Assembly: GCA_029204225.1 (NCBI GenBank)
Contig: CM055095.1
Location: forward strand, 41,535,719 to 41,599,718
From: Diphasiastrum complanatum
Lineage: Eukaryota > Streptophyta > Lycopodiopsida > Lycopodiales > Lycopodiaceae
Direction of reading: 5' to 3'
DNA: 64,000 nt
In this document: positions 1 through 64,000 of the stretch, piece after piece
How positions within the stretch are numbered: position 1 is the stretch's first letter
Layout: the number at the start of each line of letters is the position of its first letter
Position numbers and translations under genes: made by a program
The notes under the pieces: model-generated
The model's database searches: none
Told to the model about the DNA's origin: nothing
Seen by the model: only the letters and a program-made list of their open reading frames with translations

Positions 1-84
1 GCATCTGATTGTTATCTAATGGATTTTCATCTCTACTAAACACATCCTACAGTGAATCATGATCTGGCCAGTCAGTCAGTTCTA

Positions 85-510
<426 letters not shown>

Positions 511-629
511 TTAAAATCTTCACAAGGCTGTAGGTACAGGAAAAGGATAAGAGTCGGTTTTCTAGGATGACGGAGGTATTCTTCGCAAGCAAAAGACCAT
601 TCTTCGCTTTTTCACGCAAAGAAAATGAA

Positions 630-634
<5 letters not shown>

Positions 635-661
<27 letters not shown>
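635..661. repeat. (AG)n microsatellite
   Basis: About 13 AG units in the putative 5' leader or proximal promoter of the carboxypeptidase-like gene, about 130 bp upstream of its ATG. GA/CT tracts are common in plant core promoters and 5' UTRs, so a regulatory role is possible but unproven. Confidence 0.9.
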
Positions 662-664
<3 letters not shown>

Positions 665-838
665 CTCACGTCAGGTGTGCCGTGTACCGACTCAAAGTTA
701 AAACCACCAAAATCAACTTCGTTAGGCACTTGGAATCCATGGCAATGGCATTGGTTTACGTCATCAAGGGTGCTCCATGGAAAGGACCAACCCCTCTGCC
801 CTTTTCATATTATCATGTCTTTTGTTTTCTAGAAAAAA

Positions 839-857
839 ACACACACACACACACACA
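839..857. repeat. (AC)n microsatellite
   Basis: Short AC run followed by a CT-rich stretch. Confidence 0.85.
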
Positions 858-901
858 ATCAATCTCTCCTCTATGCTCACCCTCTTTTCTCTTTTCTCTT
901 T

Positions 902-912
<11 letters not shown>

Positions 913-948
<36 letters not shown>
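913..948. repeat. (CA)18 microsatellite
   Basis: 36 bp of perfect CA dinucleotide preceded by a (CT)n tract. The HTHTHT and VCVCVC reading frames across it are artefacts. Confidence 0.95.
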
Positions 949-949
<1 letters not shown>

Positions 950-957
950 TTATTTTG

Positions 958-1549
958 GTCTCTAAAATGTAACCATCGCTATTCAAACAATCAAGTTCAT
1001 CTTGAGCTAAATCTGTGCCTGTTTGAACAAACCAATTTTTTCCTATTGGTGAAGGCGCTCAATATTGTTGTTCATCGACCATGTGCATCTAACATCAATA
1101 GCACATAATCACATGAATCGATTTGTTTCAACATTAACATGTTTTCTTTTTCCAAAGAAACACAAATCAATAGTGGAACTAATTTGGCTATTGCATCTAA
1201 CTCTACCCACATATTTCATTTTTTGACATTTTATATGACTGCCTACAATGACTCTACATATAGCCCACAAGCTATCATGGATAGCACGTTCTTGCAAATT
1301 TGATCATCTAGAAATCAAGAATCACAAACAGTGAAAACTGATTGTAGTGAATTTCTTGTTATTGATTCAACTAAGACATTAGGCATGGACTTTGTAGACA
1401 CATTGGTGTTGTCTTATCATTGTGTAGACACATTGGTGTTGTCTATATTGGAATTAAACATCACTCCAACTCACCATAATTTGAATCTCCAGAATTCGAG
1501 TCATCAGAACACGAATCATTCGATTTTGTCATGAGCACCAGTACACTAT

Positions 1550-1551
<2 letters not shown>
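958..1551. other. Intergenic DNA without recognisable genes
   Basis: AT-rich sequence with only short ORFs and no domain I recognise. A 21-bp phrase ('gtagacacattggtgttgtc' plus flanks) is duplicated near 1394-1413 and 1424-1443. Confidence 0.6.

Positions 1552-1589
<38 letters not shown>
1552..1589. repeat. (CA)19 microsatellite
   Basis: 38 bp of perfect CA repeat just upstream of the decayed Gypsy-1 element. Confidence 0.95.
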
Positions 1590-1592
<3 letters not shown>

Positions 1593-1721
1593 ACGACAAC
1601 TTTGCAGTCTTACTCTCTGAAGTTGAACGTCTACGCAATAATCAATTGGAACAAAAGCGGGATCGACGACGAACTCTTCGATGTGGTGTTCTCACCAAAA
1701 CCGCTGAGTCCAGCTGTAAAG

Positions 1722-1887
1722 ACCCTCAAGGATTGCCACTAAGATGAGGATAGAAGAACACAATTAGAGAGACTATGGAGCCAAACCGCCGAACCAATCC
1801 TAGATCAAACCTGGATCTAGCCCCCAAGCCATGCCATGTGAAGCAAGAGGAGAAGAAAGAAACTGGTAACCTAAACCCAATATGTCC
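1722..1887 (+). repeat. 166-bp direct repeat, copy 1 (Gypsy-1 leader and gag start)
   Basis: Nearly identical to 7037-7202. Both copies contain an ATG (here 1775) opening the same frame, starting MEPNRRTNPRSN, so the repeat is best read as the 5' leader plus first codons of a gag gene. Here it runs into gag-like sequence; at 7037 it follows an LTR. Confidence 0.85.
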
Positions 1888-2100
1888 ACCGTTAAAAAGC
1901 AAATTAAAGCCCACTTTTTGCCAAAAGAATATAAGAAAGATACTTTAGCTACATGGGACATCTTTGGGCAAAAACAAAATGAGAAGGTAGTTGAGTATGT
2001 AAACAGATTTTGGGAGTTGCTTTTGAAAGTTTAGACTTTACATTCCATTTCCAAGAAAGAACAGCGATCTCCTCAAGACATGGGGAGAAGTCCATAACAA
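1775..2100 (+). pseudogene. Gypsy-1 gag remnant
   Basis: After the MEPNRRTN start, a capsid fragment reads as AHFLPKEYKKDTLATWD followed by EYVNRFWELLLKV, typical of Ty3/Gypsy Gag capsid (retrotrans_gag). A frameshift near 1893 separates it from the start and a stop near 2035 ends it. The zinc knuckle region is deleted, so Gag jumps almost directly to protease. Confidence 0.7.
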
Positions 2101-2539
2101 ACTCTGTTTAATTATCTTTGATGCAGGCTCCTCTCATAATTTCATCTCTTTTAAGCTTGCACAAGAGATAGGAGCTGGTTCTTTATTTGAATCTATGCTT
2201 AAGGCTAAAGGTGCTTTTGTTGATGGTGATGCAAACATTTACCCTGTGATTGAAAAACTTAAGCTTCAAATCTCCGATTACTATGAACCTATAGAATTCA
2301 TGGTAGGTCTTCTACAGGGAGTAGATGTAATCTTAGGCATGCCTTGGCACAAAATGCACAACCCTCTGGTGGAATATAATAAGCATTTGATTTCATGGAA
2401 GCACAAGGGTAAAGATGTTAGTGTGCATGCAGGACAGAGTGGCGAAACAATCCTTTTGGTAAGCCATATTCAGATATCAAAGGTACTAAAGAAAGCAATA
2501 TTTTCTTATTTGTTTGTTGTTTGTTCAAAGTATGGATGA
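2101..2539 (+). pseudogene. Gypsy-1 aspartic protease (retropepsin)
   Basis: The active-site block reads LIIFDAGSSHNFIS, where functional family members have D-S/T-G; here Ser is replaced by Ala, so activity is doubtful. The flap and second conserved motif follow, including VDVILGMPWHKMHNP near 2320-2365, the ILG-x-DWL-like motif of Gypsy proteases. The frame is open from about 2101 to 2539 and overlaps the start of the RT segment. Confidence 0.85.
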
Positions 2540-2996
2540 TGATGTTGATGGAAATACGCATTCTTTGGACAGTAACAGAAAAGACTTTTTACTAAAGTAT
2601 TCTTCTTGTTTTTCTGATGAGCTACCAAAATCCTTACCCCCTGAAAGACCTGAAGACCATACGATAGACATTATCCCTAGAAGTTCCATACCCAATAGAC
2701 CTTCCTATAGGGTAAGCCATTATCAACAAGAAGAAATTTCTAAACAAATTAATGGTTTGTTAGAGAAAGGTCTTATAAAACCCAGTGACTCCCCCTATTG
2801 CTCTCCTGTACTTTTGGTACAAAAGAAAGATGGGAGTTTTAGAATGTGTGTGGGCTATCATGTTTTAAACAAGATTACATTTAAGAACCGTTTTCCTATT
2901 CCAAGAATAGATGACATTATGGATAGGATAAATGGATCTTGTATCTTTAGTAGAATTGATTTGACAAGTGGATACCACCAGATCAGAGTAGGGTAT
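2514..2996 (+). pseudogene. Gypsy-1 reverse transcriptase, N-terminal half
   Basis: Conserved RT blocks are clear: PERPEDHTIDI, RPSYRVSHYQ, LLEKGLIKPSDSPYCSPVLLV, KKDGSFRMC, FPIPRIDD and SRIDLTSGYHQIRV. The palm block with the YxDD catalytic aspartates is absent: after GYHQIRV the sequence jumps (near 3000) to an RNase H segment. A V/GYH substitution replaces the usual VDYR. Confidence 0.9.
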
Positions 2997-3019
2997 AAGA
3001 AAGAGCAAAATTCCTTTGA

Positions 3020-3470
3020 TAATCTGAAGCATGCAGTTACACTGGACCTATTCTTATCATTCCCGACCTTTGTAGACCTTTCTTTGTGGAAGTGGATGCA
3101 AGTTTAGACTGTATTGGGGCAGTCTTAAACCAAGAAGGTCATGCTGTAGCCTTTGAAAGCAGACGAATTCAAGGGGCATAAGTATAGTATGACATTTATG
3201 AAAAAGAACTTTTGGCCATTATTCATGCCCTTAAGTTATGGAAGCACTATCTACTAGGAAATGATTTCCTAGTTAAAACAGATCATCAAAGCCTTAGGTA
3301 CTTTCTCACCCAGCAACTAATTCGAGAAAAACATCTAAAATGGGCTAACTACCTTAGCACTTTCCATTTTCAGCTACTTCATCACCCATGAAAGGACAAT
3401 AAGGTCGCCAATGCATTATCAAGAATCTCCAAGGTCAACCATATTTCTCTAGCATATCATGAGATTTTCC
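3020..3470 (+). pseudogene. Gypsy-1 RNase H remnant
   Basis: Pieces in shifting frames read EVDASLDCIGAVL, YEKELLAIIHALKLWKHYLLG and TDHQSLRYF, followed by WANYLSTFHF, KDNKVANALSRI. These are the RNase H hallmarks with several frameshifts. Confidence 0.8.
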
Positions 3471-3475
3471 TTCCT

Positions 3476-4130
3476 ATGAAAAGTATGTATGCTAGTGATT
3501 CCGACTTCCAGCATATCTTTGAAATACTTGAAAGAAATCAAAGTCATAAAGACTATGTTTTAAAAGAAGGATATCTATTCAAAGAAGATAAGCTATGTAT
3601 TCCTATATCATTTAGAACCAAGAACCTTCAAGAAACCCATAGTCCTACCTATGCAGGACATAGAGGAATCCCTTCAACTCCGGAAGCTCTGAAAAGATTC
3701 TTTTATTGGCCTACCATGCATTGAGACACAAGGCATTACATAAATGCATGTCTAGTCTGTCAACACAATAAAGATGAGCGAGCATTAAAAACTCCAAGGG
3801 TACTTCATCCCTTGCCTATTCCTGAAGCACCCTGGGAACATATTACCATGGACTTTATCTCTGGGTTCTCTAAAACCAAAAATGGAAATGAGATGATATG
3901 GACTATCATTGATAGATTTAGCAAACAGGCTCATTTTATTCCCTGTAAGAAAAAGCTTAAAGGACCCGAAGCTGCTCATTTGTTTATTCGTCACATCTTT
4001 AGGTTGCATGGACTACTAGCAACTTTTGGAAAGCCCTTTTTGATAATCTGGGGACAACCCTTAAATTCTCTTCTTCCTTTCAGCCCCAGACTGATGGTCA
4101 AATTGAAATTACTAATCAAACCATCATAGA
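3476..4130 (+). pseudogene. Gypsy-1 integrase core (zinc-binding and DDE region)
   Basis: 3476-3724 encodes an HHCC-type module (AGHRGIPSTPEALKRFFYWP, then CLVCQHNK after a stop). 3812-4009 encodes APWEHITMDFISGF with the first catalytic Asp and IDRFSKQAHFIPC. Sequence around 4010-4080 is damaged where the second Asp would be. FQPQTDGQIEITNQT at about 4080-4125 carries the third block. Confidence 0.85.
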
Positions 4131-4131
4131 T

Positions 4132-4860
4132 TTGTTGAGAAATTATGTAAGTGATCAGAAGACTCAATGGGAACACTATCTTCCTATTCTAGAATTTGCT
4201 TACAATAACACCGTTCATTCTTCTACTGGTAAAGCGCCTTTTGAAGTAATGTATGGAAAACCAATTGTGCCTCCTGTATTAAGGACTAAAGAAAAGATAT
4301 TTGCCTCAAATGAATTTGTGCAGGATTATCAAGACACCTTTTCAAAGGTTCAACAATCCATTGCAAATGCACAACAGAAACAACAAAAAAGTGCAAATAT
4401 GCATCGGAGGGCAATCAAGTACGAAGAAGGAGAACTAGTTCTCCTAAAATTTGAAAAGAAAAGACTCAGGAAAAAGAAGGGCAACATGAAACTCTACCCA
4501 AAACTAGCCCAAAAGTATAATGGACCTTTTAAAGTCAAGAAAGTAATCAATGAAGTTACATGTGAGCTTGACTTACCTATTACTTGGAAAATCTATAACA
4601 AATTCCATGTAAGCTTGCTAAAGAAATTCAATGGTCCGGAACCAAAAGGATTTACAGATTCTGAACCACCAGAAAGTTTAAGGAACCGAAGAAATCCTTC
4701 AACCTGAGTAGATATTGATGCACAAGACAAGAACTGGAAGAAAAGGGATAACTTCTACATTATATCTCCTCAAATTTAAGAACTATCCTACTATGGATGC
4801 AAGATGGATGGAAGAATAATTCTTCCAAGAGTATCCAGGAATTTTAAGTGTTTATTTGAG
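4132..4860 (+). pseudogene. Gypsy-1 integrase C-terminus and chromodomain
   Basis: 4132-4707 reads WEHYLPILEFAYNNTVHSST and PFEVMYGKP, then the C-terminal GPFKVKKVI and FHVSLLKKF motifs. In another frame from about 4690 to 4857 a chromodomain follows: EEILMHKTRTGRKG, YLLKFKNYPTMDARWM, YPGILSVYLR. Chromodomains in these elements target integration to heterochromatin. The frame change near 4700 separates it from integrase. Confidence 0.85.
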
Positions 4861-4890
4861 AAATGTCCGTTGAGGACAACACTTAATTCG

Positions 4891-4900
4891 TCGGAGGGAA
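4891..4900 (+). other. Polypurine tract of Gypsy-1
   Basis: TCGGAGGGAA immediately before TGTGAAATTG, the standard position for plus-strand DNA priming next to a 3' LTR. Confidence 0.75.
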
Positions 4901-5228
4901 TGTGAAATTGTATAGACCAGATTGACCAAGAAATAAAGGCTATCCAGTCTTCCATTCTTTTTTGTATGAAACGTATTTTGAATATTAGAGCTTATTACTC
5001 TAACTGATGAATTATGAGTGCAGGTATCATTACCTGAAGACAAGAAATGCAACTGTAGAGCAATGCTAACAGTTTAATATGCAGGTTCTAGAAATAGAAT
5101 CTAATGATGAACCATTTGACGGTATGGCTTCTAACCTTTTCCTAAGGGTATGTGCAGGTACTAAGAAGAGTACCTGAAGAAAGAATCCAAAGAAGCTTCT
5201 TAAAGCTTAAAGACGGTACCTGAAGAAG

Positions 5229-5607
5229 CATTAGGGGAGTTTTGAGCTCCAAAAAGACCCTTTAAGAATTCGTGCAAGATGTCTTTTATATTATTAAAAT
5301 ATTATGACACTAATATTTTTGACTTGCCATAAGTTTTTAATCATATCTCAGAAGTATGTCATGTAAGAAATCATTGGAAAGTCCTTGTTGAGCACTTTCC
5401 AATGTGCCAAACTTCGCTAAATTTGGACTTACCACTAAAAAGTTATGCCATTTTTAGTGTGGAATCAAAATGTGGACTCAAAAAGTTACGTTACGTAAAA
5501 TTCAAATTTGACTGTTTCGATTGGTCCATGTGTAAGAAAAATTTAAGAAAAAAATATAAAAAGAATATTTACAAAGGGTTTTTTTTGGATTTAGAACTCC
5601 TCTAATG
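5229..5607 (+). mobile_element. MITE-like TIR element, copy 1
   Basis: 379-bp non-coding element bounded by inverted ends CATTAGGGGAGTT and AACTCCTCTAATG. An inverted copy about 85% alike (visual estimate) lies at 24019-24395, so the boundaries are defined by two unrelated contexts. There is no coding capacity, so it would need a transposase in trans. No obvious target-site duplication flanks it. Confidence 0.85.
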
Positions 5608-6112
5608 GCTCAATCGAGTCTATAAAGAAGGCTCACTCGAGTCTATAAAGACTGGGAGAAGAAACCAAAGGATTGATCACCCTTTGTGTCACACTCCACT
5701 ATGATTGGGGATGGGCAACCCCTAGAAAGAAGAGCCTAGGAATTGATGAAAATTATGCAAGGTAAGATGGACATATACAAAGTCTTTCCCATGACATGAA
5801 AAACACTTGGGTGGATCCCAATGTTGTACACAAAGAAATATTCAACTTAAAAGTGACTAACATTGAATGTTAGGCTACCTACCTTCTATCCTTATCAATA
5901 TGTAACTTACCTACTTTTCCACATGGCTTGAAAGCAATAGGACTCCTAGGAAAATGCGGCCTCCTACTCCTCCCCTTTTGCTCTAACTAAGTGATAAACA
6001 CTCTCTCATACCTATACACCTCACACTCTCACTTTACTTATCCTAGAGTCTCCCTTACACCTCTCACACTTATTTTGGACACCTCAGCCACTTCCTAAAG
6101 ACTACACTTTCC

Positions 6113-6120
6113 CTATAAAA
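6113..6120 (+). promoter_or_regulatory. TATA box in the Gypsy-1 LTR
   Basis: CTATAAAA followed by GGAC, preceded by a CT/CA-rich stretch. This is the typical U3-R promoter layout of plant LTRs. Confidence 0.55.
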
Positions 6121-6369
6121 GGACTAACTCGCCCCTCTCCCTCATTATTCATCTCCCATTCATTTTTTCTTTGCCTCTTGCTCTTGCTTGTGTGTGTATA
6201 GGTGCTTGGAAGAAAGCTTGGAGCTATGGCTTGAGGAGGAACTATCAAGCTTGGACTGGAATTACTTTTTGGAACCACTTTCACACACACTCACTTTCTC
6301 CTACCTCTTTCATCTCTCTCTCTCTCTCTCTCTCTCTAAAACTTTCACACCCTCCATAAGACTGATAAC

Positions 6370-6612
6370 CATGCATGTCACAACATCCATGACTTGATGG
6401 CCATGCATGTCACACCATCCATGACTTAATGGATTTGCATGTCACACCATCCATGACTTGATGACTTTGCATGTCACATCATCCATAACTTTTTGGTCAT
6501 GCTTGTCTGATTTAGGAGTTGCATGTCTGATTTGGGAACTTGCATGTATGAAATTGAAGTTTGCATGTTGAAATTGAAGCTTGCATGTCAAATTGGATTC
6601 ATGCATGCCATA
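6370..6612 (+). repeat. GCATGTC-anchored tandem repeat with two periods
   Basis: Four units of about 32 bp (core GCATGTCACACCATCCATGA) are followed by about five units of 20-21 bp that keep only the GCATG start (GCATGTCTGATTTGGGAACT and similar). It lies inside the LTR downstream of the TATA box, in the transcribed leader. Confidence 0.8.
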
Positions 6613-7036
6613 CATACTGATGTCAAATGCCTATGCATGTTCTTTTCTTGATCAGTAAGTCCTTGCATGTCATAAGGAACCACTTTTCTTGGTATAAGAT
6701 TCTTTAAGATCCAGAATTTGTAAACTTCTGGTTGATGTAAAGATCTAAGAATCCATCTTCCCAAACCACTGTATATGTAACTGGCCTTGGGCCAATTGGT
6801 CTTGCATAATTTGAAAAGAAAAATCCTTCGGGGTGGGGGGGGTCCCCATCTTGACTCCTCAGCAAGTCTCTTGAATGAATGATTTTGTGATTGAATGTTA
6901 AAGCTCTTCCCTAAGTTTTTGAGTTCTTTTTCAAGTTCTATTTAACAGTGTTATGATGACTTGTTCTTTTTTTTAATTGTCAACTTCTAAAGTCAAGACT
7001 TTAGAAATAGTAGACCTTCACTTCAAGTTCACAAAT

Positions 7037-7202
7037 ACCCTCAAGGATTGCCCCTAAGATGAGGATAGAAGAACACAATTAGAGAGACTATGGAGCCAAA
7101 CCGCCGAACCAATCCTAGATCAAACCTGGATCTAGCCCCCAAGCCATGCCATGTGAAGCAAGAGGAGAAGAGAGAAACTGGTAACCTAAACCCAATATGT
7201 CG
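7037..7202 (+). repeat. 166-bp direct repeat, copy 2 (truncated gag start)
   Basis: Near-identical to 1722-1887. ATG at 7090 opens the same MEPNRRTNPRSN frame and a stop follows shortly after the repeat ends (TAG near 7230). It marks a second Gypsy-1-family copy cut off after its first 35 or so codons. Confidence 0.8.
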
Positions 7203-7245
7203 ACGAGAGAATCCCCACCTCATTATATAGAGAGTAGAGTCTTGT

Positions 7246-7482
7246 GCATGTAACCATGCAATCTCCATGCAGGTCAACTATAAATAGATCGCATCTCTTC
7301 ATGCAGTCCTCCTGCCTATTTCTGTCACACAGACATGCAATGCTCCAAATGTCTCAATTAGAGTGTCTGGGTCCTTTCAAGGTAATTAGTCACAAACAGG
7401 CCTCAACATGGAATTATATCTTGGCGTGACCAATAATCTCGAATATTGGAGGACCGGTCTACCATATTAGGACTATTCCAGG
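7246..7482 (+). repeat. Two-block repeat, order X-Y
   Basis: Block X (about 7246-7337, from ATGTAACCATGCAA to ACATGCAAT) and block Y (about 7366-7482, CAAGGTAATTAGTC to TTAACCGAATAT). The same two blocks occur at 12615-12902 in the opposite order (Y then X). Y runs directly into a Gypsy integrase fragment here. Confidence 0.8.
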
Positions 7483-7689
7483 TCCTTAACCGAATATGGC
7501 CATAACACCAGCCAATCCGATTGGGGACTAAAACTTCATGCTGCTCCATGGGCCTACCGCACTACCCCGAAGCGAGCTATAGGCTTAACTCCTTTCCAAC
7601 TAGTATATGGCCAAGAAATCATTATGCCTGTAGAATTCCATATTCCATCTCTTCGAGTAGCCTATAATCTTGAGCTAGATAATCGATAG
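7483..7689 (+). pseudogene. Gypsy integrase fragment
   Basis: Reads WGLKLHAAPWAYRTTPKRAI, GLTPFQLVYGQEIIMPVEF and HIPSLRVAYNLELD up to a stop at about 7687. This is the post-core region of Ty3/Gypsy integrase. It is an isolated fragment with no other domains next to it. Confidence 0.85.
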
Positions 7690-8450
7690 ATCCTACCAAA
7701 CGGATTATTTCACACTGTGGTGAATGGGAGTAGACTTAGAAAGTACAATAAGCCATGTTTTTATCTTGATATGTATTAGTTGCTTTATTTTCTAAATTTT
7801 GTTCTTTAATTCTGTTTACTGCCTGCTTGCCATTTCAACATTTTTTCTGGATATGTTTTCTTGGTTTAGAACATCAAGATATGATCAGATTAGGCATACA
7901 ATCAATCTTTTTCTATGCAACCACAAGAATCATTCTTTTCTCAAAATTTTGTTTCACAACCACACTAGATAGAATTCGCCCACCCCTTTTTTTAGTATGC
8001 ATGATTCATTTATGACCTCCAAAAATTCTGTCTCAGAGACAAACTTTTCATAAATAGAAAAAAATTAGTTTTTGCATCAGATCCTCATTGACAGAATTTG
8101 TAGACAATTCGCCGAGCCTTAAAATCACCTCTACAATTTCTCTGTCATATCCACGAATCTTGATCAGACCCATTTTTGTACTATTAGCCATTCTCACTCA
8201 TTTTTGTACAAAAAATCACTTACAGGAACTCGCCGAGTCTCAGAACAGTGCCTCAAAATTCGCAAACCACACTGAGAAACCGTGGGCATTGAGGATGATT
8301 ACTGGGTAAAGTTACGAATTCTTGTCCAAAAAAGTCTATATATAGGCCTCACTCATTCCCTCCACAAGTTCATTCTAGATTTCTACAAGAGAGTTCATGC
8401 TAATTTTTTTTAGGATTTTCAACATCCCCAGAACTATCTAGAATTACTGC
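7690..8450. other. Non-coding, LTR or leader-like sequence
   Basis: AT-rich, with no recognisable gene. Contains two ATTCGCCGAGC/CTCGCCGAGT motifs (about 8108-8117 and 8229-8238) of the kind that recur in the leader of Gypsy-2 (10.3-11.0 kb) and at 26.1-26.4 kb, and a TATATATAGG at about 8337-8346 that could be a promoter element. Confidence 0.5.
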
Positions 8451-8589
8451 CCTCATGACTTCAAAGACTCATCGCTCTCACTACACCACCAGAAGGTCCC
8501 CAAATCCTTTTCGGACGATTTATCGTTGCTTTATATCAAGAATTATCCTGATGTGCTGATACTGGCCAAAGATATGTTAACAAAACATT

Positions 8590-9330
8590 GGTTTTGATCT
8601 CAACCATTTCATTGATCAGCATAGTGAGAGCCTGGTTCGAGAGGCCTATTCCACATACTCAGATGAGTTCCAATCCTTCAAACTCACCTCCAAGGATGGT
8701 AGTTACAGCATCATCGACATCTCCCCAAAATGCTTAAAAAGGAATCGGATTTCCAAATCTAGGTGAGATGATTCACAGTAGTGAAACTAGCTATGATTCC
8801 AAATATTTCACGAAGTTTCTGCAAGAAGACAACAAAACCATTGCGCAGACAAATGACGGCATCTTCATCAAGCTGATCAAAGATCCTAAACTCCGAGCAG
8901 TCGTAGAAATCTTCATGCACATGGTAGAGGTCCACATCGCCAAGATGGATCACATCTCACCTAGCGATCTGTTTTCATTGACTATGACCATGGACGAGCC
9001 CACCAACAATCACAAATTGGCAGAAAAAGTCGCTGACAAACTATGTGTGGCGCTGAAACCCAGGAAATCCCCTACCAAGTGTGGCTATCTATTGCACATG
9101 TTGGTCACACAACATCTGGGACAACGAACGGCCGCCATACTAAAAGAGCTAGAGGAAGTCTATCCTAGCACAAAGAAGCAGGCCATCCCATAGGTATCAA
9201 TGGAACATGTCTCACCGGCACCTCTCACGAAGAAGCAGAAGGGAAAGGCAGTGAGCACCGATGTTGGAGGGTTTGCAGATCCCAAGGCAATCCTAACCCT
9301 ATTTAATAAGTGAGAGGAATTTGGCACCCT
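8590..9330 (+). pseudogene. Unknown ORF upstream of the Gypsy-2 LTR
   Basis: An almost continuous frame reads FIDQHSESLVREAYSTYSDE and LTSKDGSYSIIDISPKCLK, then after one stop near 8764 an open stretch of 141 codons (8768-9193) with FTKFLQEDNKTIAQTNDGIF and SPTKCGYLLHMLVTQHLGQR, ending in a basic KKQKGKAVST tail after another stop. I do not recognise the family. Its position beside LTR-like DNA and its leader motifs suggest an extra ORF of a retroelement rather than a host gene. Confidence 0.45.
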
Positions 9331-9998
9331 GTGTGTGTAAGTCCAATCCGATGATCACATAGATATTTGATTAGTTGAAAGTCAATAAAAGGACTTTAGG
9401 CTTTTTTGCGAGACTTTTAATGTCGTAGGGCCTAAATGTCAAGTTAGTGAATAAAGCTGGGTTTCCCTCCAATTGTGGATGGTTCTTACTCTTTTTTAAA
9501 TTTGAATAATTAGGGAGGCAGAAATGGACAATAGGATTCAGAGGCCAGGGTCCTCCTCTCTACTATAAGAAGGGACCAACTCGAGTTTCCTATACATGTA
9601 CATATCTTCATTTCAATAAAGCAGATTGGTTCTCTTGTGAAATGGATTCATTAATGTCCTTGCTCTCTCTCATTTTTCCTCCATCTCTCATGTTTTTATT
9701 GTGTTTGCTAATTGTTGGATCTGATTGTTATTGGGATTGCATGTTTTTATACTTTTTATAAAGAGAGAAAGGGAGAGAGATAAGGAGTAAGCTATCTTCA
9801 TTGTGGATCTTAGTGTTAATGCTTAGGGTTAATGGATGTTAGATTTAGATGTGGATCTTTCATTCATGCTGAAATCAATCTGAATTATGTTATCACTCTC
9901 ATGGGAACGAATCTACGCGTGACAACTAACTTCATCTCCTTGATGCTAGATTGATTAGATCTTGGGTTGAGGATAGGCAAGGAAAGACACCCACTACA
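9212..9998 (+). repeat. Probable 5' LTR of Gypsy-2
   Basis: The right end is set by ...CACTACA just before the primer-binding site at 10003. It contains a TATA-like CTATAAGA (9563-9570) and AATAAA (9615-9620) in a plausible U3-R-U5 order. The left boundary (about 9212, TGTTGGAGGG) is a guess, because no partner LTR is in the window. Confidence 0.45.
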
Positions 9999-10002
9999 AT
10001 TT

Positions 10003-10020
10003 TGGTGCTGTTGCAGGGGA
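10003..10020 (+). other. Primer-binding site of Gypsy-2
   Basis: TGGTGCTGTTGCAGGGGA is a mutated form of the TGGCGCCGTTGCCGGGGA leader motif used by plant Tat/Athila-type Gypsy elements. Confidence 0.7.
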
Positions 10021-11223
10021 GCTACACCAATTTTTCAGTTTGCAGCATGTTTGTTGGATGGTTAGCTTGCATTAGGCATCTTGTTGTGGCATGAATAGTG
10101 TTAAATCTGCATTTAGGGTTAGTTTTGGGAGTGATTTTGTCTGATTTGAGTGGAATTGCTTGTTTGAAATCTAATACAATTGTGAAACAGGGAAAGCTAT
10201 TCAGATCACCAATCTTAAGATCCATTTGGATATGAGATATCAGAAAAAACAACAAAAATCGGTCAAATATGCCAGATTTTGATCAAAAGGAGACAAAAAT
10301 CATCATCAGAGCTGATAACTTTTTGCCCTAGGAAACGTTCGCCGAGTTGCAAGCACCTTCGGTTTTGATCACAGAACCTTCAATCTGAAGGGTGAACAAT
10401 CCTTCCCAACAGATTTTCAAAAACATCAGAATAACCACCAAAAAATATCAAAAAATTACCAAAACCCTAAAAATACAAAAAAAGAACCTTTGTCCAATTC
10501 ACTATGCATAGGTGTGATTCAGATTTATCTACTGCCAGGTCGGCGAAGAATAATATAAAAAATAGAAGGTTTTTTAGAGAATCAGTTATCATATTGTTAT
10601 ATTTTTGTCAAAAAAGTCTCTTTTTTATAAAAATACCAATATTACTCTTGATTTTTCGTCAGAACCTTCACCGAGTTTTCAGATTATTCTATTTATAGTA
10701 GTTTACTATTTTTGAGTTTGGCGAACATTCATTCTATCCGGATCATAGAAAATCTCTATTTTTACCCTCGTCAAACTATAGAAACTATGTTTTTATATGC
10801 CAGGAACCTTCGCCATTTCTATCTTAGCTTAATTTGTTTTAGATTTTCAATCTAAGAGTTCAGCGAAGGTTATTTCTATAGAATTTGTCTAAAAAGTCTG
10901 ATTAGAGAGTTTTTACCAGAAATAACACTGTTAAACCTTCGTCGAATCAACCTTCGCCTAATGAACCTTCACTGGTTCTATTTTTAGGTTCTGATTTTCT
11001 AGATCAAGCTGTCAATTTTAGGGTCAAATTTGATACAATCTAATTTTGATTTAGAGAATTTTTTCATTTTGAGAAGTATCGATCGGTTGATCTTAGAAAT
11101 CTTTTATACGGTATAGGAATCTGATTCTTGTCAAGTGGAGTAGATCTAGCAGATTTGATCTGAGATAGTTTTGATTGAAAAGCTAGATCCAAACTCATTG
11201 TTTGCTTGATTTAATCTGTAAAG
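10021..11223 (+). other. Gypsy-2 untranslated leader with repeated CTTCGCCGA motifs
   Basis: 1.2 kb AT-rich leader without genes. It carries about ten variants of a short motif close to GAACCTTCGCCGA (for example near 10338, 10366, 10665, 10802, 10935, 10950 and 10968, some reversed as TCGGCGAAG). Their function is unknown. Confidence 0.6.
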
Positions 11224-12131
11224 ATGGCTGCCCCTGGAGGTGCTTCTGGAGGTGCCCCTCAGGAAGTCAATCCAATCATTGTTAGCAGAACACCCCGTTT
11301 GGAACTACCTAAATACAATGGATTAACAGATCCAGTTAGATTTCTTCAGATCTATTATGAATCTTGTGAAGTCTATGGTGAAGTTTTTTTCCAGGATAAA
11401 CTCAAGCTTTTTCTATGGCATTAACTAACGTAGCACAAGATTGGTACTATAATCAAGATGAAATTGAACGTATTGATTGGGAGACTGTCAAACGAGCCCT
11501 TATCACACGGTTCAAACCTCGGAAGTTTATGGATGACCATTTCCTACTTTTAAGTAAAATTAATATGGGAAAGCCGAAAATGGTTCGAGATTATATTGAA
11601 TGCATAAAACGCCTCAGATCTAAGTGCGAATCTGAGTTGATTGACGAAAATGCCATGATTATGTGGTTTTTGTTAGGTTTACCTAAAAGGATCAGACGTG
11701 AGTAGAAACGCCATAATGAGTACGCAATTTTGCAAAATACTATGGATGATGCAATTTGGGAGGAGGATGAAGATTCAGACGATGAGCCAAATATCAGTAT
11801 GTTGTCTTATACAACAGGGCAGACCACTACGACATCCACCACTATTGCATCAACGAATGTCAACGCTACTGAAGAAATGATGCTCAATGAGTTTGAGAAA
11901 CTCGGGAAGAACCAACAGAAACAGATGAAAAAGTTGCAATCGCAATCTGATGAGAAGATCAAAGCATTGGAAGATTTCCATGGACAAGCGAACAAGAAAC
12001 CTGAGAAGTTTGCAAAGACTTTTCCTACCAGGGAAAATGTCTGGTGTTCTATTTGTATGGAAAATCACACAGTGAATGAACGGTCCTCCATTGAAAAAAT
12101 GAATGGAAATCAGTATATGCCATTTGTGTAG
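11224..12131 (+). pseudogene. Gypsy-2 gag
   Basis: Starts MAAPGGASGGAP at 11224. Capsid blocks follow: LPKYNGLTDPVRFLQIY, a frameshift near 11415, then AQDWYYNQDEIERIDWE, LITRFKPRKF and MVRDYIECIKRLRSKC. One in-frame stop (about 11703) interrupts it. A coiled-coil-like charged region (11880-12010, EKLGKNQQKQMKKLQSQ) precedes the zinc-binding part. The DPxRFLQ and RF-xP patterns are standard for retrotrans_gag of plant Tat-like Gypsy. Confidence 0.9.
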
Positions 12132-12600
12132 TTCACGTGATCATGAGACTGCTTTTTTCAACTTCAATCCTCAGATAATTCAGCAACGGTATCCCCAGAT
12201 GGGATATCGAGAACTACATTATAGAGGAAATTTGACAGTTAGACCTCGTCAATCTACTCTTGGATACTCGAAATGATTAGCCTTACTTGCCCCACCAAAG
12301 CACCCCACTCATCCTGCCAATTTGATGGAACCAAAACCTTACAGAAGTGCCGAGCAATGGAATTATGGTAATGATCATGAAGCTGGATCTTCAGAATAGT
12401 ATGCTATTTACGCTGCTGCGCAACAACAAGCATCTAGAAATTGGATCGGAGCACCACTTGGATCCTTTGCATGTGGAGAAAATCATAGGCTACAAAATGT
12501 CGAAATAAAGACAAATTTGTACCATTTTGTTGTGACTATGGTTATGGCCATTGCTATAAAAAATGTCCAGCAAGACCGAACCCACCACCGGCTACAGCTC
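12132..12600 (+). pseudogene. Gypsy-2 gag C-terminus with cysteine-rich remnants
   Basis: Broken frames contain CGENHRLQNV and CCDYGYGHCYKKCPARPN (about 12470-12580), degenerate zinc-knuckle-like modules that follow the capsid. Several stops are present. Confidence 0.65.
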
Positions 12601-12614
12601 TTGTGAATATATGT

Positions 12615-12902
12615 AATGAGAGTATTTGGATCCTCTCAAGGTAATTAGTCGCATACAGGCCTTGACATGGAATCAAATCACGGTGTGACCAATAATCTCG
12701 AGTACTGGTGGAGGGCCGGTCTACCATATTAGGACTATTCCAGGTCCTTAACCGAATATTTCTTCTCTCAGCTTCTATCCTTAGAAGCTCCTCAAAATAG
12801 GAAAGAATGTAACCATGCAACCCCCATGGAGGTCAACTATAAATATGTCTCATCTCTTCATGCAGTCCTCTTGCCTATATCTGTCACACAGGCATGCAAT
12901 AA
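12615..12902 (+). repeat. Two-block repeat, order Y-X, within Gypsy-2
   Basis: Block Y (about 12620-12755) then block X (about 12808-12902), the same blocks as 7246-7482 but swapped. They are joined by about 50 bp (ATTTCTTCTCTCAGCTTCTA). They sit where protease and the start of RT should be. Confidence 0.8.
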
Positions 12903-14400
12903 TCCTATTGTTGCAGATCTAATAAAGAAAGAGCTTTAGAGATTGCTTGATGCCGATTTCATTTATGAGATTGAACATACCGAATGGGTTTCACCAATTG
13001 TCATTGTTCCTAAGAAGAATGAGAAATGAGAATTTGTGCGAATCTCAAGGCCTTGAACAAAGTGACGCGGAATGCTCAATTTCCGTTACCTTTTTCCAGA
13101 AAGCATTTTTACAGAAACTTCTTGAAATTTACTTGGATGACCTTGGAGTCCATAGCACAGATATAGACCACCTGGATCGATTGGAGAAAGTATTTGAATG
13201 ATGTCACAACTTGTATCAAATTTTTCTAAATCCAGAAAAATGTCAGATGTGGGTTTCCCACGGAGTTGTTCTTGGACACGTGATATCAAGACATGGCATT
13301 GCCACAGATTATTCTAAAATCAAAGTTATTGTGGAATTGCCACCGCCAACAACAATTCATGGAGTTTATGTGTTTATGGGTCATGGAAACTATTATCGAA
13401 TTTTTATTATCTTCTTTGCGGATTTAGCAAGACCTACATACAAACTAGCTACTGTTCCTATTTGGACAATAGAGGCATTAGAATCCTTTGAAATATTAAA
13501 AAAAGCATTAGCCTCAGTACCGATACTACGTTCTCCAGATTGGATGATTGAGTTTCATGTTCACACTAATGTCTCGAAATATGCAATTGGATCAATTTTG
13601 ACACAGCCATGTGAATATAAGAAGGATAATCAATACGATTTGCAAGCATATAACTTACAGATCCAGAGAAGAACTATTCAACAACAGAACGTGAAGCGTT
13701 AGCCATGATTTTCTCCATACGAAAATTTCGTCATTATCTCATGGACACTTTCATTTTATACGGATCACCAGCCGTTACTTTACTTGGTATACAAGACGTG
13801 CAATACTGGGCGTATTGCAAGATGGTTATTGTTATTGACTGAATTTGACTTTCGAATTGTGGTTCATAAGGGAAAACAACATTATCTTGCAGACCACGTT
13901 TCGCGAATTGAATCCGCACCAGTTAATACTAAAGTGGATGATGAATTACCAGATGCTACATTATTCTATGTAAAGGCAGTACCTGCATGGGCAACATATA
14001 TTGTTGAGTACTTGATGCTAGGACAACCGAATGACTCTTTGACAAAAGTATAGAAGAGGCAATTGATTCATAAGGCTCAACCTTATCAATTAATTGCAGG
14101 ACAATTGTATCGTCGTGGATAAGACAATATTCTACATAGATGTGTTTTACCGCATGAAATATCAGATTTAATCACGTTTTCACATGATGGCATGGGCAGA
14201 GGACACTTCTCTATAGATATTACTATTCGCAAACTTTTGCAATCAGGTTATTGGTGGCCTACACTTCATAAGGACACAGAAAATTATATTCAGACATGTG
14301 ATGTTTGCCAGCGAGCATGACGTTGCAAGCGCCATTTGAAAAATGGGGATTGGATTATGTTGGTCCTATTTCTCCTATCGCAAAGGATCTCAGGCCCGAT
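12903..14400 (+). pseudogene. Gypsy-2 pol remnant (RT, RNase H, integrase N-terminus)
   Basis: RT begins in broken frames with LIKKEL, YEIEHTEWVSPIVIVPKKNE, then YLDDLGVHS (the YxDD box) and NPEKCQM, SHGVVLGHVIS. 13211-13702 is open for 163 codons but has lost conserved residues. RNase H reads TEREALAMIFSIRKFRHYLM and ADHVSRIE (to 13915). From 14050 to 14320 the HHCC zinc module is recognisable (SGYWWPTLHKD, QTCDVCQR). It ends in EKWGLDYVGPISPIAKD, the first DDE block. Many frameshifts; dead. Confidence 0.85.
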
Positions 14401-15800
14401 TGTTAGCAGATTCCAGAGAATCCCCAGATGCCGAGCCAAGTTGAAGACATAGATTATCTCTCACCCATGACCGAGGAGGTCTCAGAAGGAGGAGAGCAGA
14501 GGAAGTTGAGAGTCGAGCATGAGAGCCAAGGATTACTAGCTAGGGTGACAGTGATTATTCATGTGAGCCTACATGGTGAATCCCAGAGAAAGAACAACCA
14601 TGTAGGAGCTAGTAATATTTCCTAGGCATTGTAAATAAGCGTAGATCCCCTTAAATAATTTAGAGTGAGCCACCTTTTGATGGTGACCTCTAGTGGAAGG
14701 GCAAATTCCACTTGTATTTTTTAAACTAGTGGAATTGCCACTTGGGCTCCACATGGATAGCCTTCTTGCTTATTCCAGGGCCCCCCTCTCATGTGAGGGA
14801 GCTTTGATTGTATTGTCAATTGCTCTTGAGCGAATAAAGAAGACCTTCCACGAGTTCTTGATGATTGTAAAGCTCCTTGTTCATGGCAATATTCTTGAGT
14901 GAAATTTCTATGAGCATGTTTTGATTTCCTTTTGTGTTTGTGGATTGATTAGATTTCTTGCTTACTATCTTGCTTGTGGAATGTAGATGTGGATTAACTT
15001 TCTTGTTTCTTGAATTTTGTAGTTTCCGCATGTAAGTAAACTATAGAGGCTGAGATTGTAAATCAGATTTGCATACTCTTTAACAATGCTATCCTTGATT
15101 GTTCTTGGGGATTCCAAGCATCAAGAAATGGGTGTTTCTTGATCCTTGGGCTGCTAGAATGCTGTTAGGATGCTAGTTTTCTTGTTTCTTATTTCTTGTT
15201 GAGTAGCTTAATTTTGTCATTGCATTGTTCCCTGATTTTGATAGATAAATTGTAGATTTGCTCTCTAATTCAGAACGTTGATCTATATTGAGCTAGGACT
15301 AGTTGCATGGCTTGTAAATGCATGTAGCTGCGTAACGTATCCATCTCTCCCCACTGACAGGCTGGGAATACACATTGTAATCTGAGAAACACTTCTACTT
15401 GGAAACCGTTTTAACAAGAAAACCATACCTTAAAGAACTGTAACCAACAAAAGTAACAAAAAGAAGAAGAACGAAAAAGAACCGTGTTCACAGATTCAGT
15501 GAGAATCTGTGAACATTTGACGCCATTTCCATAGCTACACAGACACTAAACTAAGCCAAACCGTTCCGATCTGTGCTGCAAAACCATCGCTCTGAAGTCT
15601 CCCACACGTATCATTACCGAGCTTGTCACTTTCATCTTGACCGACGCACAACTCCATTCTTGACCGAGGCTTCACACTCCTTTCCTAGCCGAGCTCCACG
15701 ACTCACGTCTGGACCGAACGAAATCTTGTTTCATTCACCTATTGAAACTACGCAATCACTCTCGACCGAACCACTACTCGCAATATTCTGTCAAGACCAA
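14401..15800. other. Non-coding region between Gypsy-2 and Gypsy-3
   Basis: No gene recognised. The sequence between about 14560 and 15400 has the texture of an LTR (long AT-rich, stop-laden stretch with repeated CTTGTTTCTT) and may be the LTR of Gypsy-2 or Gypsy-3, but no matching pair exists in the window. From about 15615 irregular GACCGA phrases begin and lead into the minisatellite. Confidence 0.4.
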
Positions 15801-15804
15801 AGTT

Positions 15805-16372
15805 AAATCTCAACCGATGCTCATCGATCAGATCTCAACCGAGCCTTTACGTTGAAATCTCAACCGGAGCATCTGTTGAAATCTCAACCAGAGCCTCTTC
15901 TGAATTCTTGATCGGTGCTTTCTCTCAAAACTTGACTGACGCCTCCTATCAGATCTCAACCGACGCCTCCTCTCAGATCTCAACTGACGCCTCCTCTCAG
16001 ATCTCAACCGATGCCTCCTCTCAGATCTCGACCAAAGCTTCCTGTCAAATCTCGACCAGAGCTATCTCTTAGATCTCGACCGAAGCACCCTATCAGATCT
16101 CGACTGGAGCTTCCTGTCAGATCTTGACCGACGCTTCCTATCAAATCTCGACCGGAGCCTTCTCTCAGATCTTGACCGAAGCTTCCTGTCAAATCTCGAC
16201 CAGAGCTGTCTCTCAGATCTCGACCAGGGCACCCTGTCAGGTCCCAACCGGGGCTATCTCTCAGATCTCGACCGACGCCTCCTGTCAGATCTCAACCGGA
16301 GCTGTATCTCAGATCTCAACCGGACCTTTCTATTAATTCTCAACCGAGGATTTCTATCAATTCTCAACCGAG
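15805..16372 (+). repeat. 24-bp minisatellite, about 23 units
   Basis: Units such as GATCTCAACCGACGCCTCCT plus CTCA repeat with an exact 24-bp period through nearly the whole array. Variation is concentrated in the last half of each unit; ATCTCRACCG is the conserved half. Because 24 is a multiple of 3, an 8-residue peptide repeat (QISTDASC-like) appears in one frame, but there is no sign it is translated. It lies about 290 bp before the Gypsy-3 gag start, in its leader. Confidence 0.9.
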
Positions 16373-16661
16373 AGCTTTGACTTCTAACCTGGACCTAGTC
16401 AACTTCCAATTAAATTCAACTATCTTCTTTGACTAAGTCTCAGTATTTACCAACTACCACAATTCTTTTCAACCTTATTGCAAAAACCCTAAAACCAAAA
16501 AAAAAAACAGCTGTGCCATTTGGACACCACCACATTATTAGTCTCTGACTAATATTTAAAAAAAAAAAAACAAAATCACAAAACAACAACACAAACACCA
16601 GTCAAATTACCAAAGAGTCCAAGAGGCCTATTTCCCAATCCTAAGGTACTCTAGAGCTGTT

Positions 16662-17550
16662 ATGGATCATCCTTATGATCCGAACTCCACAGAGGACTAT
16701 CTACTAGAGATGGTCTCCCCATCTACCGAACATGTTCGATTTAATCGATATTCTAGGATGAAATCTCAAGTCCAAGAGCCATCAACAAATCCATTTGACT
16801 GATAGGAACCCATGTGTTTTGAAGCTCCATACGATCGACCACATTTTTATGCTATAGAATCTTCACATGCACAAGCTCACTTAAACGGAGCTTTTGCAAA
16901 TAATGTTCCCCATACTGAAAAACGTACTCCAAAGTTCGATTTACCTAAGTACGATGGTAACACTGATCCTCAAAGATTTCTTCAAGTCTTTGAGAATGCA
17001 TGTGATGTGTATGGTGAGACATCACCAGATGCCATGGTATAGCTCTTCTCGATGACCATGATCGATCGAACACGAGAATGGTTTTTTAACCTTGATCGTG
17101 AAGATAAACGAGATTGGTCACTCTTGAAGGAGGCATTTATCAAACGCTTCAAGCATTTCACTTGATCGAAAGTCCTTTTGTCAAGCTAAGTAACATCAAA
17201 ATGACAAAATATGAGAAAGTACGTGACTACATTGAACGATTTAAAAGATTAAAAAGTCAGGTACAAGAGCAACCCACTGAGTCTATGCTCATAATTTGGT
17301 TCCTCGTTGGACTCCCACGATGGATACGACGTGAACTTCGCTCCAATGATGAATACATATCATTGAAACAAGCCATGTCTGATGCCATTCGGAAAGAAGA
17401 CGAGGGATCAGATGTCGATGAGCCAGGTGAACGGAGAGCAAATCGTGCTGTCCAAGAAGCTCGACCAAACAAGAAAACACGAGAACAGTTGTGGAAAACA
17501 CAGATGGAGTTGATTAACCAACAACACCAACAGATGGAGAAACTCACATA
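16662..17550 (+). pseudogene. Gypsy-3 gag, capsid part
   Basis: ATG at 16662 opens MDHPYDPNSTEDYLLEMV; two stops near 16800 interrupt it. The frame resumes with KFDLPKYDGNTDPQRFLQVF and ENACDVYGETSPDAM (16930-17040), a stop, then IDRTREWFFNLDREDKRDWS and FIKRFKHF. The 17114-17551 stretch has YEKVRDYIERFKRLKSQV, MLIIWFLVGLPRWIRRELRS and a Gln/Lys-rich coiled-coil end. Same capsid family as Gypsy-2 gag but clearly diverged. Confidence 0.9.
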
Positions 17551-18510
17551 AGAGTTTCAAAACACTCTTAAGTCTATCCACAGTTCGATGCCAGGTCAGT
17601 TACCCACTGGCCAAATCCACCATAGACGAGAGAACACATGGTGCCCTCATTGTCGAGGTGCACACATCGGCAATTAGTGCCCTTCATACCAACCGGTCCC
17701 AGATACTTCATTGATCAAATGTGACATCTGTGACTTTATGGGGCATACCTCACTTTATTGCTATTATAACATGAGGAATCAGCCTCACAACCAGTCAGGG
17801 GGACATTATCAACCTCCCAGACACCAATTTGTTTCACACAATCAAAATCAGCACTATCCATCACGAAACAAACAAGTCCATATACAAGAGTTACCCAGAC
17901 AATCTAGACATGACCTCAACCACAGCTGGTGCTCTTAGGACCACCTCCAAGGGGACAACCTGATCTAGAAGCACATAAACATAGATATCCTCAAAAATCT
18001 GCACAGACACATTTTGTAAAAAACTCTTATAATCACTCATATCATCATGATACAACATCTGTTAGTTCTCAACAATATCCAACCGACAACTCATGCTCGT
18101 GCAAATGGGATGAGTATTCCACACCACCAGAAAATCCAACACAACTAGTCATCCAAGATGGTTATGCTATTGCCACGGGCCCAATGAGAAACCACTATTT
18201 TATTTGTGGTGAAACTGGCCACTTCATGATTGATTGTAAACTTAAGAACCAATACCATACGGAGTGCCCAGACTGTGTTCGCAAACACAGTTTCAAAGAC
18301 TGCCCTAAACAACCTAACAGGATCCTTCCAGCACGTCATATATCATCCGAACCTGTTAGAGTTCTGACTAGAGCACAATGCCAACAACAAGAACAACAAC
18401 AAAACAATGAAAAATCAGCTGACCCGAATGGAAGCCACTTGATAGCTTCCACATTACCTAAAGATTACCCAGACCCAAACGTGGAACAAAGGCAATACAA
18501 TGAATTTTGA
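17551..18510 (+). pseudogene. Gypsy-3 gag, nucleocapsid part with zinc knuckles
   Basis: Cysteine/histidine clusters are visible: CPHCRGAHIGN near 17640, CDICDFMGHTSLYC near 17716-17760, and in the 193-codon frame 17929-18510 HYFICGETGHFMIDCKLK followed by CPDCVRKHSFKDCPKQPNR. CCHC knuckles bind the RNA genome in Gag. Frameshifts separate the parts. Confidence 0.8.
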
Positions 18511-19350
18511 GAAGAGTTTTTGCGAGAGGAAGGACATACGGAAAGTTTGTTATTCGTTTAGATCCCTAACAAAGAGCAATCTCTACAAGGACTTGAAGTA
18601 TTTTCTGACCTCTTGCAAGTTCAATTCACTATGCCATTCCATAGTGCGCTAAAATTTTTTACCGGGCTTCAACGATATATCCATCGTAGTTTTCAGCTGC
18701 CTACTATTCCTGATTAATAGTGGAAAACAAAAGAGATTCCTAAAATTCCCCAGATTTCTATGAATTTGCTGAATATAGCTGTTGCTAAGGGGACTAGCAT
18801 CACCTTGTCTTTGTCCTATAAAGACTATCCCGCAGTATCTGCCATCCTTGATAGTGGATCAGGCGTTAACATAATGATTTTGTCTTTGGCAAAGTCATGG
18901 GGCTTCCATACCCTCGATCAACCATGATACAAACTTCTCATGGCTGATCAACGTGTTACAAACCCTGCTGGTCATTTATCAAATATTAAAGTTCGAATAG
19001 CAGGTGTCAAATTTGTAATCGATTGTGTCATCTTAGACTTACAAGAAGATACTTTATAAACTCCTTCTTGGTACACCCTGGCTCCAGATGGCAGGTGTTG
19101 TCCAAGATTGGAAGCATAGCAAAATTACCTTTGGCAATCACGACAAACGAGTCATTGTTGACTCAACTGGCCATGTCAAGCCTGTTAAAGTTTATGATGA
19201 TTGGTCATCAACAACATATGATGAATCAGATAGTGTCCCGATCCAACCCAAAGGCCACTATACAAGATCCACAGACATAATCAATTGGGGACAGACACTA
19301 GCCACTGTAGACTGTGTTGATTCCAATCAATGTCATATCTAAACCGCTGC
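18511..19350 (+). pseudogene. Gypsy-3 aspartic protease region
   Basis: The active site reads SAILDSGSGVNIM at about 18837-18875, a normal D-S-G. Upstream a linker rich in stops; downstream a diverged tail ending in APDGRCCPRLEA-type broken frames. RT is missing entirely between here and 19590. Confidence 0.75.
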
Positions 19351-19589
19351 AGAAGCTGTGGATATTCTCCCATCTTCAACAAACATTGATACACCCATCA
19401 TCCCACTTATGACGATTGACCCGATTCCTATAGTGTGGTGCCTAGGAGAACCTAGTGTCTCTACCGCCCATGTTTCCAAAGAAGGTATTATTTCCATCGA
19501 TGATGTTGAAATGACGGTGAACATGTACTCCTTTATCTAGATGCCCAATGTTATCCGCCAAAAGCAATTCCTCAGGAGATCAAGCCACT

Positions 19590-20410
19590 AGGGTCGTTGG
19601 CTCATATCCAATTGACATCCAAAATATCCAACACACAAGCATATGGGCCCAAACCCAAAGTATACACATGGGACGTGTATTCGGATGAAGTCTGGGATAC
19701 AATCGATGCCGATATGATAAGTGAGGCAACAACACCGCCCACTCAAAAACCACAAAAACCTTGGTTACAACCTGCTGAAGTAAACTATACAACCATTGAG
19801 CGAGAAGCATTAGCGATGGTCTATGCTGTAGTACAACTAAGACATTATTTACTAGGCCAGACCTTTGCATTCTACACGAACCATCAAGCCCTATTATATG
19901 TTGTTAATAAATCCTATAAAACGGGATGTATAGCTCAATGGCTGTTGATACTCGAGTAATTTAATTTCCGCATAGTCGTTCGAAAAGAGACCCAACATTT
20001 CATGGCGGATCACCTTTCCCGACTACTAATGCTGAAAAAGCAACTGCACCAATCAACGATGATCTTCCTGATGCATGTCTTTTTAATTGATGCTACACCC
20101 TTATGGGCTGAGGAGATCACTCAGTTTCTAACAACAGGCAGACTCAAAGAAGGCCTGAGTACGGTGGCAAAAAGGAAATTTTTGCTTAAAGCAGCGCCCT
20201 TTCAGCTCATAGCCGGACAACTTTATAAATGGGACGTTGACGGTATTATCCGACGATACACTTATGAATCTGAGATATGAACTATCATATCTCAGGCTCA
20301 TGAGGGTATTGACGGTGGCCACTTCTCTGCTGAAGCCACAGCTAAGATTATCATTTGAGCAGGATTGTGGTGGCCATCTTTGTTTAAAGACACATTTGCT
20401 GTCATTAATG
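19590..20410 (+). pseudogene. Gypsy-3 RNase H and integrase N-terminal fragment
   Basis: Open pieces read NYTTIEREALAMVYAVVQLR, LGQTFAFYTNHQALLYVVN and, after one stop, MADHLSRL. Then comes a linker with QFLTTGRLKEGLSTVAKRKF and a zinc-module start (AHEGIDGGHFSAEATAKII, LWWPSLFKD). The element stops at about 20405 in GGAGAGAGGGAGATG, and no further integrase follows. Confidence 0.85.
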
Positions 20411-21170
20411 TTGGAGAGAGGGAGATGAATGAGTTGAGAAAAAGTGTCGTATGTTAGAAACGAAAAATAAGCTCAAAGAGGTAAGACGAACACGAACGAG
20501 AAACAAACTCGAACAGAAAATTGTCGTGCACAGCGGAACGAGCTATATGACTCTCTCCGTAAGCATGACTATGCCTATCAGAACAAGCAAAACAGTAGTG
20601 ATGATAATTGCAATTGTTCTTGATTACGTAGCCAAACTTTAATAAATGAATGAAGCTCTAGAAGAATGGTTTGTCGCAAATAGTAAGACAAACTATATGT
20701 CGCGAATGATTCGCGAAGAGCTAGATGGTGCTCGACTGATAATTAGTCGCGAATGATTCGCAAAAGACAAGACTAAATGTTAGTCGTCTATTACCAGAAA
20801 GAACAACTAGAAAGATCAGACAGAATGAATGATAATCATAGCAATATTAACATAGATCTGAATGCAGAACAAAGAACTGTATCAGATTAAATATATCTTG
20901 TATACATGTCAATAATGCGGTAGAGCACAAGACAATAACAGACAAAACCGCGTGTCCTACGAAGCTTATACAATCTATAAAGAAATAAAACCTTATTGCT
21001 GACAATCAAGAATCAATGCGCGAGGCATTTACTTTGTCTATCTCACTGATAAGCTTCTCTTCATCGTCAACTCATCAAACCAATCACTCATTAACCTGAA
21101 TACACAAATGGTATCCAATATATGTACATTATATTATAGGTGTGCAGATGTGAAAAGCACAGAGTGGATG
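20411..21170. other. Non-coding; contains short repeated TCGCGAATGATTCGC motifs
   Basis: No genes recognised. The phrase TCGCGAATGATTCGC occurs at about 20700-20714 and again at 20747-20761. Right part (21130-21170) may be the end of the Copia-1 LTR. Confidence 0.5.
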
Positions 21171-21480
21171 TGCTGTCTGTAGGAGATTGTGGGTGGCTGC
21201 AATCATTGTCCAATTTGTTAGCGCAGCTGCATGGGGTGAGCGTGAAAAGGGTGCGACGTCATCAGTGCTGAAGTGATCGTTGGTGGTGACAATGCGAAAA
21301 GTGTGTCACTCTTACGAGTAGCCTTAGGATTAGATTTATAGGGTGCCTTTGCTTTTAGGACACCTTTGGCATTCTATAAGAGAGTGTCCCCTTTTCACCT
21401 GTCACCATAACGTGTGTAAAAACACAGTGTCATGATTCTTTCATCTTTTTTTTGTCTGTGCAAATTTGCGTGTAAATATG
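21171..21480 (-). repeat. Copia-1 LTR fragment, low-coordinate copy
   Basis: 310 bp nearly identical (about 92% by eye) to 24641-24950. Here it is fused directly to the end of Copia-1 pol (minus-strand PMDPGL motif of RT), so the rest of pol and the start of the 3' LTR are deleted. Confidence 0.8.
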
Positions 21481-22740
21481 CAGGCCTGGATCCATTGGTG
21501 AGTGAGCTAATTTACAATTCATCAAACTGTATCTGTTAGGAACATTATGAAGATACCTTTGTTGAATGATGTAAATCAGTCAATTTTGCTGAAGAGCAAC
21601 GTATCATCCATGTACAAGGTGATGATAATGAAGGATTGCTACACTGACTTCGAATAAACGTTGCAATCAACAGTGCTTGGTTTGAATCCTTGTTCAATGA
21701 GGAATGTGCGATCCTCTGAAACCAAGCTTTGGCAGACTGTTTCAAGCCGTAAAGTGCTTTGTGGAGTTTACAGACATGATTCTTCATGCCTTCTAGAATG
21801 TATCCTTCGGGCTGGATCATGTAGATATTTTCTTGTATAACTCCATTTAGATAGGCTGTATACATCAAGTTGATGTACTTCAAGGTCGGCAGCTGCAGCA
21901 TAAGACAAGAGCATTCGAATTGACGAATGTTTGATGACTGGACTAAAAGCCTCACTGTAGTCGACATTCGGGATCTGGGTGAATCCTCGTGCTACCAGTC
22001 TAGCCTTCCTTTGATCAATTGCTCCGTTGGCATTATATTTGATCTTAAAGATTCATTTGCAATCAATGATATTGTAGCCAATAGGAGCTTCAACTAATGA
22101 CCATGTCCGATTCTTGATCAGAGAGGAATACTCTATGTCCATGGCTTCTCTCTAGAGATTAGAGTCTGGTTGGCTAAGTGCCTCTTCAACTGTCGTCAGT
22201 TCCTGTATTAAGAGACAGACAGACTCAGGAGTATACCTTGTGGGTGTGTGCGCACTCGGCTTGATCTTCTGGGAGGATTCGATTGATGAATTGCTCCTAG
22301 GACTTGTTGCTGAGTAGCAACATCTTCGTCTGATTCACTATCTCGAAGTGGATCGACAATACATACACCTGAGCCAGAAGTTCGGACTGTCGTGTCAACG
22401 ATAGATGATGAAGGTTCTTCTTGAGCAATATCCTTGCCTTTGAGGTCAACGAACTGATCCTTGATAAAGACTGTATCCCGGCTATACAAGATTTGCTAGG
22501 TATCAGGACCGTACAACTTGTAAGTGTTATCAAAACAAGTATATCCGATCAAGATGGTCTTGAGACCTTGAAAGTCCAATTTCTTCCTTGTGTCCTTTGG
22601 GATCTGCGTGTAGGCAATGCACCCAAACACTCTTAGGTTCTTCAAAGAAGGCTTAGAGCTTGTCCACACCTCATGGAGTGTCTTGTCTGACAGGGCCTTG
22701 GTCGAACATCTGTTCTAGACATAAGCTATAGTGGAGACAG
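21481..22740 (-). pseudogene. Copia-1 pol, integrase tail to reverse transcriptase
   Basis: On the minus strand 22740-22200 carries LHEVWTSSKPSLKNLRVFGC and an IN-RT linker (VATQQQVLGAI, PPRRSSRVRTHP). 21967-21545 is RT: AYLNGVIQENIYMIQPEGYI, NHVCKLHKALYGLKQSAKAW, with frameshifts before the YVDD box (LYVDD is only seen out of frame near 21600). Numerous stops. Confidence 0.85.
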
Positions 22741-23818
22741 CTTCAGCCCAGAATCTCTTGGGCAACGATGCTTGCAATAGCATACATTTAGCAGATTTGA
22801 CCAGAGTACGGTTCTTCTTCTCAGCTAAACCATTAGACTGAGGATTGTAAGGAGTGATGAATTGCTGCTCAATGCCTTGGCTTTGGTAGTACTCCTTAAA
22901 CTCGACAGAGATATAATCTCCACCGTTGTTTGACCTTAGGGCCTTGATCGTCCTTCCAGTCTCCTTTTCTGCATGCTCCTTGGGGATTTTGAAGTAGTTG
23001 AAGACTTCTAATTTCTTCTTTATGAAGTACACCATAGTCCTTCTCGAGAATTCGTCAATAAAGGTTATAAAGTACTTGGCGTCCTTCAGCGAAGGATTTT
23101 TCATCGAGCCACAAATATCTGAATGTACAACATCTAGCAATCCTCTAGCAACATGCTGATGGCTTGACTTAAATGGTTTCCTAGTCTGTTTACCAACTAG
23201 ACAGTCTTGACAAACATGTAACTCGACCTTTTTGTGAGGATAGTCGAGATAAAAAACAATAGATTGTTTAGACATTCGTTGTACAACAGCATGATTTAAA
23301 TGACCAAGTCTATAATGCCAAAGTAAACCTTTATTTGAATGAATTGAAGTATTGAGAGCCTGACTAGAGGCAGAAAAGCAATGACTCAACTTATACAAGT
23401 ATCCATGCCTCTTTTCAAGTGCTAGGGTCTTGCCTGTCCTATCAACTACTTTACATTGATCACATTCGAACTCTACTCTATGTCCTAGATCTGTGATTAT
23501 GCTTACAGAGAGCAGATTTGTAGATAACTTTGGTACATACAGGACTTTAGAGACTAGTTTAGATTGATCATTTGCAAAGCATGATCTTATAGTGCCTTCA
23601 CCTTTAATAGCTTGTGTGCTATTGTCGCCAAGGTGAACGAATTTTTGAGTACTGTAAGGTGTATAGGACTCGAAACAGCCAATGAGGCTAATGTGCTGAG
23701 TGGCTCCGGAATCCAAGAACCAAGAATTGTCGCCAGATGCTCCTTGATGGTTGGTCATGAAGGCATCATGATCCGCTTCTTGAATAGGCCGTGGAGCTTC
23801 AGCAGCTGCATTTGCCAC
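22715..23818 (-). pseudogene. Copia-1 protease and integrase core (367-codon open frame)
   Basis: Longest open pol frame in the window. Protease: SWFLDSGATQHIS at about residues 32-44. Integrase: zinc module LLWHYRLGHLNH ... CQDCLVGKQ, first catalytic Asp in LDVVHSDICG, second block NNGGDYIS where the usual SDNGGE/D has Asn instead of Asp, third block QSNGLAEKKNRT with Glu. Loss of the second Asp would inactivate strand transfer. Order protease-integrase-RT identifies Ty1/Copia. Confidence 0.92.
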
Positions 23819-24640
23819 TTGATTCGATGCCCTTTACTGTTGTTCTTCGCTTGAAGTATTCGACAGTCTTGTATTTCGTGGTTGTTTCGTTTGCAGTATC
23901 TGCAGAACAGCTTCTTCTTTGTCTGAGGATTCGACTGTTCCTTGTGCTGAGCTGGTTTCTAGCCTGGCTTTGATTGCTTCGGGCCTTTCTTCTTCTTCTG
24001 CTTTGTCGTGCTCTTGTTCATTAGAGGAGTTCTAAATCCAATAAAGACCCTTTGTAAAGATTCTTTTTATATTTTTTCTAAATTTTTTCTTCCATATGGA
24101 CCAATCAAAACACTCAAATTTGAAATCTATGTAACGTAACTATTTGAGTCCACATTTTGATTCCACACTAAAAATGGCATAAATTTTTAGTGGTAAGTCC
24201 AAATTTAACGAAGTTTGGTGCATTGGAAAGCGCTCAACAAGGGCTTTCCAATGATATGTTGGATGACATACTTTTGAGCTACATTTAAAAAGTTATGGCA
24301 AGTAAAATGTATTAGTGTTATAATATTTTAATAATATAAACTACATATTGCACGAATTCTTAAAGGTCTTTTTGGAGCTCAAAACTCCTCTAATGGGTGC
24401 ACAATTTTAGATGAGTCGTGATGATCATCACCCAGCTATCGTAAGAACTTGGCAAGCTTGTAAGCAGTTGCATCATTGCATCTTAATCGTCTATGACAGA
24501 TCCGAAAACGGCCATTTGTCTTAGCAGGTCCTTGAATTGATCAACATGATTCTGCAGAGAATCACCATTTGTCATCTTGAGGGAGTAGAATTTCTTCCTG
24601 AGATGTAGCTTGGAAGCTATATCTTGCACTTCATATAGTG
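23819..24640 (-). pseudogene. Copia-1 gag remnant
   Basis: Minus-strand pieces read VQDIASKLHLRKKFYSLKMT and NGDSLQNHVDQFKDLLRQMA (24713-24483), a UBN2/gag-polypeptide-of-Copia module; the CCHC knuckle region lies around 23880-23930. A TIR element (24019-24395) interrupts it and a deletion removes sequence to its right, as comparison with Copia-2 shows. Confidence 0.8.
24019..24395 (-). mobile_element. MITE-like TIR element, copy 2
   Basis: 377 bp, inverted relative to 5229-5607, with ends CATTAGAGGAGTT and AACTCCTCTAATG. The flanks (GTGCTCTTGTT and GGTGCACAA) join to match the uninterrupted Copia-2 sequence at 36026-36045 base for base in length, so the insertion is exact and shows no target-site duplication. 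Confidence 0.88.
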
Positions 24641-25040
24641 TGCTGTCTGTAAGAGATTGTGGGTGGCTGCAGTCGTTGTCCAATCTGTTAGAGCAACTGC
24701 ATGGGGTGAGCATGAAAAGGGTGCGACGTCATCAGTGCTGAAGTGATCGTTGGTGATAACAATGCAAAAAGTGCGTCACTCTTACGAGTAGCCTTAGGAT
24801 TAGATTTACAGGGTGCCTTTGCTTTTAGGACACCTTTGGCATTCTGTAAGATAGTGTCCCCTTTTCGCCTGTCACGATAACGTGTGTAAAGACATAGTGT
24901 CGCGATTCTTTCGCCTTTTCTTCGTCTGTGCAAATTTGTGTGTAAATATGTAAACTAAGCGACAATATTAGTAAATATGCAGCATGAATGGAGGCAGATT
25001 AAAATGGTATTTAAGGAGAGTAGAGGGAATAAATCCAACA
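24641..25040 (-). repeat. Copia-1 LTR, high-coordinate copy, shared by two tandem copies
   Basis: On the minus strand it starts TGTTGGATTTATTCCC next to a polypurine tract (25041-25054) of an upstream pol, and it ends against Copia-1 gag. It therefore serves as 3' LTR of the fragment at 25060-25564 and 5' LTR of Copia-1. Its last 310 bp match 21171-21480. Confidence 0.75.
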
Positions 25041-25054
25041 CCTCCCCTTAATCT
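25041..25054 (-). other. Polypurine tract of the upstream Copia copy
   Basis: AGATTAAGGGGAGG on the minus strand, directly before the TGTTGG LTR start. Confidence 0.75.
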
Positions 25055-25059
25055 AGATC

Positions 25060-25564
25060 CGTGAATGCCTTGATCTTCAGACTAAGCAATGCTTGGTGAG
25101 TGAGCTAATTTAAAATTCATCAAATTGTATCTGTTAAAAACATTATGAAGATACCTTTGTTGAGTGATGTAAATCAGTCAATTTGCTCTATCTCTGTGGA
25201 TTTGAGTTCCCAGACAGAAGGGAGCTTCGCCAAGATCAATCATGTCGAATTCTGAGAATAGCATCTATTTGAAATTCTTAACCATATTGATATCGTTGCT
25301 AAAGAGCAACGTATCATCCACGTACAAGGTGATGATAATGAAGGATTGCTGCACTGACTTCAAATAAACATTGCAATCAACAGTGCTTGGTTTTTTCAAT
25401 ACCATCTTTATACATAGCAGCAACAGAGTGGTTAAATGATGATAAGTCTTTATAACTACATCACGAAGCATTGCACAAATTGTGTGAAACAAGATTGATG
25501 GTAGTTCATGCGTTAGTAGCAGAGAAAGCCCACCGTAAGGCAGGCACAATCGTCGTTTACACAA
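25060..25564 (-). pseudogene. Copia-1-family RT fragment (second tandem copy)
   Basis: The minus strand reads STVDCNVYLKSVQQSFIIIT, LYVDDTLLFSNDINMVKNFK and further sequence matching 34440-34690 of Copia-2. The LYVDD catalytic box is intact here. The N-terminal part of RT and everything upstream is missing. Confidence 0.85.
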
Positions 25565-26480
25565 AAAAAGATATAAAAGAAGGAGATTGTTCCGTCGAGA
25601 TCCGACGTCGTTTGGATACGTTTTGGGTATGAATGCTAAGAGGCTTGAAATTTTTATATAGCACTGATGTACAGAACCAAGCTAATCAAGGAGAAATTGA
25701 AGTTTACCGTATAGAGTGAAGGAAATTCCGAACTATGGAGCAACGATTCTTAAACACTTGGACGGAAAAAGTTTTGATACTCCCATGAATGACAGCCGAT
25801 TATGCAAGTTTTGGTAGCCTGCTCCGCCAGTTCAGCAAGCATGATCCAAATGATTTTTTATTTTTATTTGTTTTTCAATTTATAGTTTTCACTAATTAAT
25901 TGTTAACTTCTTTTGGAAAAGACAATGTAAAAAAAAATGAAAAAAAACCAAGAAAAATGAGGAAAGACTGATGAGCAAAAGTCAGAAATGCATCAGATCA
26001 TAAAGTAGTCACATCTTTATAGGAAAGTAGTCATTTTTTGCACAAATTGTGTTAGAATTGTTCGCCAAGTTTGCAGCAGCAAGATCCACCTCAGATATAC
26101 CCTTACTGAGTTGGGTGAACGTTTTTTTCACCAGTTACTACATGTTTTTGAGTTAGGCAAATGGTCAGCAATATGCCATTTTGGAACCTTCGCCGACCAC
26201 CTTACTCTCCTCAGGAACCTTTTCCAATATGCCAGATAGACTTTAAATGCCAAAATTAGGTCGTCTATAGGTTCAGATCCTGAAAAGTTGCATTTATGAC
26301 AGTACTTGGACGAAGGTTCGCCAGACCTGAAAAACGTTCATCGGATAGGTCCAGAGCCTAAAGGCCTTCACTGAGATTTTTATAGCCTATTTTCATAGCA
26401 CTGAACAAGCCTACAAATTTTTGTTCAGAACTGATCAGCCAAACTAGTATTCAGTGTACTGGACCCTCCAAATTCACCTA
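25565..26480. other. Non-coding, with CTTCGCCGA-type motifs
   Basis: No gene recognised. AT-rich; between 26050 and 26370 it has at least six variants of the motif seen in the Gypsy-2 leader (GTTCGCCAAGT, CCTTCGCCGACC, GAAGGTTCGCCAG, GTTCATCGGAT). Probably the leader of the degenerate unit that follows. Confidence 0.5.
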
Positions 26481-26484
26481 TAAG

Positions 26485-28380
26485 TTGGCTGAATTCGAAT
26501 CATTCCTCACTTGTGCTAGCGAAGCTCTTGTTAATTTTTCTAGCGACCAAAGCCTTCAAAACTTTCTATACTACTTTCTGCTATACACTTGCGCTCGTTA
26601 CTTCCAATTTCTATTTTTTTCCATCATGTCTTCCATAGATACGTCTCAGTCGTCTCGTTACACTATCCATCATGATGTCCCATCTGCAACGGATATTATG
26701 ATCCTAGCACAAGCATGGTCACTCAGTGGATGACACTTGCAGAGCCTCTGCTTACTGCAATGGGTATTCATGAGAGAGTTTTCTCGGGGAGAATCAACAT
26801 GGATTTTATCACTCTTGCCTTTAGTACTTGGAAGGAAGAGAAATTCAAATTTTACATTACCTTCCAGGGAGCCACACACAAGGCGCATGTGACTGAGGCC
26901 ACCCTTGCTGCCATAGGGATAGCGTCTGGTTCCCAAGCCTCACCGAATCATAAGCAATCCAAACAGGCTATTAAGCCTTATATTGACATTACCGATGATT
27001 TGCACTAGACTAATGATGACTATCTTCTAGAGGCCATTACTGATCTTGCCATTCAGGCTGCTACTTAGCTCCTTCACAATATCCTGATGGTTGGCAACCT
27101 CAGGAAAGACCGTATTAATTCCCAGATTTTGCATAGGATAGTTGAGCCTCAGGCCAAGATAGCCAAGGCTCCTCTGGAACCATATAGCTGGTTCAAGACT
27201 GTCTTTGGAGAGCTCAAACGAGCTATCAAGAGCAATACCAAGCAACAATTTGTTGTTGGCCAGATGTTGTCACTCCTAGCAGCCTCTCCCTTGGTTTTAA
27301 TATGGACGCCATGCTCTCTATTTATGAAGAGGCACCAGTTGAATCCTCCCAATAGAAATCCAGCTCACATAGTCGTCATCATCGTCCACGCAGCAAGATC
27401 GTCATTTTTGGCTCGCCTTCCGCATCACGATGTCGTACTAGGTAGACATCTTCCGCTCCGCTTCCACCCCCTGCTGCAATCTGCACTGAACTACCTATTC
27501 CCCCCACCTTTGATGCTTCCCTTGCCTCCGCTTCCTCACAAGGTTAGTCTGTGACAATTGGATTTACCATTCTAGTCACAACTGCCCCGGCCGCCTCTAT
27601 TCCACATATCTGAGTCATTTTTCCAAACACACAATCATTCATGGACATGTTTGATGATTCCAACCCACTGGGCCCAGATGAGACTTTGTAATGCCCACAA
27701 GCCCCGGCCCCTTTGAGCTCCAATTCCTTGAAAGAGGATTTGAACAATTTCATGATACCGCTACTGGATTTGATGATTCCTTCCAGATCAACCAACACGA
27801 TCAAGTTAGTGTCAATCATGCTGTTATATCTCCAAAGCAGTTCGACGCCACAATACTAGAGGGTTTTGAAACTGAAGATATATTTGAAGAAGTAGAATCG
27901 GCCACACAACAGAGGCCGGTTAGCATGATTCCTACCGGACCTGCTCTTGTTGCTCCTGCTATCACTGTCCCTACTACCGTGGATTTTGGTGATGCAATGG
28001 GTCTTGTTTCTAACCTTGTGCATGTGATCTAGAACATGATTGATGAGAAAAAGACATGTCCAAGCGCATCACCGATCTTGGGACAGAGAATACCCTGATT
28101 AGCCAGAAGGTTATTCAGATCAACTGCAGGCTGATGATTGCCAGGCAACATGGGGCAAAGTTTGAAGCTAATTTGAAGAAGGCCAATGAGTCCGCTCAAC
28201 GACTAGAAGACTATGTGGCGACCCTTCAGAATCCAAGGACAAGGTTGACAAGGCAGTCCAAGATTCCAAACAACAAGTCTTGTTGCTAGCTGGACAATTG
28301 GACTTAGCAGCATTGGAATGCAAACGACTTCAAGGTGAATTGGATGCGACCACCCTTGAACGCGATTCCTACTTATAGAC
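26485..28380 (+). pseudogene. Degenerate unknown coding region with coiled coil
   Basis: Several open stretches in the same orientation: MSSIDTSQSSRYTIHHDVPS (26626 on), MGIHERVFSGRINMDFITLA and FKFYITFQGATHKAHVTEAT (26759-27008), after stops LEAITDLAIQAAT, APLEPYSWFKTVFGELKRAI and SNTKQQFVVGQMLSLLAAS (to 27290). Further right comes an acidic, proline-rich piece (27691-28032) and a coiled-coil-like one (28056-28289: ITDLGTENTLISQKVIQINC, ANESAQRLEDYVATLQN). I do not recognise a family. Codon-level decay and the leader motifs suggest an extra ORF of a retroelement. Confidence 0.45.
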
Positions 28381-29230
28381 CCAAGTTCTTGATTGTCCAG
28401 TCACACCGGATGAGATCAGATACTTGTTTCGCAAAGTGAAAACCTACCATACTGCACTAGCGGGGTTTTAGGAAAAATTCGATAAACTCAAAAGGATGGC
28501 AACCACCGAGTTAGGCAAGGCCAAGGCCATTATCAAAGTTTATGAAAAAGTCGTCGCTCAGGTGTTGGAAGTTGGACATCAAATTCGAGTTCCATTGATG
28601 CCACAGTGCTCACCTTAGCACCAGGATCAGGCCAGAATGAATACAGAGTTGGATTCAAGCATGGAACAGGGTGGAGCCCCCGAAGTCCAAGAAGAAAAGC
28701 CAGTTCCATAGGCAATGCAACAGGTCCATCTTCATCAAGGACCACACCATTCTTCAGACGACCAATTAGCGTCGAGGACCAGATCCAGAGCTTTTTAGTG
28801 CAACTCCTTATGAGTCCTCGCGTGGTAGTTGGGTCATCAAGTTTAAGACCTTGGAAATTGAGACTGGCAAAGAATTGGATAAGATACCCGCATGGGGGAG
28901 CAGCCGGCTTGGAGAATAACAGTTTTTGAGAAAACTTCGGAATCCATCAGGATTTATGTGGCTAACGCTCGCCATTGTGCGTGGATCCATATTACGTACC
29001 AATGCTGCACATGAATAAGTGGAAGGATTTGGGATTGGCCACTATCCATACGTCGAACTGGCCAATCATCCACCAACCATATAACTGGGAGATATCAGTG
29101 GACTTCCATCGAGTCCTACAAGCTTACCAGTGGGAGTATATCCACTCTCCTGATCCCACAGTTAGGCAATCGGCGTTGTTCGCAAAAGATCTCACTCTCT
29201 TGGTGTGATCAGCTATCAATGGCCAGATTG
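28381..29230 (+). pseudogene. Degenerate unknown coding region, distal part
   Basis: The frame 28975-29208 reads DPYYVPMLHMNKWKDLGLAT, HTSNWPIIHQPYNWEISVDF and VRQSALFAKDLTLLV, then continues after a stop to about 29330. It is Trp/Tyr-rich and looks like real protein rather than random translation, but no family is recognised. Likely continues the preceding unit. Confidence 0.4.
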
Positions 29231-29649
29231 TATTTCCGTGCAGCAATGATGGGAGGCTCCTGGGAATATCGATCACAACTTGGACAACCTCAAAGTGGAT
29301 CGCTGTTGCACTGGCATCTCAAAGGGCACTAGGACTTGAGCGGTTTTCTCAACACGCGCTTAAGTCTAACATTCATCCATCATGCACTTACGTAAAAGCC
29401 AACTTAGAAATGTAACAAGCTTAATCATTTAGACTTAAGAAAAATGGAATTCCAACCAATCCGAAATCCAACTCAGAATCCGTCCCCAAAAGGTAACCAA
29501 AGGCAAAGACAAGCCACACATGAAACCCAAGGCATAGTGGTTGCCATACTGACCAATTGGCATAGCGACGAGCCACACATTGGTGACGTGGACCCTTGGA
29601 CACCGGCGACACAAAAAGGTTGTATTTAGATCCTTCCACTTGGACCAGT

Positions 29650-30209
29650 CCTGGAGGCGAAACCGAAATGGTAATCATCCCCAAGGATCAACTTTATTAA
29701 ATTTGGAAGAGGATACATTCATACATAGACTGACTGGTCTCGGGGCCACCAACACGTGCTGGGCATTGTGCCTGGCTCGTGCTGGTAGAGGGAGCTGAGA
29801 CCTGGCGACTGGATTCCTGGCGCTGGTTGAGCTGCCCAAGTTTCTGTCTGCCGGACTCCCCCTATAGTTCTGGTGTGATTCGGCACACCCCCTCTGTCCT
29901 GAAATATAGTGCTTTATGGTAAAGCACGTCTTTTAGGACTTAGTTTTTATTTTGCTAATTAAGCCTGGCAGAATCAGTCTGGCTCCTGGACATGGGTCCC
30001 GGAAGCCGTCTCGGTGGCAGAATCAACTTCTTCCTGAGTAGGCCATGACTCGAGCTCCAGAGCTAGCTCATGACTTGTGACTACTTGACTGGCTCACCAC
30101 AGGTCGGAGGCTCAGTCCTTGACATTCTAACTTGCTCTGGGACCTTAGGGAGTGTCACCCCTTAGAGTCTTACAGGGCACACTGGGTGCACCGAGTTAGC
30201 TTTACAACA
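29650..30209 (-). repeat. 3' LTR of chromovirus Gypsy-4
   Basis: Starts on the minus strand as TGTTGTAAAGCTAACTCGGT directly after a polypurine tract. Contains AATAAAG on the minus strand at about 29693-29699. The far end is approximate because no partner LTR is present. Confidence 0.65.
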
Positions 30210-30223
30210 TCCTCCCCTCGTTT
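30210..30223 (-). other. Polypurine tract of Gypsy-4
   Basis: AAACGAGGGGAGGA on the minus strand, adjacent to the LTR start. Confidence 0.8.
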
Positions 30224-30527
30224 AAAAAGCTGATGTCCTCATCAGGGCAAAAATAGACCTAGGACGCATGGCACGAGCTTAATCCACTGGCCTTAACAAC
30301 TTTGAATTAAAAATACATTGGGAGTAGCAGATGAAAAGTGTGGATCAAGTTCACTTATGTAAAACTTGTGTAAAGCTGCAAGTAATTTATTGACAGACTT
30401 AAGAAAGATACCTAGAAGTTCCTTGAACTTCAGAGTGGCCATGAGTGTTTATACAGGAGGCATGCCGCCAAGTAGTACTTTGTGTGCCAATCTGGGAAAA
30501 CGGCTATTGCGTTGATTTTTCTACAAA

Positions 30528-30680
30528 TAATCTGTCAGTACTTCAGGGGCTCTCTCTTTAAGTTTGTCTTTGTACTCCCAAGAAGCCTCAATGAGTGGAG
30601 CCCGTAGCCACTTCACTAGATATTCGTGTTGAACGCCAATTTGCTTTCTATGTGCCAATATTTGTTCTGGTACAAGCTAT
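30528..30680 (-). pseudogene. Gypsy-4 chromodomain
   Basis: One minus-strand frame reads QILAHRKQIGVQHEYLVKWL then ASWEYKDKLKERAPEVLTDY and a stop. The YLVKWL and SWEY pattern is the chromodomain signature of plant chromoviruses, placed after integrase and before the LTR as expected. Confidence 0.85.
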
Positions 30681-31915
30681 CTCTTCGTATCATCAAGTGT
30701 CGATGGTGGGTGACGGAGTTCGTGTTGCCGATCAAATCGCTCATCCAGTTTGTACCGTTTGAGTAATGAGATATGAAACACATTGTGTATATCCAAGTTG
30801 GATGGCAGCGCCAATCGGTAAGCCACTGGGTTGATCTTCTTGGTGATATAATATGGCCCCGCATAAGGTCGAACGAACTTATGAGAGAAGCCTTTTGGTA
30901 ACACAATATTTTTGTGTTCAGCCACACTTTATCACCTTCCTCAAATTCCAGTTCTCGTCAATGTGGGTTTACGTCAGCTACCATACTTCTTTGTGATTGC
31001 TCTAAAAATGGCTTTACCTCTGTCAGCTTTGTGTGCCACTCATTGATGGATTCCTCCACAGTGGGTACTGGAGTTTCTTGCACGCCTGTAAGAAAAGAGC
31101 TTGGAATAATCGGTAGCCAACCATTACTTATCTCGAAGGGTGACTTTCTAGTAGATCTGTTCACTTGGTTGTTATGTGCAAACTCGAGGATATCCAAGTA
31201 GCTGACCCAATTGGATTGGTCCCAAGCGACATAATTTCGTAAATATTGTTCAATCTGTGGATTGGACTCATGCCGTTTGCCCACCTGTCTGAGGGTGATA
31301 TGCAGTGCTGAAATTCAATCTAGTTCCCACGAGGTGAAATAGACAAGTCCAAAACTTTCCTACGAACTTCGTGTCTCGGTCAGAAATAATTGTTCTAGGT
31401 AGGCCATGGTATTTGAAGACAAATTTGAAAAATAACCTTGCCACTTCTTCGGCCGTCATTGAACTTTTAGTTGGTACAAGATGAGCTTGCTTTGAAAAGC
31501 GGTCAACCACCACATAAATTGAGTCGAAGCCTTGGCACCGTGGTAGTTGAACAATAAAATCCATGCTCACAAAATCCCACGGGTATGCTAGTACCGGTAA
31601 TGGTTGGAGTAGTCCTGCTGGGGTTAGCTGTTCCACCTTCACTTGTTGACATGTAGGGCATGTTTGCACATAGGATTCAACGTCTGCCCACATACCTGGC
31701 CAATAGAAGCCTCTCTTGAGAAGTTCATACATGCGATTCACCCTTGGATGTCCGGCAGCTAGTATGTCATGATGTTCCCACAAGACTTTCTTCCTCAGGT
31801 TGATGTTGTCTGGGACATATACTCTGCGTTGTTTATAAACAACCATTTGATCCTTCCATGTAAAATGTTTATGAGGCTTTCCTAGCTGGAATTCGATCAT
31901 TAAGTCCTTCGCCAA
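30677..31915 (-). pseudogene. Gypsy-4 integrase
   Basis: 31915-31268 is open for 215 codons: HHCC module (AAGHPRVNRMYELLKRGFYW, CPTCQQVK), first Asp in WDFVSMDFIVQLP, second in TIISDRDTKFVG, and FSTAYHPQTGGQTA where Glu is replaced at or just after the end. The frame then shifts to 31284-30958 (LEFAHNNQVNRSTRKSPFEI) and 30925-30677 (YITKKINPVAYRLALP, VFHISLLKRY). Intact DD residues but two frameshifts. Confidence 0.92.
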
Positions 31916-32400
31916 TGCATCTGACCATAATTCTCTCTGATTTCTTGGAGTAGGCCAGTCACCTGAGTCGTTACCGTGGCCATCAAGTGTTCCTGTCTAT
32001 TTAGTGCGTCCGCTATCACATTGTTCTTTCCCGCCGTGTGTACAATGTCTCTATTGAATTTTGAGAGAAATTTTTGCCATCGCATTTGCTTTGGCATGAG
32101 CATACCTTGGGATGAGAAGTACTTGAGTGATACATTATCAGTGAACGCCTTAAAGGGTTTTCCTGCCACATAATGTCTCCAATGCTCCACTGCTTGAACT
32201 ACTGCAACCATTTCTTTCTCATGAGTTGGCCATCGTCGCTCCATGTCACTCAATTTTTTTGAAAAATATGCAACAGATTTTCCTTCTTGCATCAACATGG
32301 CCCCAATAGCAAAGTTCGACGCATCTGTATGTATTTTGAAAGGTTTGCTAAAGTCCGGTAAGGCAAGGATGGATTCTTGAGTGATCCGTCATTTTAGTTC
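31900..32400 (-). pseudogene. Gypsy-4 RNase H
   Basis: Minus-strand frame with SVAYFSKKLSDMERRWPTHE, KEMVAVVQAVEHWRHYVAGK and NVIADALNRQEH. The stretch from 32298 to 31900 is open for 132 codons. These are the standard RNase H blocks downstream of RT. Confidence 0.9.
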
Positions 32401-33200
32401 TTGGAACGCTGCTTCACATCTGGTGTCCATGTCATCTTCAGATGAGTCTTGGTCTGCTCCAACAGTGGTGCCACAATTTTGCTAAAAGCCTCAATGAATC
32501 TCCTGTAAAAGTTACATAACCCCACAAAGGATTTGATGCCGTGAACAGTTTTAGGAGCCAGCCAATCCAAGATAGTCTTGATTTTCTTAGGATCCATCCG
32601 AATTTGTCCATAGCCTATAACATGTCCAAGGAAATCAACTTCCTCTACGACAAACTCACATTTCTCTCTTTTCGCGAACAAGCTGTTCTTCCTCAGTCAT
32701 TGGAGGACCGTCCTTAGATGTTTAATGTGATCTTTGAGGCTACGACTAAACGCCAAGTTTTCATCGATGTACACAATGACAAATTCATCTAAGCAGTCTT
32801 GAAAAATGTTGTTCATCAACGTGCAAAAAGTGGCTGGTGTGTTTGTTAGACCGAAGGGCATCGCCCTGAATTTGTGGCTCCCATACCGTGTTCGAAAAGC
32901 CATTTTGTGCTCATCGCCTTTAGCTATTCAAATTTGGTGATATCTGGATATGAGATCTATTCGGCTAAAATATCTGGCATATTTGAGTTGGTCGAACAGG
33001 TAATCAATTCTAGGCATGGGATACTTGTTCTTGATGGTACCTTTGTTGAGCATGTGGTAATCCACACACATCCGCAGGGTCTTGTCCGCCTTTTCCACGA
33101 ATAACACTGGGGCTCCAAAAGGTGAAGCACTAGGTCTAATGAATCCTTTGTCTATCAATTCACCAAGTTGTTATTTCAGTTTCACCAACTCTTCTTGTGA
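32394..33200 (-). pseudogene. Gypsy-4 reverse transcriptase
   Basis: Minus-strand blocks: [52 protein letters not shown] (frameshift), AFRTRYGSHKFRAMPFGLTN, VIVYIDENLAFS where the YxDD box has become YIDE, and KREKCEFVVEEVDFLGHVI. The Asp to Glu change in the catalytic pair plus frameshifts mark it as non-functional. Confidence 0.92.
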
Positions 33201-33950
33201 CATCCTATAGGGTGCTCGTGAAGTTGGTTCTGTTCCTGGTACCAACTCAATCTTATGGTCCACTGGTCTTCGAGAAGGTAATCTAGTTGGGAGTTCTTCC
33301 GAAAACACATCGCTAAATTCCTCTACCAAATCTGCCACCTCCTTTGGCAAGTCTTTCTACTGTGTGTTTTTCCCTTCTGGAACCTCTCTATAGATACAAA
33401 GAAAGCACTTTGACCTTTTCCCTTTTGCTATGCTTTTTATCACAGATCCAGCAACCAGATTTTGTTCAATATTAGTACCCTTAGCATTCCCTCCAGGCAG
33501 AGCTTTTGTCATACAGATTTGTCCCTTGTAATCCAAGAGGACCAAGTTTGAGCTCCTACCCAAAACTGCGATATAGTATTCATTTAGCCAGGGGAGGCCC
33601 AAAATCACATCGAAGACATCCATCTCTAAAATCAGAAAGCTAAGTTTAGCCTTCCATCTCCTAATCTGCACCGGGATGTTCAATGTTGCTTTGTCTGCAT
33701 CAAGTGCTCCCTTTGCTGTTTCTACCTTGAGCGTTGATGTCACATTCCTGGTCGACAAGTTGAACTGTTCCACTACGCTCCTTGAAATATAGTTATGTGA
33801 AGCTCCGGAGTCGATCATGAAATATGACTTCCTCCCCGCTATTTTTCTGGATAGGAATAATAATCTCGAACCAATCTTGGGGGTTGCCCCATGGAAGCTC
33901 CTTTCCACACTTGTGTGTCGTCCACCCACAAATGTAGACTCCTCTTTCAA
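33201..33950 (-). pseudogene. Gypsy-4 protease
   Basis: 197-codon minus-strand frame 33950-33357. Active site MIDSGASHNYISRSV with a normal D-S-G, followed by VILGLPWLNEYYIAV (the ILG-x-DWL-like motif). Gag is absent: sequence to the right of about 34040 belongs to Copia-2. Confidence 0.9.
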
Positions 33951-34085
33951 CTCCCAACTAGATCAGGTCATCTGGAAGAAATTAAGCAACCAGGGGTTAT
34001 TCAGGTCCAAACAAGCACACCACAAATGAACATACCAACCAAAGCAAACACAGAGGATCCCTCTCAAGCCACATTCCCCTTGAGA

Positions 34086-34910
34086 TTAGACATAGGACCT
34101 TTGCCTAGCCACGCCCACACAAATCTCATTGCCTCCCCAGCTTGCATCAAAATATTCACTGAGCTGATGAAGATTGTCGTTGTTGACTTCTCCATAGCAG
34201 ATGCACTGGTCCATGGTAGCTTGAATATACCTCATGACTCTAATGAGAGCCTTCGAATGGGTAATGTCAGGATTAGCTATATATTGGCTGAGTAAGCTTA
34301 CTACAAAAGAGATGTTAGCAGGTCTTGTACAGACCATTGCATGCATGAGCGATCCAAATATCGATAGATAAGGATACTCTCTCATCTGCTCCTCTTCCTT
34401 CTTGGTCTAGGGACATTGGTCCTTTGACAAATGCAGCCCTGGATCCATCGGTGAGTGAGCTAACTTACAATTCATTAGATTGTATCTGTCAAGAACATTG
34501 TGAAGATACCTTTGTTGAGTGATATAGATCAGCTGTCTTACTCTGTCTCTATGGATCTGACTGCCCAGACAGAAGTGAGCTTCGTCCAGATCAGTCATGT
34601 CGAACTCAAAAAATAACCTTTGTTTAAAATCCTTGAACAAATTGGTATTGTTGCTGAAAAGCAACATATCATCCACATATAAGGTGATGATAATGAAGGA
34701 TTGCTGCATCGACTTGGAATAGATGTTGCAATCAGCAGTGCTTGGTTGGAACCTTTGTTCGATGAGGAATGTGGTGATCCTCTGAAACCAAGCTCTGGCG
34801 AATTGTTTCAAGCCGTAGAGTGCCTTATGGAGTTTACAGACATGATTCTTCATGCCTTCCAGAACATATCCTTTGTATTGAAATCGGACTATTGCAAACT
34901 CTGGGTGCAT
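34086..34910 (-). pseudogene. Copia-2 reverse transcriptase and RNase H
   Basis: 34910-34407 is open for 167 codons: NHVCKLHKALYGLKQFARAW, STADCNIYSKSMQQSFIIIT, LYVDDMLLFSNNTNLFKDFK with an intact YVDD, and HSPMDPGLHLSKDQCP. A frameshift leads to 34385-34086 (YLSIFGSLMHAMVCTRPANI, ALIRVMRYIQATMDQC, EYFDASWGG), the RNase H start. Same family as Copia-1. Confidence 0.92.
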
Positions 34911-35330
34911 GTGTCTGATTCAAAGAGAGCTACTTGAAGCCAAGCTAGATGTACACTTCTTGTTTGACTATGAGATGGAATTGTGAAAGTCAAGTTTTGT
35001 GAGACGAACATGGTACTTCAAACAAACGAAAAGAGATAGTTCGTATGCGGATCAAACTGGTGCGACTCCTTGGCTCTACATGAGGTCAATGGTTACATTT
35101 CTTTTTGATAAACTACACCATAGTCCTTCTGGAGAATTTATCAATAAAAATTATAAAGTATTTTGCATCCTTCAGAGAAGGATTCTTCATTGGGCCACAA
35201 ATGCCTAAATGTACAATATCAAACAATCTTGTAGCAGTATGCTAATGGCTTGATCTAAATGGTTTCCTAGCCTGTTTACCAACTAGACAGTCTTGATAGA
35301 CAAGTAACTTGATTTATCACTAGGATAGTC
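34911..35330 (-). pseudogene. Copia-2 integrase remnant
   Basis: Broken minus-strand pieces correspond to PSLKDAKYFIIFIDKFSRRT and the surrounding Copia-1 integrase, followed by a deletion that joins integrase to RT. Confidence 0.7.
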
Positions 35331-35835
35331 TAGAAAGTAAAATTTTACTTGCTTGTATAGAAATACTGAGCGCCTGACTAGAGGCAGAAAAGAAATGACT
35401 TAATCTATACAAGTACCCATGTCTCTTTCCGAGTGCTAGGATCTTGTCTGTCCTATCAACTACTTTGCACTGATCAGATTCAAATTCTACTTTATGTCCT
35501 AAATCTGTGATTCTGCTTATAGAGAGTAGATTCATAGATAAGTTGGGTACATATAGGACTTTAGAAAGTAGCCTAGACTGTTCATTTGCAAAGCTCAATC
35601 TCACAGTACCTTTACCTTTAATAGCTTGGGTGCTATTATTGCCAAGGTGAACATATTTGTTGGTACTGTAGGGTGTATAGGACTCAAAAAAACCAATGAG
35701 GCTAGTCATATGATGAGTGGCACCAGAATCCAAGAACCAAGAACTGTCGTTGGATTCCCCTTGATGGCTGGTCATGAAGGCATCATGATCCGCTTCTTGA
35801 ATGGGCTGTGAATCTTCTGTAATTGCATTGGCCAC
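35331..35835 (-). pseudogene. Copia-2 protease
   Basis: 171-codon frame with SSWFLDSGATHHMTSLIGFF, closely similar to the Copia-1 protease, then the domain up to the zinc module of integrase where it breaks. Confidence 0.9.
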
Positions 35836-36650
35836 TTGATGCGACTGTCCCTTGCTGTTGTTCTTAGCTTGTAATATCAGATAGTCTTGAATCTCGTGGT
35901 TGTTTCATTTGCAGTATCTATAGAACAACTTCTTCTTTGTTTGCAGATTCAACTGTTCTTTGTGATGTGCTGGTTTCTGGTCTTGCTTTGATTGCTCCGG
36001 ACCTTTCTTTTTCTTCTGCTTAGTTGTGCTCTTATTGGTGTACAAACTGTGAGAATCAGTTGAGGAACTAGAGACTTTGTTCCTCTGCGTGTCTTCTTGC
36101 AACAACATTGTAATGACTCTCGAAAGAGTCAGCTCTGGATGTGTCGTGATGATCATTACCCAGCTGTCTTATGAGCTTGACAAGTTTGTAAGCAATTGCA
36201 TCACTGCGTCTTGATCGTCTATGACAGATCCGACAACGACCATTTGCTTCAGCAAGTTCTTGAATTGGTTGATGTGATTCTACAGGGAATCACCATTCGC
36301 CATCTTGAGGGAGTAAAATTTCTTTCTGGGATGTAGCTTGGAAGCTATATCTTGCACTTTGTATAATATGCTCAAGATGTCCCAGACTTCTTTGGATGTT
36401 TGAGCTTCGGATGCATGGCCGATCTGAGTATCCGAAATGTTGAGGATGATCAACGCGAATGCCTTTCCATCCTTCAACTTCCATCTGGAGATTGCTGTGT
36501 CATCAGCTTCGAGTTTCCCTTCTGCACCTGTAACAACGCCATACAACTCCTTAGCCATTAGCACTGTTTTTATCTTAAATTTCCACAGATGGTAATTGGC
36601 TCCATCAAGCTTGTCCATGATAGGATTGGCTTTCCCTTGAGAATCCATGT
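35836..36650 (-). pseudogene. Copia-2 gag
   Basis: 36648-36280 reads MDSQGKANPIMDKLDGANYH, LWKFKIKTVLMAKELYGVVT and VWDILSILYKVQDIASKL, the complete N-terminus of a UBN2-type Copia Gag. It continues in other frames to the CCHC remnant at about 35930 (FYRYCK). 36026-36045 is the empty site for the TIR element in Copia-1. No 5' LTR is seen to the right. Confidence 0.9.
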
Positions 36651-36929
36651 GGAAGATTAGTCTAGGTGATAGGAATAACTATCAGTGACTTAAGTATGAA
36701 AATCTAACACTAAATTATAGAACAAGAAGACAATTACTCTATCAGCTAGTAGAGTCTTGTTACTGTGGAAGCTTATCAGGCTACAAAAATTGAAAAATGA
36801 AATTGTAGAAACTATTTTAATTAAAGTTCAATCATACTTGGATGCAAATGTGATATAAGGTGCATGTGATGTATCTGGAATTAGTAAAAATGCTTATTTT
36901 ACTTTTTTTAGAATAGTTTTTTTTTCCAA

Positions 36930-38148
36930 GTGATGGTGAAGAAAATTTATCTTCCACGTCCATATCGGGTAAGATTAGCAAAAAATTATTATAATGACGG
37001 AGTGTTCAAAGTAGTTGGCCAACCACTTCATATAACCGAATTATACAAATCAGAATATGGTGAGTTCAATTACAACGCTTGCAATAATATTTTCTTTGAT
37101 ATTGAAAATGTTCTAAAATATATTATTCGATTGACGAACATCAAGTAAATGGAAAGATCATTATTGTAATAAAATTGGATGAATTTGAAATCATCAAGGA
37201 TCAAAAGTTGGAACGAGTGAGTGTCACTTTGATGAACAAAATTTCAGATACAGATGATCGAACGTTTAGTGTTCAATCGGAAAATCACATATGGTGGTTG
37301 GTGGCATTCCAGGTATACCTTTCAATTTTCATTTAGAATATCGTTATTAACAATTCATACCTTGCTAGTTTTTATTGACATGTCATGCATTACTTGCTTT
37401 TCTACAGGTCTTGAAAGAGGACCATAAAATACTTTCATGGATATTTTCAAGAAATTATGGCAAGATTATAAAGAGACATTTGGAGGGTGAGAAATTTACA
37501 GTCAAAAATCATTGAAGTTTTCAAATTCAATGGCACCTTGCAGGGGATTTGAAAACATTAAAATGTATGTATAATGTCTCTCAATAAGCCATCAATTGGA
37601 GGTGCTAAAGCAAGAAGATTCTTATCCAATCACACATGCAAAGAATCAAGTGTCAGATATGAAATTTGGAGAGAAATTGTTCAAGCCACACAAACACTGG
37701 AAGGAAGTAATCGAGTGGAAAAGGGACAAGTGTGGAACAACTTAGACAAACTCATAGGTGTTATCAGGAAAGAAAACCTATCATCAGAAGATATGAGGAC
37801 TTTGCAAAATCATTGCACCACATTTGTAAAATCTGTACATGATTGTTGGGAAAAAAACAATGGTACTCATTACATGGTGCTAATCTATATCTTTATCTGG
37901 TACTTTTCTCATTCAGACTTATATTTTTTTCTATTGATGTAACTAATCAAAACTATTGTTTGCAGCACATCCTTCTTCATCATGCAACTTATTTTGCAAA
38001 GGAATATGGAAGCTTAAGTATCTGGTCATCACAAGGCATGGAAAAATCTCATTGGCAAGTCAGTGGTTTTATAGAAGAGCACAATTTAGATATCAAGCTA
38101 AAAATTCGCCAAGTGTTACGATTTTTTGAAAGGCATTCAAATTCATAA
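36930..38148 (+). pseudogene. Transposase-like gene of element copy A
   Basis: Plus-strand gene with two clear introns (37313-37407 and 37877-37975, both GT-AG). Exon pieces read SVTLMNKISDTDDRTFSVQS, WWLVAFQ joined to VLKEDHKILSWIF, then WHLAGDLKTLKCMYNVS, then a domain ending DCWEKNNGTHYM joined to HILLHHATYFAKEYGSLSIW and SSQGMEKSHWQ. The GDLKxL block, a spaced HYMHILLHH and the (S/G)QGxEK motif are what I remember from large uncharacterised transposase-like proteins of diverse eukaryotes; the exact superfamily is not identified. It is damaged: a stop at 37513-37515, a frameshift near 37575 and mixed frames upstream of 37200. It ends 50 bp from the convergent gene on the other strand. Confidence 0.55.
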
Positions 38149-38197
38149 CAAAAGAGAGATCCTTGTAATATATCAAAAAAATATTACAAAAAATTGT

Positions 38198-39746
38198 TTA
38201 ATTATCATCATCATCCTCTTCAAGATTCAGACGGATGGTATTGTCATGAAGGAATAATTTCCTTTCATATGGATCCAAAAATTCTAAATTTTTTCTTTTG
38301 TTCATATCAATGTAATCCGAATAAAGGGCCATTGCAGATGATCTTTTTGTAGTCTCATTGAGAGTATAACCCAATATTTTAATAGCCAAATCTCTTTTCA
38401 CAAAAATTATTTTTTATGTTCCTCTTGTGTACTTATGGCCTCCTAAACAAACTGATAATGATTTGATGGCCATAATGACAGTGGTTGCATATGGATTAAA
38501 AGATGAATGATATATAAAAATCTCATTATTTTGAAAGTTTTTCAAATAATGAGATAGGGACACATCCTTTCTCCCGGCTGATACACCTCGGACGCCTCAA
38601 TGTCTCATACCAAAGGCATCTATTTCAATAGCATCCTGTAAATGAGTAAAGAAAATAAATTTAGAATGATACATAACACTGCAAACTCATACTTTAACAC
38701 AGTGTTTGAAATAAGAAAACTGAACAATATCAATACCAATATAATATCTACGTACCAGATCATAATCATCGTATTCAACGACATTTGCTCTGCTAATGTC
38801 ATGTCCTCCAATGGCCTCTACATTTTCGAAGGGGATATATCTAGGCCTTGGGGGATATTTTTTTTGGAATTTCAAGAATTCCTCCTCTGTAGGCAAAGTT
38901 TTTTCGTAGGCTTTAGATTTTTCAATCATGGCCTCCAAGGCCTCATTGCCAGATTTTCAATTGCCATCTTTATCATAATCTATCTCACTTTCAAAGTCAT
39001 CATATGTGTAATCAACAATGTCAAAAAATTCTGATAAATTTTGTGCAAAAATCGAGAGGATTTCATCCTCTCTCAAATTCAAAACATCTTCTATATCATT
39101 AAATGAAATGTAACTTTCATTATTTATAAAATATAAGGGAACATCGAGAAGAATTAATTGATGAAAAGGAGATGTAGATGGAAGAGAATCAGAGAGGATT
39201 ATAGGAACGAGGGAGAGTTTTTTGATAATTTGAAGCCATAGATGCTTCAGCTTCAACCCCTATATCAGTATCTGCATCAACTACATCAACTAGAGCAGAT
39301 GCAGATGTTTCAATCAAAGGAACAGTTGAAGATTCAACAGACTCATCATCTGGAATTTCAGCAGATATGTAAAAGACAAAAGCCATTCCTTTGATTAGAA
39401 GGAGACATATTCTTTTGTGGATACCACAATATATATTTCTTTTGAAATGGTCATACAAGTTAGAGTACTTTCTATTGTGTTTATGCTTAGAGGATGGTTG
39501 GGAATGCACAAGGTCTAAAAAATGAACGAAACAAAAACTATCTATATTCTGAACAGGAGTACTAATAATCTAAGAAAAAATATCAAGATAAGAAATTAAA
39601 TTATAATGATTCTCATAAACTAGCTTATCGATATCGAAGGGAGCACAAAAAATACTCAAAAAATACTCTAATTTTTCAGATGGAATGTCACTAGCATTCA
39701 AAAAATTCAGAAGTTTGTTATCTGAGGACATGGAGGAATTAGCCAT
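38198..39746 (-). pseudogene. Element gene 2, copy A (unknown protein with acidic tail)
   Basis: Minus-strand gene starting MANSSMSSDNKLLNFLNAS at 39746. Further pieces are HNRKYSNLYDHFKRNIYCGI, GMAFVFYISAEIPDDESVES, then, after a frameshift near 39230, YISFNDIEDVLNLREDEILS, TLPTEEEFLKFQKKYPPRPR and IGGHDISRANVVEYDDYDL. A 120-bp GT-AG intron (38755-38636) follows, then a last exon with SLSVCLGGHKYTRGT and ending LNLEEDDDDN with a stop at 38198. In-frame stops near 39570, 38936, 38600 and 38410 show decay. Function unknown. Homologous to 60698-61288 in copy B, where it is again head to head with the histone-protease gene. Confidence 0.65.
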
Positions 39747-41467
39747 ATTGAACTTGTTATTGGTTCAACGCGACTGAATGATTTTGGTCGAGGACTGAAC
39801 AATAGTGCCCGTGTTGATCCGATATTGTTAGGACGAGACTAAAATTTTCCGTGAGCACATGTTAGAAGAGGCTTATATTGCTTCAGCACGTCTGAATGAA
39901 TCCGACCATGCACTATATGTGAAGGCGCATGTCGATTCGATATCGCGAGAAAGAAAGAAAATAAAATGACGAGGGAGTTCCGAATAAAAGATCACGGAAT
40001 CGAAATAAAAGTGGTACCCATATTTATAGCCTATTCCTGTTGATCACAGCCATACATTTGTCAAATAATGAATTGAGGAGCACGAATCATCATTAGCCTT
40101 GACCCTAAAATTTGTACATGTGCTGGAATACATTATATAGTCTATCACTAGCCTCATCGAATCATCGTTAAACAAATAATAAACAAATGTTAAATGGACA
40201 TTATTGAAAAACGTGTACGAGGGCAATTATTACAGTCTCTTGCCCTATTTAAGCACCGTAAAGACAGAATTTTTCCTTTTGAGATAATGTTCATTCAGAA
40301 TATTTTCATAAGGTGGAGCATTTTGACATGGCTGATATCGATTCCACGCAAAAAGACAAGTGCTTCAGAGGAACAAATCAAATGGGCGCGCATTGATTCA
40401 ATACTCCCATATGGCGAATCAGATATCGGATCAGCGCGCCCGTCCCAAAAAAAAAAAATTTCAACTTGAACTACGCGCGTTGATTCGCTATTGGAATCCA
40501 TTATGAATCATCAAAACTTGCTTCGGGAGACTCTTCATACATCCAAAGCTTAAAAAAATCTGTCGAAGCAAGCTTTGATGGTTCATAATGCGTTCCAATA
40601 TATTTTCAGTGCATCTCATATATCAGGTCAGCGCGCTTGGTAGAAGAAAGTTATTTTTCACTTGGACTGCGCGCATCGAATCGCTATTGCAGGGAAAAAA
40701 AGATTTTTGGAATTGTCAAAATTATTGGACCCCATTATGCATGATCAAGGCTTGATTCGGTAGACTCTTCATACTATCCAAAGATATGCAAAATCTATCG
40801 AGTCAAGCTCTGGTCATTCATATTCCGTGCAATATTGGTTCAGCGTGGGAGAATAGCCCCTCTAGTTTACACATGCAGTATATGCGCGTCGATTTGTTAT
40901 TGGGTGAAATAATGGTCGTTCAATCATTATAATCTCCAAAATTATAATGATTGGATATAAAAAAAGGTTAGATATTTATAGCTTAACCTTGTCAATTTCA
41001 ACAATAAATTGTAGATGTGACCATACTTTTCTAGAATTAATTGTAGATGTGACCATACTTTTGTAGAAATTATTTGTGGTCGTTATTATTGACTAAGCAT
41101 TTTGATGAAAGATGGATATTAAGTTTGATTTGATTGACAAGCCTCTGAATATCTTGAAGTAATCATCAGCGTAATCCGAGACTCGGACATCCAAACCACC
41201 ACGTATGCAATCATTTTGGATTTTATCTATATATATAGATGGACGATGCTGAAATTTTTTTGCTTAAAGTTCGTATCGTTCTCTACTGCCATGCGGTATC
41301 GATTCAACGAGTCCGAAGCAACCTACCTACATTTCGCTTTTACTCGCGTGCACCCATCCGCTACCAGGCATCGGTTTGGTTAAGTTCAGGTATCAGTTCG
41401 ACGCGCTCGACCTGAATTCTGATCTTGAGTTCTCCTTCTTCACGTGCTGATCCGATATTGGATACTA
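39747..41467. promoter_or_regulatory. Divergent promoter region of element copy A with motif cluster
   Basis: Separates gene 2 (minus) from the histone-protease gene (plus). TATA-like boxes: TATAAATA on the minus strand near 40022-40029, about 280 bp from the minus ATG, and CTATATATATAGATGG near 41226-41241, about 230 bp from the plus ATG. At least eight copies of a motif close to GCGCGTYGATTCGATATYG or its inverse occur (39808, 39925, 40384, 40428, 40473, 40621, 40668, 40883, 41441). No ORF of note. Confidence 0.6.
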
Positions 41468-42421
41468 ATGATGTGGACTAAGCAAATCGCACGAGTCCAC
41501 CCTGGTGGAATTCCAATCATAGGAGGGGGTCAGGGAAATGCACCACCACCGCCTCGCTCACCACCACCTCCTCCTAGGCCAAGGGGCAGACGAAGAGACC
41601 CACCCTAGGTCAAGGATATTTGGAAGCTACAGAAGACCAATAATCTTCTGATTCTGAAAGCTCACATACAGAGATCCATCAGACAAGTTACAAGAAGAAT
41701 TTTCCTCTCCTAATAAATCTCCTCCTCCTTCAAAATCTCAGTCTCCTCCTACCCCCAAAAATATTAGTTTCCCACCTCCTGTTTTAGGAAATGATGTAGA
41801 TGATTTTGTAAATATAAAGGCAAAATAAATTTTGAATGACAATTCTTTTTGTGGTTTATTTGTATTACTTCCTTCACCCCCTGCACTTGCCTTTGTAAAT
41901 ATTCCTCAATATGTACAGTATGACCATTGTTAAATACATATCTTAAAGCTTTAGGTCCTCGATACAGTTTTAAGATGCCGAAGACCAATGCTGGTTTTCT
42001 CCTTTCTAAATTAGATACTAGTGAATTAGAAAGTAGGGATAAAATGCTAGGGGACAATGTAGGAGGTGGGTCAATTCAGTACTGGATGGAGTTTTTCCAG
42101 ACCCCATTGTTTATAGATGTTGGCATTGTTTTCTCTTCAATTCATGGCTGCATTTGATTTCCCTGATTTCAAAAGTCTGCACGATGATATGCTCCAATAC
42201 GTCAGACTGGGGACTCCAATCCTCGTGCTCCCATACATAACAAAGTAAGGGTTTTTTTCAGATTTTATTAAATTGAATTTTTCATATGAATTTTGATTTC
42301 ACATTGGTTCTCATAAATTTATTGTTTTTTGATTGTAGTGATCATTGGAGCTTATATGTATTGTCCTTATATGTCAATGATGAGGGTTTGTGTTATCCAG
42401 TTTGTTTAAAGATGAACTCTA

Positions 42422-42512
<91 letters not shown>

Positions 42513-43108
42513 TGCCAGGAGCCATATCCAGAAAATACTGGAACTCTTTTCAGTGCCACATGCAATAGCATATAGGAAGCTGAAAATGATTGATGTAGAG
42601 GTGAAAATTTATCAATATCGGTTCGATGCGCCCTTGTAGTTATTGTTTCATTTCTTTTCATATCGTGCGTGCTGATCTGATATTCAAACAATATTTTTTG
42701 GATATCGTGCGCACTTGTTTCCGTTGTAGATTTTATTATAACCTCCTACACGTTGATCCGATATTTCTTAATGTTAAAATTTTGTTACTAACTTTCGTTT
42801 ATAGTGGATACTACAGTCCTCCCAACAGGTTGATTCTGTCAATTGTGGTTGGTATACGATATGCAATGCCAAACACTTTTTCATTTGGCCTGCACTACAA
42901 GATGAACTTCCTAATCTGGGAGAGGTAATCTTCAATTAATAACATTTAGTTGTGTTTTTGTTTTTTTTTCATAATCAAATTCCTAATAATGAATCTTTGA
43001 TTAATAACATTTAACTGTGTTTTTGTTTTTTTTCAGTTTAAATGCCCGAAGGTCTCCCCAATGAAGATAATGCACTTTAGGCAGGAGACCATAAGGCTTG
43101 TAATCTAA
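41468..43108 (+). pseudogene. Decayed CENH3-like/Ulp1 protease fusion gene, copy A
   Basis: Homologue of the intact gene at 62133-63842. It opens MMWTKQIARV (copy B MARTKQIAHL), then a Pro/Arg-rich tail, VKDIWKLQKTNNLLILKAHI and QRSIRQVTRRIF, that is, the N-terminal part of the histone fold up to the second helix. A TAG (about 41607) replaces the Trp codon of copy B. The rest of the fold is deleted. Protease exons: exon 1 ends VLPYIT at 42244; exon 2 42339-42600 (DHWSLYVLSL, CLKMNSITHTH); exon 3 42817-42924 (SSQQVDSVNCGWYTICNAKH); exon 4 from 43037 (FKCPKVSPM) to a TAA at 43106. Intron positions and the 108-bp exon 3 match copy B. A (CA)43 tract lies in exon 2, so the copy is likely dead. Confidence 0.8.
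42423..42508. repeat. (CA)43 microsatellite inside a protease exon
   Basis: 86 bp of perfect CA repeat within exon 2 of the copy A histone-protease pseudogene. Read in frame it gives an HTHTHT run directly after KMNSIT; copy B has KMNSLKCTH at that point. The exon is 69 bp (23 codons) longer than in copy B, so the frame is kept. Confidence 0.97.
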
Positions 43109-43612
43109 AATTCATATCCAGTTGCAGTGGTAGAGTGTTCTCCACCCAAGCTACTTCCAACAGGAGAAATGGATTTAGAGATCATAGATAGTTGATACTA
43201 ATAAAAAGTTGGTCTCACTTGATGTGGATGAGACACATGTACAAATTTTTTTTATAGAAATATATTTACAATTTTCTATGGTTGTTCTCACTTGTTTGTT
43301 TTCTTGTTATTAATTCTGGTTATTATTCATTCATTTTCAATTTCTACGGTTTTCCAACATGTTTGTTTTTCATAGCCTTGGTCTGCCTTGCTTTTACCAT
43401 GGTTTTTTTTGGATAAGTTCAGAAAGATGATTTGATCAAATCTTTGCCACAACCAATCCAAACATGTGACATAAGTTCACTTAGATTTATTGCAACAAAG
43501 CTTTGATCAGATCATATTCTGAACATATCCAAATATGCCAAGACAAGGACAATACAAACCAAGGCAATGAAAACAAAAAATACAACCGATATATCCGAGA
43601 CTTTAACAAGGG

Positions 43613-43800
43613 AACGCGTCGATTCGATATCTGATTGTAGTGGTCACTGGAGTTCAAGTGACCGAAGATCTCCCCAATGGAGATAATGCATTTCCTGTAG
43701 AAGACAATGAATCTTGTTATCAAAAACTCATATTATCCAGTTGCAATTACATTGTGATTTGCACCATGGAAATGGAGATCATAGAAATGAAAGAGCCTCA
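43613..43800 (+). repeat. Partial duplication of protease gene ends
   Basis: GATTGTAGTGGTCACTGGAG at 43632-43651 resembles the exon 2 acceptor and start (42331-42350). It is joined to a copy of the exon 4 region: CGAAGATCTCCCCAATG at 43662 matches CGAAGGTCTCCCCAATG at 43047, and ATCCAGTTGCA and GAGATCATAGA recur in order. So a shortened second copy of the gene's 3' part lies 0.6 kb downstream of the first. Confidence 0.65.
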
Positions 43801-44028
43801 TAGAAAAAGTGGTTCATATATTTTCAAAAATAATGTATACAAAAAATTGTATTACATAATACAAAATTCCATTGTTCATAATCTATGGATCTTCAATTTT
43901 GATGGATGTTCCAATATCTTTGCATTTTATATGCTCTTCATGCCTTACTTTTACTAGCACAAGAGAAATTGTTTTAGTTAAGTTTTTGAAACTGATTCAC
44001 TTAGAAAGACAAAAAAAAAAGAATATTT

Positions 44029-45222
44029 TCATATGGCATAATGTACCTTCACACCATTCAATCGAAATTGATAGTACTGAGGTAGATCGAATTGCAACAT
44101 ATCTAGCTCTAATCGAATGTGATTGAGACACCAATCTTCCTCGACCTCAACCATTGCAAGAATGTTGTCATTTCTTTTCACTGTTATCTGAAGTTGCTTT
44201 TGAGGGTTTATACCAAAATCTTGATTGGCTCTCAAACATTTTTGTATTTAATCCATCTTCTATAATACAACGGCAAAATGAGCATTTGTTTTTCGATGTG
44301 ATATCTAAATGTCATTGATGAGTAACATACTCTACACTCGACTTGCTGATTTTGTTTTGTATCCCAACCATCATCCAACAACTCGGTGATTATTTCAGCA
44401 CTCAAGTCCTTACAAATAAACATTGTTTTCGTTCTCTGAACATTGCATTTGGAAAAAAAATCAACAAAAATAGTAAAAGGTAGATACCAACTTAATCTAT
44501 TATTCTTTGATCCAATGCTCAATTTTAATATACTCTGAATATCAATATATAGCCTAGATAAAAAACTTTCTGAAATTGCTGCATCAGGAAAAATCCATTC
44601 CTCACTCAAAAAATCTGATAGAGGATATGGCTCTAATCTACCAACTAAACCATTTTTATCAGGAAAATAGGTGTGTTCATAAAAGAAAACTCTTGACTCT
44701 AAAAGTGATTATGGAGAACGACCTTTATATTTTAAAATACCGATACCCGAATGTATGACATCGATTATTCCTACAATCGATTGAACTGTTTGCCATTCAA
44801 CGAAATGTGATGGATACAAATCTACAAAACCAACAAAAACATCACAAGAAAAATATAATTTAAAGAAAATGCTAACTCTAAAGAAATTAAATCTGAAAAC
44901 TTACAATTGCATTTTCTTCTATCATTTGGATTCAAATCATGAATGTTGAGCTCATTGTGAAGATAAGCATGCTGAACTAAAACTTCCGTGATAGATTGAC
45001 CGGCAGGTGATACTTTGAAATCCATTATCTGCCTTTCCAAGAGCTTCTATATATGTTATCCGATCTTTTTCTTTTTCGAAATGAGCCTTTTGCAGAGGGA
45101 TGCATCAAGATCCATTGATATTTTCGATATATTCTTGGTATCCATTGATCTTTTGCATTTTTTTCATTGCAAATATTGATTGCATCAATGGTTCCTCTTG
45201 GTCTTCGATTATGTGTAGCCAT
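44029..45222 (-). pseudogene. Element gene 4, copy A (unknown, possible ubiquitin-like fold)
   Basis: Minus-strand spliced gene. Start MATHNRRPRGTIDAINICNE at 45222, then a frameshift to SPAGQSITEVLVQHAYLHNE and LNPNDRRKCNC. A GT-AG intron (about 44904-44820) leads to DLYPSHFVEWQTVQSIVGII, VGRLEPYPLSDFLSEEWIFP, LSWYLPFTIFVDFFSKCNV and LDDGWDTKQNQQVECRVC. The last exon has KQLQITVKRNDNILAMVEVE, EDWCLNHIRLELDMLQFDLP and QYYQFRLNGVK before a GTACAT donor. The final part resembles a beta-grasp (ubiquitin or doublecortin-like) pattern; this is only a visual judgement. No family recognised. It lies convergent to the histone-protease gene. Confidence 0.5.
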
Positions 45223-47988
45223 TAGTTGAAAATACGTGTACGCAAGCTGAGAACGGAGACAATGTAGAGATTGAGAGATAAACCTAAAAATGAGAATCCA
45301 AAATAAGAGATAGAATGTAGAAAATGAGAAGTATACTTATGAATGACAAGAAGTTCCTAAACTATTAGGATAAGTTAACTACAATTGACGTCAAATCAAC
45401 CTCGAGTGTACAATGACGGGTAGCATAAGAGTATTCGGGCGGTAACTGTGGTCCAATCACAATTGTTTGTTTTGCCCGGTGAGATATTTGAAAATCACAA
45501 AAATTTGGCCGGGAATTTCCGTCCGTCAACCACTGTTACAGTTCGTCACATATGGACACCATTCATTGGGACACATAAGCGTTGAAAGTGTGCAAAGTCA
45601 AAAACAGCATCTTGACAAAGAGCCCATTTTGAGTTCTAATATCTCCTAATGATTTTGAATAATTAGTTTACTATTTTAAGTTTTATTAAGCTTTTGATCA
45701 GCTTCATTCATTTTTGCCGTTCTGTGATATTATTTTATATAGTTTAATCTTTTTGTATGGTCATGGGTTTTCCCATTATTAAAATCATGGATAATAATTA
45801 TTATTAAAAGGCCAATGTACTACAAAGCAATTGGAAGTAAACATTACAACTTGCAAAGGGCCTATTAATAGGCACATGTGATTATTAGTTGAATCACAAT
45901 TTAATGCATTGGAAATGACTAATGCAATGCTTTGCAAAGATGAAAAAAGTCAAAATGGCAACTTGAAAAGGGAGATTGGTCTCAACCCCATAAAAGGAAA
46001 TGGACGTGTTGCATTTAGATGCTGTTTTTTTGTTCTCTCAATATATCGAAGTCTCTTGTCACTCTTTGTAAAAAGCTAACTTGCTGAAGTTCTCTCTTCT
46101 TCTCAAGAGTATGTTGAGGCTCTCTTTTGTTCTCAAGAGGGGCTGTGGATTCATTTGATCTCAAGAGTGTGATGAGTCTGTTTTGTTTTCAAGGCTGCCA
46201 TGCTGAGCTTTTAAAAAATGCTCCTCATATGGTCTCTTGTTAAGTGATAGCAGTTCTTAGTGCTTCTTCCTGATTCACAGATGGTACTCTTTTACAACTG
46301 AACCATTTTTCTGATCAGCTGTTCTTAGTTTGGTGTGAGTAATTGCATCTTTTTTTTGAAAGAATGTGAGAGATACTTTGAACAGAGAGCAGCAGCAAAG
46401 AAACCCCCTGTCCCGATGGAGTAACTCGTGGGAGGCCTTGGTGAATGTGAAGTGGAGCCTCCATGTGCTCCTTGAGAATGATGATGGTTCAAACAATTGG
46501 TGCCCCCCACATGCGCGGATCGGCAACTTAGCTCTCTCTCCCCATTGAGCTCAACCTGAGCGCAAAGGGACATTTTTGGACAAAATATTTTTGTTCTCGT
46601 CACTGGTTTTCTGTTTAGAAGGATCAAAGTATGAATGTAGCCCTCACTTAGGGAAATCACTCGTAGTTAAACAATGGATAGATGTTTTGTGAATGTGACT
46701 GGCATTTTTATCCCATGTGCTTAATTAATGTGTGCTAATCGCTAATAGTAGATGCATTGGTAGTAAGGCTACACAAGTAGTATGTAATCACGTTAAATCT
46801 TGTGTGAATTTGGTAACTAGAGTAAATGTCGTCTAGTTCGTTGACTTATACAAGTTTTGTATCTCTCCTCTTGGAATATAGAGAGAGGGCTAATGAGAAC
46901 CCGATGAGGCGGAATATCCTCCCGGGCCTAGGAAATTGAACACAATATTTCTGTTCTGATGACACACCTAGAGCACAATCCGTAGTGTGTTGTTGGAATA
47001 TACAGACATTGTGGATTCACGGGCCCTTGGAACCTAGGTCCACTCACTAGCATGAGCACGCTAGTTTAAGAGGAAATTGGGAAAAAATCGAAAAATCTTA
47101 ATCTTGAAAACCACAAGACCGATCAAAGATATGGTAATTGGAAGACTCCATTATCACTAGTCCCAACACGACACCATTATGACCTTCATCACCCACCCAT
47201 GTGGACACTTTACGTAATGTCATTAACTTTGATATTAAACGTCTGCCTCGATCCGATTCCATCCAGGGGATAAAAAAATCACATTTTGATGGAATTGACA
47301 TTGGGTCGAAAAATAGGCTTGGGTCGGAATAATTTGATCCTGAATTTTTCGATCCTCCGCTAAAATTTTGAGCCTCCATATTTTTGTGTAGGTTTTTTAG
47401 AATAAGTATGAACAGATTTCAGGATGCTCATTACCTAATGGAATTGGGCTTGAGCATGTATTCCAACATGGTAGATGTAGTATATGCAAGCCAGGGTGAG
47501 GACGAACTATTGGGCATGAACGAGCTATCGGGCCTCAGCTACTCGGGTGTGACTCGTTTTTAAACTATCACGATCCACCGCCGCCATGCAACGTTAACAT
47601 AAATGTACTTAAATGGATGCTTAACTTAAACTCAGCTAATCAATCTTGTAATTTAATCCAGCATAATATATGTATTGGATCATAGTCATTTACATAGACA
47701 TACACAGAGAAAATCCTAAACGCAACACTCAGTGAGGTGTGTATTAAGGAAGCAAGATAGATCTAGTGATAGATAGTTCGTTTCGTGAGAAGAGAACACC
47801 TCTATCATGCCGACGCGCTGATCTAGGAAATAATCAACGCTCAAGAAAGAAACCCTGTTGTAGACTTGATTCTGATAATATAGACGAGTATATCTTTTTC
47901 TGCTCAATGCGCAATCTGTGAATGTTGTGATGCTTGTTCAGTTTTACTAGTAGCTATATTTCCACTGTCATTAGATATTATCTGTTGT
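45223..47988. other. Non-coding region right of element copy A
   Basis: No gene recognised. Around 46075-46200 a CTCTCTTTTGTTCTCAAGAG phrase recurs three or four times (46094, 46118, 46155), possibly a transcribed LTR leader: CCCATAAAAGG at 45988-45998 is a TATA-like box. At 46890-47000 there are generic plant-TE-like sequences without coding capacity. Confidence 0.5.
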
Positions 47989-48770
47989 TCATAAATTCAT
48001 TGTCAGATTAGCAGTAGCTATCTGCTGCTCGGAGGATGATTGATCTTGGCTTGAGGCAGTAGCCTTATCCGACAGATCGGCTCCATTTGAGCTTAGTCGA
48101 AATCCTCGTAGGCAAAGGAATCCCAACAGATCTCTCTTCTTCTTGTAGCACTCACTTGCAAAGTGTCCTTTGATGCCACAATAGAAGCACTTGAGCTTTG
48201 ATTTGTCTTTCTTTTTGCTACTTGAAGAAGCATCCACTTGATTTTGCCCTTTAGACCACTTACTTTTGGTTTTACCCTTTGTGAACATAGCATCCTCTTG
48301 AAGTGTTGATGTAGATCCACCTCTTGCTTGAAGCCTATATTCCTCATTGATCAAGGTCTCTTGAAGATCCAACAAACATGGCAAAGTCTTTTGAATAGCA
48401 ATACTTTGAACAATGTTAGCATGAGCATCCAACAAGCCATTAAGAATCACTTGAACAAGCTCTCCTTCCTTAATGCTTTCATCAATGCAAGCCAACTCAT
48501 CATTCACTGCTTTCATCCTCAAAACAAAAGTACTTGGACTTTTCTTCATTCTTTTGCAAACAAAAAAGATTTTCCTTCTTAGAGTCAACACTCTAGAAGT
48601 AGACTTGGATTCATAAAGCTTCTTCAATGAATCCTAAGCTTCCAAAGACGATGTGCACTTACCAACTTCTTTGAGAAGCTCATTGGTAACATTCATCTTT
48701 ATCATGTGTAGAGCCTTCTTGGCTCCCTTATCATACCTCACTTGATCTTGTTGTGTTGTTGGTCTCATTC
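47989..48770 (-). pseudogene. Copia-3 gag
   Basis: 212-codon minus-strand frame (48627-47989) with MKKLYESKSTSRVLTLRRKI, TFVLRMKAVNDELACIDESI, LINEEYRLQARGG and a CCHC zinc knuckle CFYCGIKGHFASEC. It is a UBN2-type Copia Gag, different from Copia-1/2. Upstream pieces extend to about 48780. Protease and pol are absent to the left (deleted). Confidence 0.92.
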
Positions 48771-48780
48771 ATCTCAAGAA

Positions 48781-49458
48781 GTGACTCCATCCTCACTTTC
48801 CACAATGAATAGTTACTTGAGGTAAGCCTATTATTGGATTCCAACATGACTCCAATTGAGGTTTCCATGTAGCAAAGACCTGATCTTCTCTTTCAACATG
48901 TTCCAATGCACAAAGCACTTCTTTGAACAACAACATATGCTTTCAAAAGAAATCACCAAGATTTGAAATTATCTCACAAATTCTCTTCTAGCACTTATAC
49001 CAAGCAAATCAACACATAACATCATGGAATCTTGATCAACCTATGATCTATCCCCAATCTAATGACTTTTGCAACTTCCTAAGATTGAAACACACTCAAA
49101 TGAAGTCCAGTAACCTCACTATCTAGAGATCCAATCAAATTTAGGGTTTTGACAAAATCACAAAACATTGACTATTCCAAATCTATATGCAAATGCTGAA
49201 ATTTTGATTATGCAATCTAATAGCCACCACTTAGGCTGATCCAATGATCCAAAAATCGGCCAGATCTAGTATGTGAAATCAAAATTCAGAATTGATCAAG
49301 TTTGTGAACCTATTTAGGGTTTTAATTTACAAAAGTTCCAATCTACAAAAGCAAAGAACTCGATTTTGGTGTAGAATCCTCTCTAGCATGCTCTAGTCTT
49401 GATATCTTCACTAAATCATTAATAGATCTAATTTTGTCCTTAATAATTTGAAACACAA
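48781..49458 (-). other. Copia-3 gag start and leader, degenerate
   Basis: Between the gag frame and the primer-binding site. Minus-strand Gag N-terminus pieces (for example LTSSNYSLWKVRMES at about 48830-48780) are visible; the rest is an AT-rich leader. Confidence 0.6.
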
Positions 49459-49470
49459 GCTCTGATACCA
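49459..49470 (-). other. Primer-binding site of Copia-3 (tRNA-iMet)
   Basis: TGGTATCAGAGC on the minus strand directly after an LTR end (...TCCTTCACA), the classic initiator-tRNA-Met complementary site of plant Copia elements. Confidence 0.92.
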
Positions 49471-50130
49471 TGTGAAGGATTTCAGATCATTATGATCCAA
49501 TCCACTTGAAAGATCTTGGATTACAAAGAGAAATACTCTACCAATCTCACCAATGTAGAAAAATCAGCATCTACACACAAAATGAGATGCAAACCTTAAT
49601 AGAACTTGATCAAACATGAATAAAATGATGAAGTCTATTGCTGTCCGTACAAAACCAACAAGCTATTGTATTTCACATGTGTGGATCCAAAAATAACAAA
49701 TATAGATCATTCTACACATAGAATTGCATGCAATCACAAGGATAGTGCATCAATGGATAGTAGAACCCAAGAGAACAATGTATAAGCATGAAATGAGATA
49801 GAGAAGAGAGAAGCTGTGTCTCTCCATGAGTTTTCTCTTTTTATAATAGGTCCAAAACCTATTTGGCTACTTGGCTTGCCCTCCAAAATGCAAACCCTAC
49901 TATTTTTGGGTCTAGATTCAAAGTACCCAACACATTCAAATTTGAATCTACTCAAACATGCATTCTAACTTTTCCACACTTTTAAAAAGTGTTTATTTAA
50001 ATGAAATTTAGACTAATGAACTTTGAAAAGTCAATTTCTAAGTCTAAAAACAAAGTTGGCCTCAATATGCCAAATATGGAAATATAGCAAATGTGATCAA
50101 ACTAGTTGAATCTTTCACAAGAATCTTTAG
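49471..50130 (-). repeat. Copia-3 5' LTR
   Basis: Ends on the minus strand in CTTCACA before the primer-binding site. The part 49471-49850 is similar to 50849-51185. TATA-like TTATAAAAAGAG on the minus strand near 49832-49843. The outer boundary is uncertain. Confidence 0.65.
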
Positions 50131-50848
50131 GAAGTTTTGATACCATTGAAGCAACATCTTGGCCATACAACACATCTATCAGATTCGACATCAAAACAAA
50201 GTCCCAAGTTGATTAAAGATGGCTCGAGCTCCCAGGAAGCCCTCTCGACCATATATAACCAGATACAAAAGTAATCTCATTCCAAGAGTACCGAAGAAGT
50301 TAATCATGCAATGATGCACATAGGCACAGAAGCCAACATCCCAAAGTATGTTGCAGAATAATAATTGGCCTTGTCACTGATAGTAGAGCAAGTTTGTAGG
50401 TTGGATCTATGGTGGACCTCCCGTGACTCCCTTTTAGAATCCCTTTGAGTCTTACTAGCATCCCACAGGTCCCGGATCCTATTAGGACTGAACGGTTTCT
50501 GATTCAAAATCTCCCAAGGTTCAGTTAGATCCTACCCAATCACACAGTATCTAGCATTGTTTTATAGACCACGAATATGAGAAGTCAAGTTGAGCACTGA
50601 ATCAAGTAGCCATATCATCTCCCAACGGTCATACCTTTGAGAGCCTACAAAACTCTCATTGACCTGAGAAGACGAGGTGATTAGGACGGCCCTTGGGATT
50701 GGAAGCGGTGTTACCCTAGTCACTCGTGTAAGGGCAATGTGGGCCCTTCTCCCGCTGGGGATCTTCTGACGGGACCAATCCCTTGACAAAAAATCCGCCC
50801 AACAGTTATATTCTAGTGTGTGGAATGTTGAGTGAGAAATGTGAAGAT
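50131..50848. other. Unassigned region between two related LTR sequences
   Basis: Short minus-strand frames (RDLWDASKTQRDSKRESREV at about 50480-50420) but no recognised domain. No gene is assigned. Confidence 0.4.
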
Positions 50849-51185
50849 CATTACGATTCAATCAAACTCCAAGATCTTTGATTACTTAAGATAACACATC
50901 TAGCACCATTGACAATGTAGAAATCTAGTTCTAACAACACATAGAAGCCATAAACTCTAATAGATCTTAACAAAATCAGATATAAATGATAAAGTAATAT
51001 TGTTGTCCATACAAAATCAATAAGCTACTGTATTTCACACATGTGAATCCAACAAAAATCAAACAATTGCATTCTACACACAAAAATTCAAGATATCAAC
51101 ACTATAGTACACCAATGAGTATAGAACCTCAAAGAGATCTCATGTACAAGCATGAATGAGAGTAGAGAAAGAGAATGTGCCACGT
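50849..51185 (-). repeat. Copia-3-related LTR fragment
   Basis: Begins TGTGAAGATCATTACGATTC and runs parallel to 49471-49830 (shared phrases GTATTTCACA, CAATGTAGAAA, GTACAAGCATGAA). It breaks off abruptly at 51186, where plus-strand Copia pol begins, indicating a rearrangement. Confidence 0.75.
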
Positions 51186-51922
51186 CTCATGGAGCTTACT
51201 GTAAAAGTTTCTAAGGAAAGCGATGAAGCATCCTTTGAGGACATCACTACCTATAGAAAGCTTATTGGCTCTTTGATCTATTTGACCATCACTAGACCAG
51301 ATCTTAGCTTTTGTGTAGGCAAATTGAGCCAATATATGCAAAATCCACTAATATGTCATGGGAAAAGTGCCAAAAGAGTATTAAGATACAACTCAACTAT
51401 AAGGAACTTTGGCATTGTTTATCAAGGGACTAATATTTGTTTGAGAGCACACTCGGACTCAAATTTTGCAAGTGATAGAAAATCCACAAGTGCCTTTGCT
51501 ACATTCTTATGTGGAGGAGTTATATCTTGGCTTTCCAAAAAGCAAGATACTATCTCTCTTCATCAATTGAATCTGAGTACAAAGCTATGACAACAACAAC
51601 AAAGGAGATCCTATGACTAAGAAGAGTTTTAGAGGAACTTCATGTGATCAAGGATGAAGACATTCCATGCATTTGTTGTGACAATCAAGCAGCCCAACAA
51701 CTTGCAAACAATCCAATCTTCCATGCTCGAACCAAGCACATCAAAATTGCACATCATTTTGTGAGGGAGAAAGTGCAAGCAAAGTTGATCAAGCTCATTC
51801 ATGTTTCATCTTCAGATTGTATTGTTGATATACTCACCAAGCCATTGCCAGAGGATTCATTTGTAAAGTTAAGGTTAGCACTTGGAGTTGTAGATAGATG
51901 TATGCTAGATTTACCAAGCTAG
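51186..51922 (+). pseudogene. Copia-4 pol C-terminus (RNase H)
   Basis: Plus-strand frames: YRKLIGSLIYLTITRPDLSF, CVGKLSQYMQNP, HSDSNFASDRKSTSAFATFL, then after a small frameshift CCDNQAAQQLANNPIFHART, KHIKIAHHFVREKVQ and DILTKPLPEDSFVKLRLALG. Only the last third of pol remains; it ends with a normal stop (51920-51922) close to the polypurine tract. Confidence 0.92.
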
Positions 51923-51923
51923 A

Positions 51924-51936
51924 TTTTGAGGAGGAA
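51924..51936 (+). other. Polypurine tract of Copia-4
   Basis: TTTTGAGGAGGAA, followed by TGTGAAAATAATC, the start of the 3' LTR. Confidence 0.8.
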
Positions 51937-52600
51937 TGTGAAAATAATCAAAATCTTGCTTGATCTAGGCAAAATCCATGTATATATTATCATTGCACAT
52001 GTGTGCGGAGCATGTTCCCACATGCCCACATGTGAAATCAATGTTCATGTCAATTAGATTAGTCATATAGTTTGTACCTATCATTCTATTTGAAATCTAG
52101 TGGCTAAAATGACCTCCCATGTGTAGAGGACTACTCACACGTGTGGACACATCCCTAGCATGTGATTTTGCACTTGTAGAAGATAGTTATTTAAGATCCT
52201 ATAAGTTAGGAAAATTACCCAAAATCAAGGAGGTGGCTTAAATCTAGGAAATCATGGACCACATGTGCAAAGTTGGATATGATTAGTGGATCTATTGATG
52301 ACTAGGCACTCTCACACGTGCTAGATCAGTTGAGTCAGCAGTATCTTGAGCTCCCACTCATGTATTTATAGAGCCACATTTGGCCATAATCATCAATGAA
52401 GTGAGATCTTGGTTTTGGAAGCATATCTTGAGTGATTTCAATGCTAGTCTTGATGTTTTGTGATTTCTTAGCATTCTAACTTGTTAGTACATCATTCTCT
52501 ATATGCAGGCCATATAAGTATAGGTCTTCACACATGTGAAACCAGTAGGCCTTAGTTTTGATCATTGTTGATTGTTCTTGTTAGATTTGTTGATGGAAAA
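51937..52600 (+). repeat. 3' LTR of Copia-4
   Basis: Starts TGTGAAAATAATCAAAATC. A TATA-like TATTTATAGAG at 52363-52373 lies where the LTR promoter is expected. The right end is not fixed because the next recognisable unit is another Copia fragment at about 52720. Confidence 0.6.
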
Positions 52601-52719
52601 TTGATCTAAAGTGCACTAACCTTGTGTAGATTGGTAGATCAATTGAATCTAACACCCAATCTCTCTTGTGGATCTGTTTGTGATCCATTCTTGGTCCTCA
52701 TTTTTTGTGGTTTTACAGT

Positions 52720-53650
52720 GTTGCTTAATCATGGAGATATTGATCCTTGGTGGATTGATAGTGGAGTTACATCACATATGACATATCATGAGGAGTATTA
52801 TTTATCATTGATGGCATTTGACAGTGACAACACACAAATGCATTCTTGAATGGTGATCTTGAGGAGGAGGTGTTTATGGAGCAAGCCGAGGGCTACATTT
52901 CACATGGCAAGCCTAATCATGAGTGTTTTCTACAAAAGAGTTTTTATGGACTTAAGCAAGCACCAAGGAGTTGGTATTCTAAGCTTAACATCTTTCTACT
53001 TTCTCAAAATTTCAAGACGAATGAGTATGAACATTCACTTTATTATAGATTTTTTGGAAATGATTTTACCATTCTTCTAATCTGTGTGGATGATATCATT
53101 TTGAGTGGAGGCAACAATCAAGATATTGATGATATCAAGATTGCACTAACAAAATAGTTTGATGTGCATGATCTTAGTCTTTTGCATTATATCTTGGGAA
53201 TATAGGTATTTAGAACTTCTCAATCTACTTTCATTTGTCAAGAGAAGTATGCCAATTCTATTCTAAAAAGATTTCATATGGTAGATGCTAAATCTTGTGA
53301 TACACCAATGGAGTCAAATGTAAAGCTTACTATAAGAGATAATGAAAGATCCTTCGAGGACGTTACTCTCTGTAGGAAGCTAGTTGGTTCACTCATATAT
53401 CTAAACCATCACAAGACCTGATCTTAGCTATTGGGTTGGTAGATTAAGTCAATTTATGCCATGATCCTAGTGTGGAGCATTGGAAGCTAGGCAAGAGAGT
53501 ATTGAGGTACATCTCGGGTTCTAGAGATTTTGGCTTTTTTTTATGGAGGATCATCACCTAACTTGTATGGATTTTCAGATTCGGACTTTGCTGGAGATCA
53601 AATGGATAGGAAATCCATAAGTGCACATGCTATTTTCATAGGCGATGAAG
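52720..53650 (+). pseudogene. Copia-5: protease stub joined to reverse transcriptase
   Basis: Starts with a protease active site DPWWIDSGVTSHMTY (about 52738-52790). Within 60 bp it jumps to RT: AFLNGDLEEEVFMEQAEGYI, SFYGLKQAPRSWYSKLNIFL, TILLICVDDIILSGGNN (catalytic VDD). It continues with stops through QEKYANSILKRFHM and FSDSDFAGDQMDRKSISAHA up to about 53650, where it stops in RNase H. Gag, integrase and the end of RNase H are deleted. Confidence 0.9.
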
Positions 53651-55530
53651 CTACATTTTGCTCCCACTTACTAATCAAATCTGCCTTAAGTACTCGCTTT
53701 GGCTCATTGTCGTCAACCAATCTCCAATTGTCATGCTCAATCAAGGCTATCGTTCTCACCTTGATCTACCATGTAGAAAATTATGTCCATATATCGAATT
53801 TCTCAATGGTTCAATTTTTCATCATCAAAGACATTCTTTATAGCAATTGGATCCATCAGATTTCTTGAATCTTCACATAGGAGCAGGACTACACCTTCAC
53901 AAAGAATGCTTCTATTAATTTGTCAACACACGATACTTGCAATATGGGCAATGGGCATTGTTGCATTTGCCAATACTCAAATCCTTCCATCTATTGCTAG
54001 TAGGTAGTCTCAAGTAGAACATCAACTATGGACACTACCTTAAAAAACAAATGAAGGCATGGAGGCTAGGGTGATGACATCTCATATAAATGTAGATGTG
54101 TGTGTCATTGAGTAGCGAGAGGCAAGAAGCAACTAGGAAGGAGCCAGGGAGGAGGCGTCACCAACTATCATTATGCATGAAGATAGCCTAGAGGCACAGC
54201 TCATGGAGAAACATGCACTCTAATATCGTGTAGAAAATCTAGTCCATTGGTCACGTGCACGCTGCATGCAAGTCACTCATTGGGATCCCACACCCAACCA
54301 CCTAGCCACCGATCAGGGCCTCTCAAACCCAAAAGGGATAGAACTAGGAGATAAGTCATAGTGCAAGTACTTCTTATTTAGAGTCGTCAAACTTAGGAAC
54401 CTACATTGCTTATGCTTATGGAATATCACAGGACATTGCCCTCATGGATGCTCATGCAATGTGCACTTTTGTGCAATGGTTGCACACACAAACACATGAA
54501 GCATAGTGGTGATAACATGTGCAAAGAAGGCAGTTGGCTGCAAATATATACTGAAATGAAAACTTGTGTTTGTTGATACAAGAAAGTGCTTGTTCATCCA
54601 TTTGAATGCTTCTTTTTATAAAGTGTGAGAAGATGAAAGAAATTTCTCTGGTAATTGAGTGATCATGCACAAGAAAAAAAAAATGGCAAATTTCAACCCT
54701 AGTGTACCTTCAAATGTGATTCAATTTGATTCCACTTGCTTGCTATGACGAGAAGATTCATCTTCAAATCCATGCGTTGTGTGAAACTCGAGTGGGAGAC
54801 AATATATATACTTCAATGGGAGGCATGACATGATGTGATCAATTTAGGATCCTCTGTGATGTCTTGTGTGCACTATGATTGTGTGATGTGGGCTCCAGTG
54901 GGTGTGTGTAAAGAGCTCTCGGAAGATATCTGTGTGAAGTGCATGCATATACATCATTGTGTTTAGTCATGTCTCTCTTTATCTTGTGGATGAATGAATG
55001 TTTAGGGTTTATGATTATTTGATGCACTACAATAACTTGTAATTTACAACAACTTCAATGACAAGCTGATACAATACAATAGACTCTATTAGCAAGCCAA
55101 AACACTCATATATACGAAGACTTCACTATCAAACATCAAGAAAACTTGTATTGCATGCCTTTTATGAAGATTGCTCAGGTTTCATCAATCCATGTCAGTT
55201 CCTACTCAATCACATACAAAAAGCTAGTGAAATCTGTGGCACAGCATCACCTTGCTTCACTTATGCCAGGTCCTCAATCACATGCAAAATGCCAGCAAAA
55301 AGAGGACAGAAATGACTGCAAGAAAGAGAGAGAGATTTTCTTCAAAGCAGGATTATGGAAAATAGAAAAGAAAGCTCAAAATCATTTTCTAGGGCATAAA
55401 AACTTTCAAAAAACAATCTGAAGACACCACATCAAAATTTATAGCATCAACTGCGATACCCTTGCGTCTATGAGGCAGGGCTACAAAGGTCAATAATAGT
55501 CTAGGGTGAAGGATGGGTATTTTGAATGCT
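53651..55530. other. No recognisable gene
   Basis: Open frames up to 112 codons exist but carry no motif I know. The sequence changes character at about 53655 where the Copia-5 RNase H is cut, suggesting an insertion or recombination junction. Confidence 0.5.
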
Positions 55531-56476
55531 TTACTCATGTATCGTTGATCTGATCCTTTGAAGAACTTTTGATCCACTGTAGACAAATGCAGCTGCAACT
55601 GGTGAGAAGGCAGATGCCTCGTCCACTGGATGCACCAGCTCTTGTGCAAGGCTATGCCTAGGCAGCATCATCTCCACACGCGCTTCCTTATTGAATGAAA
55701 GATCATCATAATGGCACATTTTTTCTAAATCGGCCCTCATATGTTCTTCAGCGGAAATGGTTTGCTGACCGAATTCTACCCTCACTTTTATTATATCTGA
55801 TTCCATCTGATCCAAGTTATGCTCGGCATACCAGCACTTCCTTAGCATCATTAATAAGCGTTTGATGCAGGAGTTGACGTTGCTTGATCTTTCCGACGAG
55901 TGTTGCGAAGCGGTTCGTTGGATGTGAACAATATCTGCTGCCCTTTGTTCTATATCGTCAGGTATTTCATCCTCTGTAATGATTTCATAGTTGGCTAGAT
56001 TAATCTTGTCAGTCGATGGGTCTGCAGATCTGCGAGTCCGTGGCGCTTTAGCAGGCTTACTAGATGCAGGCTGATGCGCCGCATTGGAATTCAAATGCCT
56101 GTTATAAACTAGTGAATGAGAACGAAAGAATTTTCGTCGAGATAGTGTGCTGAACTGGCGACTTCTCGGAATGTAAGGAGCATTTCCACCAAGCTGTATG
56201 ATAGTTTTTCCTATCTCCCTCTTACGTATGTCAACGCCTGTTTGAGTTTCTGTGTCATCACACGCAGGAGTTTCATCAGATCTAATATTCTCTGCAGACA
56301 ACATTTGAACACATTCCGAGAATCTTGAGGTTTTGAAGCTGGTCACTTTCGTTTGAAGTTCACCAATACTTCCAATCCGCTGAGATGCAGCTTCTCAAAA
56401 CCCGGGTGCGGTCGATAGCCGGACATTCTTGCCAAACAAGACAACAACTACTATCCTTTATTACCTGCCTTGACAT
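55531..56476 (-). CDS. Two-exon gene of unknown function (286 aa)
   Basis: The minus strand has an uninterrupted frame to a TAA at 55533-55531. There is no ATG at its head, but a short upstream exon solves this: ATG at 56476-56474, MSRQ, a GT donor at 56464-56463, an 85-bp intron and an acceptor ending CATCTCAG at 56380 give MSRQRIGSIGELQTKVTSF in frame. The protein has about 286 residues, is Ser/Arg-rich in its first half (PYIPRSRQFSTLSRRKFFRS), acidic in the middle (IITEDEIPDDIEQRAADI) and ends KVLQRIRSTIHE. No signal peptide or membrane segment is seen and the family is not recognised. The absence of stops in a region of decayed DNA argues for a real, conserved gene. The splice model is inferred. 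Confidence 0.5.
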
Positions 56477-56514
56477 TTCGTCATGCCTCTGAGGATAAAC
56501 TACCAACTGTCGAT

Positions 56515-56740
56515 AGTAGCTACAGCAACAATCTACACTCAATCGTGTGATTTGCAATTCAGGAGAAGCAGGATGTAATAACCCACTTCAGAATCGGATC
56601 TTGCAGATCCTAACCCATTTCAGAATCGTATAGATGCTACTAGCTACAGGCGCAATCTACACTCAACTGTGTGATTCAGAATTCAGGAAAAACATGCCTT
56701 AAAAACCCAGTTCAGGATCGTATCGAGAGTTACTAGGCAA
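56515..56740. repeat. Local direct duplication upstream of the 286-aa gene
   Basis: Two diverged copies of an approximately 85-bp stretch, offset by about 124 bp: AATCTACACTCAATCGTGTG near 56529 and AATCTACACTCAACTGTGTG near 56651, each followed by AATTCAGGA and CAGAATCG/CAGGATCG. It lies in the 5' flank of the gene. Confidence 0.65.
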
Positions 56741-58169
56741 TACAGACTTCATCTTTCAATGTAGCAGAAAGAAACGGTGTATATGAGCTTCATATAATTT
56801 TGGCCGATGGCTGCCTTGCTGACAATCAAAGGCGTCCTTTCCACTCCTTCAGGATTTCCAATATAAATGGTGGATAATTTATAAAGCTTCTATCTACACT
56901 TTCACGTCGTCTGATAAATAAATTCAATACAGTATCGGCTGGCTGGGTTAAGCAGTAAGCACATAAATCCCATCATTGCAAGTGTCTCTCCTAAGCCTTT
57001 TTTGGCGGAGAATTTATAGTTCTATAATTCTGGCCAGCCTTGCAAAGCCTAAAAACTACGTATCCAAGGACTCGAATCTCTTTGAAACTTCATGACATGC
57101 TTTGAAACTTTCGTCTCTTTTTGAACAATTGATGGCATTTTCAGATGGTGTCAAAATATTCACAAAGATAGATACTTGCATCAAGACAATACGATCATAT
57201 GCAATGTATGATATGGTACACACATTAGATGTTACATATTAAGTATCTTGACTAAGCTCATCGGCAAGAGGTTATATTTTTTGTTTATTTTATATTAAAG
57301 ACTAGAAATATATACAAATGGACAACTACAAGTGTCTTTCAACTATTTAACTAGAACTTTCATAAATCTTAATGTCTATCTTCATCCTATGTAAAGAGAA
57401 TTGAAAGAGGGAAAATGATTTCCCTCAACAACTAGAGAGCTTCTAGAGGTCGAATTTTGACATGCACTACAACTAGTCTATTATGTATATAGTACTATGG
57501 TAGACAAATATGTTACATATTAGAACCCTGCCACAAGTATAGGACCATGATACATGCATTATGGATATATGGGCTCCACATATAGCATGGACATGCACCA
57601 CATTGTCGACTGTATACGAATTACTGTGTGTAAAAGATTTACTCAAAAAATTCATTGTTGAAGAGCATTTAATGTTGCAAAGGTTGCAATTCCTCAAACA
57701 ATTGAGTCCATGGTCATCAACCCATGAATTCATCATTGAATCACATATTATGAACTTTGGACATGATCTCATTTATTTTTCTTGGCGTCTTATGAACTTT
57801 GATAGTGACTACACCTTTACTATAGGTCCTCATGTGACAATAATGTCATTTACATATAGGACTACCAAAGAAATGCTATGTCCTCTAGTGAGTACATAAA
57901 GATTGGGATCAAAATTTGTTCTCACAAAATTGTTAGAGAGAATAGCTATCCATGCAACCACATCACACATGCAGTGCTTGTTTTAGATGATATAGTGCCT
58001 TTCATAGCTTGCATATTGTCTTCTTGGCCCTTGATTGCATATGTTACGTCCACATCCTATATATATAGAATTCAGCATAATCCTAGACTTGGATACCCGG
58101 TACTCCAGTACTCAAGATTATTGGTTATACCTCTATTTCATACTAGGCAAAAAATATAATGACTAACCT
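56741..58169. other. No recognisable gene
   Basis: Short open frames only; the longest (57561-57899, plus) shows no motif I recognise. The region near 56960-57060 may contain the promoter of the 286-aa gene. Confidence 0.5.
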
Positions 58170-58534
58170 TGTGAGGACCTAATCACATATCTAATGACAT
58201 GTGGAGCTATTGCATGGGTTAGGATGACTGTCGGCATGGTGTAGAGTGTCAATAGTAATAACTTGCATGTATGGGAATACTGTATGTTTGCATGGGCACA
58301 TCCATAGGTGAAGTAGGGGCTATATCCTCTTGTAAGAACTCTTGCCCTACTCCTATTCTAAATATGTAATTTCATTGCCAAGATCCTCTCTATACACATG
58401 TATCTTATCCTATGGCACGAGGGTGATGCTATTGGAGATTGATTAGTAGCTTATATGTGGTTGGGTGGTTTGGCTCCACTATTATTCCTTTGGGTGTGTC
58501 TTGTAAGAAGGATTTTGAAGTGCTTCTCCTTACA
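58170..58534 (+). repeat. 5' LTR of an otherwise missing Copia element
   Basis: 365 bp from TGTGAGGACC to CTTCTCCTTACA, directly followed by a primer-binding site. The start is inferred from TG and typical length; the end is well supported. Confidence 0.65.
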
Positions 58535-58535
58535 T

Positions 58536-58547
58536 TGGTATCAGAGC
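58536..58547 (+). other. Primer-binding site (tRNA-iMet)
   Basis: TGGTATCAGAGC two bases after an LTR end (CTTACA TT). Confidence 0.92.
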
Positions 58548-59690
58548 AAGGCTTAAGAAGATTGAAGGATTTGGACCTACAACTCTTTTTGTCAATTTCT
58601 TGGTAGAGATCACAAATTCGTTTTCTCTTCATGGTGGTGAACAAGTTTCCACGTGGGTGTTCTCTTAGTATTTCTACTTGCATGTTTCTAAGATCCATTA
58701 GATATTGGCTTGCTTCATCGCAATATGGATTATTGTCAATTTGAGCCAATTCATGAACCCTTAACCTCATGTGCCTATTAGACAAGCCCTTTGCAAGTTG
58801 CACTTCCACTTGCTTTGTAGTACATTGGCCTCTTAATGGCCTCATTAATTGTTTTTCCACCTCCTTGGTATTAATTTAGATGATTTGGCCTCTCTTTGCA
58901 TGTGCCTACCAAGAGGCTCCATGTCTAATTTTTTTAGCCCTTGTCCATTGTCCATGAGTCCAAGTTATGTCTCCCTTTTTCTCGTTATGTGTCTGCCTTT
59001 CCTATTTTCCCCTTTATGGGCCCTTAACCTTAGCCATTGTCAATTTGACTTCCAATCCAAATGTGTGGTAACCGAGCCCCCTCTCCCCATTGAGCACCAA
59101 CCTGAAAACATAGTACCTTGGTTTTTAAATTAGTACCAAAATTGTGGTACATGGCAACAATTGGCATAGTAGCCGAAATTATCCTATGGGTCGTTTTGTT
59201 AAAGGCTGTCAAAAATTTAAGGGCCAATTCTAAGGCCATAATTTTTTTTTCTAGCGACATTATGGGCGGGCTGAGACCCCTATCTATTAGCAATTTTTTG
59301 TCTTTTTACATCAAAATTTTGCGGCTTTTATGTGCCAATTTCTATATAATATCAAAATTAGCTCAAAAAGTAGCCCGATTTTTATGTCAAAAATTCGGCT
59401 AGCATAGGCTATCTTTACTAGGTCGCATGACGACGGATCCAAAATCTCTGGTTTCATGTTGTATCAACTTCCTGATTATACTTGTGCACGTTGTAGAACC
59501 ACAACACCCTTTTTGGGTTGATGCTAACCAGCTTCCTGTAGATCAGTTTTCAGCATCCATAGCAACAACTATTAGGAGTTCCATCTGCTCTAGTCTTCTT
59601 GAGATGTAGTACCTTCATTCCTACAAAAACATCCCAACCATGTGCTCCTATTGTGGCATATGCACCCATTCCCAACGACGTTAAGAGACA
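58548..59690. other. Leader or gag debris and unassigned sequence
   Basis: No plus-strand Gag is recognised after the primer-binding site. A 143-codon minus-strand frame spans 58860-58429, crossing the primer-binding site and LTR, so it is unlikely to be a gene. From about 59050 the sequence is unassigned. Confidence 0.5.
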
Positions 59691-59699
59691 ATCAGGCAA

Positions 59700-60697
59700 A
59701 GGCAAACACCTTCAAGGCTCACTTATGATGAGAAAGGTAAGCAAGTTGTTGGTGGAACAAACTATGCCTTCCTAACCTCTTTTGATGAACCTACATGTGG
59801 ACATGAGGTAAGGCAAAAAGAGGAGTGGATCCAAGCAATGGACCTTGAGTATCAAGCTCTTATGAAGAACAACACATGGAGATTGGCGGAACTTCCAGAG
59901 GATAAGAAAGCTATTGGACGCAAGTGGATCTTAAAGGTGAAGAAAAGCCAAGATGGAAATCAACAGACATAAAGCAAGGTTGGTGGCCAAGGGATATCAA
60001 GAACATGGTATTGACTATGATGAGACCTTTGCACCCATGGCAAAGATGGTAAGCATTTGGGTCATCATCTCTCTTGCTACTCTATTTGGTTGGGATCTAT
60101 GGCAATTGGATATCATGACTAATGCATTCTTGAATGGTGATCTTGAGGACAAAATTTACATGGAGCAATTCAAGGGCTACATCTCACATGAAAAGCCAAA
60201 TCATATTTGTTATTGCAAAAGAGTTTGTATGGTCTTAAGAAAGCTCCAAGGAGTTGATTCGGACTTTGCTGGAGATCAAATGGATAGGAAGTCCATTAGT
60301 GCACATTTTATTTTCATAGGTGATGGAGCTATCTCTTGGATGTCAAAGAAACAAGCTACAATCTCATTGTCAACTAGTGAGGCCAAGTATAAAGCACTTA
60401 CATCTTGTGCAAAGGAGATGCTATGGATCAAGAGGATGGTAAGTGATCTTCACTTGTTGGATTTTTCAGAGAGTCCAATCATCTTTTGTGACAACATTTC
60501 AGCCCAAAGATTGGCAAGCAATCCTATCTTTCATTCAAGGAGCAAGCATATTGAGGTAGCATATCATTTTGTGAGGAAACAAGTCATGGCAAAGGAGGTG
60601 GAGCTTCAACATGTTTCTTCAAAAGAATGTGTGGCTGATATCTTCACCAAAGCACTTGAATTAGACTTGTTTACAAATCATAGAACATCACTTGGTG
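59700..60697 (+). pseudogene. Copia-6 pol with internal deletion (RT start fused to RNase H)
   Basis: Starts in one frame with EWIQAMDLEYQALMKNNTWR, LAELPEDKKAIGRKWILKVK. A frameshift near 59953 leads to NRHKARLVAKGYQEHGIDYD, ETFAPMAKMVS and TNAFLNGDLEDKIYMEQFKG. At about 60255 the RT catalytic core is missing: sequence jumps to DSDFAGDQMDRKSISAHFIF, then ISWMSKKQATISLSTSEAKY, CDNISAQRLASNPIFHSRSK and DIFTKALELDLFTNHRTSLG. It stops at 60697 against element copy B, without polypurine tract or LTR. Close to Copia-5 in sequence. Confidence 0.92.
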
Positions 60698-61288
60698 TCA
60701 GGGTTCTGCTCTGGTCAATCTCGCTCGCGGTAGATAACAGAGAACGAGCCATGGCAGGATCATATTGTTTAGCTTGCCTGGCCTCCTCTACATCTCCTAA
60801 AATCTCATCAATAATGGAAACCTCTGAAGCCACACGAGTGGTAAGGGCAGACAAACCAATCATGGACGACCCAGAAGATTCTGCCTCATCAGGAATAAGA
60901 GCTGATAAGAAAAACACGAAGGCCATACCCTCCTCAATGAAGCGACATACTCGATTGTGTTCCTCACAGGGTATGACATGTTTAAACAGATCAATAAGTT
61001 TGATAAACTTATGATCATGCCTTTGCTTGGCACTTGGCTGAGCATGAGCCAAATCTGTGAAATGCCAAATCTCAGGCCGTCCATCAGAAGGGTACCCTGT
61101 TGCAAGCACTCATAAAAATCCTTGTACAATTTAGGAAAAATTTATCTGTGCTTACTAACAAATCTCTCTATGTCAGGCTGAAAATCGAAATAGGACAAAA
61201 AATGGGCCTGTCTGTCGCTAACCTCAACATCAACTAGGAAAGAACTAAGAGCTTTATCATAGATCAAACTAGCAGACGAGGAGGCCAT
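60698..61288 (-). pseudogene. Element gene 2, copy B (truncated)
   Basis: Minus-strand gene starting MASSSASLIYDKALSSFLVD at 61288. A TAA near 61144 and a frameshift near 61110 interrupt it. It resumes with GYPSDGRPEIWHFTDLAHAQ, PSAKQRHDHKFIKLIDLFKH and EEGMAFVFFLSALIPDEAES. These match copy A (HNRKYSNLYDHFKR, KGMAFVFYISAEIPDDES) in order and spacing. It ends at the Copia-6 junction at 60697/60698, so more than half of the gene is missing. Function unknown. Confidence 0.7.
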
Positions 61289-62132
61289 ATCAATATGATG
61301 CACCAGTTAGCAAGGGGACATAAACGAGGTAAGCGCGGGCGCGTGATGGCGATATGCACTGTACGCGAATCCGAATATCGGGACCACGTGCCAGGGAATC
61401 AGTGCAACTATGGATGTCTTTGCTGGGCGCATGGTAGCGATATTGTACAAACAGATATGGAGCGGGCCAGTGAATTGGACTCAATATGCGAAACTAAATT
61501 ACAGAAATGACACTCATATATATAGTCTAATACAGGGCATCTGAACCGTACACGTGTCTCAGTAATGTGCAGTCAAAATTGCCATGTGTGGAAACGACGG
61601 CGAAATCATTTTGAATGACACATGTACACTTCGGATTCTGACATGCGTCCTCGCACGTGCATGCCAACTGTACTATCGTATGCCCCAATCGTCTTCTGAC
61701 GCGTGTGTGGTCCAGATGTTGCCACGTGTCCTCGCACGTGCATGCCAGCCGTCTGATTGTACGAACCGCTGATATCCTAACACGTGACGGATGCGTGTGA
61801 CCACACATGTGACCACACATGCGGGGAGTGGAGGTGTTACATCGAACGTGCGAATATGATGAGACATTCTACAGGTATAAAAGGACGTTTTCGGGTCTTA
61901 TTTTAGTTTCTTAATTCTTCATTCTCTGGCTCTCCTTAGTTTCCTTCGCTCACTTCCACTCCCCGTTAGATGCATATCTCTACCACGTGCCAAAGGACCC
62001 ACATACCAGTATAGCTGGCCTGCCCGCACGTCGTGGCGATACGCCATTGCTCATATCGCCATCATGCACCTCCCATGTCGAATACCTGCTTTCCCTGCTC
62101 GTTGGTGCGTCATATCGATATCCTACCCTGCA
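61289..62132. promoter_or_regulatory. Divergent promoter region of element copy B
   Basis: 844 bp between the two ATGs. It holds a plus-strand TATA box (61876-61884), a minus-strand TATATATA-like box at about 61517-61525, several CACGTG (G-box) cores (61386, 61655, 61723, 61734, 61983), a 20-bp direct repeat (GTCCTCGCACGTGCATGCCA at 61647 and 61728) and about six copies of a motif close to GCGTGATGGCGATATG (61339, 61366, 61425, 62024, 62049 inverted, 62104). Confidence 0.65.
61876..61884 (+). promoter_or_regulatory. TATA box of the copy B histone-protease gene
   Basis: TATAAAAGG about 250 bp upstream of the ATG at 62133. The spacing leaves room for a 5' UTR of about 220 bases. Confidence 0.65.
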
Positions 62133-63842
62133 ATGGCCCGTACCAAGCAGATAGCCCACCTTACCACATTTACCCCACCTCCTCGCCCTCCTCTACAAAG
62201 GACAGTGAGCACTGGTAGGAAAGTAGGTCAGCCCAGAAGACCATGGTTAAGGGATATCAGGAGACTTCAGAGGACCATGAATCTTCTGATTCCCCGTGCT
62301 CCTTTCTACAGGTCTGTGAGACTGGTAACAAGGTCCCTCTCACATGATGTTTGGTGGAACATAACAGCGCTGGAAGCCCTCCCTACTGCCTATGAGGACT
62401 TCCAAGTCAAATTCTTTGAGGACTCCACGCTTTGTACAGTGCACGCTAAGAGGGTTACCTTCATGCCTCAGGACATGCATCTTGTCATGAGGCTGAGGAG
62501 TGCATACGATCAAGTCTTTAAAAGTGGCTTCACTTCTAGGACACCACCTACAGAGAGAGGTCTTGTTCCTCAACGAAGAAGGAAGCAGACCAAGCCCACC
62601 AGGCCTGCCAAGCAAAGGGTGGTACTCAGCGAGTCACCATCCCCCCCTCACATCTCTCATCCTTTGGTTGGACCATCACACCAATCTGCAGTGCTTTCTT
62701 CTCCTCCCACCACCCCTAACTATTCAAGTAGTTTCTCTTCCATTCCCTCCATTCCATCCCACAATAACGAGGATATGAACTCGACTGTAGATAAAATAAT
62801 ATCGGATCTAGATTTAAGTTTAATAGGTGGATTTTATAAGGATCTTTGTGTAAGATTTCTTGTTGATCCCAAAGATTCATTTTTGGATTTTGAGAGGTAT
62901 ATAATTTTTGATGAGTATGTTGCCAAAGAAATTGACAAGCTAGGAGGTCAGTTTTCTTTTTGTCTAAGTTCAATCAATTATATAAATCACATAAATAAAG
63001 ACTTTTGTGATGCCTTGAAGGAGAAGACCTCAGATATATCAGTTCCAATTGTGGAGGCTGGTTTGATGTATTTTGTAAATAGATGTCAATGCGATGATAC
63101 TAAGGACATTGGAGTTGTGCTGTCCTTTTTTGCACACAACCTTCATAGTCCAACTAAGGCGACGAAGTATCTTCTCCATACAAACTCGGAAACCAAAGTC
63201 TTTATTATTCCATACTGCCAAAAGTAAGTGATTACATAGAATATATTCTAGTAATATTTTTAATAGGTATTGTAATTCTTTTAGTTTAACTAATTATCTC
63301 TTGTCTGCAGTAAGCATTGGAGTATGCATATAATCTCCCTTAGGGAAGATTCAGATGGGATCATTAATCCCATCTGTTTAAAGATGAACTCCTTAAAGTG
63401 TACCCATGCTAAAATGGACGTGATGTACAACATAATGTTGCCATTTTTGCCAAGGCCGGATGGGGCCACTATAAATAGCCAACTGGAGATTGTTGATGCA
63501 GAAGTAAGTATTTCTCATCAAGTATTTGATAGGTAATATGATCTGTTTTTTTCAGAGCACAACTAACCTATTATACATTTTGTGATTGAAGTCAGCTCAG
63601 CAAGAGGATGGACATAGCTGTGGATGGTTCTCCATCCGCAATGTACAGGACTTTTTAGAGTGGTACATCATGCAATCCAGGGCTCCAGATGTACGAATGG
63701 TAAATAGACTAGTGAATGGCCTAACTAAGTTATTTTCGATTTGGTTTTTGATAAGTCAATTGACTCGGTTCTTTTGGATTTGCAGCATAAATGTCAAGCA
63801 TTTTCAATGAATGAGATATATGATATATACAGATGTTGGTGA
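62133..63842 (+). CDS. CENH3-like histone fold fused to a Ulp1-type (C48) cysteine protease, copy B
   Basis: Four exons, 62133-63223, 63311-63503, 63592-63699 and 63786-63842, join in frame (482 codons) across GT-AG introns. Residues 1-6 MARTKQ equal the start of histone H3. Residues 37-122 are an H3-type histone fold: RDIRRLQRTMNLLIP, APFYRSVRLVT, FFEDSTLCTVHAKRVT, MPQD. LLIPxAPF is typical of plant CENH3 rather than H3, but loop 1 has the shorter H3 length. Residues 130-215 are a Pro/Ser/Arg-rich linker. The C-terminal half is a Ulp1/SENP-like desumoylase: His366 in KHWSMHII, Gln432 and Cys438 in QQEDGHSCGWF, spaced six apart as in yeast Ulp1. The expected Asp appears as Asn390 (KMNSL). An alternative last exon (63833-63952) would give a 503-residue protein. 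ATG 62133 is chosen for the MARTKQ start; an in-frame ATG at 62064 exists. The role, perhaps in chromatin or SUMO-based anti-silencing, is inference. Confidence 0.85.
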
Positions 63843-64000
63843 ACTTATTATCTCATGCAACACCCAATCCAGCTGTGGAAACGGGAGGCCAATCAAGTCC
63901 ACAACTGACACTAGTGCAGGGTGGAGATAATCCATACTACTTTGAGCTGTAAATAATAGATTAAATAGAGATATACATTTTTGATGTAATGCCCTGTGAA

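Follow-up and report, generated by a model that had tools for sequence, protein, structure and literature searches.

A 64,000-nucleotide stretch of the genome of Diphasiastrum complanatum, hereafter the window, contains a gene in which a histone of H3 type and a C48 (Ulp1-like) protease domain are encoded in one reading frame. Alignment of its copies shows that this gene belongs to a DNA transposon with four genes that is present in many copies, and comparison between families of such elements shows that selection has maintained the fused first exon in at least three of them. The transposase family of the carrier is predicted to be RAG1/Transib-like. With a probability of roughly one half, the best overall explanation is that the transposon bears a silencing-resistant H3, which would bring a deSUMOylase-like domain into chromatin; the altered H3 and the SUMO-protease-like domain would possibly keep the host from packing the elements into silent chromatin.

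The histone-protease fusion gene

The gene at 62133-63842 (+ strand) has four exons and a single frame of 482 amino acids starting with MARTKQ, and all of its introns are bounded by GT..AG, as had been read in an earlier note made from the letters of the window alone. Alternative splice choices are likewise open, the longest giving 496 aa; introns 1 and 2 as chosen here are backed by a related family, C, which has the same junctions (identical in position and phase, as judged by eye). The union of the two domains in one frame, also claimed in that note, agrees with the Pfam search it called for: Histone (PF00125) matches aa 22-122 with an E-value of 9.5e-21 and 74.7 bits (cut-off 26.4), and Peptidase_C48 (PF02902) matches aa 348-457 with 24.8 bits against a curated cut-off of 20.7. 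While the fusion itself is established, its expression and function are what we infer. The parts of the gene and of the surrounding element copy are as follows.

62133..63223, + strand: exon 1, with H3-like tail and fold, Pro/Ser linker and start of the C48 region (splice reading, Pfam)
62133..62243, + strand: H3-type tail, MARTKQ..., with K4 present and K9 replaced by Leu (family alignment)
62244..62504, + strand: H3 histone fold (Pfam, PDB sequence match, predicted fold)
62505..62777, + strand: Pro/Ser-rich linker (N/S ratio 1.08 among copies)
62778..63223, + strand: conserved region before the C48 core (conservation in families A, A' and C)
63311..63503, + strand: exon 2, carrying the HW and MNS motifs (splice reading, Ulp1 alignment)
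63592..63699, + strand: exon 3, carrying QEDGHSCGW with the C48 Gln and Cys (splice reading, Ulp1 alignment)
63786..63842, + strand: exon 4, its final residues probably frame-shifted in the window copy (comparison with other loci)
60698..64000, no strand assigned: part, inside the window, of a left-truncated element copy (alignment of copies, common right end)
60699..61288, - strand: remnant of gene M, acidic protein (tblastn, 81-96% identity)

Judged by sequence, H3 is the nearest class of the histone part. Its first 136 aa gave 175 distinct matches among PDB sequences at E<=0.001, and the best 60 of these are headed by H3s, with H3.Y at 4.4e-21 and the CENP-A-type cnp1 at 7e-19. A structure prediction of the same 136 aa, another check proposed earlier, gave a model (pLDDT 80) that matches chains of nucleosome structures, as identified by entry titles. 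The earlier note had called the fold CENH3-like on the strength of LLIPxAPF and suggested the capture of a centromeric histone. The motif LIPRAPF is indeed present in element families A (the family of the window copy), B and C, but Planoprotostelium and Brachionus have it in H3-like proteins too, and Kipferlia has LLPRAPF. Moreover, the tail begins with the ARTKQTAR of H3, and loop 1 of the window family has the length found in H3, without the longer loop of CENH3; it is longer in P0025, a D. complanatum protein of family A', and longer by one residue in family C. In a tree of 18 rows, in which CENH3 is represented by two rows other than the host's own, the transposon H3s cluster together (A with P0025, 100/98; with C, 88/84; with B, a weak 50/78) and group with neither CENH3 nor H3. 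The transposon H3s thus form only a weak group of their own, and a CENH3 origin is not shown.

By sequence, the C48 part is matched weakly in the PDB, by two Ulp1-like chains only (E 0.48 and 0.74), whose alignments nevertheless line up its HW and QxxxxxCG. The active-site His, Gln and Cys are present as H366, Q432 and C438 of the family majority (Ulp1 alignment, E 0.74). The usual catalytic Asp was not found in these alignments; an Asn appears to stand in its place, either that of MNS (by eye) or that of INP (HMMER alignment). Families A, A' and C share the MNS motif, and so does an old element remnant elsewhere in the window. Papain-type proteases have Asn at this position of the triad. Removal of SUMO from silencing factors is a possible activity of such a protein.

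The window copy appears slightly decayed rather than fully intact. The claim of an intact gene holds for its open 482-aa frame; however, four extra bases occur near the end of the last exon in 14 of the 29 other loci, so that the last few residues of the window copy are probably frame-shifted, the loop-1 arginine of family A (DVRW) is W in this copy, and the element has lost its left end, together with its transposase gene.

The carrier element and its families

That a DNA transposon carries the fusion gene, as had been suggested, is borne out by an element with inverted ends, four genes and many copies. The histone part has at least 150 scored matches of 70-100% identity, drawn from 6657 first-look candidates, and every contig from C1 to C23 is represented among the 150 listed. 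When 29 additional loci and some longer stretches were aligned, both ends could be placed sharply, the left at CATTAGAGGAGTT... and the right at ...AACTCCTRTAATG; they form imperfect inverted repeats of ~31 bp of the CA..TG type (CATTA...TAATG). Three copies having both ends span about 7.4, 8.4 and 8.9 kb. The gene order is T (+), M (-), H3-C48 (+), N (-), in which T is the transposase and M an acidic protein. The window copy lacks T, is cut at 60698 on the left, and ends on the right beyond the window, at 65832 in window numbering (...AACTCCTATAATG). The anatomy of the gene and its element is very probably as described here.

Several features adjoin individual copies. A copia-type reverse transcriptase fragment (59941-60697, PF07727) directly abuts the truncated left end of the window copy, and a 124-bp direct repeat, 96% identical, lies just past its right end (65833-65956 and 68276-68399 in window numbering; locus L004). 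In locus L047, an inverted element right end (5001-5246) lies ~1 kb to the left of the left end of copy C9, whose own right end was not found in that locus; a rearrangement by paired ends is possible.

A relative of the element's transposase is predicted to fold like RAG1/Transib. In addition to the predicted fold and the CA..TG ends, likenesses to the RAG1L/Transib/CMCT group include the D..D-20-CxxC spacing (in 18 of 22 T homologues a CxxC follows the second D at a distance of 19-20 residues, by strict motif) and the H(3-4)H signature between the second D and the last E: H(4)H and E were found in P0003 and P0004, and the host copy reads HILRHH and GMEKSHW. The element differs from that group in its extra genes M, H3-C48 and N, in that the A1 profile did not match RAG1 among PDB sequences at E<=1, and in that a target-site duplication of 2-5 bp was seen in none of the three copies having both ends. 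Pfam transposase models gave zero matches on the pieces of T or on the 7 of 22 T homologues tested. A Mutator-like element of the VANDAL/KIU type was considered as the carrier and set aside, since no MULE transposase matched the sequences so tested and the predicted fold is RAG1-like; the VANDAL or KDZ affinity suggested earlier is accordingly not shown. RAG1-fold transposons would form a lineage of high copy number in a lycophyte; the tests made revealed no RAG2-type domain in its accessory genes.

The same fusion recurs in other families. In family C (L062), exon 1 encodes 340 aa and again comprises H3, a linker and the pre-C48 region; aligned with the window family over 339 aa, it shows 30.7% identity (E 1.4e-40; E 6e-14 for the part after the histone alone); 119 matches were listed, 28 of them without an in-frame stop, and some of these are near-identical pairs. 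Family A' (L078, L079), with at least 150 scored matches, has the same layout at 44.5% and 47% identity over aa 1-428. P0025, found on contig C14 at 100%, is itself annotated as a 137-aa frame with no fusion, and in L080, from a cluster on C3, the histone is present and a C48 match is absent in 801 bases. This cluster, at ~18.5-21.7 Mb of C3, holds 22 of the 150 listed A' histone matches, 17 of them with a 171-aa frame, and 4 more of the 150 lie at 29.98-30.1 Mb; it may reflect local amplification, possibly in a centromeric or heterochromatic block. Family B (L053-L061, L064, L065, L077) has an H3 with a long poly-proline tail and no C48 in frame; in most copies read, the frame runs only a little past the fold. 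A T homologue (E 1e-86) is situated close to one family B copy, and the adjoining frame was judged by eye to be M-like.

An older element remnant occupies 36790-45336 of the window itself. It preserves the gene order T, M, H3 tail, C48, N in pieces that are 37-71% identical, and has a (CA)n repeat within its C48 part. Alpha-2 and alpha-3 were not seen in its histone.

36790..38067, + strand: fragments of old T, transposase (tblastn, E up to 6e-36)
38753..39467, - strand: old gene M (tblastn, E 4e-38)
41471..41710, + strand: old H3-like tail, alpha-N and alpha-1 (MWTKQIAR...), with an internal stop (tblastn and reading)
42343..42918, + strand: old C48 pieces with HWSLY, KMNS and CGW (tblastn and reading)
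44053..45207, - strand: old gene N (tblastn, E 7e-82)

Selection on the fusion and the lysines of its tail

Within family A, the 24 distinct sequences among the 29 loci outside the window give per-site ratios of nonsynonymous to synonymous change of 0.26 for the fold, 0.81 for the tail, 1.08 for the linker, 0.81 for the pre-C48 region and 0.61 for the C48 part, the catalytic exons having 10 stops among their changes in this within-family comparison. Family C (9 distinct of 10) gives 0.58 for the fold, 1.09 for the tail, 1.20 for the linker and 0.57 for the pre-C48 region. These within-family ratios are biased downward, because the loci were picked by similarity to the histone (A) or to exon 1 (C). 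The comparison between families, made on exon 1 only, is less touched by this bias for A versus A'. Here pS approaches saturation, at 0.78-0.95, for the tail, the fold and the pre-C48 region, against a pN of 0.18-0.34; the linker has a pS of 0.68-0.69 and a pN of 0.43. The corresponding values for A versus C are 0.64-0.88 (pS) and 0.37-0.52 (pN). With synonymous change in exon 1 almost saturated and the protein conserved, the fused exon must have been under selection for a long time.

The family A majority tail reads ARTKQTARLTTFAPPPRPPLQRAVGTGRRVGRPRRPW, and K4 is its single lysine; K9 and the canonical K27 site are absent. K4 is present in 30 of 30 family A loci (the window copy included) and in 9 of 9 distinct family C copies. 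At position 9, 29 of the 30 family A loci have L and one has F; of the 9 distinct family C copies, seven have D there, one E and one N. The majority start of family A is ARTKQTAR, that of the window copy ARTKQIAH, and the family C majority tail begins DRRKQTRRDFF.... K4 is likewise the sole tail lysine of the family C majority, P0025 and the old window remnant; the window copy has K29 in addition. A K4-only tail is not universal, because the single locus of family D (L063) carries K4, K10 and K38, and tail lysines are numerous in family B; what the tails of A, A', C and D have in common is an ARTKQ.AR-like start with K4. Lysine is also scarce in the fold (K:R of 2:12 in A and 3:11 in C). When tail and linker are compared for K against R, the Fisher value is 0.0019 for A and C pooled, and 0.10 and 0.02 singly; for K against all residues it is 0.28 and 0.11, so the contrast is strong only with the two families pooled. 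Taken at face value, such residues would make an H3 able to bear the active K4 mark and unable to bear the K9 and K27 silencing marks.

Known systems and possible roles

Transposons that carry chromatin-acting accessory genes are already known; none that carries a core histone was found described. In a 2026 review of plant gene capture, VANDAL and Kaonashi (KIU) elements resemble the D. complanatum element as plant DNA transposons with a captured Ulp1 domain, and their VANC proteins counter silencing; they differ in being of Mutator type and in that no histone is named, the word 'histone' having 0 occurrences there (PMC13317346). Ginger1 is likewise a DNA transposon carrying an Ulp1 or OTU domain, but its protease is fused to an integrase-type transposase, and 'histone' again has 0 occurrences in that text (PMC2836005). 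TET/JBP and SET genes carried by transposons are further anti-silencing precedents. The fungal DNA transposons with TET/JBP genes include ESTA and Plavaka, and certain of these elements belong to the CMCT clade; as here, the accessory protein acts on chromatin, whereas the TET/JBP enzyme acts on DNA methylation and is not a histone (PMC12730594). H3.Y-type variants share the H3 fold and the ARTKQTAR tail, but have no protease fusion and differ from the transposon H3, which lacks the other tail lysines. Virus-encoded histones, such as those of Marseillevirus and the H4 of bracoviruses, are carried by a parasite genome too, though not by a transposon, and we know of none fused to a protease. Our literature search, judged from listings whose silence is not proof, returned no description of a transposon-borne H3 or of an H3-Ulp1 fusion, in keeping with the earlier remark that no such histone-protease fusion had been described. 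The picture that remains is stronger than the one first drawn, comprising a repeatedly conserved histone-protease fusion and a predicted RAG1-like transposase.

In the anti-silencing mechanism that we propose, the H3 part would pair with host H4 and enter nucleosomes, or would bind H4 and histone chaperones. Its tail would still be methylatable at K4, without K9 and the canonical K27 site, so that nucleosomes holding the transposon H3 could not acquire the principal silencing marks. From its tethered position, the C48 domain would strip SUMO or some similar modifier off chromatin and silencing factors in the vicinity, and both parts jointly would keep the chromatin of the element, or chromatin generally, permissive for expression and transposition. 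We advance this mechanism tentatively, at a little short of an even chance. Known transposon cargo includes enzymes and regulators that act on silencing marks; here it is a core histone itself. It is a more speculative thought that an old plant superfamily of RAG1 fold encodes a core histone, joined in several families to a SUMO-protease-like domain, and writes K4-only nucleosomes that cannot be silenced, a counter-defence that would alter the histone and not its marks. If the protein does enter chromatin, it would permit direct tests of whether loss of K9 and K27 from H3 suffices to escape silencing, and of the role of SUMO in plant transposon silencing.

The predicted RAG1/Transib fold and the ARTKQ.AR-like start with K4 would also suit a cofactor of the transposase, whose H3 part would tether the transposition complex to nucleosomes or present a K4-methylated tail to some partner, and whose C48 part would protect or reset SUMOylated complexes during transposition. 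RAG2-type PHD fingers read K4-methylated H3. Binding of K4-methylated H3 is reported for the PHD of a sea-urchin RAG2L (PMC7204232). We regard such a role as unlikely, PHD and kelch domains not having been found in the tested ORFs of T, M and N (Pfam, E<=1).

A polyprotein, in which the C48 domain cuts the linker and releases a stand-alone histone, would fit the little constraint on the long linker within families (1.08 in A, 1.20 in C) and the family B frame that ends after the fold. Retention of the fusion in three families, and a linker pN that is below pS between families (0.43 versus 0.68), make this improbable. Targeting to centromeres by a captured CENH3 is hardly to be expected either: the LIPRAPF motif, the longer loop 1 of P0025 and family C, and the density of an A' subfamily on one stretch of C3 would favor it, but the motif occurs in other divergent H3s, the window family has no loop-1 insert, the histone stays apart from the two CENH3 rows of the tree, and the 150 listed matches cover every contig from C1 to C23. 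Accidental capture of a passenger with no role, although transposons often capture host genes and many element copies are decayed, is very improbable, as both the histone and the pre-C48 region have pN values far lower than pS when families are compared, and the same fusion is found in three families, with the first two introns shared by A and C.

Outside D. complanatum, an H3-like protein of Ceratopteris richardii (P0001) has an ARTKQTARK tail and the motif LLIPRRPF. Its gene may be mobile as well, because its cluster has 22 member sequences.
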